Origin: Macrolepiota albuminosa
Lineage: Eukaryota; Basidiomycota; Agaricomycetes; Agaricales; Agaricaceae
Direction of reading: 5' to 3'
DNA: 64,000 bases
Assembly (NCBI GenBank): GCA_027475525.1
Contig: JAMWFC010000049.1
Location: 3,270,947-3,334,946, forward strand
The notes beneath the pieces are model-generated. The model ran no database searches. It was not told the DNA's origin and saw only the letters and a program-made list of their open reading frames with translations. Position 1 is the stretch's first letter. Each line of letters starts with the position of its first letter. The position numbers were made by a program, and so were the translations under genes. Below are positions 1 through 64,000 of this stretch, piece after piece.

Positions 1-876
1 AACGCCTGGTATATGTTTTCCTTTTGTCCTTCTACGTTGAAGTCGTGTTGATAAGTACAACTAACACCTTATTTCTGTCATGTGTATTAGAGGAATGGTG
101 CTGCAAGTCGGACGACGAATATTTCTTCCGCACAGGTGTCTTTGACTGTACAGAAGAAGGTAGATTGCTCGACGTTAATCGATTGGCTCAAAGGACCTGT
201 TTTCACTTTGATGACATCTGCAGGCTGTGGACGGCGGCGCAAAGCCCAAGAGGAAGCGCAAGTAATGGCGGCTAAACTCGTAGGACTGACCGTCATACAA
301 ATATTTTCATGTCAATGTTGGCTTCTCGCCTGTTCTCTTCTGTGTCGTTTCTGTATTTCCTTCACTGTGAAACAATTGTATATGCTTGAAACTACTGGTT
401 TGCATCTTCTCGATAACTTCGCTGAGCAACCGCCCTTCGCAATTCTTTCCTCTTGTGATGGATCTGCAATTAGCGTAGGCCGCTTGGGACTTCCGAGAGA
501 AACTGTCCTTCGCGACATACTCTGTCTTAAATTCATCTACGTGTTGTTGAAACTTGGTCCGTCCGTCAAATCGCACAGAATCTCATTCGATAGGAGAGGT
601 TAATTGTACTAACTCACTATGAGTAGTGTTACTACTCTTTTCTGGGGTAATATCAAGAAATGACCTCCCTCACACACCGACCTTTTTTTTGCTGATTCCC
701 AATCCTGACAGCTTCTCCACGTGCGTCGGTCAATTGTATAAAGCGTTCTTGTTCATCATAATGTTGATGAGAGCTCAGATATCATGGAGTGTTGTGATGA
801 ATTTAAATTTAGTTCTTCCTTGATAGATTGAGACCTCGTGGTCGTCCCCGACTCTCTTACGTAAGTAAGAGAAAGG
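1..876. other. No confident gene; short open frames only
   Basis: Several overlapping frames of 60-155 codons are open on both strands between about 24 and 603, but none shows a recognisable domain, and no pair joins by convincing splice sites. The plus frame around 136-300 has a mildly coding-like composition and could be the 3' exon of a gene lying left of the window. I see nothing else assignable here. Confidence 0.4.
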
Positions 877-1090
877 GTTATTTACAAGCTCGAACGTCTC
901 GAGTTCCTCACAAGTTCGTTTTAGATCACGTGATGTTCTGGAATGCTCTAGAAGTTTCTATTAAGTTCCTTATTAGTATATTTTGTCTCGCTTACTCTTT
1001 TCAAAAATCATCATCAACGACTTTATCAACGAGACTTTAAACTTGTCTGTTTTGTTACCATGTCTTACTGTTATTCAGCAGCTATTTGTC
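877..1090 (+). repeat. Dispersed repeat A, copy 1
   Basis: This stretch aligns in the same orientation with 4985-5170. Shared blocks include TTTACAAG, GATCA(C/T)GTGATGTT, AGTTTCTAT, GTTCCTTATTAGT and TTATTCAG(C/A). The copies have diverged by base changes and small indels. No terminal structure or coding capacity was recognised, so the element class is unknown. The two copies bracket about 3.9 kb of repeat-rich DNA containing the TRIM, which could make them old LTRs or simply two copies of one dispersed family. Confidence 0.6.
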
Positions 1091-1580
1091 ATAAATAATA
1101 ATACTATACCAACAGACATATAGGAAGTATCAAGTTCATTTTCTATATATATATATATAAGTCTTCTCTCTCTCTTCCTCCTATGTATATATACAGCTAT
1201 CCAGTAATATAATATGAAGTCTGGCTGTACATTATATGTAAAATACCAAATGAAATTTCACCCCCACCTGTGTGTAAATAGAGCAAAAAACATACTAAAC
1301 ACCCCTTCTGTAAAGTGGGACCCCATAACTAAACAACCAGACAATAGGATAGATCAAATGGCTGCAGAGCCAACAGATGAAGAACTTCCTGAGACAAAGA
1401 TGACTGACCCTCACATCACAGGGTCCAATATGTCTATACAGACTGATTGTGGTGGAAGCCGCCCTTTTTATAATATAGACTCTCTGATCCAATGCAAAAA
1501 AGTGTTATGGCTAAGCCTAAAATTTCCTTATCCAAGCTCAGGAATTTCTCATTGTATGTGTCTTCCCTTCATTCACAGAC
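1091..1580. other. Intergenic; AT/TC microsatellites and a short dispersed repeat
   Basis: A (TA)n run near 1145-1160 is followed by a TC-rich run. A plus frame at 1214-1585 is open for 123 codons but has no recognisable domain. Its part at about 1439-1490 recurs, diverged, at about 44409-44460 (shared GGAAGCCGC and ATAATAT blocks), so it is more likely repeat than gene. Confidence 0.45.
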
Positions 1581-1784
1581 TGTAAGGATGTGTCAATATA
1601 CCTTAGTTAAAGCCCGGGGTTATGCTTAAGCCCCTATTGACTGGAGCTAGGATGGTACTAGTTGACAACAATAAGCAAATAGTAACACGGGACTATGGTG
1701 TAATGGTAACATGCGATGCAGGTTCAAGTCCTGCTAGTTCCAGCTTTCCTGAGGTTGTCGGTTCAATCATCAGGAAGTGTTACA
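1581..1784 (+). repeat. Left LTR of TRIM
   Basis: This is a 204-bp LTR with TG...CA ends. It contains a GC hairpin near 1617-1635 (GGGG...CCCC) and the tRNA-like module at 1689-1742. Confidence 0.85.
1689..1742 (+). ncRNA. tRNA-like module lacking an anticodon arm (left LTR)
   Basis: These 54 nt fold as a truncated cloverleaf. The acceptor strands GGGACTA and TAGTTCC pair over 7 bp (one G-U) and are followed by a single A discriminator. The D-arm is GTGT/ACAT, and the T-arm is GCAGG/CCTGC around a TTCAAGT loop. Only about five bases sit where the anticodon arm should be. The A-box-like TGGTGTAATGG and B-box-like GGTTCAAGTCC could recruit Pol III. The D-arm sequence resembles fungal tRNA-Gln. 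No CCA is encoded. It cannot act in decoding. A competing helix is possible: CTGGAGCTAG at 1641-1650 is complementary to CTAGTTCCAG at 1734-1743. Confidence 0.65.
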
Positions 1785-1993
1785 TTTGGCGGAACTACAG
1801 TGGCTGTGCTAGCCTTGTATGTTCGTGACCAAGCCTGCGTCATGATCTAGGTTGATCCGCTGACATAAGGTGGCCTTTACCCTGGGACCTATAAGTCATG
1901 AAATACCGGATGCATGGTCTGTGATCAGGATAAGGTACAAGGAGGGCGCACTTGAGATCCTGAGACTTGCCGGAACAAGTCTAGAGGGGAGAG

Positions 1994-2188
1994 TGTAAGG
2001 GTGTGTCAATATACCTTAGTTAAAGCCTGGGGTTATGCTTAAGCCCCTATTGACTGGAGCTAGAATGGTACTAGTTGACAACAAAAAGCAAATAGTAACA
2101 CGGGACTATGGTGTAATGGTAACATGCGATGCAGGTTCAACCCCTGCTAGTTCCAGTTTTCCTGGTTCCATCCTCTGGAAGTGTTACA
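1994..2188 (+). repeat. Right LTR of TRIM
   Basis: This 195-bp LTR matches 1581-1784 except for scattered substitutions and a shortened segment just before the terminal GTGTTACA. It retains the tRNA-like module at 2102-2155. Confidence 0.85.
2102..2155 (+). ncRNA. tRNA-like module lacking an anticodon arm (right LTR)
   Basis: This is the same 54-nt fold as at 1689-1742. The only differences are in the T-loop and its flank (TTCAACC instead of TTCAAGT). The 7-bp acceptor and 5-bp T stems are intact, so the structure has been kept or has decayed slowly despite divergence elsewhere in the LTRs. Confidence 0.62.
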
Positions 2189-2535
2189 CAGCCTTGCTGA
2201 CTGCAACGAACAGTGTATAGGTACCCCAATAGTCTTGAAGTTTATTCTCCTAGTCAGAGTCTGAGTGTCTGTTACTTGGTTCAAAATCAGCATCTTGCAA
2301 TTTGGCTACAGTATCATTCAATAGAACCTGATCTGAATCTGTGCTTTTTCTTTGTGTATAACTCTGAACTTTTGCCTGTTGGGATTAGCAACTCTTTTTG
2401 CACATTTTAATGTGCAATAGGCTCTCTCAATTTTTGAGTCTTCTTTCCTCTTGAAATCTAGACTGAGTACATAATAATACTCCCGAAAATTTTATTGTAT
2501 TTTTATAACTTTCAAGGCTAGTTTTCTTTTAAATT
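2189..2535. other. Intergenic, nothing recognised
   Basis: AT-rich sequence. One 65-codon plus frame (2213-2410) has no recognisable domain and is probably chance. Confidence 0.45.
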
Positions 2536-2790
2536 TTTTATCACTCCGTGTAGGAAAATTACAGTGTTCTCAAATGATTACATAAGCGTTCGTCCAGATG
2601 AACGCTTACGTAATACGTAATACATTTATTATTAATGAATCATAATAAAAGAAAGAGAAGTTTTTTTATCACTCCGTGTAGGAAAATTACAGTCACTGCA
2701 GACCTGTTCTCAAATGATTACATAAGCGTTCGTCCAGACAAACACTTATGTAATAAATTTATTATTAATGATCATCATATGTAAGACATA
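2536..2790. repeat. Two diverged repeat units (offset 128 bp), each with a quasi-palindrome
   Basis: The block starting TCACTCCGTGTAGG occurs at 2541 and 2669. Each copy carries a hairpin-forming palindrome of the type ATTACATAAGCG-TTCGTCCAGA-TGAACGCTTACG (2577-2614; 2717-2754). These are members of the dispersed palindrome family also seen near 4447, 25143, 37217-37480 and 45345-45440. They are non-coding. Confidence 0.65.
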
Positions 2791-2791
2791 A

Positions 2792-3045
2792 ATGATTGAT
2801 AATAAAAGAAAGAGAAATATAATAAGAGTCGGTGACCGGCGCATGGGTCGCTACGACTTAAAATATTATTATCGTGGCGGCATACGTGTGAGCCGGTCCC
2901 CAACTCTTACATGTTCCTTTTTCTTTTATTACTTGTATTTTATTAATTTTATTTATTGTATGTATGTACTCTTCTCTTCGTTCTTTATTTTCTTTATTAC
3001 TTTATTGTTATATATGGTTATTACAGTAATTTATGTATAGATATG
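2792..3045 (+). repeat. Dispersed repeat B, copy 1
   Basis: The segment beginning near AAGAGTCGG and running through an AT-rich tract (GTATGTACTCTTCTCTTCG) recurs in inverted orientation at about 45740-45890. The open frame here (2792-3040) is hydrophobic only because of the T-rich repeat and is not a gene call. Microsatellite-like ATGATATGATA and AAATAAATA runs follow to about 3155. Confidence 0.55.
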
Positions 3046-3249
3046 ATCATGATAAATGATATGATATGATACATACATTGAGTGGTACGATACGATATAC
3101 ATAATATATTATATAATAAAATAAATAAATAAATAAATAAAATAAAATAAAATCTGTTTGAAAAAAAACATATAGCGGATTGTAATCGTGAAAAACAAAG
3201 TTAACTTACCTACGAAAAGAAAGTAATACTACCTATTGATGTATCGTTA

Positions 3250-4077
3250 TTATTTTCTGTTGTAACATACGCGCACTCGTAATAAAATGAGTTCGAAGTA
3301 AACTTGAAGAGTAAAATGAAGACTTACAACGATTTTCGAAGTTGTGTTGAAAATATGGCGTTGAGTTACGTGGTTGAGAACGACGTGCTTGACGATAATA
3401 TTTTTCGCCGTCCAGCTGTATGAATCGCCCGAATACGCGTAAGTGAACGCTTCGTCAAGGTATTGATTGTCGTCGCTACGATGTACGTGAAAGGCGGCGA
3501 CTAATCGTTGGTTCGTATCGAATCCTTTGAGGGTGAGGTGTCGTGCGCGGGGGTCGTGATGGGTATAAGAGCTGACATTAGAAAGATACAATATGTAAAA
3601 AAAAGCGCTAATATAAAGTAAAATAGAAAAACTCACCAAAATACTAGATTTTTGACGTTATAACTACTTAAAACGTCGAGGTACCGTCTAGTGACAATGG
3701 TGAACCCAACATCCGCAATTTCTCTCATTCGTCTTCCGCCGAAGGAGTAGGGAGACGTGCGCGGGCGCCAACACTGTATATCGTCAACGTGTGGAAGTTC
3801 AGACATGGATGTTGTGTGAAGACGTTGTTCAACGTTATACACCAAAAAAAAGTAAACGTATATGAAGTGATGTTGAGAGGAAATATCGACCGCGTACGGT
3901 TATTTTCGTATAAGTGAGTGAGTGTTCACTAAAGTCATACTTAATGTCACTGAACATCTTGGTTGTTTTAGCAGGTTGGTATATATAAGGCTTCATTGCA
4001 TAGTTGTTCGAGTAATACAACGGTTTTTCCATGGTCGCATTCGCAGAAAAGATTCGTTTCAAGCCGCATAGATCCAT
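3250..4077 (-). CDS. Candidate intron-containing gene, unknown function
   Basis: Three successive minus-strand open segments read as one protein. The 5' part begins at an ATG (4077) and runs to about 3842. The next runs 3841-3640, and the last about 3567-3250. The last junction is a convincing intron: the donor GTGAGT and an acceptor ending TGTCAG restore frame and delete about 70 bp. The first two segments differ by one frame across an eight-base A/T homopolymer near 3843-3850. Either an indel there or an unseen intron is needed to join them. The predicted product (about 250 residues) is basic, with no domain I recognise. It sits alone among repeats. It may be a decayed or host-specific gene. 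Confidence 0.4.
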
Positions 4078-4130
4078 AGATTGAACAGGCTGAAGTCGTA
4101 CTTACATTGTACTAATTGCCAGAATTTTAC

Positions 4131-4490
4131 CTATCGAAACATTCTAGCTCGCAACGAGTAGTAATAAGTACCAAGTTGAACCACAGTGATTGATAGTGTT
4201 TGCCTCCAGTAGGTGTCCGTTGAGTGAGTACACAACAACATAGACTGACGGTACCAGTTCGTTATAGCAGAAGAAGCGATGAGGATATAGCATTTCCAGA
4301 GTTGTGCAGTAACATGACCTATGAGCAAGCTAGCGGTAAGATAGTTTGAAATCGAAAATTTTAAGAAAAGACAGGGAGGAAAGAAAGAGACGTATGTATT
4401 ACAAATAATGATGATGACTATATACAATAATAATAATAATAAAATCATTATGTAATCGTTTGTGGGGATGGCCACTTACGTAATGGTTTA
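4131..4490. repeat. AT-rich repeat tract with degraded palindrome
   Basis: The tract contains ATAATAATAATAA runs and a degraded member of the palindrome family at about 4447-4484 (TATGTAATCG ... CTTACGTAAT). The same combination, an ATT/TTA-rich run beside the palindrome, recurs at about 45345-45500. The minus frame open here is not a convincing gene. Confidence 0.4.
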
Positions 4491-4520
4491 AAAACAAGAA
4501 TGGTCAAAGGAATACCATCA

Positions 4521-4604
4521 TGCACTACGGGGGAGTCGAACCCGCCGCTTGTGCACAGTATAGAGAAATATCAATTTATAAATATTCCACTGAACTACAA
4601 GGGC
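4521..4604 (-). ncRNA. Degenerate tRNA-like / SINE-head sequence
   Basis: On the minus strand an A-box-like TAGTTCAGTGG is followed about 45 nt later by a perfect B-box core GGTTCGACTCC. The acceptor strands pair at only about four of seven positions and one T-stem pair is mismatched. No clear anticodon arm is visible. This fits a tRNA pseudogene or the tRNA-derived head of a SINE better than a working tRNA. Confidence 0.4.
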
Positions 4605-4769
4605 TTACTATAAAGATATGATGTACAGAGAGATTGGTCAAAAGACAACATCACACGTCATTAGGTCGGAATATCGAATTTTGAACTTTCAGCTTTATAC
4701 GCGTGATCTAACCATTATATATAAGAGTGAGAGAATAAGAGAATTACCATACCAGGAGTGTGCGTAAAG

Positions 4770-4925
4770 CATTTCCTCAGGGTGAACGCCTAAAAACAGA
4801 CGGACTGTCTGTAAACTAGCGGGCTATGAGCTATGAGAACTAACCCCAAAGGGCAAAGTTTGTTAGTTGCAAATAGCTACCAAACAAGGTAACGCTCCTC
4901 CAAAAAAAAAAAAAAAAAAAAAAAA
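4770..4925. repeat. SINE-like unit ending ACGCTCCTCC plus A-run
   Basis: About 130 bp ending in ACGCTCCTCC followed by a 23-base A-run. The same end (ACGC(T/C)(A/C)CTCC then A-run) closes units near 37083-37184 and 44131-44345, which points to a retroposon family. On the opposite strand a B-box-like GGGGTTAGTTCTC is present, followed downstream by a T-run. Which strand is transcribed is unresolved. Confidence 0.45.
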
Positions 4926-4984
4926 AGAATAAGAGAATTAAAAAAATAAAAATAAATAAATAAATATATAAAATTAATAATCTT

Positions 4985-5170
4985 TTACAAGGTCGAGTTC
5001 CCCTAGATTTACCCCAGATCATGTGATGTTTTAAAAGTTTCTATAAGGTTCCTTATTAGTGCTTGTATTGTCTCATTTACTTTTTTCAATCATTAGTAAA
5101 TATTCACGACTTCAAACTTGTCTTTGTTACCATTGTCTGCTACCGCTATTCAGACTATTTTGTCATATTG
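4985..5170 (+). repeat. Dispersed repeat A, copy 2
   Basis: This is the diverged partner of 877-1090 in the same orientation (shared GATCATGTGATGTT, GTTCCTTATTAGT, ACTTGTCTTTGTTACCAT). Confidence 0.6.
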
Positions 5171-5725
5171 GTATGTTTTTCTTACTACTAGTGCTTTAAT
5201 CCTTCATAATGTAATCATTTCCTGCCGCAGCGCTGTCTGCGAGCCTGTTATAGGTGTCGTCTTTATTCATTTCATGTCTGCCTATTGTAATCTCTGTCTG
5301 CTGTAGTGCTTGTTTTCTGTTGCAGTACGATTTTGTGCTGCCTGTTCACTGCTGTTCCTTGCTTGCTGCTTGTTTGACTACTATTTCACGCCGTGTGTTT
5401 CTTGCATTGCACTGTTGGCTATTCTGTAATCGCTTGTCCACCACTAGTGCACGTCATCTGCTCATTTCTGTTCCAACAACGTTGTGTGTTTGCTACTTTC
5501 CTGTTCCACTTGTCCGTTGTGATTTCACCTGTCTGTGCTGTTTTCTATCGTTATTTTTTGTGTCATTTATATTTTTTATAGTATTGCTTTTCAAGTTTTA
5601 CCTATGTGCGTTTTGTCTACTGTCTTTTTTCTTTGATTTTGCTTTCTTTTACTGATGCTGTTTTTTTAGTGGGTGTTGTAGTATCTTTTTTTATCTAGTC
5701 ATCTATATTAGGTACTTGTGAAATC
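5171..5725. other. Pyrimidine-rich non-coding tract
   Basis: The plus strand is strongly T/C-biased, so the open frames at 5118-5655 translate to Cys/Leu/Phe-rich strings without domain character. It probably lies in, or directly left of, the Helitron 5' region. I could not fix the Helitron 5' TC end. Confidence 0.4.
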
Positions 5726-5740
5726 CCACTGAAATAAACG

Positions 5741-5840
5741 TGAACTCCCACCGAATTTTGTGTACTACCACTGAATTTTGTGTACTACCACTGAATTTTG
5801 TGCACTACCATTGAATTTTGTGTACTACCATTAAAATTAG
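5741..5840 (+). repeat. 20-bp minisatellite upstream of the Helitron ORF
   Basis: Five head-to-tail copies of a 20-bp unit (CTACCACTGAATTTTGTGTA) with a few substitutions. The array ends about 20 bp before the likely Helitron start ATG at 5861. It may belong to the Helitron promoter or 5' subterminal region. Confidence 0.8.
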
Positions 5841-5860
5841 TACTCTCACATTATTACAGC

Positions 5861-5890
5861 ATGTTTCCCTTAATAAAATTGCCATGTCAT
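5861..5890 (+). pseudogene. Helitron RepHel ORF, first ten codons (5' piece, split by gypsy)
   Basis: Reading from the ATG at 5861 to the target duplication at 5886-5890, and then continuing at 17100 (or 17277 across the gap) after removal of the inserted element, keeps one open frame into the Helitron protein. No stop occurs in the joined frame until 18510. The gypsy element therefore landed about 30 bp after this ATG. The choice of ATG is an inference: it is the first in-frame ATG after the 20-bp repeats, but an upstream exon cannot be excluded. Confidence 0.6.
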
Positions 5891-6124
5891 TGTAGCGTAG
5901 TCCGCTATGTGGCGTTGGCCACATAGCGTTACTTACTGTATATTAGTACATATTATATTATATTTATTATAATATAATATTTATTTACATTCGTATATAA
6001 TTAGTTATTCAGCTGCTTACAAAGCAGCTTATTTTGTTGTAAACTACATTGTCAATAGACCGGTCTGGTCTGATTCAGTGTTGTGTGCACACTAAGCTCC
6101 CACAAATCCTGTAACTTCGTTACA
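5891..6124 (+). repeat. Left LTR of element 1
   Basis: This 234-bp LTR has TGTAGCG...TTACA ends. It contains a short hairpin-forming AGCTGCTTACAAAGCAGCT (6011-6029) followed by TTATTTTG, and an AT-rich core (5950-6000). It is identical to 16861-17094. Confidence 0.95.
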
Positions 6125-6255
6125 TTTTTTTGAATCCGCCAGCTAGGATCTATTGCCTAGCATCCGACGTCAGTCGTTGAGTTCGTTGACAGAACTCTAT
6201 CAGCTTCTCGAGCTTCTTGCACAGCCACACCGTGCAAATTTCAAACAGGGGATCG

Positions 6256-9200
6256 ATGAGTAATCCCATACTTGCAGCGCCCACTGACGGCGGGCGAAAT
6301 GCCCACGATCTACGGGGAGACCCAGCAGACATCCAGGACGCGTCAGCGTCCAATGCGGGTCAGGTAAGACCCAAGGCTCGAGACCGAGGTCAGAGTACCG
6401 ACCTAGCCGGGAATGAGAGCGAGGCCCGGAGAGCTGAAAGCTCACAACAGGACGGCCCGCAACGCCTCCAGGACAAGATGCCCGGGGGATTAACGCCCCC
6501 AGTTACGCAGCTGCCAGGAGGACCGCGACGGTCTAGCCGACTGGCTTCCAAAGGACCTCCACAGGACGGCCGACAGTCAACCGGCGCCTATGGCGCCCCA
6601 GGAGACGCCGAGTCGTCAGTACGGACTGGGAGAGCCCTCCCTACGAGCCGGAGCAGTGGGACCAGGCGGTCCACAGCGGGGCCAATGCCTGCTAAAGTAG
6701 CGGAAGCCCGCTTAGAAGAGGTACCGGAGGAGGCTGCAAGGCCTGAAGGATACAGCGCGGAAGATCGATTTCCACGCACACCAGCAGTGGAGGAAGCTCC
6801 GGAGGTTGTAGAGCTTCCAGAGGAGGTGATGGAGTCGTCAAGTGACGACGACGCCGGAGCAGAGGAACAGCGGCTGAAAACCGCGTACACCGTGCGCTTG
6901 CAGGTGTTCTGGGACTTGCACCCAGAGGTGATGAAATACACCACCCAAGCGCGACTCGAGCGCTACGCGTCAGCCCATATAGTAGCACTTAGGCGACAAG
7001 GGCACGAAGTGCCCAATGTATTCAGTACGAAATATACTGATTTAATGGTGAGAGTGCTCACTATGGAGCTGCAAATGTATGTGCAGCGTAAGGCCACACG
7101 GCAATCGGGGGTCTCGACCCCCTGGAGCCACACGTCCGAGGAATGCTCGGCACGACGCAATCAAGACGTCGGAATCGAGCTAGTGGAGGCACTAGCACGG
7201 GTGCAAGAAGTGCCCGAGGTAAGACCGGTGAGTACTTTTTATACTCCAGCAGGACAAGGGTGGCGTGAGGAGCCCCCGCACATGCGTAACCATGACCGTA
7301 GGACAGATATGTCAGGTCCGGATGGGCACAATAGCACTGTGCTCAAAGTGGAAAGCGAGGCATCCGTGATGCCGCGCGTGCCCATGGCCGAAACGTTGAG
7401 CGACAGAGTCGCGTACCAACGTATGCGCAATGGCGACCTCAGGACTAAGGGACAGTCCCTTATAGACGATCAGGGCATCGTATTCGAGGGCACTAAGCCC
7501 ATTGACGAGATGCGTCGTCAATTCGTCATGCAGGGTCAGGAGAATCAAGCTTCTCCAGGTCCAGGGCGGCGCAACGATCATGATCGAGGAGACTTCCTCG
7601 ATCGAGATGGCGCCACGAGACGTGATGTCCCTGGTAACGGCCGGGATGACGGCCCTAGGTCGATTCCTCGAGACGAGGGCAATTATGCCCACAGTCGAGG
7701 AGGCTCGGGACGTCCCCCGCAAGGTGGACGGGGAAAGTCACTTCCCCAAGCCGCTGATTTGGCGACTAGATCCCCGGGTCAGCGGGAAGCCATCCGAATG
7801 CATCGTGAAGCCATGCACGATCGCCTGCATCGAGTAGTCGATGATGCCCTGGGCGTAACCTTACGGTTACCAGACGGAGTGAAGCTGCGTAAAGCAGACA
7901 GTAGGCACATTCGCGCCTATACAGGCACGTCCAAGTTCAGCGACCTGGAAGATTGGGCGATGGATGTATGCACCCATCTTGCCATGTGCTTATACGGAGG
8001 TGACCGTATGGACCGAGAACGAATTTTCGTTCTGCCTGAGTTCTTGGCCGGAGAGGCCATGGGATGGTTTCGACGGGCAGTACTGCACGTCAACCGTGTC
8101 CAATATGACTGGACGTTTAAAGGAGTCCTTACAGGACTGTACGATCGATTCGTACACCCCTCAACGCTCCAGGATGCAAGGCGGGACTTCCAGTCCGCCA
8201 AGTACACCAAGAAGTTGGGAGTACAAGGGTTCTATGATACCCTTAATGACCATGCCCAGAACATGGCAGTATACCCAGACGGGTATACAATGCTCGAAAC
8301 GTTCTTGGATGGCATTCCAGCGGAGATGCGCCGCTATTTGATACGTGAGGACGGCTTGTCCCCAGAAGTCAACGATGTGGAAGAATTCGTGGCATATGCC
8401 ATCCGGTATGAGCAGTCGCTGAAGACTGCTAACCACTACGAACATTGTAGTGGACACAAAGGGGGATCCAGGCGACTACCGCCTGGTGGGACGCCCTCAC
8501 GGGGTCAGCATGTGGGGACCTTCCTGGCCAAGAAGACCGATCTGGATCGTGACCGCAACACGCGGTTTGTTGTACGCAAGACCCCTGTTGCGAACCGAGG
8601 GCGGAGCCGCCTACGCCCAGAACGGGCGCCGGACAGAGAACGTCCTAAATCAAGGCCGGACTTTAAACCGGCCAACCCACCAGGTCAGACGGGGACTTGT
8701 TTCGCGTGTGGCCAACCAGGCCACTACGCTACCAACTGCCCTGCAAAGCCAGGACCCCTGAGGAAGGGGTATGCACCCCGCGCCCACCTTCGAGCTGCAC
8801 ATACTGCAGCCGCAAGTGGGAGTGACGGAGACGTATCTGCCGATTCTGAGGCAGAGAACCCCACAAACGACCAGGAGCCCCCAGAGGAGGCATCGGGCGC
8901 CGAGCCCGAGAGTGTGGTCGTGGAGGGGGAGGAGTACGTCACAGTCGACGTATATGACGACGTCTACGACAATGAGTACTACAGTCGCAACAGCGACTCA
9001 GAGTGCCTAGCAGCGATGATGGACTGGCCATCCACAAATGATCCCGAACGGAATAACGTAGTTCGGATGAAGAAGGTGACCCTTCGTCGTGCAGAGGGCA
9101 CTTTGCAGCGCCCTACATTGAAGCGAGCAGACAAGGAGTGCCTGGTCTCGTATGTGGACGTAGACGGCCACAAGGCATGGACCCTATGGGACTCTGGGAG

Positions 9201-9567
9201 TACCACATCGGGCATAACGCCCCAGTTCGCCCATGTGTACGGAATATCCGTGCAGGAGTTGGATACGCCATTGGCGTTACAGCTGGGCACCGTAGGGAGC
9301 CGAGCCATGGTGCAATACGGGACAAATGTGAATGTCCAAACGCCGGGCTCACGTAGCCGTGAATACATGGATGTAGCAAACTTCGATCGCTACGACATGA
9401 TACTGGGAACGCCATTCATGCGGCGTAACAAAGTCATATTAGACTTTGACCATTCTCAGGTGCTAGTGAATGGGAAAGTGATCCCAGCCGAGCGAGCTAC
9501 AGCAGACGACATTGATAATCGTCTGCGACGTCATCGCACTACGGAGAAACGCAAGGACTCTCCATGA
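6256..9567 (+). CDS. gag: Gag-protease polyprotein of element 1
   Basis: The protein is 1103 residues from the ATG at 6256; the frame is open further upstream but without ATG. The N-terminal third is acidic, Pro/Gly-rich and low in complexity. The middle (about residues 530-750) holds the capsid-like domain, conserved in the second element. A CCHC zinc knuckle (CFACGQPGHYATNC) starts at about residue 815 and should bind the RNA genome. The C-terminal part is a retroviral-type aspartic protease: catalytic DSG at about residue 979 (LWDSGSTTSG) and the flap/ILGTPF motif about 80 residues later. It ends at UGA (9565-9567), after which the same frame continues into pol. The protease thus lies in Gag rather than Pol, and must cut both products. 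Confidence 0.93.
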   Translation: MSNPILAAPTDGGRNAHDLRGDPADIQDASASNAGQVRPKARDRGQSTDLAGNESEARRAESSQQDGPQRLQDKMPGGLTPPVTQLPGGPRRSSRLASKGPPQDGRQSTGAYGAPGDAESSVRTGRALPTSRSSGTRRSTAGPMPAKVAEARLEEVPEEAARPEGYSAEDRFPRTPAVEEAPEVVELPEEVMESSSDDDAGAEEQRLKTAYTVRLQVFWDLHPEVMKYTTQARLERYASAHIVALRRQGHEVPNVFSTKYTDLMVRVLTMELQMYVQRKATRQSGVSTPWSHTSEECSARRNQDVGIELVEALARVQEVPEVRPVSTFYTPAGQGWREEPPHMRNHDRRTDMSGPDGHNSTVLKVESEASVMPRVPMAETLSDRVAYQRMRNGDLRTKGQSLIDDQGIVFEGTKPIDEMRRQFVMQGQENQASPGPGRRNDHDRGDFLDRDGATRRDVPGNGRDDGPRSIPRDEGNYAHSRGGSGRPPQGGRGKSLPQAADLATRSPGQREAIRMHREAMHDRLHRVVDDALGVTLRLPDGVKLRKADSRHIRAYTGTSKFSDLEDWAMDVCTHLAMCLYGGDRMDRERIFVLPEFLAGEAMGWFRRAVLHVNRVQYDWTFKGVLTGLYDRFVHPSTLQDARRDFQSAKYTKKLGVQGFYDTLNDHAQNMAVYPDGYTMLETFLDGIPAEMRRYLIREDGLSPEVNDVEEFVAYAIRYEQSLKTANHYEHCSGHKGGSRRLPPGGTPSRGQHVGTFLAKKTDLDRDRNTRFVVRKTPVANRGRSRLRPERAPDRERPKSRPDFKPANPPGQTGTCFACGQPGHYATNCPAKPGPLRKGYAPRAHLRAAHTAAASGSDGDVSADSEAENPTNDQEPPEEASGAEPESVVVEGEEYVTVDVYDDVYDNEYYSRNSDSECLAAMMDWPSTNDPERNNVVRMKKVTLRRAEGTLQRPTLKRADKECLVSYVDVDGHKAWTLWDSGSTTSGITPQFAHVYGISVQELDTPLALQLGTVGSRAMVQYGTNVNVQTPGSRSREYMDVANFDRYDMILGTPFMRRNKVILDFDHSQVLVNGKVIPAERATADDIDNRLRRHRTTEKRKDSP

Positions 9568-9576
9568 CTTGGCCGG
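9565..9576 (+). promoter_or_regulatory. Putative readthrough stop between gag and pol (UGA-CUU-GG)
   Basis: A single UGA separates gag from pol in the same frame. The codons after it (CUU GGC CGG CGC AGA GUG CCG) have no stop, and no AUG occurs for many codons. UGA followed by CU is a known leaky context. The second element has UGA-CUA-G at the same place. Confidence 0.72.
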
Positions 9577-12500
9577 CGCAGAGTGCCGACCGTGGAGGAT
9601 GGGGAGGAGGAAGTGCAGGCTAGGCCTGGACTAAGCGCAGACCACAACGTGGTAATGATGAGCGAGGAGGAGTATCAAGCCTCCAAGAGGAGCAACGAGC
9701 GAATAATCGCTCCCGAGATTCGAGGCGCAAGGCCTCCAGACAAACGCCATCGCAAGGCGAGACGACGGGAGGACTCAGTGGACGTATGTCCACCTACGTC
9801 CTCACGAGTCAAGTTGGAAGACTTGAAAGACAGCATTCGAGAGGCGGAAGCCTCAGTAGAGGGGGACACACGGTCTCTATGGGAACGACCAGCTCCCCTA
9901 CCGGAGTACGACTGGGCATACGACCCCCGAATGCCGCAAGAGTGGAACGAGCTGGTGGCAGCCACGTGTGCGCGAAATGCGCACCAGAGACGGATGACCG
10001 TCCAACCAGCGTATCGCCAGCCAGCCTCGGACGAGGTGTCCATAGCGTACTCACTTGTACGTGAGGGAAGAAGCCTCGTGGCTTATAAGACAGCGGCAGC
10101 GGGTGCTCCGTTGAGACTACATATACCCGATGACAGTGTCAATCGGGTGCTCGCAATGCGCGAGCAGTATGCACCGCCGCCTCGACCACCCTCAGAGACG
10201 GTGGAAGTACTTCCCCCGGTACGCATGAAGGGGAAGCAGAAGGCGACAAGCCTTTGTGAGGAAGATATTCCTCGGTTGCGTCAGCAATGGCAAGAAGAAT
10301 TCGCCGACATGGTCAACGGGACCAAGGAGGAGCTGCCGCCATGGCGGGAGGTGAACCATGAGATTAATCTCATAGACGAGAGCAAGCAGTATAAGTACCA
10401 CTTGCCGCGCTGTCCGCGCGCCCTCCAGGAGCAACTACGCGATAAGACTAATCGCTATTTGAATGCTCAATGGTGGTCCCCATGCACCACCGCTCAAGCT
10501 GCACCGTTATTGTGCATCCCGAAGAAGGATGGAACCCTTCGAACAGCTCTTGATGCGCGTCAGCGCAATGACAATACTATAAAGGATGTAACTCCTTTAC
10601 CAGATCAAGAGGTGATCCGGGAAGACGTGGCTCGGGCAAAGTATCGCTCGAAGATTGACCTTACTGACGCTTACGAGCAGGTGCGCATTTGCACCGAGGA
10701 CGTACCCAAGACCGTATTTGCGTCGATCATGGGTACATTCACGAGCAATATAATGCAGATTGGAGACTGCAATGCTCCAGCAACTTTCCAGAGGCTAATG
10801 ACCTCTATCTTCCGAGACGTAATAGGACGTTTCATGCACGTCTACTTAGATGATATATTCATCTACTCGGATACTATGGAGGAGCATGAGCAGCACCTCA
10901 GAGTCGTATTTGAACGACTGCGCAAGTACAAGTTGTACTTGAAGTGGAAGAAGTGTGAGCTTTACGCTCAAAGTATAGACTGCCTAGGGCATGTCATTGA
11001 TGAGCAGGGTATCCACCCTGATCAGGACAAGCTCGATCGCATTCGGGAGTGGCGAACGCCCCGAAACTACAATGACATCCAACGATTCGTTGGTCTTGTC
11101 AATTACATATCGAGCTTCTTGCCCGATGTTACAGCCTATACAGGGCCACTTATGGCCATGACGCAGAACGGATCACCGTTCAATTGGAGGCCGTTACACC
11201 AGCGGTGCTTCGAGATGGTCAAACGGATCTGTACGAAGACTCCGGTGATTCGACCAATTGACCCTAGGCGGGACGAGCCAATATGGCTAATTTGCGACGC
11301 GTCCAAGACAGGCGTCGGAGCCATGTACGGCCAGGGAAGCAGCTGGCAGACGTGCCGTCCAGCAGGGTTCATGTCGAAGAAGTTTACGACGGCCCAGCAA
11401 AACTATGCAGTGCACGAGTTGGAGACTCTTGCCATACTCGAGGCTCTCCTCAAGTGGGAGGATAAGCTGATGGGATACCCCATCCACATCATAACGGACC
11501 ACAAGGCCCTTGAGTTCTTTAAAACTCAGGTGAACTTGTCGCCGCGTCAGCGACGGTGGATAGACTACATGTCGAGATACCAGTTCGACATCACCTATGT
11601 TAAAGGTGAACTCAACAAAGTGGCAGACTGCTTGTCACGCTACTTTGAGAGTGATGTAGTCGGGGAGGCTCACGAGCCTCATGAGTATGTGCAGGCAGAC
11701 TGCCGCATAGACCCTGATGGAGAGAATTTACCTCTCCACCGATACCAGGAGCTCAGGGAGCATGTCCTGGAAGTACGCGCTATGCGTGTTGATGAACGGA
11801 GGCGAAGCACTCGCCTCAGAGAGCAGCGCGAAGAACGGGACGTAGCCGCCCATTTGCTCAAGGAGCATGAAGCCGTGGATCCAGCGTCCACTAGGGAGCA
11901 CGAGCACCACGATGTACCCGTTACGCTTGCGGAGATGCTCGAAGGCGAATTGCCTTCATCCCAGCCTCCTAGCCTGGTCAATGACAACTTCCGGCAGGAG
12001 GTGGTGCAGGACTATGGCAATGATCCTCTCTTCGCCGAGATAATCGCCAATCCTGACGACCATCCTCGGTTCAGGCATGAGCCTGGTGGAATCATCACGA
12101 CGGAGAACCGTCAAGGGGTGGCAGTGGTATGCCTCCCCCGTGCGCGTACCATTGTTACGCGGGTCTTGGACCAGGCCCATGCCCTGGTGGGGCACTTTGG
12201 TGCCGCCCGGACATTGGGCTACATCCGGCGATGGTATTGGTGGCCACGTATGGCCCAAGAAGTGACTAAGTTTTGCGCGTCCTGCGCAGCGTGCCAGAGG
12301 GCAAAGTTGCCCCCTGGATCCCCTCTTGGGAAGCTACACCAGCTACCCGTGCCGGTGAAACCCTGGGACTCAATTGGAATGGACTTCGTAGGTCCCTTTC
12401 CCGAGTCCAGAGGGTTCGATTACCTCTGGGTAGTCATATGTCGTATGACAAGCATGGTGCACCTCATACCGGTGCGAACTACGCTGACGGCTAAGGAGCT

Positions 12501-13470
12501 GTCGTGGATCTACCTGAGGGAGATCGTTAGGCTGCATGGGCTGCCTAGCACCATTGTGAGCGATCGTGACTCAAAATTCACGTCTCAATGGTGGAGAGAA
12601 CTCCACAAACTGCTAGGAGCGCGACTCCTCATGTCGACATCCTTCCATCCTCAGACGGATGGGCAGACAGAGCGGGTTAACCGCAGTATAGGTCAGATTT
12701 TGAGGGCAGTTGTTCGCCCTGACCAACGGGACTGGGTGGACTGGTGTCCACTCACTGAGTTCGCGATTAACGCGAGTATCTCGGAGACCACAGGGTATGC
12801 GCCCTTTGAACTCAACGGAGGGTACTTGCCCTCCATGCTGCACGAAGTTCGTGCTGATACGGTAGCTCACCGTGGAGTTGTCGAGTTCGCCAGGCAGGCC
12901 CTGGAGAACATCGCGGCGGCGCATGACGCCATCATAGAGGCGCGAGTCTTCCAGGCGAAAAACGCCAATCACCGTAGGCGAGCAGACCCGCCAATAGCAG
13001 TAGGAGCGTTGGTCTATCTGTCAACGCGTAATCTGAAGCTCCCAAAGGGACGGGCGAGTAAACTCTGCCCAAAATGGGTAGGCCCATACCGCGTCCTAGA
13101 CGCAGAGCCAAGTACCTCCAACTACGTGTTGGAGCTGCCTCTGGCGTTACAGGAACGACGCATCGTTCCTAAGTTCCATGTGTCGCTGTTGCGACCTTAT
13201 AGCGCGTCTGATGATGCGCTGTTCCCTAACAGGGCGACCCCGGGCCCCTATGATTTTGGGGCTCGAGACGACGACAAATGGTTCGTCGAGTGCATAATTG
13301 GGCACCGGTGGACTGAGCGTAACACGCTCAAGTTTGAGGTACGATGGTCCCTGGGGGACACAACATGGGAGCCACACTCCCATTGCTCCAAGCTAGCGGC
13401 ACTTGACCGTTATTTGGAGTTGAAGGGCGTTAAGCGCCCACATCAATTAAGTAAGCGTGCCGGCGCTTAA
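9568..13470 (+). CDS. pol: Pol: reverse transcriptase, RNase H, integrase, chromodomain-like tail
   Basis: The segment is 1300 codons, open from the codon after the gag UGA. It lacks a nearby AUG, so I infer translation as a Gag-Pol fusion. An acidic linker of about 240 residues precedes the RT, which has KIDLTDAYEQVRI and the catalytic YLDDIFIYSD (about 10842-10871). RNase H follows (ICDASKTGVGAMY, ITDHKALEFF, KVADCLSRYF). The integrase has an HHCC finger (HALVGHFG ... CASCAACQRAK), a D,D(35)E core (GMDFVGPFP, VSDRDSKF, FHPQTDGQTERVNRS) and a GPYRVL-type C-terminal region. The last 60 residues (FVECIIGHRW ... FEVRW ... TTWEP) are a chromodomain, which in chromoviruses directs integration. 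It ends with TAA at 13468. Confidence 0.95.
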   Translation, partial: LGRRRVPTVEDGEEEVQARPGLSADHNVVMMSEEEYQASKRSNERIIAPEIRGARPPDKRHRKARRREDSVDVCPPTSSRVKLEDLKDSIREAEASVEGDTRSLWERPAPLPEYDWAYDPRMPQEWNELVAATCARNAHQRRMTVQPAYRQPASDEVSIAYSLVREGRSLVAYKTAAAGAPLRLHIPDDSVNRVLAMREQYAPPPRPPSETVEVLPPVRMKGKQKATSLCEEDIPRLRQQWQEEFADMVNGTKEELPPWREVNHEINLIDESKQYKYHLPRCPRALQEQLRDKTNRYLNAQWWSPCTTAQAAPLLCIPKKDGTLRTALDARQRNDNTIKDVTPLPDQEVIREDVARAKYRSKIDLTDAYEQVRICTEDVPKTVFASIMGTFTSNIMQIGDCNAPATFQRLMTSIFRDVIGRFMHVYLDDIFIYSDTMEEHEQHLRVVFERLRKYKLYLKWKKCELYAQSIDCLGHVIDEQGIHPDQDKLDRIREWRTPRNYNDIQRFVGLVNYISSFLPDVTAYTGPLMAMTQNGSPFNWRPLHQRCFEMVKRICTKTPVIRPIDPRRDEPIWLICDASKTGVGAMYGQGSSWQTCRPAGFMSKKFTTAQQNYAVHELETLAILEALLKWEDKLMGYPIHIITDHKALEFFKTQVNLSPRQRRWIDYMSRYQFDITYVKGELNKVADCLSRYFESDVVGEAHEPHEYVQADCRIDPDGENLPLHRYQELREHVLEVRAMRVDERRRSTRLREQREERDVAAHLLKEHEAVDPASTREHEHHDVPVTLAEMLEGELPSSQPPSLVNDNFRQEVVQDYGNDPLFAEIIANPDDHPRFRHEPGGIITTENRQGVAVVCLPRARTIVTRVLDQAHALVGHFGAARTLGYIRRWYWWPRMAQEVTKFCASCAACQRAKLPPGSPLGKLHQLPVPVKPWDSIGMDFVGPFPESRGFDYLWVVICRMTSMVHLIPVRTTLTAKELSWIYLREIVRLHGLPSTIVSDRDSKFTSQWWRELHKLLGARLLMSTSFHPQTDGQTERVNRSIGQILRAVVRPDQRDWVDWCPLTEFAINASISETTGYAPFELNGGYLPSMLHEVRADTVAHRGVVEFARQALENIAAAHDAIIEARVFQAKNANHRRRADPPIAVGALVYLSTRNLKLPKGRASKLCPKWVGPYRVLDAEPSTSNYVLELPLALQERRIVPKFHVSLLRPYSASDDALFPNRATPGPYDFGARDDDKWFVECIIGHRWTERNTLKFEVRWSLGDTTWEPHSHCSKLAALDRYLELKGVKRPHQLSKRAGA

Positions 13471-13572
13471 TTTGATCGGCAGTGCCGATCGCAGCTTGGC
13501 TGAGTTGGTCAGCAGCTGTGGCTGAAACACGTCTTAAAAGGCGAAATTTCTTTTTCGCCTTTTTTCCCAACC
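13471..13572 (+). promoter_or_regulatory. Pol-ORF3 spacer with two strong hairpins
   Basis: The 102-nt gap between the pol stop and the ORF3 ATG contains the near-perfect palindrome GATCGGCAGTGCCGATC (13473-13489) and the stem AAAAGGCGAAA / TTTCGCCTTTT (13536-13546 / 13553-13563) ending ten bases before the ATG. These may govern reinitiation, internal initiation or an RNA boundary. The role is inferred from position only. Confidence 0.55.
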
Positions 13573-14847
13573 ATGGACAGCATGCCCGTGGACATGAGTG
13601 ATCAGCAGCAGCAGCAGCAGCTACAGCAGCAGCAATTTGAGAGTACGCCGTCGGTCTTACTGTTGGCTGAAGGGGGGGGGCAGATGGCTCCCCCGCTGAC
13701 CCAAAATGCGCCCCAGTGGGGACAATCGCAACAGGCGGTGGGCTTCCCACAGCAGCAGCAACAACCAGCGGCGGGCTACCCGCCGCAGCAGCCGGTGATC
13801 AGTGGCTATCCGCCACTTCAAACCATGCAGGGCAACTTCATGCCCCAGAACGCACCTGTGGGCGGCTATCAGCCCCAACAACCAGCATCGGGCGCTTATG
13901 CGCCACATCACACCGAGGGCCAATTCCAGCAACAGGCCTACGGGGGGCTATTCAGCCCCCAAGCAGCGCCGGCATGGAGGCAGCTTGCCCCTGTACCGGC
14001 AACAGGGCAACTGGGGACACATCCTTTTCCCCAGTTTACCGCCCCGGCGCACTACCCTGGGATGGGTGGTGTGCCCGTAATGATGCCGTACCCCCCGGCT
14101 TGGATGGGGGCTTGGGGCGCAATGCCCCAGTACAGCGACTCGCATGAGTCGCAAGCCAAGGGAGGCCGGTCGATTTCCCTGTCTACCACAGTACCAACCG
14201 ATAATCTAGAGGGACGCCAAGCATCCCTCGTGCAGGCCACCGCGGCCATTGAGAGAGCAGAAACTCTCAATACAGAACGAAGCATCGGATCATCGTCCGA
14301 TGCGCCGACAGAGAGCCTGGCCAAGCTCTCCTTGCTACAGCGGCTGGAAATGCCGCACCAATCCGAGCCCAGCTCGGAAGAAGAGTCACGTCCTCGACAC
14401 GACAAAGGAAAAGCACGGGCTGTCGAGCCCACTCACAGCCAGGACTTAGTCCTGGCTACCCTTCTCCAACGTCTTGGAGATAACGGGTACGATGTACCTG
14501 CAGAGTCGTCATTCCTCCGCGATGCGGAGGCAGTCGTCCTCATCTGCCGGATGATGGACGACATGGATCACATGCGCGCTCAGCGCAAAACTGATCTCCT
14601 TGCCCTTTCGGCCGCTCGTAAGCGGCAGTCTACACCCCCGAGTCGGGACACCGACTCCAGCAAAAGGGCGCGTTGGCAAGGAGTGGAGGACGCGCCCTCC
14701 CGCTCGATTACATCGAGCGTTGCTGCCCCCGGCCGGGAGGCCGGTCTAGGACGGGACATCCTTCCTTATGAAGATGTTCCTGCTCCAGCCGCCCCCCGGC
14801 TTATCCAGCGCCTCGCCAGCGGCGCGTCTGAGGTCGCGTCTTCGTGA
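13573..14847 (+). CDS. ORF3: Q/P/G-rich accessory protein of element 1
   Basis: The protein is 424 residues from an ATG in a fair context (ACCATGG). The first about 200 residues are low-complexity: Gln runs, then PQQ/GGY/GYPPQQ repeats reminiscent of prion-like or RNA-granule proteins. A conserved block around FLRDAEAVVLICRMMDDM aligns with FLVDPVAQVVITGLLDEI in the second element, followed by a basic KRARW patch. There is no signal peptide, transmembrane segment or envelope-like feature despite the env position. It ends at UGA-CCA (14845), and the same frame then stays open into ORF4. In the second element the homologous regions are one uninterrupted frame, so this UGA is either another readthrough stop or a recent nonsense mutation. 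Confidence 0.8.
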   Translation: MDSMPVDMSDQQQQQQLQQQQFESTPSVLLLAEGGGQMAPPLTQNAPQWGQSQQAVGFPQQQQQPAAGYPPQQPVISGYPPLQTMQGNFMPQNAPVGGYQPQQPASGAYAPHHTEGQFQQQAYGGLFSPQAAPAWRQLAPVPATGQLGTHPFPQFTAPAHYPGMGGVPVMMPYPPAWMGAWGAMPQYSDSHESQAKGGRSISLSTTVPTDNLEGRQASLVQATAAIERAETLNTERSIGSSSDAPTESLAKLSLLQRLEMPHQSEPSSEEESRPRHDKGKARAVEPTHSQDLVLATLLQRLGDNGYDVPAESSFLRDAEAVVLICRMMDDMDHMRAQRKTDLLALSAARKRQSTPPSRDTDSSKRARWQGVEDAPSRSITSSVAAPGREAGLGRDILPYEDVPAPAAPRLIQRLASGASEVASS

Positions 14848-14850
14848 CCA
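14845..14850 (+). promoter_or_regulatory. In-frame UGA-C between ORF3 and ORF4
   Basis: This single UGA (followed by CCA) is all that separates ORF3 from ORF4. ORF4 has no AUG until about 15095. The second element has no stop at the aligned position. A C-to-T change at a CpG (CGA to UGA) would explain it as a mutation; UGA-C also fits leaky readthrough. Confidence 0.5.
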
Positions 14851-16815
14851 GTATCCGTGGTATCCACCACGCACTCTGGGGAGCAGAGTTCCAGGGGCGT
14901 GAGCACACGCCCCACTGAGGCCAAGGCCTCACAACCCCGAAAGGATCGTCGGGGTAAGCAACCGGAAGTGCGCGCCTACGTCAATGTGCACTTCCCCGAG
15001 GATGCCCCGAAAGGGGCCCCAGGGGCTAACATCCCCTTTTTACCCACTATACTGGTAGAGGGCCTGCCAGCCCGACTCCCGCGGTGTGTGTGGGCAATGG
15101 ACCCACGTTCTGAGAAGTCGGAGCCGGAGAGGCTGCCTTCCCCTCCCTCCGACGACGATTGGTATGAGGAGCCTGAAGAGGCTCGTATGGAATCCCCAGT
15201 GCCGCACGAGACGGCGGCACAGCGTATGGCGCGCGAACGGCGCAACAGCAATCAACGAGCCAAGATGGAGCGTCGGGCGCAGAACAGCGCCAAACGAGGG
15301 GCCGCCCTCCTTGAGGACAAAACTGGGCGCATCCCTGATGCGCTCGGTGTGGTGATCTACCGTGATCACACTATTGAGCGCCAAAACTCATTCTTTGGCG
15401 CGGGGTTGGCCCCCCAATTCTATTGGTCGCCAAGGACCAATACCATCTTCGTCGGGCAAGAGGCCCGCGCAGCCAGGTCCTTCGAGGACGACAAACCGGG
15501 CAACGCCGCCGCGACGCCCCACAACAGTAAGGTGTACCAAGTTGCACCTCGCGGGTTTCCCCGCAGTCCTCGAGAAGTCCGCAGACTTCACGCACTGGTC
15601 AACAACCAGTTTACGCCGCTTCGGCAGCGTCAGTTGGGCTACCTCTTGCTCAACGAATTCAAGCGGGTGGCGCTCAACTGCCACCCTACGGCCCAAGACA
15701 GAGCTATGTCTCATTTACTCGACGAGGTCGAGTATAGGACTATCGCGGTACCCTTCGCGAGTCCAGAGGAGCGGGAGAGTTTCCCGCGAATGATTGTGCC
15801 GTCGCGGCTCTATCGCCGCAAAGAGGGAGGGAAGATTGCCTTCGTCGGCCTTACCCCCCCTGATCCAAAGCAACTATTTGCTTTGGACTACCTGGGCTCA
15901 TACGCCCTCCTCTATGGACGTCCTGGGACGTCCAATGTGTGGACCGGTCTGGCCATGGACCGAGCCATGCGCATTCATTGGCGCAGCCTCTTTGGGTTTG
16001 CGCTTGTACGCGCCCTCAGCGCCAGCCGCCCCTCTAAGGCCACGGTACACAAGTACCTGGCCTACGTCTTCGCCAGGCCAGGCCTCTATAAAGAGGCTGT
16101 GGCCGAGTACGAGGCGGCCACGGGGCGAGTCTTTGAGCCCATCCACGCCGACAACCCTACCTTCGAGGTTCGGGCTGTGGACATTCCGGAAGCGTCAGCT
16201 TCCGTGTTCTCCACTTTGGACGCGTTACGCGTCCTTCTTCACAATCAAATCCCGGTCAGCTGGGCTGACCACGCGTACACTTATGGGGTCACCTACTTGG
16301 CCCATCTATTCTTCAGCGACAGCCGGCTCTACAACGAGGCGGCTGCTATCGACGACGAGAGGCTACAACGCCTCGATCACTACGGTACACCCCAGTCCAT
16401 CCCTCAGTGGGATGGGTGGCGCGAGGCCACCATCGGCGATCGTCAACGCCTGATGCTCCAGCAGCAGGACAGTCGTCGTGCATACGACGACGCGCTCGTC
16501 AAGGGGATGTACCTCTCTATTGGGCAAGACATTCATGCCCACGAAATCTGGACGCGCCAGTACCCGTCCGACACCGGGGATCTGCCTGATCCCCAACCAC
16601 CTGTTCCGGGGTCAACCGTTGACCCCAATCTCACACTGTCCCCCCTCCGGGACTATGATGATTCCCTGCCAGTAGCAGGGCCTTCGAGTACTTCTTACGC
16701 GCCCGCACCCGAGGATGAACTCCTCGACTACGACATGGACGACGCGACTGCCGATCCATTCCGGGAGCCTGGGGGCTCTCCCATTGCCCCTGTCCCAGAC
16801 TTACCGACGGCATGA
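14848..16815 (+). CDS. ORF4: accessory domain downstream of ORF3
   Basis: About 655 codons in the same frame as gag, pol and ORF3. The N-terminal part is acidic and proline-rich. A basic helical stretch (MERRAQNSAKRG) leads into a conserved block: TGRIPDALGVVIY, QFYWSPRTNTIFVG and VAPRGFPRSPREVRRL. These align with TGRIPDGL, YYSRLTNTVFVS and VVPRGFPMNPQQLRKL in element 2. The middle (about residues 270-560) looks globular and partly helical. The C-terminus is acidic and Pro-rich. No known enzyme motif, membrane segment or signal peptide was recognised. Conservation in two diverged elements suggests the product matters to the element (packaging, nuclear import or host interaction are guesses). 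Confidence 0.78.
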   Translation, partial: PVSVVSTTHSGEQSSRGVSTRPTEAKASQPRKDRRGKQPEVRAYVNVHFPEDAPKGAPGANIPFLPTILVEGLPARLPRCVWAMDPRSEKSEPERLPSPPSDDDWYEEPEEARMESPVPHETAAQRMARERRNSNQRAKMERRAQNSAKRGAALLEDKTGRIPDALGVVIYRDHTIERQNSFFGAGLAPQFYWSPRTNTIFVGQEARAARSFEDDKPGNAAATPHNSKVYQVAPRGFPRSPREVRRLHALVNNQFTPLRQRQLGYLLLNEFKRVALNCHPTAQDRAMSHLLDEVEYRTIAVPFASPEERESFPRMIVPSRLYRRKEGGKIAFVGLTPPDPKQLFALDYLGSYALLYGRPGTSNVWTGLAMDRAMRIHWRSLFGFALVRALSASRPSKATVHKYLAYVFARPGLYKEAVAEYEAATGRVFEPIHADNPTFEVRAVDIPEASASVFSTLDALRVLLHNQIPVSWADHAYTYGVTYLAHLFFSDSRLYNEAAAIDDERLQRLDHYGTPQSIPQWDGWREATIGDRQRLMLQQQDSRRAYDDALVKGMYLSIGQDIHAHEIWTRQYPSDTGDLPDPQPPVPGSTVDPNLTLSPLRDYDDSLPVAGPSSTSYAPAPEDELLDYDMDDATADPFREPGGSPIAPVPDLPTA

Positions 16816-16860
16816 CCGTCGTATTATCTTGAGACCGTAGCTCGGTCTGATTGGGGGGTG

Positions 16861-17094
16861 TGTAGCGTAGTCCGCTATGTGGCGTTGGCCACATAGCGTT
16901 ACTTACTGTATATTAGTACATATTATATTATATTTATTATAATATAATATTTATTTACATTCGTATATAATTAGTTATTCAGCTGCTTACAAAGCAGCTT
17001 ATTTTGTTGTAAACTACATTGTCAATAGACCGGTCTGGTCTGATTCAGTGTTGTGTGCACACTAAGCTCCCACAAATCCTGTAACTTCGTTACA
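16861..17094 (+). repeat. Right LTR of element 1
   Basis: This LTR is identical to 5891-6124 over 234 bp and is preceded by the purine-rich tract GGGGGGTG. It is followed by the GTCAT target duplication. Confidence 0.95.
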
Positions 17095-17348
17095 GTCATG
17101 CACCTAGAGTACTTGATGAAAAAGATTGCCCTCCTACGCATGTTGAGTTTTTACCTGAGGAATATCCAAAANNNNNNNNNNNNNNNNNNNNNNNNNNNNN
17201 NNNNNNNNNNNNNNNNNNNNNNNNNNNNNNNNNNNNNNNNNNNNNNNNNNNNNNNNNNNNNNNNNNNNNNNGTCATGCACCTAGAGTACTTGATGAAAAA
17301 GATTGCCCTCCTACGCATGTTGAGTTTTTACCTGAGGAATATCCAAAA
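17095..17348. other. Scaffold gap (100 N) with a 77-bp duplicated flank
   Basis: The 77 bases at 17095-17171 are repeated at 17272-17348 on the other side of exactly 100 Ns (17172-17271). Both copies start at the target duplication, exactly where the repeated LTR ends. This is the pattern of a contig overlap left unmerged, so the true gap is probably negative: no sequence missing and one 77-bp copy too many. Confidence 0.85.
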
Positions 17349-20300
17349 TATTATAATACTTTATACTTTCCAAATTCTTCTAGTTTTGATTCTTCAAATT
17401 CTGTGATTGAATGGTTGACTAATGTTTTTAAAGATGAAAATTCCACATCTTCCTACATTGTCACTTACACAACAGGAATATTTACTGTATGCAATCTTGG
17501 AGAGAGAACATTTATTACTTTGGATTGTTACGATATTTGTTCTTCTTTTTTTCATCCTCGCAAATATTTTTCTTCATTTCGCACCTATCTGCACTATAAA
17601 AACCACCCCACATGGTTGTATTATACTCAAGATCATTATCTTGCATCTTTGAATGAACTTTCCTGTAAAGACTTAAAATCTGCATTTAATTCAGAATTAA
17701 TTATGCCTAAATGTTGGAATAAGGAAGCTCTTGCTAGCACTATTTTGTCTCACTTCTTGGAATATAGGCAGAAATGTCTTACTCTTACATCAAATCAAAT
17801 AAATGAGCAGTTATCTTCTTTTTTTCCAGATTCTTCTTCTGAAATGCTGCCTAAACTTTTTTATAACATTGCTCTTCAGTTATTTGGTGAGAAAGTTTTG
17901 CACGCTTTACTAATCCCTGAAAATCCTTTGTTACATTACAAGAATTGTCAAATACATAAGCCTGTATTGCATCAGTTGTTGGAAAATACTGAGAACGATA
18001 ATAATGTGAGCTTGTTACCTTCACAAACATTTTCAAAAAAATCATTGCGTTCTATTTTAAAATGTATTCATCCTTCTCGCCGTCCTTCTTTTGCAAAATT
18101 ACATAGTGAAATGGTAAAAGCTATTATTGAAAGCTTTCGCTCTCGGTGCAAAGCATTGATGTCTTGCAACATATCAGATATTCATCAATACATTACTTGC
18201 TTATTACCAACCTATACTATATTTCCTTCTGATTTTTTCAAGTCAGTGTGTTTGCTGTTAGAAATTGAATATAGTACTAATATATTTGTACATTTGACAA
18301 CCAGCATAAAAGTTCGAAAGCAAAATAAAAAAAAAAAAGAGCGAAATCTTCAAAAACAAATTACAATCAGTATAAATGCAAAACATCAAAGTGAAATTAT
18401 TTCTTCATGGCCAACTGTTCCTTCTGATAATCTTATTATGAACTGTGCACATAAATATCGTGAAGCAACAAATTGGATTATTCCTCTTATTTGTGCTGTA
18501 TGTGCTCGTTAGCGAGATAAGTCAATCATTCATTCCATATCAATTGATTCCAGTAGTGATCTTTATAATCTTAATTTATCTGTTCTAAAATTTTCTGATA
18601 CTCGTTTCAATAATGATTTTATACATTTGCCTCAAAATTATGCTGGGTTGATGTTAGATGTTCATGGTATTAAATCAAATCCAAATTTAATTCAAATTTG
18701 CAATGACTGTTATTCTGAATTGCGAAAGAAGCAGATTCCAAAATTTTCTTTAGTAAACAAGTTATATCGTGGAAATTTACCACAAGAATTTGCAGATCTA
18801 ACGTGGATTGAAGAAATGACATGTGCTGTTTATTGCAGTAGTGCATATGTTTCTCGTCTTTATCAATCATCAGATCCTAAGCAACCTCGAGTTTTTCATG
18901 GTAATACTTGTGCACATGACATGAATATTGTTTCAACTGCTTCAGTTCTTCCTCGAACTCCTGATTATATCAATGGATTATTATCTGTTGTATTTATTGG
19001 ACCGGGTCAGTATAAAGATAAAGCAATGAGAAATATGTTTCGAGTTCGCAAACAAAAAATTTGGGACTTCCTTATTTGGTTAAAGAATGTTGCTAAAAAT
19101 CTCTTGTATCAGAACATTGAATTAGATAAAAGAATTGTAGATTTATATCCAAAAGATGCTGTTCTTCCAGGATTGGAGGATAGACTTCTACATGATACAG
19201 AACTTTCTGTTGAAAAAACTTTTGAAGAAGAGACAGCTGGTTTATCAGATCATCCTGCATTAGAAATATGCAAATCTAACACAGATGATGAAGCTACTGT
19301 ACTTTTAGAACGTATGGGGGTTTCAGATCCTGAAAGTGTGAAAATCCAAGGTTCTTCTTTGACTGCATCAGCTTTGCGAACTCTTGTATCAAATAATAAT
19401 AAATTTAATAATGAACAACCTGATCTTATAATATATAAAGGAAATAATAAAATTAATGAATATAATAACCCGGTTTTATTTCCTGGTATGTTTCCAACCT
19501 TATTTCCTTATGGATGTGGTGGTTTTGATGATCCTAGTCGACCAACACCACTTAGTATGCAACTTCATGTAAATTATCTTATAGATCTAGCAGATCATGC
19601 TTTTCGTTATCATTATTCTTTTATATTTTTAGCTTTAAATATAATGCAGTGCAGAACTGCCCATTTTTATACAAGTTTACATGTAAAAAGCTCACGGTTT
19701 AAAGCTATTGCAGAAAAATTGACTTCAATCTCTTCTGAAACTCTTCTTTCTGTAGCAAATCAATTAGAAAAAGATTATAATTATCAATCACTTTCAGATG
19801 ACGAAAAACAAGTATTTACTCTTCTTAATGAAGTTAATACTATTGCTTCTCATGTGCCTGGTTCTCAAGCATCAAAAATAAGATGTCGGAATGAAATTCG
19901 AAATTACTCAGGATATTTTGGAATGCCTATACTTTATTTTACCGCGAATCCGAGTGCAATACATAGCCCTATTTTTCAACTTATGTATGGTGATACTACT
20001 ATTAATCTTGATGACCAGTTTCCACTTATTGTTGATAGTACTACAAGAGCTTTGAGATTAGCAAAAGATCCTGTTGCTGCAGCTGACTTTTTTTATTTTT
20101 CTATTCAATGTATGTTTCAATATCTTTTTGGGTGGGATTTTGAAAAAGGCAAAAGTTTTTCAGAGGGTGGCATTTTAGGACATCTTGCTGCATTTTATGG
20201 ATCTAATGAATTGACCGAAAGAGGACAATGGCATGCACACTTTCTTATATGGCTCATTGGTGCACCTAATCCTTCTGATATTCATATAAAACTTAAAACC

Positions 20301-23300
20301 GAAGCTGGTTATGCTCAAAAGGTATTTCAATTTTTTGAAAATATTATTCATCATCATCTTCCTAATATTGAAATAGAAATCGATCCAAAATATGAACCAC
20401 GAATCGAAAGACCTCCTCATGTACCATCTTCAAGATCTGATGAAGATATTCAAGATTGGAAAGATTTGCTTGATGTAGAAATTAAAAAATGCGGAGAAGC
20501 TCTTCAACGTCATAATTGTAGAGCTGTTTGCTACAAATTTGGAAATGATAATAAGTGTCGCTTTCGATTTCCACATGATTTTGTTCCTGAATCTAAATTT
20601 GATCCAAATACAAATTCTATTTATTTACTTTGTCAAGATCCTACTGTGAATTATTTTAATCCAATTATTCTTGTATATTGTCGCCATAATCATGATTTAA
20701 AATGTATATTATCCGGAAAAGCAGCTAAAGCAGCGATGTTTTATATTACCGACTATATTACAAAGTTAGATCTAAAAACTTATCAAATGTTGTCTCTTCT
20801 ATCTCGAACAGTTCTTAACATGAAAGATACTATAGATTCTTCAAGTTCTAAAGCTAAATCCAAATTGCTTCTTCATAAATGTTTATCTCAACTAACTAAG
20901 CAACAACAAATACATGCTCAACAAGCAGCTTGGTATATTCGGGGTCGAGGTGATAGTTTTTCTTCTCATAAAACAACACCAATGTTATCAAATCTTTTAC
21001 TTTATTATGTTAAAACTTCTATCAATGCTATGAAACATACAAATGAAAAAAATGAAGATTGTAGTGATGAAGAAAACGATATTGAACCTATATCATTAAA
21101 AATTAGTGTAGATATTAATGGAAATCTTTTAAAAGCAACTCAGATAGATGATTATATTTATCGTGATTCAGACTTGTCTAATATCTGCTTTTATACTTTT
21201 GTTCAGTGTTTTCGAAGAGAGCTTATAAGTACTTCAAAATATAAAGGTACTAATACTATACGATTAGGTGCGTATAAACGCTGGAGACTGAAAAGTCCAC
21301 ATCCTTTATGTGATACTCATGATTTAGTAGAGCATACTAATTTTGAGCGTGGAGATGGTTCTAAGCTACTTATACCTTATTTAATTGGAACAAGTATTCC
21401 TCGATCTACTCATTCTGATTATAGTATTTTTATGCTTGCTCATTTTAAACCTTTTAGTGATGTTGAACCTTTACTTCTTTCACATGAAAATCCTGATGAT
21501 GTATTCAGTATGTATAATTTTACTGAAATGTCTAGAAATATTATGAAAAATTGGGATGCTATTTATGAATGTGAGGATGAAAGAGATGCTGAGAGACTTC
21601 AAAAAAAAGAACAAGCTTTGAAAGAATCAAAAGTATTCACGGAACTAGCAGCTTCTTCAAATGATACTTTATTTATTCCAGAAAACTCAGGTCAAGTAGT
21701 TCAAAAAGATTTTCAATTAAATCAAGAACTTCTCAGACTTCAAGCAAGTGAATGGTTCTTAGTCGATGCAGAAGTTAATAAAAAAATAGACACTTCTGTA
21801 TTATTACCTGCCGTAAACATTAGTAATTTAAAGATTTGGAAAAGAGAAGTCAAACTACAAGAAGAATCTTTAAAATCTCAACGAAGGAACATTCTGGATC
21901 CTTTAAATCAGACAGCAATTATCAACAATGCATCTGAAACCGAATTAGTTTCTACTTTACCTAATATAAAATATTTATCTTCTGCTAATATATCATCAAA
22001 TGCACCTACACCTCAAACAAAAAGTTTAAATAACATTAATAATTTACACTTTGAAAGCCGTAACAATCTGATCGAGCGCATCATTTCAGAAGAAACTTTA
22101 AATGAAAAACAATCAATTGCGTTTAAAATTATTTCTAAAGCTTTTTTCAAATATATCGATGATGAAGCAGCCGGCATAAATAATGTTTTATCACCAAATT
22201 ATCAACCTTATTTGCGCCTTCATCTTTCAGGACCTGGTGGTACTGGAAAGACTCATGTTGTTAAAGCCGTACAAAGAGTTATGGAAGTTTATCAATGCAA
22301 ACAAAGATTGCGCTTTTTAGCACCAAGCGGTACTGCAGCTGCACTTATTGATGGATTAACTATCCATAAAGGTCTATCTATCAAAGTTCAGAAAAAAAAT
22401 AAAGGAAAAGGTAATCGAATACCTGGTGATTCTAAAGAAGATTATTCTGTTATAATGACCGTTGCTGAAAAAAGTAATCTTTTTGAAGAATTTAAAAATG
22501 TTATAATGCTTCTTATTGATGAAGTATCTCTGCTTAGCTGTCATTTATTATCAGATGTAGATTGCTCTTTACGAATAGTAAAAGGTAATAATGAACCATT
22601 TGGTGGAATTTTGGTCATTTTTTCAGGTGATTTTTATCAATATCCACCTGTTGGAGGAACTCCTTTGTATAAACCTGTAACAAATTCTACTAATATGTCT
22701 TCTCAGCAATTATCGACTCGTCTTGGTCGGTTAGTATGGAAATCGGTCACTGAAGTAATAAACTTGGAAGAGCAACAGCGCATGAAAAAAGATCCTGAAT
22801 ATGCTGCAGCTGTTTTACGGTTGCAAAAGAGAAAATGCACAGAGGAAGATGTTGAGTTATTCAACAGTCGAGTGATTAAATCTTTTGAAAATCCAGATGG
22901 ATTAAATATGAGTTGTAATAATAGACAACATTCAACTGCAATAGTGCAAACTAACGATCTTCGTCAGGCTATAAATTTTCAAAAAGCAAAATCCATTGTT
23001 CAAGGTAACATTGATATTTGTGCTGCGAATGACACAGTTAAAAAAAAAACAATATCAGAACCTGCTAGATCTGAACTTTTAAAACTGAATGTTTCTAAGT
23101 TTGCTAGTGAAGGCGCTTTACCTGGTTTTCTTCCTTTATATATAGGAATGCCTGTTGTTCTGCGCAATCGAAATCTATCTACTGAATTAGGTATTACGAA
23201 TGGTGCTCATGGAATATTGAAGAAATATGACATTGAAACTTGTTCATCCGGTTATACTTATTGTACTGGTGCGATTATTGAATTTCCAAGAAGCAAAGTA

Positions 23301-24827
23301 TCTCTTTCAAATCTACCTAATCAGTATTTTCCAATTGAACCTCTATCCTGGAAATTTCAACATTTAGTACAATTAGATAAAAATAATGAAAAGCAAAAAA
23401 TATCAATCATGCGCTATCAATTGCCTTTTCAACCTGCTTTTGCTATTACAGGACATGCTGCACAAGGAACAAGTCTTCCGCATATTTTAGGTTGGTTACA
23501 TCTTGGAGGTTTCGCTGCCTATGTAACAGCATCTAGAGCTACTACTCGCGAAGGTCTAGCTATAGTTCAAAAAGTCACTTTAAAAGATCTCAATCGAAAG
23601 TTGCCATCTGACTTAATTATTGAGACACAAAGGCATGAAATTATGGAGCACAATACACTTATTAGACATGGATTTAAGAAGGGTTTTATTAGAGTTGTAC
23701 CTGATCCTGAAGGTGAGGATAAACATTTAAGCAAATACTCAAATATTAATATTAAATTATCTACTTATTCTCAACGATATTCTGATAATATTCAAAATAC
23801 TCAAGATCAGTGCGAAAGAAAAGTAGATGCAGACAATAATAATAAAAGCAAAAAGAGATCTGCATCACGTAATTCATGCCGTGATTTTACCTTGCACAAA
23901 AAATTAAAGTTAGATTTTGATGAAAGTACTAATTCTATATGGCATGTTATTTCGAAAGGATGCTCATGGGATAGTATAAATTGGTCATGTGCCTATGATT
24001 CTACACTCATGTCTTTTTATTGCACTTATCTCCAAATGAATAATGAAGATCAAAATATTTGGAGCTGCTCTAATGAAACTTGCAACATTCTAAGTGATTT
24101 ATTTGCAAAACATATTAGTTTAAGCTATAATATTGATGATATCCGCAATGAATTTCGCAAATATCTTTATTATAAAAATCCAATAAAGTTTCCATTGATT
24201 GGACCTACTTTAATAAGCGCTACAGATATTGTTGACTTAATTTTTTTCGCTCCTAATATAGTTCAAAAAATGATTTATCATATATCATGCCCTTCCTGCC
24301 AATTTCTTTTAGAAGCAACTATTGACTTGCATCACATAGGTCACTGTACAAGTCCTACCGTATGGTCTAATTATGGAATTCAAGGAGACACTGAGGCAAC
24401 CACTCAGCAATGGTTAAATGCCTTTATTACAGCAGGTAAAAGGCACGCTTCCATAGAAGCTGCAACAATTATGAAAAATGGACTAGCTAATCATTCACAC
24501 ATATGTTCTGCTATTCCAAGTGAAAAAATACTTTATGCCCCAGCTCCTTTAATAATTCGACTTGATTTAGATTATATAGATGGATTCGCTACTAAAATAA
24601 TTCCTATTGTATGCTTGCCAACTCAGACAGGTTTACAGCAATATAGTGTGCGAGCTATTATCTACCAAGGTTATAATCATTTTACAGCTCGTCTTTTTGA
24701 TAATAACTCTGTCTGGAGCTACGATGGAGCTGCTTACAATGGTAGTATTGTTAAGGAAAACAACTGCATTAATTTGGAGATTTTTAATGGTAGACAGCAA
24801 CATATTGTAATCTATGCAAAAATATAG
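17277..24827 (+). pseudogene. Helitron RepHel transposase with C-terminal USP-like protease (one nonsense codon)
   Basis: One frame runs from the gypsy insertion to 24827 except for a TAG at 18510-18512. The second part (from 18627, 2066 codons) begins with a region resembling the DUF6570 found in fungal Helitrons. The HUH Rep nuclease follows: WHAHFLIW (His at codons 536 and 538) and YITDYITK (Tyr 706 and 710), the two-tyrosine motif of rolling-circle transposases. Next is a PIF1-like SF1B helicase: GPGGTGKT (about 1202), LLIDEVS (about 1298), GDFYQYPPV, EEQQRM, and motifs ending YVTASRATTREG. The last about 280 residues look like a ubiquitin-specific-protease-type cysteine protease: NWSCAYDS (Cys about 1788), a Cys pair, GYNHFTAR (His about 2018) and WSYDG. 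The 5' split by element 1 and the TAG make this copy defective. Confidence 0.9.
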
Positions 24828-24883
24828 TAGTATGAGCGCCACGAATATCTAGATTAGGCGGTTGCCACATAGTCTATGAAAGG

Positions 24884-24888
24884 CTAGT
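24884..24888 (+). other. Candidate Helitron 3' end (CTAG|T)
   Basis: Helitrons end in CTRR preceded by a short hairpin and insert before T. Here CATAG-T-CTATG (24868-24878) forms a 5-bp hairpin, with an outer GCC/GGC, just before CTAG followed by T. It lies about 60 bp after the ORF stop. The call rests on this pattern alone. Confidence 0.3.
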
Positions 24889-24917
24889 AATACGCACTTC
24901 AGCCGTCTATCTACCGT

Positions 24918-25122
24918 CACTGCTGGTACCAGATTGTGTTTCCATTGGAAAAATTAGAAAAGAAAGCTGTCATGCAATTTCCAATGTGCCAATTTTCAAA
25001 AGAAAAAGGCACTTTCCTTTGTTGAATGACTTTTTTTGTGGGAAATTAGTACATCAGAAAAATAGCATAACAGCTTTCTTTTACACTTTTTTCACTGGAA
25101 ACACTTTCCAGTATCAGCAGTG
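24918..25122 (+). mobile_element. CACTG-ended MITE (CACTA/EnSpm type), copy 1
   Basis: A 205-bp non-coding unit starts CACTGCTGGTAC and ends GTATCAGCAGTG, with imperfect terminal inverted repeats of about 27 bp. It is flanked by the 3-bp direct repeat CGT (24915-24917, 25123-25125). CACT(A/G) ends and 3-bp target duplications are the hallmarks of the CACTA superfamily. A second copy lies in inverted orientation at 31810-32011. Confidence 0.83.
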
Positions 25123-25142
25123 CGTGCGAAGATAATAAAATA

Positions 25143-25208
25143 ATTACGTAATCATTCGTCCGGACGAACGTTTATGTAATCATTCGTCTGGACGAACGCT
25201 TAGGTAAT
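25143..25208. repeat. Palindromic repeat, two fused units
   Basis: Two adjoining units of ATTCGTC(C/T)GGACGAACG flanked by ATTACGTAAT/TTATGTAAT form nested hairpins. This is a member of the GCGTTCGTCC palindrome family. Confidence 0.65.
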
Positions 25209-26107
25209 TGTTTGTTTGTCCATAAGGCATAAGGTAGCTTCTCTATAAACAACTGCGCATCTGTGCCCTGAATTTTCGTAATTGCATCAAAAGTTTCAGG
25301 AATCTCTGAATTTGACACATAGTCTCTGGAGTTTATCATAAAGTGCAGTGACCTCTGCATATGAGACATCTCTGACTTTCTATGATAAAATATAAGACTG
25401 TGAAAAGCTCAAGACACCGTTCACCTTGAACCGAAAGTGTTTACAAATCTATCTCTGGAGAGATGTCAGGTTGTTGATCCGCAAAGACAAAGACCGTGAT
25501 CAGTCATGAAGAGTGAAGTTTCCGCGCTTTGTACTGTGGGCAGAATTTACAAAGATCCTTAGTGCATCTTTCAACTGAATGATCTTTTGCTTCTGATTTT
25601 ATAGGGTGCCGACTTCCATGATTTGGTAAATAAGAGACGATTAAAATTAGATTTATGTGTTTCAAGAAGGTTTGTAGATATAGTCAATGAGTTGCATGAC
25701 CGTCAGTCATAGTGACTTGTCATCTCACACTGTGCTTACAGTGTTGATAACTTAGTTCTCACTACACTATGTGTCACATTCAAGCTCCTCTCCTAATGTC
25801 CCTATTACACAAGTTTCATACTACATTCTACTAATCTTACTTACTCAGTCTCTTGTAGTTAGCTTGAATCTCTCGGCCCCGTTCTCAGAAGTGGGTTTTT
25901 CTGATGTTCAATAACTTATTTTCAGGACTTAAGAAATTCTATTCTTACAACATCACGCTAGCATTCGCACCAAAAAAAATTATCGTGTTATAATAGTATA
26001 AGTATAATAAAGCTCAAATATTGCTATTTTTATATCAAATTATGAGTTATGAACCTATAATTATCTGCAAGAAACGTACTTCGTGGGGCTGAAAATATTA
26101 TTGCGGA
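25209..26107. other. Intergenic, nothing recognised
   Basis: About 900 bp of AT-rich sequence between the palindrome and the 3' end of the JmjC gene. It probably includes that gene's 3' UTR and terminator on the minus strand. No ORF with domain character and no clear repeat was found. Confidence 0.5.
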
Positions 26108-29100
26108 TTACGGGGTATGAGAGCTTTGACTGGTCTCAGAAGGCGACAGCAATCGTGGACGAACTGTATGTTCGATGAATGAACACCGATAAGCAATTGA
26201 CGACGAATAATACAATGGAAATAAATACTTACCTGAACAGGAAATAGTGTCTAATGTATCAGATGACAAGCGGCGACGTTTACCAGTGGAACGGGATACA
26301 TTTACTTTAGGAGCGGAGTGTGACGAATTTGAATCGGAAGAGGTGGAATCTGAAGACTGGTGCATGCCTGCGTCGTCTACATCCTGGTCGCTTGACTCAT
26401 CATCATTGCTATCATCCGATTCACAACCAGTGGAGTGAATGAGCCCGTTATACAAACCTGCGTCATTATCATGCTCGATAGAGTCAAGTCGAGTCGAGAT
26501 ATGGGCAAGAGAAAACCCCAGCTCGGATGACATTTCCCTGTCTCCATAAACCAAGCCATCGAGCGGGACATTATCTGAAAATTATTGTCATACAACTTTG
26601 AATGACGAAGAAGCGAGTACGAACTGTAAAATTGGCATGAAGAAACAACAACGTCGTAAGTTGTGCCAGGCCAATAGAACGAACGTTGAGATGAAAGTAT
26701 TGTCATACGTTTGAATGCATCCCATCCAGGACCACCCCTCATACATTTACACACGGATAAACATACGGTTGCCGGGTCTATCGATTTCATAGTATTGCCT
26801 TGAAAACCCGAAGTATAAGCTGCCTTCTTCAACAATATAAGGACATGTGCCTGATGCGCCAGAAACACCGCGTAAACATCTTGAAATGCCTCATACCCAG
26901 TTATGGAACGACCAGTACCGTGAAGGCTGTGTGTACGGAAATACCAATAAACTATTTTACGTGCCCTTGACCGGTTCTTGATGGAGGCTTCAAAGGCCTG
27001 ACTATCCTTTTGATGATCCGCGTAATTCCAGTTGATAAGTGCACTGTAAAGCTCGAAATAGTTGCAAAGAGAAAACAATGCTAAAGAACCGTCCCAAGTA
27101 CTCGTATCCGGTATATGAGGATATTTGCGATCTAAACAGTTAATATAGCAGTGTAAAAATAAATAAGAGAATAAAATAAACACACCAATGACGCTGTTGT
27201 ATGAACACTTGAAGTACTGGTAATAATACGCCAGCATACGAACTAATAGAGCATGCGAGGCTATTCCGTGGTCGGTGTTGGTAAGAACGTCGCTGCCTAC
27301 AAAATGGTGATACATTCCAATAATGGAGTCCATCAGAGTCGAAGCAAGATAATAGTGACCTCCCAAACAAATCGATGGAATAGGTGTTACAACACAATGC
27401 GGTAAGTTAGGTCGCATTATGCTAATTGTTAATTTTTAACACAAGATAAGGATATGAATGTATGAACAAACTTACAAGATATCGCCAGGTTCTAACACCA
27501 CAACTTCTATATCCCATAAGTCCTCGTTGGATTGGTGCGATATATATTTGTCGGTAAATATATCAACAGTGGCAAAGTCCCGGAACGACCCAGACTTCGG
27601 TCTTGCGATATACCACAATTTTATGCCCGTCTCCACCTTTATAAATGTGCCAAATCCGTTGGAGTCTATGTGCCAATAATGATGGGCCGAACCAGTGGAC
27701 GCGATTGCCCAACGCATGTCGGAAAGCGGATATTGGTCAATAGATCTGCAATAAGAAGACTGACCATTAACTTGTGACCACGCATACCAATCGCCAGATA
27801 TAGGTAGTAAGGGGAATGGATCACGATTAGCGGGCATGTAGAGTGCGCTGATTGCACGCGAAGGCGTAGAAGAAGCAGCAACAAAAAGATCACGAGGCGA
27901 TCCTTTGCGTGTACGGTTAGTATCCAATAAAGTGAAATCTGATCGTAAAATTTCAGTGAAAGTACGCATCACAAGTATGATAACATACCGTGGATAGTAG
28001 TGACACTATGGATATTGCATACGGATGACAAGACGGATTCGTTGAATCCCTTGTCAGAAACGTTGCATGCCTTCATTAAAACAGCAGAATGCGTTTTCAG
28101 TTGCTCAGCAATGGTACAATTGGTCGAATCGTAAAAATCGGCGAGCGCCATGACTTTAACCAAAGATGGTCGAGATAAACCTCGAATCACGGATTTGTCG
28201 AGTGAATAGAACCATGTAAGATCCTCTTCGAGCTAGTCAAGCGTAAGTTAAGCACAAACAGACCAATTAACATGACATACATGAAATTGTGGAGTAAATT
28301 TATAAGTGCGATTTGTACCGTAAACAGGATACTCGACGGGACAATCCCCAACGACGAAGGTGACGATGCTAGACAGGTCGATATCGTCGTCTTCGAAATC
28401 TAGATCCTTTTTTTTTTAAAATCCCCAACGACGAAGGTGACGATGCTAGACAGGTCGATATCGTCGTCTTCGAAATCTAGATCTTTTTTTTTTTAAAAAA
28501 AAGAAAAAGAAAACAATCAGGCCATCGATAATCAAGCAGCATGAACAGAAAATTACAGTGTCTTCAAGTGTCAAATCGATGAGGGTAGTCGGCTTAGCAA
28601 CGCCTTTATACAAGGAAGGTAATTTTCCAGAATATTTGACCACAATATTAAACTTACTGCGTTTCCGATATGTAGTACTTGATATACTCGAAGGACGCTG
28701 AGGTGCAGTAGCATTAGCACGACCTTTACGGCGTGTACTTCTTTGTTTGGTACGCAGGGTACGGTATATCGGTTTGGTACGTTTCTTTGTGGTACTAACA
28801 GAAACTTCCTGGATCAAACGTACAATGGTGTCGGACTCGTCTGAGGAAGACCGATCGGATGATAAGGGGGAATGAGGTGAATCTATCAACAATAACGAGC
28901 ATGAGAATGCATAATAAACTGAGTAAATATAATTAAGATAATTCACTGTATGGGCTGTGAGCAACCATAGGATACGAAGGAGAATGCATAATAAACTGAG
29001 TAAATATAATTAAGATAATTCACTGTATGGGCTGTGAGCAACCATAGGATACGAAGGGTCGTCCACAGACTGAGAACGGGTAATATCGTCGATTATATCC

Positions 29101-31174
29101 GCAGGCTCAGATATCATAGAAGGAGAACTGTTGTCAGTAACAGACATGGTATCTGCAACTGTTACACTATTAATAAATGAGGTCGGTTGTGAAGGAATAG
29201 GTGCAACGATTAAAGGATTATTTTGAACCAGTCGAGGCACGTCGTTATCCGCAATCGACATGTTTTCAATGAAAAAAGTTGGTGGTAATTGAGAAGAACC
29301 AACAATTGGAGGTAAAACTTCTTTGTCGATCGGAAACGGCAACCTACGAGACATAGACAATTGAGACAGCGTAGAGACGACGTTTAAAGCGTGAGTATCC
29401 TCAACAACCGATAACGGCACAGTGTCAATCATCCTACGAGACGGAGACGATTGAGACAGCGTGGACACGACGTTTAAAACGTGAGTATCATCAACAACCG
29501 GTAACGGCACGGTGTTGATCAACCTACGAGACGGAGACGATTGAGACGACATAGACACGGCGTTTGAGGCATGGATATCCTCAACAACCGGTAATGGCAT
29601 GCTGCTGTTCAAAGTATGTAGCGGATGATGTAGATGCAGATGACGAACGGAAAAGGGTAAATCGCCATAAGAAATTTCAGGCGTTTGTTCGACCTCTGAC
29701 TCACGAGGAGCTCTCAATAGACGGGAAGGACTAGGAGTTCCTTCAACTAGAGAAAGCCAATCAGGAGCGGCTTTGAATACAACTCCTTCCAAATCCTGAA
29801 ATGCTATGGCAAGTTCGTGCATGAGGTCACCTCCCAATGCAGCGGAAAACAGGACCTTCCATAATGCTCTGTCCGCTGTTATAATGGCAGGTGGACGTTC
29901 CAAACCACCAATATGTTTCCACAACTATTTAAAATTTATAAGTCGTGAATAAGCTGTATATACACGAACTATATAAAAGAATGACTCACATTGAATACTG
30001 TTTCCTTCGCACCAACTTCATTGTATTCTCGAGGATGGAGAAGCATCAGCGGCGATACAGATAAAGCTATATATAAACAATTATGAAGCGACCTGGTATG
30101 GCCCCGGACTCCCGAAGTATAAGATTCACGAATATATTTGACTTCAGCCTGGTCACTTTCGGAGCTGAAATAACAAATATTAAGATTTGTGAACAAACGC
30201 AATAAGATACATTTACTCCGAAGCAATCATATTTTCCAGAGCCTTCATATCAGTCGGAAGTGACAAATTCCCCTGTCAATAAGATACATTTACTCCGAAG
30301 CAATCATATTTTCCAGAGCCTTCATATCAGTCGGAAGTGACAAATTCCCTGTATATGCTATGTTAGAATGAAAAAAAAAACTTCATAATAATACCAGAAT
30401 AAATACCTTGAGAAGACATCCCAGATGTAAAGCAGCAGAGGTTAAATTGATCAAAGTTGTCGTGATATTTTTTTTTCCGACGTGCTTTGCTAAACTCGAA
30501 TAAAGACGCACCAACGGTCCGCTAGAAATAGGCGGAGCCGCGGCATCGACGATTGTTTTATCTCTGCAGGCCTTAGCACGAAGTGCCTGTATATGTTTTT
30601 TAAATGCTTTATGGGACTTGCCCAACAGTAAATATATATTATTCAGTGATCCCATAGGCTATGAAACATGAGAGGTATAATTACAACAAACAGTGCAAGA
30701 TGAGTATAAAGCAGCATAATTTTATCAGACGACATACCGCTTTGTGATTGTCCGCTATAGGTCCAAATGTTGTAGGAGGTCTAAGAGGACTGCCGAGCAT
30801 CAACTCGTATACATCGAGTACACGATATGCCATAAGCACTTTGAACCGGGCATCCAGCAATGTTTTTTCAGGAACCAACGTGACTTCTTGACTGTTCATA
30901 AAGGCACGAAAAAGCGAAAACTGGTCGTCTTTGTGCACTTCCACAGGCTTACACTCCTCATTGGATATACATTTGACAAGTTTCTGAAAACGAATATAAA
31001 GCAAGAAATCAGATCACTGACAACATGGAAACTGTCAGTACAACATACGTGTACCAACGTATCTTCTCCATATCGCAAAGGAAGATCTTCCGTTACAAGT
31101 AGTGCATCAGTGAACCACGAGTAGGATGAAAATGTTTTATTAAGTATGCGTGGATGACGGTGAGATGCAGGCAT
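26108..31174 (-). CDS. JmjC-domain protein, 14 exons
   Basis: Hand-spliced exons (minus): 31174-31049, 30983-30738, 30658-30407, about 30348-30294, 30164-29990, 29924-29024, 28882-28557, 28406-28281, 28232-27989, 27938-27476, 27421-27186, 27131-26625, 26574-26233, 26163-26108. All use GT-AG and keep phase. The total is about 1351 codons if the three 77-bp duplications (28343, 28904, 30201) are collapsed and the four-C version of the exon-4 acceptor is used. The JmjC fold is in exons 10-11: HYWHIDSNGFGTF supplies the His-x-Asp iron ligands, and PGDI...MRPNLPHCV the third His. Proteins of this fold are Fe(II)/2-oxoglutarate oxygenases, often histone demethylases; the substrate here is unknown. 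The N-terminal half is Ser/Pro-rich with three near-identical VVEDIHA-type repeats. The C-terminus is acidic and Ser-rich with a KRRR patch. It could be a chromatin or transposon-associated JmjC protein. Confidence 0.85.
28343..28496. repeat. 77-bp tandem duplication (probable assembly artefact)
   Basis: Copies start at 28343 and 28420 with one C/T difference near the T-run. It lies at an intron-exon boundary of the JmjC gene. Confidence 0.85.
28904..29057. repeat. 77-bp tandem duplication (probable assembly artefact)
   Basis: Identical copies start at 28904 and 28981. They cover the end of exon 6 and intron 6 of the JmjC gene. One copy must be removed for the gene model. Confidence 0.88.
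30201..30354. repeat. 77-bp tandem duplication (probable assembly artefact)
   Basis: Copies start at 30201 and 30278 and duplicate exon 4 of the JmjC gene. They differ by one C in a C-run (CCCC and CCC). Only the four-C version keeps the exon in phase. Confidence 0.88.
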
Positions 31175-31809
31175 AGAGGCTCAAAGTACTGCAAATATAA
31201 AAGAACTGATAAGTGTTAATTGATAATGGAAGATGAGTGAGCAAATGTTATGGTAGAGATGATCGTATAGTACGTCAATGATGGGAGTCAAAGAAAGAAA
31301 GATGCGTGATATACAAGACCAAATATTATGAAACACTTGCACTAAACACAATCATGGATAATCAAGCGTCATCAAATTTAAACAATCTAAAAATACAGCG
31401 TAGTAATCTTCCTTGGGACAATTCGTCTAGCGACTGGAGTTCTTCACAGATTATCTACATATTGTAAGTACAGAACTGCAAATACACACTATTTAAGTGA
31501 TATCAAAGTTTGAGGTGCATTGTATGAGTATTGCAATGAATATGGATAAAGACGTACTGATTTCACTAAATTTGATATCAAATCAACTTTATTTTTTTCA
31601 ACCTTGTACTTTTCTTAATCTAATTATCTTGATTCTATCATATAGCCTTGAAGGTGTATACGAATATGTACATTTGATGCATATACATAGACAATCAGAG
31701 CAAGATTTGAACCTCTATAATGATGACAGTGGTGAGTACTTCTCAAGTGTGACACATCATTGACACAACTTAATTCTACTTGTGACATTCATTTCGGACC
31801 CCCACCGTA
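31175..31809. other. Upstream region of the JmjC gene
   Basis: The 5' flank of the minus-strand JmjC gene. No coding domain was recognised. An 88-codon plus frame (31497-31763) has no domain character. Confidence 0.45.
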
Positions 31810-32011
31810 CACTGCTGATACTGGAAAGTGTTTCCAGTGAAAAAAGTGTAAAAGAAAGCTGATATGCTATTTCTGATGTATTAATTTCCACAAAAAAAGT
31901 CATTCAACAAAGGAAAGTGCCTTTTTCTTTTGAAAATTGACACATTGGAAATTGCATGACAGCTTTCTTTTCTAATTTTTCCAATGGAAACACAATCTGG
32001 TGCCAGCAGTG
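31810..32011 (-). mobile_element. CACTG-ended MITE (CACTA/EnSpm type), copy 2
   Basis: A 202-bp unit, the reverse complement of 24918-25122 with few differences. It is flanked by the 3-bp direct repeat GTA (31807-31809, 32012-32014). Both copies keep their target duplications, so each is an independent insertion rather than a segmental duplication. Confidence 0.83.
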
Positions 32012-33892
32012 GTATTCACCTTTTTATAACTACTTAACATCCTTCAGATATTGATATAAATGCATAGATATCTTCCTAAGTAACCTACCCATATGTCTGC
32101 ATAGTTCAAAGTTTATTTATATTCTTGAAAATTTAGTTCTTAATTCACTTGTTATATGTTGGTGTCTCAAGAAAGGTTACTGCACTGTAATCCAATTGAT
32201 TTCAAAATTTTATTTATATGTTTTTGTCAAAATAATAGAAAATTTGTAAAAACACAGTAAACATAATCCAATTAATTTCAGAATTTTGTTTGTTAAAATT
32301 ATAGAAAAAAATTTTAACTGAACTTAAAAGAATAATCGAATAAATTGCCACAGGAGGCTTACTCTGGTTCTTAGACTCAGGAATAACTAATACAGCCCTC
32401 TGCAATGCATTCAATAGCATCAGATCAAGTACCATTAAAAGTTTGGTTACAATATTTTTTCTTGTAAATATTTAAATAAATATTTGAAATCAGTTGGATT
32501 ATTTTTACTTACTGTTTTTTTTTTGCCAAAGAATATTGTTCCCTGCACTCAGTGTTTATTCTCACCAATGTTGAACTGTACTTTTCTTGCTGATTGAGTT
32601 TTTGCTGTCAGCTGAGTAAGTTCAATTACAATATGTTTTCTATGGTTTTGACACACCTGCACTGAGTTAGGGAGTGGTGGATGTGTTGTTATGTTGAGCA
32701 TGTCTCAAAAGTTGTAAGTTTCAAAAATTCTATCACATATCATAACACTAATCAAGCAGCCAATTTCATCTCCGCTCTAGCATGGTAAAATAGATTAAAC
32801 ATTTTAACATAACAAACACCTCACACCTCAAAATTCTGGATACACTATCTCTTATACTTATACTAGCACGACTCTCAGAAAGTTTAGTTAGTATCTCTAG
32901 TAATAACTAAATCTAGAACAAGTTGATTGAATCTGCTTTTCTCATTTTCCTGGTATTGTTGGCAACATCGCATGCAAAGTTCAACTAAATTCCTTCTTTC
33001 CTTTTGTGAACTATTGGACTATATTACAGTAGTATAGACCTTGATATATTGTGTAAAAGATCAATGGCTTTGTGTCTGGAATCTTCTTACAAAACTCTAT
33101 TTGAAAATCACACCCTGAAGATAACAGAACTAGTTGGAAGTTAACATTGTTCATGATGAGGAATCCATAGAGTGCTACCATACACAGCAAGTGGGTTTTT
33201 CTGGTAGTATATGACACAAAGAACAGGGAAATGACCGAAACATATTAGCCATACATGGTACATGTAGTAATGGAACCAAGTCGTAGGACAAAAACGGCAG
33301 TCTACAAAAAAATAGAGAAAGATGCCGTGCAGCAGTCCTGCTTGAGCAAAGAGTCAAAAGCAGCTAATCCCACAAGACTGCCATAACCTCAACGCAAAGT
33401 CCCCCCTGAAGGTTTGGGAAATGCTTTCACTTCGAGATAGCACGGTTGACTACTTCGTAAGTCTTATCAACTACATCAACAACAATATATACACAACAAG
33501 GTAAGATTATCTGCAATGGCTCGCACCTCCCTTTTTCTGAAGGGCTAAGAGAGTTCGCCACCACTCCAGCCCTAGTCACCGGAAATGAGAAATACGGAGG
33601 TGGATCCCCAACTGAACCAAATGAACAACACAACGTCCCGCACACACCCTCGTCTCCTTATCTTCCATACAAAGACTCAAACGCTCCCGAGACCTGGAGT
33701 TCGGAGGACTATTCACCATCCGTGTAACTAACAGCATCAGTGGTGGCGCAGAAGATGATAACGCCCAGCAGCGCACAATACAAGGCCAAGGCTCAATCAG
33801 AAATGAAGTAAATATCACAACCTGCTCCCTGTAGAACTATTTTAGACAAGAAATCATCAGTAGAGGATAATAACTAAGAGAGCTCCTCACCA
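32012..33892. other. AT-rich intergenic region; minor tandem duplication
   Basis: A diverged tandem pair sharing TAATCCAATT(G/A)ATTTCA lies at 32188 and 32274 (spacing 86 bp). No gene was recognised to about 33400. From about 33420 to 33890 faint plus-strand coding-like segments may be the 5' part of the LINE that follows. Confidence 0.4.
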
Positions 33893-36800
33893 TTGATAGC
33901 AGCCCCTGAACCAGAAGGCCAAATAGAACGACCAGTTATCTGCTCCAGCCGAGTTTCATGGAAGTCAACAGATACCCACACCACGAGATTGCCATCTCGC
34001 AAGCATAACAATGTAGCTTTGCGTATAGGCTCTTTTGAAAGAAGGGACTTTGGAACAACCGGAGCACCTAGATCTGAAAACAAATGGAACCATGTAAATC
34101 AAGTACCGAAAGACAAAAAGAAAATTGGAATTCTATCGGTCGAGGAGACCCACCTGTCAGATGGACGGAAGAAAGAGGTGAAGCAGCTCTTTGGTAAGAG
34201 ATTGAAAATTTTCCACTCCCCTGACCCAGAGAACCCATCTGGAAAACGAGTAGTAGTAGTGTTGAAAAAAAATCTATTGAAAGTCCGAGGTGCGGGATTG
34301 AAGGTGATTGTCCCGAGACAAAGGAATCAATCAATTTTTTTGCAGTGTACGCACCGAACATCACTGAAAGTGACGGCCAAGATAATGGAAACTTCTGGCT
34401 TACACTGAATAACTTCTTTACAGATAACCCGAGAGTTAAGGTAGATGTCATGGCCGGGGACCTCAACATGATGGAGAATGCCCAGGATAGATCTCCTACG
34501 AGAGAGGCAACTGAAGCTCTAGACCACTTCAAGTAAATCCTATACCTGAGGGATGCATGGAGAGACGCTTTCCCAACCAAGAGAGCCTTCTTCATCAAAG
34601 ATGCTACATCGTCCATGTTAAGAATAGACAAAATCTACATGACGAACCCTCTCAACTTATCATCGTGTGACTGGTCGATCTCGCCCAGTGGTATCCCAGG
34701 AACTGACCATCCACTCATCACGATAACGCACGCAGAGGCCCAATTGTGGGAAAAGGGAGATGGGTTATGAAAAACCACATAATACGTAATGATGGAAAAT
34801 TCAGGAAATATGTAGTAGAGTCCGAATGGAATAGCACTAGATAAAATTAGAACTCTAGGCAACAACAGATTGTCAGGAGCAAATCTCCAGACTGTATATA
34901 TGAAATGGAAAAGAAACCTATTAACCTATGCAAAAGAAAGGGATAAGATCCTAGTACCAAAGTATATCATGGAGAAAAAGAAAATCAAGTTGCGAAGAAC
35001 CAGAAGCTAGATGACCCAGACCTTGATGATGTAGAGAAAACAGAGACGGTTAAGGAAATAACAAAGAAACTGGAATCTCTTGAGAGGAAATATCACATGG
35101 CTAAGATGTAGAGAAAACAGAGACGGTTAAGGAAATAACAAAGAAACTGGAATCTCTTGAGAGGAAATATCACATGGCTAAAAGAAAGAAAATGCGATTA
35201 AGAACAGGTTAGAAGGAGAAACAAATGTGCAAGTATTGCACAACATCCAACAAACAAGCGGTCAATCCAGAGACGTAATATATGCCTTCATCATTCAAGA
35301 AAGAAAGCCCCAACATATCTTTGCCGGCATACAAGAGCAACTCAATTAAGATGGCCGAGATAGCCAGAAATTACCATAACGAACTCCAAAGTAAGCGCAA
35401 AGACATCACAGACCAAGAACATGAGGAGAAGACCCTAAAAGTTCTGGGCACAATCAAGGCTTGCACATCGGAACAACGAAAAGAAGACTTGAGCAGTACA
35501 ATTGAAATGAAGTCGCTGCTGACGGCACTACAGCTCTCAAATAATAGCTCAGCACCAGAACCAGATGGGATTCCATACCAATTCTAGAAGTCCTTCAATA
35601 ACAAGTTTATAAATGACTCAACGCAGAACCTAAGGATTGTAAATCGTTAGCAGCCTCCCTCAAGGAATCCCACCTAAAAGGTTATGATATCCCAGGCCAT
35701 GCCGAAAAGTTAATTGTGAACCTTTTTGCTGATGATACGACTACGTTCCTATTGATGGAAGACAACAAGCAAGAAGAGCAGAAAAGTTTATGTGGGCTGG
35801 GAGGAGCTCCTTAGCTAATGAGAAAACAATGTACGAGCCCTTCGATAGTCGACATCAGAACAAGAAATAAAGCAATGTAGCTGAAATCTTACTTGAAATT
35901 CGAAACAAACAGACCACTATGCGCCTTGGTGGCTGATGCAATCACAGCCGACAACGCCCTGAAGTCGGAAGAAATAGTGGACAAGCAGATTAAGGTATCA
36001 CCGTTCCTGCAATCGTGGAAGACGAAGGTGACTGTGCACGAGGGGACACGAGCCCGAATATAGCTTGCTTATTTATAGTGACAGCGGAGTTTAATGTATA
36101 TTTATAGTGACAGCGGAGTTTAATGTAAGACTTGATGACTTGTCTTCATCAACAGGGAAATCCTGAGGAAAATGCCGATATGGTTACGGTATCATGTAGC
36201 CGCTGATGACCCAAGCAAGCGTCAGAAAAATAAACTGTGTGAAGGCAGCGGAGTGCCTCAAAAGCAAACACAAATTGGGGATACAGAAATATTAGAGGGA
36301 AAGATAAAATGCGATATACTTACCTAGATTCCAACTGCGAGTGTAGTGACTGCATGAAGTTAGAAAACTCATTTGGGTGCATGCACCCAGCCTCGTATGT
36401 TAACCGAGCAAAAGACATGCTCACATTATAGTCTCGACGAAAGCAAACGCCAGGAAGTGGTTTTTAAATGCGACACTCTACCAAGGCCTAGATAAAACGA
36501 TAAAAGCGATTGAAGGAATAAAGAAGGTTGAAGGAATAAAGGAGGCAGTGATGATGGTAAATAAGAAAACCCCAGCCTACGTGACGAAGATCTTTCCAGA
36601 ACAATGAGGGTCTTCCTGTGGATCCTGTGGAAATGTCAACACGATGCGTACAAGGTGGGATCATACTGGGACAAACAAACAATGAAGCTCGACCTGAAGA
36701 GCCGGAGGATATGCAGCCATGATGGTAAAGTAAAGTAGACTCTCTGGATCACATTATCACCGAATGCTCCCGTGTTAGTCAGGAGATTGTATGGGAAAAA

Positions 36801-37075
36801 GCGAGAAACGTATGGAGAAGAAGAACAAGGGAAACGTGGCCAGAGCGGAATTTATCCACCGTACTAGGCAGCCCTCCGATGAAGATTACGGACGCTGAGA
36901 GAAGACTCTCCCTAGGTCTGACCCCGGTACACAAAATACTGAACCTAGAAGCGACCTATTTTATATGGACACTATAATTAACAGAGTAATAAGAAAAGAT
37001 AAAGATGATAGTCCACATTCACCACTAGAAATAATTAACAAATGGAATAAGACTCTTCAAAATCACCTCCCTTCT
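33893..37075 (+). pseudogene. Decayed non-LTR (LINE) retrotransposon ORF2
   Basis: Fragments in changing frames match an endonuclease-reverse transcriptase of fungal LINEs. The AP endonuclease comes first: EETHLSDGRKKEV and VDVMAGDLNMME near 34130-34500, with the later TDHPLITITH. An RT fragment near 35540-35590 has SAPEPDGIPYQF (usual form PGPDGIPYEF), and the catalytic-site remnant LFADDTTTF lies near 35720. A C-terminal domain follows near 36745-36960 (DHIITECS, AERRLSLGLTP). Stops, frameshifts and one 77-bp assembly duplication (35028/35105) break it. A 27-bp tandem repeat lies at 36070-36128. It is not functional. Confidence 0.78.
35028..35181. repeat. 77-bp tandem duplication (probable assembly artefact)
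   Basis: Identical copies start at 35028 and 35105, inside the LINE remnant. Confidence 0.85.
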
Positions 37076-37082
37076 CTAGTAG

Positions 37083-37184
37083 AAAAACCTGATTTGAACC
37101 CCAGGTGAGCAGCACAGCGGGCAAGAGGGCCTTGCCAAGGACGTAGGCCATTAAGCCACTTGAAACGCTACTCCAAAAAAAAAA
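37083..37184 (-). repeat. tRNA-derived SINE-like unit
   Basis: On the minus strand GGAGTAGCG is followed by an A-box-like AGTGGCTTAATGG, a B-box-like GGGTTCAAATC and a TTTTT Pol III-type terminator (37083-37087). On the plus strand the unit ends ACGCTACTCC then a run of A, as in units at 4770-4925 and 44131-44345. It directly abuts the LINE remnant. An A-run at what would be the Pol III 5' end is odd for a SINE. Confidence 0.5.
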
Positions 37185-37216
37185 CTCACCCCATTTTTGA
37201 AATGAAAATTGAATTT

Positions 37217-37490
37217 CCAACTAAACCCCACACACATGATTATATAAGCGTTCGTCTGGACGAAGGATTATATAAGCAGCCGTCCAGACGAACGCTTATA
37301 TAATCATGTGTGAGGTTTAGTTGGGAATTTAGTTTTTGTTTCTATTTCAAAAATGGACGAAGAATTATATAAGCAGTCGTCCAGACGAACACTTATATAA
37401 TCATGTGTTGGGGTTTAGTTAGGAATTTATTTAATTTTTATTTCTATTTCAAAAATGGAGTGTTCGTCTAGACGAAGGATTATATAATTG
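37217..37490. repeat. Cluster of fold-back palindromes (tandem units)
   Basis: A near-perfect inverted repeat with arms of about 45 bp occupies 37217-37324: CCAACTAAACC ... ATTATATAAGCGTTCGTC against its complement. Two more partial units follow (CGAAG(G/A)ATTATATAA at 37261, 37358 and 37473; spacings 97 and 115 bp). The core is the dispersed GCGTTCGTCC(A/T)GACGAACGC palindrome. It would form a strong cruciform and is non-coding. Confidence 0.75.
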
Positions 37491-38104
37491 GTTGTCAAAC
37501 TTAATCGGTGTATAGATGACTGAGATGATTGAGGTATTCCTGATCTCCAGAATCTAATTCTAACAACATGTTCCTCAATTGTATAGTTTATTCTAATCCG
37601 TCCATCCGTCCACTCCGTCCCCCCCTTGCGACAACTACTCAACCTGGTTGCCTACGTGACATACACGTACCGCAATCTATTCTGATTTCTGATTCTTTGA
37701 CAACTCCACACTTATATTATTTCGTATGTGAATCCTACTTGTGATATACTATTCCACCCCTTTAGCTAGGAGAGTCCCCTCTGAGTCGGATGTCACTAAG
37801 GCGTCATAAGGCGTTCACACTTAGGAAAATGAATTCACACTCCGCTACTCTGTAAAGAACTAGTCAATGAGACTGAGACGCAAAAGCCTTTGCTTTGAAT
37901 TGACAGGCATGACAACTGGCTTGACCTTTTGCCATAAGGGACTCAGCAATGAGACTTCGTCTCACTCTAGACTAAGTCAAAAATACATTAGGTAACGTTT
38001 GTTCTATGTCTTATTTGAAGTATTAGGATAGCTGGTCGCGGTAAAAAATCGTATTGTCCGACTAAAAAAGGACTCTACGCTAAAGGGTGGAATACATTTG
38101 ACAA
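37491..38104. other. Intergenic, nothing recognised
   Basis: About 600 bp of AT-rich DNA downstream of a minus-strand gene, without repeats or ORFs of note. Confidence 0.45.
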
Positions 38105-39272
38105 TTATACGAAGTCTGCTTCGTCTTCTACTTCTTCAATTTCAACGTATTCATCATCTATTGGCAGATCAACCACGTCTTTAATCCACATCGGCAGCGA
38201 ACGTACTGTAGCAGCACGACGATCGGCTTCTTCAGGGTCAGCAAGCAAAATAACGTCTTGGATGTTGAATGAAGTCGTGTCTCCAAAGCGGCCCTTGTAG
38301 ACGCTGACTGTGAATGTAGCAATAACAGCGGACCAGTTTGCCACATCAACGTATGCATGAGGCAATGACTGATATTTTTCAAGGTTGAATTTTTGGTGTC
38401 GCCCATCATAAACTGGTACTAGAATCGTTATTCAATTATAATAAGCCATAATAGAAAAAAGTGAGTGAATTTTATGGCTTACCTGAATCTCCGTATGGTC
38501 TTACTGCATCAGACCAAGATAACTTGGTCTGGCTGCGATCACCCTTCTTTGTTGGAGAAGCAGGAGCTAGTCTTGTGGATGAACCCGGTTTGTCTAAAGA
38601 GTCGTTAGCTTTCTATATTAAGTGATGGTCGTTAATTATACTGTATACCTGAACGACTCGTGCTCTTTCTCGTGAGCATTGTTGTAAGGGAGACGCCATC
38701 TTGTTGCGTGATTACTGACAAATTCTCCTTGTTGGAAACCGCTCCAATAAAGGCCATTGCACGAGGAAACGTGCGATCTGAAAAGGCAACTGATATATAA
38801 TGTGGGTCGCCTTCGTCAACCAGATGGCTAAACATGACCATTCCAACAAGATAAAAGACGGAAAAGTTTCGCTTGGCTGTAGAAGATCTTTTTCGCTGGA
38901 AGACAAATCCTTGTTGGAAGTCTTGAGGGTTAGCAGCTGCGAGATTGATGACTTGAATGTTACTTGATTTAGGTACACGAACGTCCAATTCCATAAGACG
39001 ACTTGCTACACTAGGAAAGGAGTATTCGAGATTGACAACAGCCTCTTCGGATACTTGGGAAGTTTTGGTGTCATAGCATGTATAATTGATTGCTTCTAGA
39101 ACGATAGGTTGTGTGTCGTCGGACTTGGCATCTTGCCTAGAGTAATATATAAAAAAAGTCAGCTGATAAAGTGAAGTGATCCAAATATTTTGACTTACAT
39201 ATTTTGTGAAGTCGAATCGTTTATGAATTCAGCGTAAGGTAGTTCAGATACAACATCTTTAGCATGTAGCAT
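38105..39272 (-). CDS. Four-exon gene of unknown function (YDGR/SFNIQ-type protein)
   Basis: Exons (minus): 39272-39199, 39136-38649, 38593-38483, 38418-38105. All introns are GT-AG, phases agree, and the total is 987 nt (328 codons). The first ATG in frame is at 39272; a further upstream exon near 39400-39600 is possible because the minus strand there is also coding-like (MTSNEANMQEDINKSDSK). The middle of the protein has a basic QRKRSS patch. The C-terminal part has VPVYDGRHQKF, SVYKGRFGD and SFNIQDVILL, similar to a widespread basidiomycete family of unknown function. The C-terminus is acidic (EYVEIEEVEDEADFV). It is divergent from the plus-strand gene that begins to the right. No function is proposed. 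Confidence 0.72.
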
Positions 39273-39460
39273 TCTATAGATTATAGTTCAATTAATTGCG
39301 GTGGTTGCAAAATATTCAACACGTACTGATTACTGGCACTGGCAATATTTTTTCCTTTATCAAGAATATAACTCAAACCGCTTTCGTCTGTCTCTTCCCT
39401 ACAATGTCAATAAGCCTTATCATATCAAGAAAAGGGGTACGATTGAAAACAAACTTCGAG

Positions 39461-39614
39461 TCCGACTTATTAATATCTTCTTGCATGTTAGCTTCATTGG
39501 AAGTCATTCGCTTGTACTTCTTCTTTGTTTTCTGCTGTCCGACTTATTAATATCTTCTTGCATGTTAGCTTCATTGGAAGTCATTCGCTTGTACTTCTTC
39601 TTTGTTTTCTGCTT
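39461..39614. repeat. 77-bp tandem duplication (probable assembly artefact)
   Basis: Copies start at 39461 and 39538 and match over 76 bases. They lie between the divergent pair of unknown genes and obscure their 5' ends. Confidence 0.85.
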
Positions 39615-40264
39615 AACATGGTAGCTTCGGTGTCTGATTCAGATCTTATTTGTCGTTTCCTGTACCGTTACTTGTTAGAATCAAACACTAATATTGACAA
39701 TGAAAGTAAAGTAACGTACTTGGCTGAAAGTCGGGCCATTTGGTTGACGCTATGAGAAAAACTGAAGGCAAAGGTATAAAGGGAGGTTCTTTTCAACCTG
39801 ATTGTTTTAAAGCATATTCGTTATCCTCAAAAAGCGTTTTCACACTTACCATATTTAGAGCAATAACAAAAACAGTGGAGTCGCCGATCATTTTTAAGCA
39901 CGTTAATTTAACTAGAATTAGAAATTATTTTCACACTTGCTTGTGTTGATTAGAAGTCGTTTATTTTGCTTTCAACATTGGTTTGCTAAGATCAGGTAAG
40001 TTTCAACGTGTTAACAAGCAATGTGGCCTATTTCTATCAAAAGCAGTCTGGTAATTTTTAGCAAGTTTCAAGTTTTATGTTAGCAAGCAATGAGACCTAT
40101 TTCTGTCAGAAGCAGCATCAGAAGATCATCAAAAGTATCTTCGGTGGCGTTTGCAACGTCATTTTATATCAAATTAGAATTAGAAGTATAGAATAGAATT
40201 AGAAGTAGCATCACAGGATCATCAATAGCATCTTCGGTAGCGCTTATCATTGGTGCAACGTCAA

Positions 40265-40418
40265 CATCAATTAGAAGTTGTATCATGGGATCACAAATGT
40301 GTACTCTATAATAGTGTAATCGATGCAAGAGGCAACTTCACCATCAATTAGAAGTTGTATCATGGGATCACAAATGTGTACTCTATAATAGTGTAATCGA
40401 TGCAAGAGGCAACTTCAC
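40265..40418. repeat. 77-bp tandem duplication (probable assembly artefact)
   Basis: Identical copies start at 40265 and 40342, in the 5' part of the plus-strand gene ending at 41792. Confidence 0.85.
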
Positions 40419-41792
40419 CGTGGTGTATCAGTTTTTAAATGGTAAGAACTTATTCTTATATAATCATCATAGAGGACAACGCGCTTTACTGCAAGTTTGC
40501 CGATGCCATATTTATATAGTTTCATTCAGATGTTCGAAATGGACAACCATCAAATGCAATCACTGTCGCAACTTTCCATGGATAAGAGGATTGAAATTTT
40601 GAATTGCGAAGATGCAGGAAAGTCAAAATACACATGTGATTTCTCATTATTCTGATGATGTTTTGTATTCATTATAGTCAATCAAGCAACTTCTTTTGCG
40701 AACTTGCGACTCGCAGGTGCCTCCCTTTGTCGCCAACTTGCATACTATGATACAATGCAGAAAATTGAAGAGGCATTTGAAGTAAAGTCTGTCGCTGGTG
40801 GCTTTAAATGTCTTGTTTATCGTGGAACGGATTCGGAAGTTTTGCTTGATTTCTCTGGCTTTATTCTAGAGTTCAGGCTTCCTCCTCTTCCAAACAATTA
40901 TCGGTCTGTTGCCATATTTGCTGTTATTATTCAATTTTAACTTATTCAAGCTATTATTTAGTGTTCGCCGAAACGAATCCAATTCATTAAATTACTTCGT
41001 TACCATTATCGCACCATACAATTGCGATTACTTTGATGACGATTTAGCAGCACTAGATCTTATTTTCTCTTATTTCGATGGAACATTTGCCGAAGGTGAT
41101 ATGAATGCGTATAAACCTTATCAAGTTCTTCCGGGGACACATGCTATTTGCCCAAGGACAAGGATTTGTACACCAAAAGGGCAGAGTCATTCGCTCACTG
41201 AAATAGCACTTCCTGAGGCGGTAGACGATCACGGCGTTCTTACTGGTCTACTTCAGACTGGTAGATATGTACATACTGATGACAATATTATTGTCTTTCA
41301 CGAACTAGTTCCTAATCATGGAAGCAGGTAAGTTTGCTTTTATTGATCAATTAATTGAAAAATAAAGCAGTCTTTATAGGCAGACGTACAAGCAGATTGC
41401 TTATCCTGGAGTTTTTCGCATCGGGCAACTTGTTGAAGCAAGTATCAGTTTTCGCACCGTCAAGATTGGGCGAAAGAATGCACCATTAATTCATCTAGAT
41501 AAGTTACTTCTTGTCGCTAAACATGGAACTACGGTGAGACCCCATCGAGTAGAGTTTAAGTGCTATAAACTAAAACTTTTACTATCAGTTATTGGAAAAT
41601 GAGCTAGCTAATCAGTCTCGCAATCTTGAATCTGCAGTATCTCGAGGAGTTCGGAAGCGTCATATTGATATTGATATTGATGAAGATTTTCCACTTCGAC
41701 CTACAAAGCGTACAAAATTGACTAGTGAGGCAGATTTCGATGAGGATAAAGACTTTCAAAGGGAGGCGCAGTACCAAGATGAATTGAATTAG
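40385..41792 (+). CDS. Multi-exon gene of unknown function (3' exons clear, 5' end uncertain)
   Basis: Coding segments: about 40395-40440 (DARGNFTVVYQFLN), about 40680-40904 (MRLAGASLCRQ ... LPPLPNNYRS), about 40955-41328 (YFVTIIAPYNCDYFDDDL ... FHELVPNHGS), about 41380-41535 (YPGVFRIGQLVEASISF) and about 41588-41792 ending TAG. Introns are short and GT-AG (for example GTAAGT at 41329 and an acceptor ending TATAG at about 41379). The VFRIGQLVEASISFR segment is typical of basidiomycete orphan proteins of unknown role. The C-terminus has a nuclear-signal-like RPTKRTK and is acidic. The 5' exons cannot be fixed because a 77-bp duplication (40265/40342) falls in that region. It is divergent from the neighbouring 38105-39272 gene. 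Confidence 0.6.
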
Positions 41793-42775
41793 TATGCTAC
41801 TATAAGTTGTTTTTTAAAGTACAGAACTCTATATATTCTTCGAATTGCGGTCTGAATGAAGTGTATGTAATTGTTGAATGCAATTGAATATATTCACTTT
41901 GAATGAAATAAAAGAAAAACACAGTTACATGCAAAAACAGGATTGAAAACTTTGCACAGAAGACCCTCACAACATTGTCTAATCTTTCAAATGAGAAAAA
42001 AATCAAGTATTATAATTTTAGGAGTAAGACTTGTTTCTTCTCACTCAGCTGTTTGCCCATACACAAAGTCTTACATTCCATTTGACAATCTTCAAACACA
42101 TTGCAACGATTTATCGTCGAAAAAGCTGAGATCCCTTACTTTGGCTACTCTTATCCACATAGGATGCTTGTGCCCAAGAGCTTGGAAATATTGAGCTAAA
42201 CATAAAATTATTCATTGATATGTTGGGTCATGGTTCCGAGATATAGCATAGATAGATTGTAGATCGAGGTTATTCCTTGCATGTCAGAAAATGTCTTCAA
42301 TTTTTGAAGCCACGTGTTTAAATATTTAAGCTTAAGCTTTTTAAGCTTTAACTAAGATATGTGCTACGTTATCGCTTATTAGGAATAGGAATATATCAAT
42401 TAACTTATCTTTCAGTAAGTATATTCATCATTCAACGAGAAGGACTAGTAAAACATACCAAGTTCTGACAAATATCATGACATTTCGTCGTCCTTATCAG
42501 AGCTGCCAGTCATGTCTACTCGTCATAGTTTCAGAATAGAACGTAAATTCACAACCACTGCACTGCCATATGCACACTGTACATGCATTCTTTAACAAAT
42601 TACCTAACAAAAGATGAATTTTTGAAATCAATTTGACTCATTTACACTAGCAGCAAAGTATGACGCTTTCTTAACACTAGAGATCTTTATTTAATAATAT
42701 TAATGAGAGTGCTGTGCCAACAGCAAAATAAACATGGTTGAGTACTCATTCTCAACACAATTTTTGGATTCGAAC
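41793..42775. other. Intergenic, nothing recognised
   Basis: AT-rich. Open frames under 85 codons have no domain character. Confidence 0.45.
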
Positions 42776-43360
42776 CAAAAGTCATTATCTAATTCAATAT
42801 TACCTGCACAGCCCATCTCAAGATTGACCAGGTGGTACATCTCAGATCACACACTCAGACTATTAGTATGTCCAATTACCTCTTCTGCGCGATGACTATT
42901 TTTTGATGATGTGCCTCCAACAAACAACCACCAACTTGAATCCACAAATGCCTTCAACAAATCACGCAACAAAGACTCATCAATCCACTTTGTAAATCCA
43001 ACGCCCTTCCATCCACCAACGTCTTTTGCAGTACCACCTCTTTGAATAAACACACCAAGTGCTAAGCGCTTATTTCTCAACCTTTTCGAATTCAGACCAA
43101 AAAGTCATTGTCCGATCCGTCCGATTCTCAACATTACCTGCACAGCCCAACTCAAAGCTGACAAAGTGACATAACCTTCTCAAATTATTCAGTACGTCCA
43201 TTACCTCTTCTATCTATATTCTAACTCAAGGCTAATCAAGTGACGTAAACTTCTCAGACTATTCAGTATGTCCATTACCTTCTTCTAACTCAGGACTGAA
43301 CATATGGCATGAACTTCTCAGACTATTAAGTACGTCCATTACCTTTTCTGCAATTGCTAT
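42776..43360 (-). repeat. Degenerate tandem repeats overlapping a gene fragment
   Basis: The motif CTCA(G/A)A(C/T)TATT(C/A)AGTA(C/T)GTCCATTACC recurs at about 42857, 43177, 43245 and 43316, each followed by TTCTTCT or TCTTCTGC. Larger blocks around ATTACCTGCACAGCCCA recur at about 42805 and 43131. On the minus strand the repeats translate to EEVMDVLNSLR-like segments, and a 70-codon piece (42847-43080, GGWKGVGFTKWIDESLL) looks like a real exon. I read this as a locally duplicated, broken gene. The family was not recognised. Confidence 0.4.
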
Positions 43361-43569
43361 TTTTATAAATAAAGTTGAAAAATACCCCTTAGTATACTAG
43401 TAACCTAATTCAATTGACATTATCACCATCGATCTCATGATTTCTGTAGAAGTCTTTTGCAACCATACAATATACCGGTACAATGTACAAACATATCTCA
43501 ATCACCGACATGAGGCAACCACTATTAAAACACATCTCAACACTCCATTTGCGACTCACATCTCCTCTC

Positions 43570-44060
43570 ATGAATACAAATCAGAACCAACAATCTTCTA
43601 CACCAGCCAACTCCTCATCTTCAATTGACGGAGATACGAAGATGGAGCTAAAGTTCATGACAGAAAAGTATCGTGCCGCGATGAAAAATAACAAAAGATG
43701 TATGTGACAATCTTATTTATTGCTTCTTTTGGATACGACCTTGATTGATTATTTACACAGTGTACAACCTTCTAGCTCGTGCAGAGAAAGCCGTCGATAA
43801 TGCAAGCAAGCACCATTCTCAATATTAAATTTTCTACCGACATACTGACATTACAGCCTTACTTATCAGATGCAGCCATCAACGAAGTGAAAATGAAGAA
43901 TGAACAGTTGACGACTCTAGTACAAAATATAGGTAAGTAACATCACATTTAAACTAAGTGATAATAGCTAATGCCGATTGCACTAGAGTCCCACCGCCAA
44001 GAGTTAATAAATGTCAACAAATATCTGATGGATGCATACTTGTCAGAAAGTGACGATTGA
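43570..44060 (+). CDS. Small four-exon coiled-coil protein, 106 aa
   Basis: Exons are 43570-43699, 43761-43801, 43857-43932 and 43987-44060, in phase for 107 codons including TGA. Intron 1 is GT-AG (GTATGT). Intron 2 would be a GC-AG intron (AAT|GCAAGC ... TTACAG). Intron 3 is GTAAGT ... CACTAG. The start ATG is followed by a Gln/Ser-rich leader, then a helical, heptad-like body (KMELKFMTEKYRAAMKNNKR, NEVKMKNEQLTTLVQN, SHRQELINVNKYLMDAYL) and an acidic end. It is probably a structural or complex subunit. The family was not identified. A poly-A-tailed repeat lies about 70 bp downstream. Confidence 0.65.
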
Positions 44061-44130
44061 GATGACGATGACGGCACTACTATACAAAACGAAATTTCAT
44101 CCACACTGACACTGTATATAAATAAACAAA

Positions 44131-44345
44131 GCCAAAAAAAAACATACCTATGGCGCAGACTACACCACCAAACCAAACGCCACTCCAAAAAAAAAAAAAA
44201 AAAAAAAGCCAAAAAAAAACATACCTATGGCGCAGACTACACCACCAAACCAAACGCCACTCCAAAAAAAAAAAAAAAAAAAAAAAAAGACAATGTCAAG
44301 GTCTAACACCAAACCAAACGCTACTCCAAAAAAAAAAAAAAAAAC
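44131..44345 (+). repeat. A-tailed SINE-like units, partly an assembly duplication
   Basis: Three units ending ACGC(C/T)ACTCC and A-runs of 17-24 bases. The first two (44131 and 44208) are the same 77-bp sequence duplicated and are probably an assembly artefact. The third (about 44285-44345) differs and looks genuine. The sequence end matches the units at 4770-4925 and 37083-37184. Confidence 0.55.
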
Positions 44346-45344
44346 AAAAAAAGACAATGACAAGGTCTAACATGCCTATACAAATACAAACTAATTATAA
44401 CGGAAGCCGTACAGACTAATTATGATGGAAGCCGCTCTTTCCATAATATGGACTCCGACGCGAAAGAGTGCTATGGCGTTCCCAAATCTTGATATGATAG
44501 CATTGAATTGTACATCTCGAATGACTGGATTAGCATAGCAGACTGGAATACAACAACAATTATCCTTATGACGAGAATATCTACAGTCGCTTACAAAAAC
44601 ACGCTGTGTATGCTTTACCAAGAAATGATCAAGTATTTTGATCCATGTGATGAAGGACTGGATCTATTGTCAATGATATGATAATGGCCCATCTGTTTAT
44701 TTGCGATCTTCACGTGACGTGAACATGACTCTGAGTGTGAGCATCAGAGTGAGGCTTTGACTTTGATAGATGCGTCAAGTTTTGCTTTGACTTTAGTTTT
44801 GACGACAGGAACAAGAAAACAGGCACAGACACGAGCACCTTTCTCCACCTCTTTCGAGTCTTCTTCTCAGCGTCTATCCTGCTCGTTGTACCAGAAACAG
44901 AGACAGAGACAGAGGCACCTACAGCCGGAGCCGGAGAAACGCCGGGAAACACACAAAGTGCGTCAGCCAACGGCGAGGTCACAGACAGCAGCACAAGCCA
45001 CTGTGTACTTAAATGTGGGGTTGATGAGGGGTGAATGTTGAACGTTGACCTGGGGATGGCTAGAACGCTCACAGGATGAAACGGGCAATATCTCTTGAAC
45101 TCTAGGACGTCATCATGTTCGTCGTTGATGAAAACGGCACAGCTGATATACGTGCCTCGTGCTCACATGTGTACAATCGTAGCTACTGAGAATAAAGTCA
45201 ACAAGGACCTTAGTGTTATCCAGGAGTCTCGAGTATATATGATGATGAAAGACAATATAACCATGGGACTGTGATTGAATGATATGAAATATAGATCACG
45301 CATATAAAGTTTGAACGTGTGATGTTGTCTTTTGACCAATCATT
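44346..45344. other. Intergenic, no confident gene
   Basis: It includes a short repeat at about 44409-44460 shared with 1439-1490. Open frames on both strands at 44710-45072 are about 100 codons long, Thr/Ser/Arg-rich and overlap each other; I do not accept either. Confidence 0.4.
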
Positions 45345-45500
45345 ACGTAAGTGTTTGTCCACACGAACGATTACATAAGTGTTTGTCCACACGAACGATT
45401 ACATAAGTGTTCGTCCAGACGAACGATTACATAATGATTTTATTATTATTATTGTATATAATGATCATCATTATATGTAATACATTACATAATGATTTTA
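45345..45500. repeat. 28-bp tandem array of half-palindromes
   Basis: Three copies of a 28-bp unit (GTGT(T/C)(T)GTCCA(C/G)ACGAACGATTACATAA type) are followed by a duplicated ATAATGATTTTATTATT block (45430/45488, spacing 58 bp). The unit is half of the dispersed GCGTTCGTCC palindrome. Confidence 0.65.
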
Positions 45501-45739
45501 TTATTATTATTGTTTATGTATTCATATCATATCATTTATCATTATCATATCTATATCTGAATATCGGAATTGCTCGAATGTGAAGGCGAGCAATGAAATC
45601 TGAAAGTAAAGAAGTTATTGTGTCTCATATTGACTATCTATCAAATTGGAGTCTACCCGTAAAATAAAAGGAAAGAACAGAATGCGTGCTAGTCACCTGC
45701 CTTATCTCTTGCTGGGCTCCCGACGTTGCCTGTAGCCTC

Positions 45740-45910
45740 AGCTTACAATAATGTATAACCATGTATAATAATAATGATGAAATAATAAATAAATAAAATA
45801 AAAAACGAATGAAGAGAAGAGTACATACATACAAGTAATAAAATAAAAAGTAATAAAAGAAAAAGAAACATGTATGTATGTAAGAGTCGGGGACTGGCGC
45901 ACACGTGCGC
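45740..45910 (-). repeat. Dispersed repeat B, copy 2 (inverted)
   Basis: This is the reverse complement of the segment at about 2820-3030: AAGAGTCGG, CGAA-GAAGAGAAGAGTACATAC and the surrounding AT-rich blocks match. As at 2.6-3.0 kb, palindrome-family sequence lies nearby, so the two may form one composite repeat. Confidence 0.55.
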
Positions 45911-46721
45911 CACTACGATCATGGTAGTTATGCATCGCCAACGAGATGACCTCTTCCTGCGCGAGGCTCTTGCACAAGTGCGCAGTGGCAAAACGACACG
46001 AGTGGACATGTTCGACTGCGAGTTCACACCCTGGTATGTACTAGCGTGTCTCCATGTTTGTCGCCCCATGTTCGTCGCCCGGATACAACTTGAATTCATC
46101 GAGATCAGATCGGGCAGGATCTTCAGATTTCATTAGTCTGTAAACAATGCCACAGCATCTTTCAGTCTAATATGTGAGTACTTGCCATATTTGACTGATT
46201 TATACTATTTTTGCATTCTCCATTTCCCAGTACTCCATTTATCACTTATTTTGGGTATTCTTCCAGTCCGTACCATTGCGCGCTCACTCTCTCACATTAA
46301 TGTAGTCAGGTCCTGCTCTGTGGTGTGTATTCTGTTAACCATCTCCGACGTTGACGGCCTCCATAATACAGCCTAAGCTTATGTCCAGCGTATTCTTCCT
46401 GAGGTTTTGAGGCTTAAGTACCGTTGCCCTCCAGGGTCAGGTCAACTCTTAGCTGAGAAACTGTCCATCGCAACGAGTTGATGGGGTCCTTAGGATCAGT
46501 CACAAGTCACAGATAGTAGTTAATATACACCATTTAACCAGTATTTGAGAGTAAAATAATGGATATAAGTTTTTATTAGTTTGTACCACTCGGAAACTTC
46601 CGACAATTGAAAAACTCTAGAAACGTCCTACTACTTTAATTCAGAGTAGCTTATAGCCATAGAAACAATAGATAGAAGTGCAAATATTTATTCAAGACTC
46701 CCACCGATTCTAGAATATCCA
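45911..46721. other. Intergenic, nothing recognised
   Basis: No domain-bearing ORF. One stretch (about 45870-46136, plus) is open for 88 codons without recognisable features. Confidence 0.4.
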
Positions 46722-47693
46722 TCAAAGAACACAAGGGGCACGTTCCTCAGCTGTGAGTGCAGTATACCATTCATCATCAGAGGTGGGGTCGACATAATTA
46801 GGATCGATAGTGAAGGTGGCACTAGCATGGACAGGAACAGATACAGCATCGGCATGATGAGATGAACGGGAAGGTGAAGGTGAGGATGAACCAGGGCGAG
46901 GATTCTTCATAATGTAGTCTTTGATGTTGTGAGGCATATCATAAATGCAGGTGTAAGCACGATGACCCTTTTTGCCACACTGATGACAACCATCAGACTT
47001 GGGATCACACCAATGATTGCCCTTGTCATCAACCAATGAGCTGCCAACCCTAGCAGAAGTCTGACCTCGAGCAACAAAAACTTCTTCAGACTTGATTGTG
47101 ATTGTGGAGTCAGCGGCAATGAAACTAGTAAGCATCTGTTTGATCTGGGCAAGATCAGGCTCAGGGGATTGAGCCAGAATGCTAAGCCAAATGGAATGAT
47201 AGGCTTCATTAAGATGCATGAGAAGAACATCTTTGAATTCAGTATCCTCAATCTTGACACCATATGCAGAAAGTCTCTTCTTGGCAGATTGAAGAGCCTG
47301 GATATAAGCGGAGATAGGACAATCAGGCTCATGTCGGATGTCATAGAATGCTGCATGAGCAGACACGCGGCTCCCAATAGTTGACTTCTCAAAATAAGCT
47401 TTGAGAGCTGTCCAAGAAGCAGTACCAGTCTCACAGTCCTCGATAAGATACTGGTACTCATCTGAGACGCATCCATAAATAAATCCATTCAGCATCCCAT
47501 CTGACCTATCCCAGTCCTTCTTCTCCTCAGAGCTGAGTGTGGGAAGTTTGCCAGTGACAATACCAGTCATGCTGACAGTCTGAAGAGCACCCATCATTTT
47601 CTTGGTCCATGTGAACCAATTGGAATCGTTGAGCTTGTTGGGAACGTTGTGATGCAGGGTAGAGGCGAATGAATAAGGAAGTATGTAAGCCAT
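46722..47693 (-). CDS. gag: Ty1/copia Gag, solitary
   Basis: The protein is 323 codons from an ATG at 47693; the frame is open further upstream but there it reads through the LTR. The N-terminal 200 residues match the UBN2/retrotran_gag_2 capsid region of copia elements: LNDSNWFTWTKKM, then SWTALKAYF and IRHEPDCPISAYIQALQSA. A CCHC zinc knuckle (CHQCGKKGHRAYTC) follows, then a Ser/Pro-rich tail. The stop is intact at 46722, but no protease, integrase or RT follows. This is either a truncated element or a Gag-only (possibly retained) gene. Confidence 0.85.
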   Translation of the reverse strand: MAYILPYSFASTLHHNVPNKLNDSNWFTWTKKMMGALQTVSMTGIVTGKLPTLSSEEKKDWDRSDGMLNGFIYGCVSDEYQYLIEDCETGTASWTALKAYFEKSTIGSRVSAHAAFYDIRHEPDCPISAYIQALQSAKKRLSAYGVKIEDTEFKDVLLMHLNEAYHSIWLSILAQSPEPDLAQIKQMLTSFIAADSTITIKSEEVFVARGQTSARVGSSLVDDKGNHWCDPKSDGCHQCGKKGHRAYTCIYDMPHNIKDYIMKNPRPGSSSPSPSRSSHHADAVSVPVHASATFTIDPNYVDPTSDDEWYTALTAEERAPCVL

Positions 47694-47771
47694 GATAGCA
47701 AAAATGACGTGTGAGAAAAGCAAAGAAGCAGCGATGGTTTTGATTAAGTTTGGGGCCGGGGCCCATAACCT

Positions 47772-47999
47772 ATTACGGGAATAAACACAAGAGGCACGAG
47801 ACTGCACAAGAAAACACAAGAGTGACATGAGATAAACACAAGAGACCTTTTCAGGCCCACAGAGATGCACACAATGTGCCGAACACGAATGACCACAAGC
47901 GAGTGTATTGACTACGATGGTAAAATTTCTACAGAACAGCGCGGAACTAAACTAGCAATGTATGTACTTGTTGTAATCTGGGGGCGTTACGAGCCGACA
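47772..47999 (-). repeat. Probable 5' LTR of the copia-type element
   Basis: On the minus strand the sequence starts TGTCGGCTCG at 47999. It runs to about 47772 and is followed directly by GGTTATGGGCCC (47770-47759). That resembles the half-tRNA primer site used by copia elements, complementary to the initiator-tRNA anticodon arm. The end is not a clean CA and no partner LTR was found downstream of gag. Confidence 0.5.
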
Positions 48000-49050
48000 C
48001 TCCTCTGACTTCAACAATTCCATATGCACCATGTAAGCTCATCAGCTTTAGCATGAACCTTGTAGTAATCATTCCTCATCTGTTTAAGCAATTCATTGAG
48101 GCATGCTTTTGTTTCCCTTATTTTGTCAAAAGTTTAACAAACATGGACATCTGGCTGAACCTATATCACATTGTGTCAGTATTGTAATGCTAATGTAGAA
48201 GTGCAAGTATAGCTTACTTCAACTAGCTTGGATTTCTTATTGTATTTCCACAGAACAGCAATGACAGTGATACCTTTTTCCTCCTGGTGGAGCTTTGCTT
48301 CAGCCTTTTTCTGCTGCTGTTTAAGGGTGATATAGTGAGCTTTAGAAAGGGTGTTGAATTTATTGCTCAAACTAGTTGTCTGGACTGCACGAGAAGGGCC
48401 AGCATGAAGTCTGATATCAGATGCCTGTGCATGATGAGTCCCAGCATGAGAGATAATAGCTGAGGCCAAGTCTGAGGTAGTAGCATTGTGTTATTCCTCA
48501 GAGTCTAGTGCTACAACAGAAGAGTCATTCTGTGCAAGCAGATTTGCTATGCCTGGAAGTATAAATATTTCACATGGAAGATGTGATCAATTTCCTGCTA
48601 TTTGATAGTGCTCAGAAGCAAACAATGCCTCTTATCTGAAACAAAGACTTACAATAATAAGTGACACAACCGTTACAGATTCCAGCAGAAATTCTACTAT
48701 ACAGTAAACCACATCCAGCATATTGAGGCTTATCCTATAGTAGAGAAGTCAATAAAGGCCTCAAGATGTAAATTAGCTATGTACTTACATTTATGGCTCA
48801 TATTTTGGCTGCTGAAAGACCAGGTTTGCAAAATTAGCACTAAAAACAAATTTCACAGTCTAAATGTGGAAAAACAAATAAGCAGATTTTACAAATAGCC
48901 ATTTGACTGAGTAGGAGACCTTGAACACTTAATTCACTCATATGTACAGCAGCTTAAATACCAAAAACTTGTAAATAATAAAGTCAATAAAAAGATATGA
49001 ATTCAAAGTCTGGAGTACTAGGAAATGGGAGAACCAATGTACACAAGGGG
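48000..49050 (-). other. Gene fragment of unknown family plus spacer
   Basis: The minus frame 48176-48469 extends upstream across one stop, is Lys/Gln-rich and helical (LKQQQKKAEAKLHQEEKG), and ends without a recognised domain. It lies 3' of the integrase-core pseudogene and may be another piece of the same repeat-rich locus. Confidence 0.35.
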
Positions 49051-49054
49051 AGAA

Positions 49055-50600
49055 TCAGAGGAACACAAGCAGGTAGAGATCTTTAAAGATAGGCCAAACA
49101 TTCTCAAATGTCAAGCCTTGAACATTGAGTCTTTTATATGCTGCCTTGGCATGTTCTGCAAACTCCAGAGTTGAAAATGCAAGAAGTTGGTCCCCTCCCA
49201 TCTCCTTTTTAATTTCATGGATAATGTTGACATCCACTGGAAGAAGACAGTTCTTACCACCCCAGTGCTCTGGAAATTTGTATGCCTCATTGCATGACAT
49301 ACCAGATGGACCAGGCTTGTCAGAGTCTTTTCTTGATTTAAAACTATTTCATTCTTTCATGAATTGCTTGAGAACTTTCCATATAAGCTTGGTCCAGAGC
49401 CATTGGAACAGCTCCCTAAGAATAATGGCGGTTAACAAATCTTTTATTACATGCTAAGCCCAAGACTTACTGCTGATTCACATTGTTCTCATCATACCAT
49501 CCCTCAGATTTCCCTCTTTCAAATATGTCAACTGCATTCTTTCCCAATCAAGTTGCAAATGTCTCCAAGAACATTCTACAACAATATTGTGGATACTTTG
49601 GAGGTAGATGTGAGTGGGAAGTTCATTTAATTCCATATCTGAGTGGAAAATTTTGCTAGCATAACATAATTAGTGTGTATTGTGTTCTGATGACTCTGCA
49701 TACAACTAACTGTAATGCATTCTGGAGACCATAAAGAAGAGTAGTCTCTGACCTGCGATCAGTATACAGTTGGAGAGAAATACAAATACCTAGATATAAT
49801 AAGCAATAAGCCTGGCAACCTGCTATTAGAAGAAAGACAAAAGCCTACCTCCATATTGTTCAACACAACAGTGAAACAGGTACTCAATAGTCAGGATATG
49901 ATGGTTATTTAGAGCAATGTCAGCAAACAACCAAAGTCCAGTAGCTTCATCTACAAAGCTGTAGATAGGAAAGCCAATCTTATAGAGCTTGTCATGTCCA
50001 TTGCACAACCAACACTTATGAATGTCTAGTGGGACCTTGGGATGTCGAATGATTTTTTGTGCTGAGGGATTGTGCTTCTCAAAACCTTCAGGATCATGAA
50101 TTTTCATGGTCTTGTGTATAAATGCATGAGGGAAATGTTGGGCTTAGCATGCTGCAATGTGATGATAGATAGTTTGAGGTCCAGCATGACTTTCAGAATC
50201 AAAATTAAGTTGTTCCAAAATGAGCTGCTCAGCATCATGTTAACCTTTGTTCCTGAGGTTAGTTGCACCTCCCACAAGCTCATTGTGACTCTGAGCATGC
50301 TTGATGGAGCTGGCACTAATTGTAATCATTTGTTGACTGAATATAGCAAACATCAAACAGATTGGTGATTTACCTCAAATGTATATCATGATCACAGGCA
50401 AGATTTTGAGAAATTTGTTCATTAGAGTCTATGAGTTCTTTGTGATACTCCTTCAGAGCAGCAATGAGTCGTGGATCATCCTTCTTGACTGCATGGAATT
50501 CCATGAGGGCAATGTAAGTGGAATCAAGTTTAGAACCTAACCTTTGATGCCATGCTGATTCTTCTCTGATGGATTGTGGTTCTTCTGAGTGCTAGACATG
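49055..50600 (-). pseudogene. rve-type integrase-core protein, decayed
   Basis: The start region reads KNQHG and DDPRLIAALKEYHKELI, across a candidate intron. Next come the catalytic-core-like GHDKLYKIGFPIYSFVDE and YLFHCCVEQYGG, then TDRRSETTLLYGLQNAL (usual form TDCGSETT), and finally CNEAYKFPEHWGGKNCLLPVD and VNIIHEIKKEMGG. The order and motifs are those of a DDE/rve integrase-core protein very common in mushroom genomes. In-frame stops near 49550 and 49360, and a damaged middle exon, make it a pseudogene. It may be the relic of a transposon or a domesticated transposase. Confidence 0.72.
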
Positions 50601-50929
50601 GCTTGAGATTGGTGTGATCTTGGTCATTCTGTAAACTATTTAAAAGGTCTCATACTAAGCCACATGACAATTAACTCACAAGTACTGCCATGTATTAGAA
50701 ATATGTTGAGCTTGCCATGCTGAATTATGGTGAGTAAGGACACGTAAACAAGCTTCAAGGAGAAAATTGACTTATCAATTAATGGGTCCTTGTTGTTTCA
50801 ATTTTTTGGACCATGTGTGCATGCCTGTGAAGGTAAGTACGGGACCAAGATACACACCATAGTTGCCACATGTATAAAAAAAGTTTAAATGTTTGTTAAT
50901 AGATAAATATTACATCTATAGAAGACTGG
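50601..50929. other. Spacer between the integrase-core and SPT5-like pseudogenes
   Basis: No feature recognised. Both neighbours are on the minus strand. Confidence 0.4.
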
Positions 50930-53900
50930 CCTTGACCAAACCCACATGGTTTTAAGCTGACTACTGTCATTAAGCTGAACACATGGTGCTGCAAGTAGAA
51001 AGCATATAACATTCTTGGAGATGTAATTGATAATATTAATGAAATAATCATGCAATTACTATGACCATATGTCTACTCATTGTAATGGATGCACCTCCTC
51101 CATCTGGTGTAAACACACACTGAGCTCCCTGAGCTGTATCAAGTTCCAAGACTTTGCTAGATGCACTGATCAGCAAACCATCTATAACCATAATCTTTTC
51201 ACCCTTAACAGAGGGTCATATTGAAGTGACATACTTTGGAAGGACACAAAGCTTATTGTGATCAACTTAAACCAACACAAAAGAGCCTTCTGTTTCAACC
51301 CATAGCCCCTTTTTACCTTTATAGTCACCATTCTTCCAGCCTGGATCATTCAGCATAGATTTTGTATAGCTTAATAGCACTTTAACCCTTTTTTCACTGA
51401 AGCTTTTGTGGTCCATCCATGCACAATATACTGATAGATTGTGAGACTCATCAGACTATTCAAATTCAAGAAAACATACAAAATGTGGAAAATGGATTTG
51501 GAGTTTGCAAAGATGAATTCCATGCAGGGCTAGCATACATGCTTGATGCAGAAGGAAGGGGAGTTGAAGCTGTCAAAGGCATAGAGAACAGAGGTATATT
51601 GAGCCCAGACAATGAAGCACTATTGAGCAGGGGTGGCTCGATATATTTCCAACCAGCCTTTGCATATCCAGGGATCAATGGTTTCATATTTCAATCATGA
51701 TTGAAGGGGATCATTATTATACATAATTGAGACTTGTTCAGTATAGTTTTAACTTACCGTTAAGCCAAATTCCAAAGATGAATGGGTTCTTGATGCAGAG
51801 TGGCATTAAGTTCTACTAGAATGTCATTATCCTGCAGTAGTGCTTTGATTATTTCCTTGTAATTTTTGAGGTGATGGGAACTAATAACTTGGACATAATG
51901 TTCCACAAAATGGCAATTCTGAATTTTTGCAAGTTGAAAGGATTGGCTATAGATGTTATGGTTAGCGAGAAGGCCACTCATAATAAATATATCTCACTCA
52001 TTCAACAGATTACTCTCATTCCCACTGTGAGATCCTGGCAGCGCTACTTTCACTTTGGTCATGTGAACATCCATAGTAACTGGACTGTGAAAGAAATTGA
52101 CAGAGTACATGGATACTTCAATCTAAAACTTACTGTTTGAACAATTTAAACAAGAAAAAAAAAATCACACCTGCAACACAGCACAATAGTCACATATTGA
52201 ATTCGTGTTGCTATCTGTTGAAGTGACCCAACCTGTGAAACTCTCTTGTGGTCCTAATGCTACAATTACCTGGTCTCCAACAGTTATCCTCTTTTGCAGA
52301 TATTCTACCAGTACTAATAAGTGTATATTTTGGTTGTTGACATCTACTGTTGTCAGGGGACTCCTCATTTCTTCCTTTTCTCACTCCTTATCTCTTCACT
52401 CTCCTTCCATTCATTCTCTTACTTCTTCTGACATTATTTCATTTTACTGTTTCTATTCTTTCAACACTATCTGTTAGTACCACTCTCAGCCCTTGAGATG
52501 CTCTGGTTCTTTAGCCACCATTCAGACAAGTATGGGCCCACTCAGCACCGCTTCCAGACTGCTTATATAAGCCAGAGTTTGCCCCTTATTTGTACAAGTG
52601 TTTGTGTAGGCAATTTTCGAGTTTTTAAGGTTTTGTTGTACTGTACAGTTGTTTCCCACACTTCAGAGGCCCCAGAAGCGTCCAACCTGGCATAGGAAAT
52701 TCCTAAACTTGTTCTCTTTGGATCTCCCTCTGCCAAGTGAGTAGCTACCTTGATATTGTCAGTATATATTCTAATACACTTTGGATCTCCCTCTGTCAGC
52801 TGTGTGACTGAGCCACAGCCTCTAGAGGTTGCCCTTACAACTGTGGCTATCCCTCCTGTAATGCTGTACATCACACCAATAGCTCCTCAAGTATCTCCAT
52901 CTGTAATCTTCACATTGTCTCCAGCACTAATAAGCTGAGCACTCATTCTTTGTAAAGCGTGTTCAAAACATTCTCGAGGTATAATCTGCAAGTTTTTGAA
53001 GTGCTCAATCTTGGCTGAGGTTGGGATGGCTTCTTCAGGCAGAAATTCATCTGTAAGCGTAGATACCAATCCAAATATGTCTGCCCATGAAATCTCCACT
53101 CTTCTGAAGGTAGCATTTGAACAGACCAATCTCTATAAGTTGTCTTGATCTCAGCCAGGTCAAGTAGAGCTGTGTTGGGGCAGTGTAGTTGATAAGATTT
53201 CAAAATGGATGTCTCAACATTGATGTGTTTGTGCTTTATAAGGCGTGAACAATTGTTCAAATGGGGAACAACATAAACTTCAGCTTCATATTCATAAGAT
53301 TCAGCAATGTAAGCCAAGTCTCTGTCAAAGGGCCGCTGTGTTAATCGGATTCAAGACCTACTAGAAAGAATGAAGAGCTTCTGTTCTCTGAGGTATGATA
53401 GCCAATCTGATGAGTTGATTGAGTAAGCCTGCCACCAGTAAATGTCAGAAACACCTCTGCAAAGATCCTGGACATTTTCTAATCTTAAAGCCTCAACCAC
53501 TATACAACCTGGTCATGATATAGAGCCAATAATTGATTTGACGTCCCAAGTGCCACTGTTTGTATGAATAACTTTTTCCATGAGAATAAACATAGCAGTT
53601 TCCTCAATTCCAGGCTAAAGAGAAGGAATATGAGAATAAAAGAGAACAGAAAAGAAGATATACTTTTATGGGGACTCTCCAGAGTACTGTCGCTCCATCA
53701 AAAAGTACAACGAGACTTTGATAAAGCACTTCTCCAGATAAAAGTTGCTGGCTGTGAGGATAGGCATGAGCACGAGCAAGTAGAGTATTCCATTCTGTAT
53801 CACTGTCCAATCTAATTTGTTCAATGGCAAGCAAGTGATGGGAAAGACTTTGATCCAATGCAACAGGTCCACTATCTTCAATAAAGTCATCTGTGGCCCA

Positions 53901-53966
53901 TGCATTGTTAGCTATAGGTAGATAAAGTATTCTGTACAAACTATCATCATCATCTTCTCCTTCCAC
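50930..53966 (-). pseudogene. SPT5-like transcription elongation factor gene, decayed
   Basis: The order along the minus strand is that of an SPT5-like protein. An acidic start (EGEDDDDSLYR near 53960) is followed by an NGN-like segment (LWRVPIK joined by an intron to PGIEETAMFILMEKVI). KOW-like turns follow (GDNVKITDGD, TEGDPK, ITVGDQVIVALG, YKGKKGLWVE), then a Ser/Pro-rich repeat region (ASSMYASPAWN, TPNPFSTF) near 51480-51560. In-frame stops interrupt the NGN and the first KOW. True SPT5 is single-copy and essential, so this is probably a repeated SPT5-like family member typical of mushroom genomes. Roughly 1 kb between 51.4 and 52.5 kb is too decayed to parse. Confidence 0.62.
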
Positions 53967-54366
53967 AGCAATGTCTTCATCATCAGCTTGAGCCTCAATG
54001 TTTACAAAGTGATTCTGCCAAGTGCAATGATTTATTAGTCATATCACCCACTCAATACTTGATACATATATACCTCATGCCTAATCCTTTTTCTTTGTCG
54101 CACACCTTTATTCCATACATAAGTTTAGTTTTGATTCTCAAGTCATGTTTTTGTTATCTTTATCTTTAGATATAAGTTCAAGCTACAGGACAGAACACAA
54201 CAAAAGTGTCTTGTTACTATGTAACTAAATAGAAATATTCAATATAAGGCATAAAGTAACATAGCAGGTGGTTTGGCAGAAAGACATACAAAAGAACTTA
54301 CAATCCAAATGACATCCTTATAACCTACTCCTCAACTTTAGGGCAACCTTCTGAGTATCAAACTGG
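53967..54366. other. Upstream of the SPT5-like pseudogene; nothing recognised
   Basis: AT-rich sequence. It may contain the acidic N-terminal exon continuation to about 54015 (minus). Confidence 0.4.
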
Positions 54367-54495
54367 TATTATGTGCATCCAGAATCATGTGCATGGGGTC
54401 ATGTGCATGGGGTCATATGGAGCCAAGATCATGTGCACAGAGTCATGTGTGGCCAGGATTATGTGCGTGGAGCCAGAATCATGTGCATGGGATCA
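54367..54495 (+). repeat. GATCATGTGCATGGG minisatellite
   Basis: About seven degenerate copies of a 14-24 bp unit (ATCATGTGCATGGGG, with GAGCCA-GA spacers). The second gypsy LTR begins at 54496 inside or at the end of this array. Confidence 0.65.
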
Positions 54496-54686
54496 TGTAA
54501 CAGATTATACATAGTTAATTAATTAATATATACTTATATTAGTTAATTATTATTACTCTATATACATGCTGGCTGCCTTACATAAGGCAGCCAATTTTAC
54601 TGTCATACTCGTAGTACTAGAATCGAATATCGATCTGGTTCTGTTGGTGTGACCGTAAGGCTAACCATATACTTGACTTTGTTTCA
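54496..54686 (+). repeat. Left LTR of element 2
   Basis: The LTR is 191 bp from TGTAACAG to GTTTCA. It contains the hairpin GGCTGCCTTACATAAGGCAG (54571-54592 with its last CC), at the same relative place as the hairpin in the LTR of element 1 and likewise followed by a TTTTA/TTTTG run. The right boundary is inferred from alignment with element 1, where CA is followed by a T-run and GAA. Confidence 0.75.
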
Positions 54687-54836
54687 CTTTTTTGAACCTT
54701 TCGGGTTCAATTCTGATACTACGGACAAAGACTACGGGTCTAGACTGATAGCCTAGACTGTGATTGCATCGAACAGTGTATCAACTTCTTTGACGCACGC
54801 TTCCGGGTAAAACGAGACGTAGCAACACTTGATTGG
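54687..54836 (+). other. Leader of element 2 with hairpin instead of a TGG primer site
   Basis: Directly after the LTR comes a T-run, then TTGAACC-TTTCG-GGTTCAA, a perfect 7-bp hairpin. No TGG-type tRNA primer site is visible. The gag ATG is at 54837. Confidence 0.6.
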
Positions 54837-57800
54837 ATGGAGACCAATCAATCTACTGAACCGACACGCGATGGTGAGACCATCGACCAGTCGTTGGCAT
54901 ATCCTCAATCTGTGGTGACTGACCCGGGTCGTCCCGGGTCAGAATATACAGAGGCCGAGCCTTCCCGGCAGCCTCAGGGAATGCCAGGAGGGACGCAATG
55001 GAGTGAAGTGCGGCCGACAGCTGCGCCAAGCGGTGCAGCGAGACCAGGGGCAAGTGTGGAAGACCTGGAACAGCAGTTCGGCAGGGATCATGAATCTTCC
55101 ATGCAGACTGGCAGGTCAGGGCGGCAATCCCAGAGCAGGAGTAGTGCTCAGGGACCTATCGAAGGTCGCAGACCTTCGTCGTACTTTCTGGGGAAGATGC
55201 CGAGGCAAGAGGCGGGCAGTTGGAGAGTTCCAACTGAATCCACTCCCATGACGCGACGTCAGCAGGGAGCCGGAGTGCCGCAGGAAACGACGATTCCTGA
55301 GCAAAGAACGCCGGCAGTACATTGGGAAGATGAAACGTCTGACGATGAAGAGAGTGGACGGAGTGAGTCCACCCTTCAGGTTCAGTGTGCTATGCTATGG
55401 AAGAGATACCCTAGCATTACAAAGGATACCACGCGTGCTCGGCTAGGACTGTATGTACTGAAGCACATACGGTTGATACAGGCTAGAGGTGAAAATGTAC
55501 CTCAGTTGAATACTGTTGAATACATTACATTGTACGTTCAGATTCTTGAGCTGGAAGCCCAAGCATATATGTATCGCAAGGCTAATCGAGGATCAGCTGC
55601 CTCGACTCCAGAGGGGGCAAACTTGATCCCGAATATACCCCCGGTGGCAAAACCAGAGTTGTCTCCCCATCTGGAAGAGGCAATAAGCAATATATATGCG
55701 CCCCAGCAAGCAGGAGAGTCTGACGAGCAGTTTGCTGCCAGGTTCGCTGCAGCACAAAGACAGAATGTATTCAGAGGTCAACGAAGGAGACCTCTGTCGA
55801 CGACGGAATCGGTGTCTACCATACCTGTGGTAGATAGTAACCTACCCGAAGCGGTGGAGCCAAGACACCCTCCCACAAAACAGGAATCAGTGGAGAATGT
55901 TCCACTGATGAATCAAGTGCCGTTGGCTGATAAGTTCGCGGAGAGAGTAGCTTATCAGCGCATGCAAAACCAAGACCTGAAGCGCCAGGGACACTCCTGG
56001 ATAGATGACCAGGGAATTGTCTTCGATGGGATAACTCCCATCGATGAGATGAGAAGGCAATATGTCCAACGGACACGACAGCCTGACACCAGGAGAGGGG
56101 AACCGCCCACGGCGGATCCGAGTCGAGCCCCTGGGAAGCAGGTGATAGAAGAGCTAGGGGGACAGGAGAGCCCACTGCAGTGGAATGGTACCGAGAAAGT
56201 GCACTATACAGGTCACCGACCTGTACGAGCATTCTCTGTGGTACCTCCAGCGGAAGGTAGAAATAAGACGCCTGGAATAACTGAGGCAACAAAGGTGTAT
56301 ACTGAAAATATGCACCAGCGCCTCAGTAGTATAATCGACGATGCGGTAGGCGTAGCATTGCGCCTTCCCGAAGGTATCAAGCCGCGTAAGGCGGAATCGA
56401 AACACATTCTCCCGTACAGAGGGGAGTCCAAGTTCAGCGACTTGGAAAATTGGATGATGGATGTGTGCAACCATCTGGCAGCATGCCAGTATGGAGGGGA
56501 TTGTCTGGATTGAGAACATGTATTTGTTCTCCCGGAGTTCTTGGACGGACCAGCCAAAGCCTGGTTCCGTCACCATGTCTTGCACTACAATCGTGCATGA
56601 CAGCAATGGACGTTTAAGGATGTAATCCTTGAATTGTATAACCGGTTTGTTAGTGCATCCACCATGCAGGATGCTCGGGAGGCGTTCATTGCAACCTCCT
56701 ACACTGAACGGTTAGGTGTTCAAGGTTTCTATGACACCTTGATAGACCACGCGCAAAATATGTCAATTTACCCAGATAACTGGGTAATGATTGATACCTT
56801 TCTGCGGGGGATACCTGATGCAATGAGAGAGTCTCTCATTTGTGATGACGGACTATCGCCCAAAGTAAATACCGTCGAGGAATTTGTAGCGCATGCATTG
56901 CGCTACGAGCAAGCCCACAAAATAGCGCGACACTTTGGGCTACATAGCTCAAAGGTTCGATCGGCAAACAAGGCCGAGCCTCGGAAGGTAGGCACCTTCT
57001 GGGCTCGTCAAAAGGAGATGGTGGGCAATACAAACCCGAGGTTTGTGGTAAGAGCAGCACCTCGGCAAGACCGACGCTTCCGGAGCGACCGGCCGGGGGA
57101 CCGTAGGGATGCACCGGCACAGGATGCTCAGAGAGGTCCGCGCCGAGAGGGTGTTCGACCGCATCAGGCTGCTGGTGAGGCTAAATTACCGACACCGACT
57201 GGGCCACCGAAGTATGAAGCAGCTCGCCCTTTCGTGGCGAGTAAGTGCTTCAAATGTGGTCAGCCTGGGCATTTTGCGAATGCATGCCCAGTGGGTGGTG
57301 GAAAGCCTATGGGTAAGCCACGTGCCTATGTACGGGCGGCGCACACTGCTATCCCGGATGCTGAAGGGATAGACTCCGGAAATGAACCTGATATTGAAGA
57401 CGATGAGGTGGAGAACCTCATACCAGATGCACCAGAGGATGAAAGCGCCTCTGTGGTGGAGGAGTTGTCGGATGATGAATACGTGGAGGTTGACGTATAC
57501 GACAACGATTATTATGCCCGGGAGTCAGACTCAGAGTTCATGGGAGCTCTGACGGACTACCCGGCCAGCGCATTAGACCGTCCCATTGGAGCAGCCAATG
57601 TTAAGGTGTATAAGGTACACCTTCGCAAGGCTCCAGAAAAGCTGGTGAGACCGGTGTTGAAGCGCGAGGACAAGGAGTGCCTGGCGTCGTACGTCGAGGT
57701 GAATGGCCACAAGGCGTGGACATTGTGGGATTCAGGTAGTACGACTACTGGGGTGACACCCCAGTTTTGCCAAGTGCACGATATTTCTGTCAGTGAGTTG

Positions 57801-58112
57801 AAGGAGCCATTACTCCTTCAATTGGGTACTGTGGGCAGCCGAGCTGCGGTACAGTTTGGTACGCAGGCGAGTATTGCCTGTGCGAAGTCGAGGACGAAAG
57901 AGTACCTTGACGTGGCGAACTTTGACCGGTACGACATGATTATCGGCACGCCGTATATGAGGAAGCACAACGTGATGCTGAACTTCAGGAAGAATGAGAT
58001 AGTGGTAGACGGTACCACCATTCCTGCAGTGCGAGTGACCGTAGATAATGGCGATGGACGCCTCCATCGACACCGCGCCACGGAGAAGAAGGTGCTAGTC
58101 AGGCGACACTGA
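54837..58112 (+). pseudogene. gag: Gag-protease of element 2 with two internal UGA codons
   Basis: It is about 1090 codons in one frame from the ATG at 54837 to UGA at 58110. UGA codons at 56511-56513 and 56598-56600 interrupt the capsid region where element 1 has sense codons (Arg in the first case). Downstream are an intact CCHC knuckle (CFKCGQPGHFANAC, near 57249) and aspartic protease (LWDSGSTTTG near 57727; MIIGTPYM near 57940). Both internal stops are explained by C-to-T changes at CpG (CGA to TGA), the first in a TCG context, so decay by methylation or RIP-like mutation is likely. Frame is otherwise open, so decay is recent. Confidence 0.88.
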
Positions 58113-58118
58113 CTAGAC
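58110..58118 (+). promoter_or_regulatory. Putative readthrough stop between gag and pol (UGA-CUA-GAC)
   Basis: UGA immediately followed by CUAG, the strongest known leaky context in eukaryotes. pol continues in the same frame with no stop and no nearby AUG. The position is homologous to 9565 in element 1, where the context is UGA-CUU-G. Confidence 0.78.
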
Positions 58119-61100
58119 GGAGGCAAGAAATTGCCTACGGTTGAGGACGGAGAGGATGAGGAGCAAGCTCGTGTGAGCTTGCCCATGGATGCTCCAGCGG
58201 TGTTGATGCTGGAAAGCGAAGCTGTAGAGTACGAACGTACTCTGAAGAGGGGGGAGAGCCCCGAGGTGAAGGAAATGAAGTGCGAAAAGCAGAGTAAGCC
58301 TGAGGACAAGTGGCCTCAGCATGCGGCAAGCACAGAGTGCCAGCCGACGTCGTCGCGAGTGAAGGTCGAGGACTTGATAACGGATGACGACGACCGAGGA
58401 CTGATGGAGGATGAGGCGTCCTCCACACATACCAATCGGTCAATTTGGGATCGACCAGTACCTCATCCCACATTTGAATGGGCGTTTGATCCACGAATGC
58501 CTGCTGAGTGGAATGAGCTAGTGGCGTCGATGTATGCGTGGAATGGACCACGATGGACGGCGAAGGAGGAGTCGTATCGTCAGGCTAGTGACGACAAGAT
58601 ATCGCCGCCGAGTGAGGTGTTCTTCGACGGACTGTCTGTGATGTCGCGAAGAAGCAAGAAGGAAGTTCCTGTGCGACTGCACACGCCAGATGACAGTGAG
58701 CTGAGGATAACTGCCCTCAGAGAAAAGTATGGCCGCCCAGCCGTACAAGCAAAGCTGTCCGGGCGTCCACGCAAGGATGTGGACCGGAAGGGCAAAGGTA
58801 AAACCAGTGGTTTTACGAAGGAGGACATTCCGGACCTACGATTGCAGTGGCAGCAGGAATTTGGGGATATCCTGAACGGAACCAAGGAGGAATTACCTCC
58901 TTGGCGTGAGGTCAACCATGAAATCAACCTTATTGATGAGAATAAGGTGTATAAATATCATTTGCCTCGATGTCCAATGGCGCTGCAGCAGCAGCTCCGG
59001 GACAAGACCAATCGGTACCTGAGAGCCCACTGGTGGGAGGCCCAACCAGCCTCCCAAGCTGCACCGCTATTGTGCATTCCGAAGAAAGATGGTACATTGA
59101 GGACAGCGTTGGATGCACGCCAACGCAATGACAACACCGTAAAGGACGTGACGCCACTTCCGGATCAGGAGGTGATTCGAGAAGACGTGGCAAGAGCAAA
59201 GTTCAGGTCGAAGATTGACCTGACAGATGCGTATGAGCAAGTGAGAATTCGCTTGTCTGATATTCCAAAGACGGTGTTCTCGTCAATCACGGGAACATAT
59301 GTGAGCAACATTATGCAGATAGGAGATTGCAATGCCCCTGCGACCTTTCAGAGGTTGATGACCTCCATCTTCCGGGATGTTATCGGGAGGTTCGTCCATA
59401 TATATTTGGACGACATATTCATATACTCCGATTCAATTGAAGAACACGAAGAGCATCTTCGTGTCATTTTCGAGCGATTGAGGTCTAACTTGCTATACCT
59501 CAAGTGGAAGAAATGCGAACTATATGCCGAGACAGTGGATTGCCTCGGACACAAGATTGATAGTCAGGGTATTCACCCTGACCAGGACAAAATCGATCGC
59601 ATACGCGAATGGCGTGTGCCTAGAAATTATAATGATGTGCAACGATTCGTGGGACTAGTGAATTATATCGGCAATTGTCTGCCTGATATAACATCATATA
59701 CTGGTCCGTTGATGTCTATTACTCAGAACGGAGCCCCATTTATATGGAGACCTATACATCAACGATGCTTTGAGATGATCAAGAGGATCTGCTCAAAGAC
59801 ACCAGTCATTCGCCCCATAGATCCCCGACGTGATGAGCCGATTTGGCTCATCTGTGATGCCTCAAAGACCAGAGTAGGTGCAATGTATGGCCAGGGAAGC
59901 TCATGGCAGAATTGTCGGCCTGCAGGGTTCATGTCGAGGAAGTTTACCTCGGCCCAACAGAATTATGCGGTCCACGAGCTTGAAACGCTGGCGATACTTG
60001 AGGCACTCCTTAAGTGGGAAGATAAATTGATGGGATATAAGATCCACATCATTACCGACCATAAAGCACTTGAGTTCTTCAAGACTCAAGCAACGTTGTC
60101 CCCCTGGCAGCGCCGGTGGATTGACTATATGTCTCGCTACAACTTTGACATCACATATGTCAAAGGCGAACTGAACAAGGTGGCGGACTGTCTCTCGAGG
60201 TATTTCGAGAGCGATAGAGCAGGAGAACACCATGATACGCATGAATATGTCGATGCGGATATTTGTATTGATCCTCAGGGCGATGATCTGCCGTATCATC
60301 GCTACAAAGAGGTGAAAGAGCATGTGGTCGAGCTTTGGGCTATGCAAGCTACCGAACTGCGACGCAGTCGACGACTGCAAGAGCGGCAAGAGGGCCGCGA
60401 CATAGAGGCTGAGCAACTAGAGCAGGCTCAGCAAAAAGAGGCGACACAGCCACACCAAAGTGAGACTGGAAGCAGTCGTGGACCGTATAGCCACGACATT
60501 ACGCTCGCTGACGCGTTATCGCCTGCAGGAGAGTATCGTAACCATCCTGGCCATCAGACCGATGACTACCTCCAGAAGGTGATGAGGGGCTATAGCCACG
60601 ATGCGTTCTACACAGAAATCCGGCAGAACGCAAGTGCCCATCCACGCTTCCGCGTGGATGATAAAGGGCTAGTCCGGATAACGAATGTTCGAGGACACGA
60701 CGTGGTGTGCTTACCACGCGACCGAACACTGCTCACTAAGGTTGTCACTCAAGCTCATGAGGTTGTTGGTCACTTTGGAACCAACAAAACACTCGAGTAC
60801 CTGAGGCAATGGTACTGGTGGCCTCAGATGCAGAAAGAAGTGATGCAGTTCTGCCAGACCTGCGAGGCCTGCCAGCGGTCGAAGACCAGCAATAGGAAGC
60901 CAGCAGGGAAGTTGCATTCCCTGCCCATCCCGACGAAGCCGTGGGACTCCATTGGAATGGACTTTGTCGGTCCATTCCCCGAATCCAAAGGGTATAACTA
61001 CCTTTGGGTGGTCATCTGCCGAATGACTAGTATGGTGCACTTGATACCAGTGCACACAACCATTACGGCGTCCGCGTTATCATGGATATACCTAAAGGAG

Positions 61101-62048
61101 ATTGTAAGGCTACATGGCCTTCCAAGCTCGATTGTGAGCGATCGAGACACCAAGTTTACATCTCACTGGTGGCGAGAACTTCACAAGCTCCTGGGAGCTA
61201 AACTGCTCATGTCTACTTCGTTCCATCCGCAGACGGATGGACAGACAGAGCGCGCGAATAGAAGTATTGCCCAGATATTTCGTACGGTGGTCCGACCAGA
61301 CCAACACGACTGGGTGGATAGAATACCGCTGACTGAGTTCGCGATCAACGCAAGTGTGTCTGAGACCACGAAATATGCGCCGTTCGAGCTCAACGGAGGG
61401 TACATGCCATCCATGCTGCGCGAACTAAAAGCGGACGGAGTCGTGCACAAAGGGGTAAAGGACTTTGCACAGCAAGCATTGGCAAATTTAGCCAATGCAC
61501 ACGACGCTATCATTGCCGCACGTGTCATACAGGCACGACATGCGAATGATAGGCGGAGTGAGGAACCAGAACTAACGCCGGGGACGTTAGTGTACTTGTC
61601 GACGGAAAACTTGAATCTTCCGAAAGGAAGAGCGAGAAAGCTGTGTCCAAAGTTTATTGGACCATATAGAGTCTTGGTCGCTGAACCAAGCACGTCGAAC
61701 TATGTTCTGGAGCTGCCTGCAGCTCTACAAGCACGTCGGATTGTGCCTAAGTTTCACGTATCGTTACTTAGGCGATATAATGCAAACGATGATGCTATGT
61801 TCCCTAATCGGGTGACGCCCGAGCCATATGATTTCGGTGCCAGTGACGAACAAGAATGGTTCGTCGAGGACATACTGGGCCATCGGTGGCAGGAAGGAGC
61901 GCACCTCGAATTCGAGGTGCGATGGAGTGCAGGTGATACGACATGGGAGTCGTACCACACATGTGCCAAGTTGGCAGCGCTGGATCGGTACTTAGAGCTG
62001 CAGGGTGTGAAGCGCCCAAATCAGCTTGCTAAGCGCTCACGTGCTTAG
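58113..62048 (+). CDS. pol: Pol of element 2: RT, RNase H, integrase, chromodomain
   Basis: About 1311 codons open from the codon after the gag UGA, homologous throughout to 9568-13470. RT has KIDLTDAYEQVRI and YLDDIFIYSD (near 59399). RNase H has ICDASKT, ITDHKALEFF and KVADCLSRYF. The integrase has HEVVGHFG ... CQTCEACQRSK, GMDFVGPFP, VSDRDTKF and FHPQTDGQTERANRS. The chromodomain-like end has FVEDILGHRW ... FEVRW ... TTWE. It is intact, unlike the gag of this copy. The first residues after the leaky stop are followed by the conserved PTVEDGE start of the pol leader, also present in element 1. Confidence 0.94.
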   Translation, partial: LDGGKKLPTVEDGEDEEQARVSLPMDAPAVLMLESEAVEYERTLKRGESPEVKEMKCEKQSKPEDKWPQHAASTECQPTSSRVKVEDLITDDDDRGLMEDEASSTHTNRSIWDRPVPHPTFEWAFDPRMPAEWNELVASMYAWNGPRWTAKEESYRQASDDKISPPSEVFFDGLSVMSRRSKKEVPVRLHTPDDSELRITALREKYGRPAVQAKLSGRPRKDVDRKGKGKTSGFTKEDIPDLRLQWQQEFGDILNGTKEELPPWREVNHEINLIDENKVYKYHLPRCPMALQQQLRDKTNRYLRAHWWEAQPASQAAPLLCIPKKDGTLRTALDARQRNDNTVKDVTPLPDQEVIREDVARAKFRSKIDLTDAYEQVRIRLSDIPKTVFSSITGTYVSNIMQIGDCNAPATFQRLMTSIFRDVIGRFVHIYLDDIFIYSDSIEEHEEHLRVIFERLRSNLLYLKWKKCELYAETVDCLGHKIDSQGIHPDQDKIDRIREWRVPRNYNDVQRFVGLVNYIGNCLPDITSYTGPLMSITQNGAPFIWRPIHQRCFEMIKRICSKTPVIRPIDPRRDEPIWLICDASKTRVGAMYGQGSSWQNCRPAGFMSRKFTSAQQNYAVHELETLAILEALLKWEDKLMGYKIHIITDHKALEFFKTQATLSPWQRRWIDYMSRYNFDITYVKGELNKVADCLSRYFESDRAGEHHDTHEYVDADICIDPQGDDLPYHRYKEVKEHVVELWAMQATELRRSRRLQERQEGRDIEAEQLEQAQQKEATQPHQSETGSSRGPYSHDITLADALSPAGEYRNHPGHQTDDYLQKVMRGYSHDAFYTEIRQNASAHPRFRVDDKGLVRITNVRGHDVVCLPRDRTLLTKVVTQAHEVVGHFGTNKTLEYLRQWYWWPQMQKEVMQFCQTCEACQRSKTSNRKPAGKLHSLPIPTKPWDSIGMDFVGPFPESKGYNYLWVVICRMTSMVHLIPVHTTITASALSWIYLKEIVRLHGLPSSIVSDRDTKFTSHWWRELHKLLGAKLLMSTSFHPQTDGQTERANRSIAQIFRTVVRPDQHDWVDRIPLTEFAINASVSETTKYAPFELNGGYMPSMLRELKADGVVHKGVKDFAQQALANLANAHDAIIAARVIQARHANDRRSEEPELTPGTLVYLSTENLNLPKGRARKLCPKFIGPYRVLVAEPSTSNYVLELPAALQARRIVPKFHVSLLRRYNANDDAMFPNRVTPEPYDFGASDEQEWFVEDILGHRWQEGAHLEFEVRWSAGDTTWESYHTCAKLAALDRYLELQGVKRPNQLAKRSRA

Positions 62049-62275
62049 ATTGATGGCAGTGATAAGATGCCGGATCAATCGGATCTCGGATCAACTGAGT
62101 ATCTGATCCGGACCGGATCACGGTTGTTCCGGATGGATAAGATAGAGATTGATCTATCTGATGAGATAGCGCGGATCTTGATGCGGAGTTGGCGTCGGAT
62201 CAGGTTATGTAACCTGATGATGGGGGATTTAGTGTGTTTTTTCCCACCGACACGTCGACATTTTTTTTTATTACC
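62049..62275 (+). promoter_or_regulatory. Pol-ORF3 spacer rich in CGGATC repeats
   Basis: The spacer contains many (C)CGGATC / GATCCGG units, including the palindrome TGATCCGGACCGGATCA near 62105-62121, then TTTTTTCCCA as before ORF3 of element 1 and a T9 run just before the ATG at 62276. It is functionally comparable in position to 13471-13572, which has its own hairpins. Confidence 0.5.
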
Positions 62276-64000
62276 ATGTCGTACCCTTACCAGCGTACGA
62301 CCAGTGAGCAACAACCTCAGAACCCACAGGGTTCTGGAGGGGGGGGGATCGCCCCCAGCAAAACGTTCAGCAGCCTGCAACGACGCCGACTGTGGCGTCG
62401 TATCCAGTGGTGTCCCAGTTTGGGCAGAACCCAGCCCAATTTGGACAACCTCCTCAGTTTTATCTGCCGTTCTTCCAGATGCCGTATTTCCCAGGACCAG
62501 CTGGTCCTGGACAGCAGATGGGGGGACAGGTTATGTGGGGAATGCCAATGCCAATGCAGCAGACGCAGACCCAGAGTGCAAGTACACTCCTTTCGGATGA
62601 GAAAGCACTAACTGCGCCACAGGTAGCACCCATGGACGTGGACGATGACGCGGGGCGTCAACCGCAAGTAAAGGGCGAGGTGGTGCAACCTCGACGACAG
62701 CGAGAAAGGACGCCGCCCCCGCGAGAGACGTATAGAAGAGACCGGAGGCGATCACCTCCGAGGAGTACCGGGGCACGAGGAGGCGGGCCTCAGGAAATGG
62801 TTGGGCGCAGACGGGATGAGCAGGCACCGAGGACGCAAAATCGAGGTCAACCCCGACCTCGAACACCGCCTCGACGAGCTTCTCCGTCACCCCGTCGTGC
62901 ACCATCTCCGCGGCGCTTATCGTACGCGGAGAAAGGAAAAGGAAGAGAGATCGGAACGCCGTCAGAGGTGTTGGACCCTCAGGCAGAGGCAGTCTGGAGA
63001 CGCCTCATATCTGCCGGCCAGCGAGTGCCACCGGAGTCTGCGTTTTTAGTGGATCCGGTGGCTCAGGTGGTGATTACGGGTCTGTTGGATGAGATCGTTA
63101 TGCTGCAGCAGCGTAACGACAATACTATCAAAACCTTCACGAACGCTATGAAGAAGCGTCCGTCGTCGGAGGAGGAGCTACCTGAGGCGAAACGCCTCAG
63201 AGCGCGTGATGCAGGACCGGAAGTTGGGGCGCGGGAATCTGGAGAACTCACTCCGAGCCTGGCCGAGTTACATGACGAGCTGGTGGAGGTTGACAATAGT
63301 TTACGAGGACTGTCCTCGTCAACACATGCGCCTTCCCAGCAGTCAGGGGCGAAGCGGCAGGATGAGGTGGTCCTGTCGGAAGTGGAGTTTGGAGCAGATG
63401 TTCCGCGAGGAGCAGACAGAGTTGTGATGCGGTTTGGAGCAGTGGTGCAGTTCGAGGCACCACTGAGGGTGTATGCGTCCGCGGTCCCCATAAAGGACAC
63501 GAGGACGGACGCCGAGGTCGAAGGGCGACTATTAACGTTGGCTGCGCTCGGTCTGAACGAACCGAGCGACGGGAGTGATTATGGGGAGTCATCAGATGAG
63601 ACCCCCTCGGAAGGAGAAACCCCTGCTAAACGCCGAGTGCGTTTAGACAAGAAACGCAAGAAGGAGGCTCGGAGGAAGCACGAGGCCGCCCGGCAGGCAA
63701 AGGTCGATAAAGACCGGGTGGAGCAGGCCACAGGCCGTATTCCTGATGGCCTCAGGGTGTTTGTCAGCGGGACGCTGGTGGAGCGGTCCAACTGGTTCTA
63801 CGGCGGGGCACTCGACCGCCATTTTTATTACTCCCGGCTCACCAATACGGTATTTGTGAGCGATGAAGCCTTGGCCGCGAAGACGCACGAGGAAGAAAGG
63901 GGAGAGAGGTATTACCATACCTCGAAGGAGTTGAGTCGAGTGGTACCGCGGGGATTCCCGATGAATCCCCAGCAGTTGCGAAAGCTTTATGAGCTTTCGC
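62276..64000 (+). CDS. ORF3/ORF4 fusion of element 2 (frameshifted near its start; runs off window)
   Basis: The ATG at 62276 opens 24 codons (Gln/Pro/Gly-rich) up to a nine-G run at 62339-62347. After it, a different frame (one base back) is open without a stop from about 62308 to the window end, about 560 codons. It reads Q/P-rich then GQQMGGQVMWGMPM, an RRDRRRSPP-type basic-proline region, FLVDPVAQVVITGLLDEI, AKRLRAR, KRRVRLDKKRKKEARR, TGRIPDGL and VVPRGFPMNP. These match ORF3 and then ORF4 of element 1 in order, without the UGA that separates them there. The G-run shift is either an indel or -1 slippage. Confidence 0.78.

Follow-up and report, generated by a model that had tools for sequence, protein, structure and literature searches.

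A tRNA-bearing miniature LTR element of the Helenus type with a priming site complementary to its own tRNA-like module

The copy found at positions 1581-2188 of the window (the 64,000-nt stretch of DNA analysed here) is one member of a family of non-coding LTR elements of about 617 bp. Each LTR of these elements carries a tRNA-like module, and in many of them the priming site is complementary over 11 nt to the 3' end of this module followed by CCA. The kind, a tRNA-bearing TRIM, is already known; the complementarity of the priming site to the element's own module is possibly new. LTR elements and retroviruses mostly need host tRNAs for the start of DNA synthesis. It is possible, although rather short of probable, that this LTR retroelement brings along the tRNA that primes it, such that a Pol III-made, CCA-tailed and anticodon-less module would prime reverse transcription and free the element from host tRNAs.

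Anatomy, copies and movement of the family

The window copy is laid out as follows.

1576-1580, no strand: left target-site duplication CAGAC, matching the right one (CAGCC) at 4/5 positions; from the sequence
1581-1784, plus strand: 5' LTR, 204 nt, TGTAAGG...GTGTTACA; from direct-repeat comparison
1689-1742, plus strand: tRNA-like module of the 5' LTR, 54 nt; Rfam RF00005, 44.8 bits (gathering score 29)
1689-1695/1735-1741, plus strand: acceptor of this module, with A box at 1696-1706, B box at 1721-1731 and discriminator A at 1742; no anticodon arm
1745-1747, plus strand: T3 behind the 5' module; the homologous place holds T4 or T5 in 24/29 full LTRs examined
1787-1797, plus strand: primer-binding site TGGCGGAACTA, preceded by a 2-nt TT spacer (TGGTGGAACTA in most other copies); complementary, with one mismatch in the window copy, to the module 3' end TAGTTCCA plus CCA
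1798-1823, plus strand: collinear with the complement of the module's T and D arms, more weakly than the primer site and suggestive only; measured on copy L074
1983-1993, plus strand: polypurine tract AGAGGGGAGAG; from the sequence and copy alignment
1994-2188, plus strand: 3' LTR, 195 nt; from direct-repeat comparison
2102-2155, plus strand: tRNA-like module of the 3' LTR; Rfam RF00005, 41.8 bits
2157-2160, plus strand: T4, the sole run of at least 4 T in the window copy and a possible Pol III stop
2189-2193, no strand: right target-site duplication CAGCC; from the sequence

A typical member has LTRs of 204 bp and an internal part of 209 bp, which places it under the Helenus size limit of about 1000 bp, and no ORF of at least 150 aa lies inside the element. 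Both LTRs of the window copy have TG..CA ends, and 9 gap columns and 10 mismatches separate them. The initial annotation, made from the letters of this DNA, had described a miniature LTR element with TG...CA LTRs, a polypurine tract, a near-perfect target duplication and a tRNA-like sequence inside each LTR. All of these are present, the duplication with its 4/5 match and both modules above the Rfam cut-off.

A genome-wide search for the whole element, of the sort suggested when the sequence was first annotated, yields at least 48 matching pieces (40 of 65 candidates scored). The internal 209 nt are present at 34 genomic places (34/34 candidates scored), of which 33 are copies that were read and one is a 45-nt fragment; solo LTRs are found as well. 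Exact T-arm/acceptor stretches of the module type number 76 in the genome. This is a family of elements and not a chance repeat. Forty loci were read with their flanks, and further module places (for instance on contigs C11, C44, C60, C74 and C118) lie outside that set.

In 19 of the 40 loci, the window's included, the flanking sequence is common up to a base (on the left side only in L070). These 19 are L001-L008, L069-L073, L080, L083, L084, L094, L095 and L099, and in the window the repeat lies at about 1-2700; 16 of the places hold the internal sequence and 3 a solo LTR at the same site. Because the flanks are common, these loci represent a single insertion copied within a larger repeat, of which the window copy is an old passenger. 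An odd mode of replication, considered for differences shared between 5' and 3' LTRs, was rejected since the copies concerned share flanks and thus go back to that one insertion.

Outside the passenger group, 17 places with both outer ends correspond to 16 insertion events, L086 and L087 having the same flanks. Twelve of these events show a perfect 5-bp target duplication, four of them as solo LTRs (L096, L097, L098 and L100); one has a 4/5 match (L091) and three have none (L078, L079 and L088). L089, L090, L092 and L093, which lack one end in the sequence taken, were left out of this count. The two LTRs of a copy differ at 0 (L074), 2 (L076), 2 (L088) and up to 18 bases (L086). The identical pair of L074 indicates recent movement and, together, the 5-bp duplications and near-identical LTR pairs indicate that this movement took the integrase route.

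Exact 77-bp tandem duplications occur at arbitrary places in elements L079, L081, L082, L083, L084, L087 and L088, and also in the flanks of L007 and L008 and in the tRNA-Ile pair L042/L043. The number of bases matching at distance 77 is 77-79 in the seven elements and 37 in L091. These duplications look like unmerged k=77 assembly overlaps rather than biology.

The tRNA-like module and its probable reading by Pol III

The module retains the acceptor (GGGACTA/TAGTTCC), D stem, T stem, A box and B box, while the anticodon arm is wholly missing. The Rfam tRNA model matches both modules when 1500 bases are searched; when the whole window is scanned under Rfam's faster filters, the first module alone is listed. 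ARAGORN makes no tRNA call in the window, as expected of a module without an anticodon arm. Folding of the isolated module is unremarkable, with z values of -1.54 and -0.90 for the two modules. Among sampled host tRNAs the nearest to the module is Gln(ttg). A full-length parent tRNA sharing the D arm of the module was also sought, and all 44 pattern matches carry LTR sequence of the family.

Absence of the module elsewhere in the family had been named at the outset as grounds for giving up the tRNA reading. The module is in fact found in 69/69 LTR pieces spanning its place in the 40 loci read, and 64 of the 69 have the 3' end TAGTTCCA. At the 21 non-passenger places, which hold 34 modules, the A box is kept in 29, the B box in 32 and the TAGTTCCA end in 31. 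The acceptor, D and T stems of the 20 distinct modules from non-passenger places have standard pairs in 305/320 cells. One double change is seen among these 320 cells of very similar modules; it affects the first acceptor pair of one copy and is explicable by CpG decay. There is little scope for covariation because the family is too young and its modules are too alike. Non-CpG deviation in 29 full LTRs from 18 loci is 1.4% in the module versus 1.5% in LTR bases 1-108 and 2.8% in bases 171-204. The 3' acceptor strand with the discriminator deviates by 0.4% in the same LTRs, which is weak evidence; the module as a whole is conserved no better than the remainder of the LTR.

In 24 of 29 full LTRs the second base after the module opens a run of T4 or T5, the only run of at least 4 T there; other such runs are absent from the 11 whole copies checked. 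In the roughly 30 to 60 bases examined behind each of 62 host tRNA genes sampled, the first T run is T5 or longer in 45 cases, T4 in 14 and absent in 3. Since the sampled host genes mostly end in T5 or longer, the T4 of the module could be leaky.

We regard it as probable that the module of each LTR, with its A and B boxes, functions as an internal Pol III promoter. Transcription would then start from the 5' module, pass its weak T4 and end at the T4 that follows the 3' module; both ends of the RNA would thus carry the module as repeated R region. This read-through and R-region scheme has a parallel in what Kojima 2024 (PMC10886601) says of Cassandra transcripts.

Downstream of the module, a possible U5 hairpin is seen at 1746-1776 and in other copies, in which TTCCTGAGG faces CATCAGGAA in the window 5' LTR or CCTCTGGAA in L074, with 8/9 pairs each. 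It holds a second B-box-like sequence, GGTTCAAT. GGTTCRATYC stands at this place in all 44 matches to the D-arm pattern, a pattern which itself selects for such a sequence.

The priming site and the source of the primer

The LTR end ACA is followed by TT and then TGG in 29/29 aligned rows, the 1-nt deletion of L087 lying further in. Of the 16 non-passenger copies that cover the core, 12 have TGGTGGAACTA exactly. The remaining four are L085 (TGGCGG), L087 (the deletion) and, each with a single different change, L090 and L093; L092 is without the start and thus outside the 16. The 16 passenger copies carry TGGCGG in 11 cases and TGGTGG in 5. Hence the primer site TGGCGGAAC first reported for this element holds as the form of those 11 copies and of L085, but the other 5 and the 12 exact non-passenger copies have TGGTGGAAC.

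The complement of TGGTGGAACTA is CCA, the discriminator A and seven acceptor bases, that is, the 3' end TAGTTCCA of the module with CCA added, 11 nt in all. This own-module complementarity is an addition to the initial account of the element. For one pre-set place, the 8 bases specified in addition to CCA would agree with the module by chance in about 1 case in 65,000 (4^-8). CANNTGGTGGAACTA occurs 18 times in 100 Mb, at 17 places, and every occurrence belongs to the TRIM family. The predicted duplex with the primer site has an energy of -21.1 kcal/mol for a 16-nt module end, versus -13.5 kcal/mol for a 14-nt end of tRNA-Ala. The TGGCGG form mispairs with the discriminator A without a matching change in any module. 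In L074, the 30 nt that follow the 11-nt core are collinear with the complement of the module to a degree equalled by 47 of 20000 shuffles, for a stretch that was chosen after seeing it; when extra complementarity is sought anywhere in the internal region, 454 of 5000 shuffles do as well, which is not significant. Past the core the primer site reads CTACAG, where a copy of the module would give CTAGCAG. Because of this one absent G, the site is not a simple copy of the module primer.

Transcripts that end behind a module may be cut at the tRNA 3' end and receive CCA, giving an RNA ending in UAGUUCCACCA that could pair with the element's primer site UGGUGGAACUA. On the strength of this pairing we propose that the element supplies its own tRNA-like primer. 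That the CCA-tailed end of the module primes at the element's own site is a possibility that falls just short of probable. Promoter function and self-supplied priming together are, tentatively, the best explanation of the module and the primer site. The anticodon arm may have been lost because only promotion, processing, CCA addition and priming were needed. If true, this would give the tRNAs of Helenus-type LTRs a second function and a reason to keep the acceptor and T arm. A single 54-nt sequence would then serve both Pol III promotion and priming, and it would be understandable that such LTRs hold a tRNA and not two boxes alone.

A host tRNA, nuclear or mitochondrial, that fits the primer site would have the 3' end UAGUUCCA or UAGUUCCG. 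Candidates were sought with T-arm patterns that assume a canonical T loop, using reversed patterns as control. The pattern TAGTTCCA with base 65 other than C has no match in the genome. NNGTTCCA has 83 (16 in the reversed control), and 76 of them are of the module type. The remaining 7, a number below that of the control, are of four kinds, and none of the representatives (one read of each) is a tRNA by ARAGORN. The TTCCA pattern has 109 matches (50 reversed), and the 100 of these that were listed include 13 further kinds, one each read, with no tRNA among them. Patterns with other discriminators have 14 matches (20 reversed) of 7 kinds, one each read, again with no tRNA gene. Rfam finds no tRNA in 20 of the 24 non-module stretches, those to which it was applied; in both control stretches ARAGORN does recognise a tRNA. 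The 53 distinct host tRNAs sampled represent isotypes other than Gly, Asp, Asn, Glu, His, Met and Trp. Of these 53, tRNA-Ala fits best at its 3' end, over 7 nt with CCA counted in, as opposed to 11 for the module, and 7 nt is also the most that any of them has in common, at whatever position, with the complement of the primer site. It follows from the pattern searches and the sampled tRNAs that the module is the sole sequence found in the assembly able to give the indicated primer end. Priming by the anticodon loop of tRNA-Tyr, as in some fungal Helenus members, was considered and rejected: the Tyr gene read shares 6 nt, and its stretch would not touch the LTR.

These searches bear on the reading that this is an ordinary Helenus, in which the module serves as Pol III promoter only, a host tRNA primes, and the fit to the module is due to chance or is the relic of a lost or diverged tRNA. 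We consider this reading possible but somewhat doubtful. It agrees with Kojima 2024 (PMC10886601), where priming is by host tRNAs and no complementarity to the own module is found in the families described; tRNA-Ala could pair over its 7 nt, and the conservation of the module at no more than the LTR level is also in keeping with it. Yet the four pattern searches give no host tRNA gene with a fitting 3' end, and the exact fit of 8 bases beyond CCA would be a rare coincidence. A primer site that fits a host tRNA, which is typical of Helenus though not defining, was not encountered among the patterns and the 53 sampled tRNAs.

The pairing might alternatively take place in cis, either as a U5-leader stem made by the 3' strand of the module and the primer site in genomic RNA, or as a Tf1-type cut and use of the segment in cis. 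Indeed, when the 136-nt RNA of L074 that comprises module, U5 and leader is folded, the predicted structure of lowest energy keeps 0/7 acceptor pairs and joins module bases 47-54 to the primer site, UAGUUCCA facing UGGAACUA; this also speaks against a free tRNA fold within the long RNA. Self-priming by a 5' segment of the mRNA is moreover, according to PMC4600332, demonstrated for Tf1 and suggested for Tj1. A Tf1-type mechanism needs the whole primer complement in the LTR, however, whereas here the LTR gives 8/11 bases and does not encode the CCA opposite TGG. Were the primer to end at the discriminator, moreover, 5 nt and not 2 would be left before the LTR. We therefore hold a cis role to be unlikely. 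Least credible is a functionless tRNA-gene fragment or SINE remnant caught in an LTR that is transcribed by Pol II: the unremarkable folding energy of the module would suit it, but its retention in every spanning LTR piece examined, the paired stems of the 20 distinct modules, the T4 directly behind it and the recent movement of the family make this very improbable.

Known relatives and the surrounding sequence

Helenus (TRIMp3) is defined by Kojima 2024 (PMC10886601) as TRIMs with a tRNA-derived sequence in the LTR, and its hosts include Agaricus, Coprinopsis and Amylostereum. The window family shares with it the TRIM structure, a tRNA-like sequence with A and B boxes in each LTR, a primer site, a polypurine tract, 5-bp duplications and an Agaricomycete host. 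Every defining feature that was tested is present, namely the size together with lack of proteins, the tRNA-derived LTR sequence, the A and B boxes, and the primer site with the polypurine tract. The 5-bp duplication of fungal members is seen as well, perfect in 12/16 non-passenger events and 4/5 in the passenger event. The family is thus almost certainly a Helenus-type TRIM. The initial annotation rightly recognised a TRIM whose LTRs each hold a tRNA-like module, the equivalent for tRNA of what Cassandra is for 5S rRNA; its view that this was a distinct, undescribed design does not stand, the published Helenus class (PMC10886601) being just this and extending to Agaricomycetes.

Two differences from Helenus deserve mention. 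Kojima's families receive anticodon-based isotype calls, while the window element has no anticodon arm. Furthermore, Kojima 2024 (PMC10886601) describes fungal primer sites as mostly of the anticodon-loop type, with a 3'-end site in only several fungal families, and reports no complementarity between LTR tRNA and primer site; the window family has a CCA-type site complementary to its own tRNA-like 3' end. The family thus belongs to the Helenus type and departs from it in the fit to its own module. The literature searched, most subscription papers lying outside it, yielded no report of an LTR element that uses a tRNA-like sequence of its own as primer.

Cassandra is primed by a host tRNA. Like the window family, this plant TRIM has a small-RNA gene as promoter inside its LTRs and possibly an R region in that module, but the gene is one for 5S rRNA and the hosts are plants; cmscan of the element region gives no 5S rRNA match. 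With Tf1 and Tj1 the family would share a primer taken from the element's own RNA. Theirs is an encoded 5' mRNA segment, and the elements are autonomous, whereas the window family would use a CCA-tailed tRNA-like end. Ty1 makes contacts with the T and D hairpins of its primer beyond the primer site (PMC5454406). The short primer site and extra T/D-arm contacts are a likeness, on weak evidence for the window family, though the Ty1 primer is the host initiator tRNA. Finally, tRNA-derived SINEs also possess Pol III A and B boxes, but not the LTRs, primer site, polypurine tract and fixed 5-bp duplications seen here.

As a non-autonomous Helenus-type TRIM, the element would depend for its movement on another LTR element's reverse transcriptase and integrase; Kojima 2024 (PMC10886601) infers that Copia elements move the fungal Helenus members. 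The search for an autonomous partner found no element sharing the internal sequence or the primer site with CANN context. The first Gypsy element of the window was rejected as a partner, there being no TGG primer site behind its LTR. This 11.2-kb element at 5891-17094 has LTRs at 5891-6124 and 16861-17094 and the duplication GTCAT; after pol it carries two long ORFs, 13573-14847 and 14857-16815, the second without a Pfam match. A Copia gag also lies within the window. Of 3 homologues to an ORF of the window, the single named one comes from Termitomyces, which together with the Helitron and Copia genes points to a basidiomycete host, probably an Agaricomycete.

Thirty tRNA loci with 1.5-kb flanks show no tRNA inside an LTR-like direct repeat, their sole direct repeats being those of a single tandem tRNA-Ile pair of 77 bp that appears in two of the loci. 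tRNA genes read by ARAGORN as Ser(cga) form facing pairs about 2.9 kb apart, with at least 3 pairs (L050-L055, contigs C26 and C92). Within the window, identical 32-nt repeats at 2534-2565 and 2662-2693 enclose an 18-nt inverted repeat (2577-2614), and 18627-24827 is taken up by an ORF for a Helitron helicase, 2066 aa long, in which DUF6570, Helitron_like_N and PIF1 domains are recognised.
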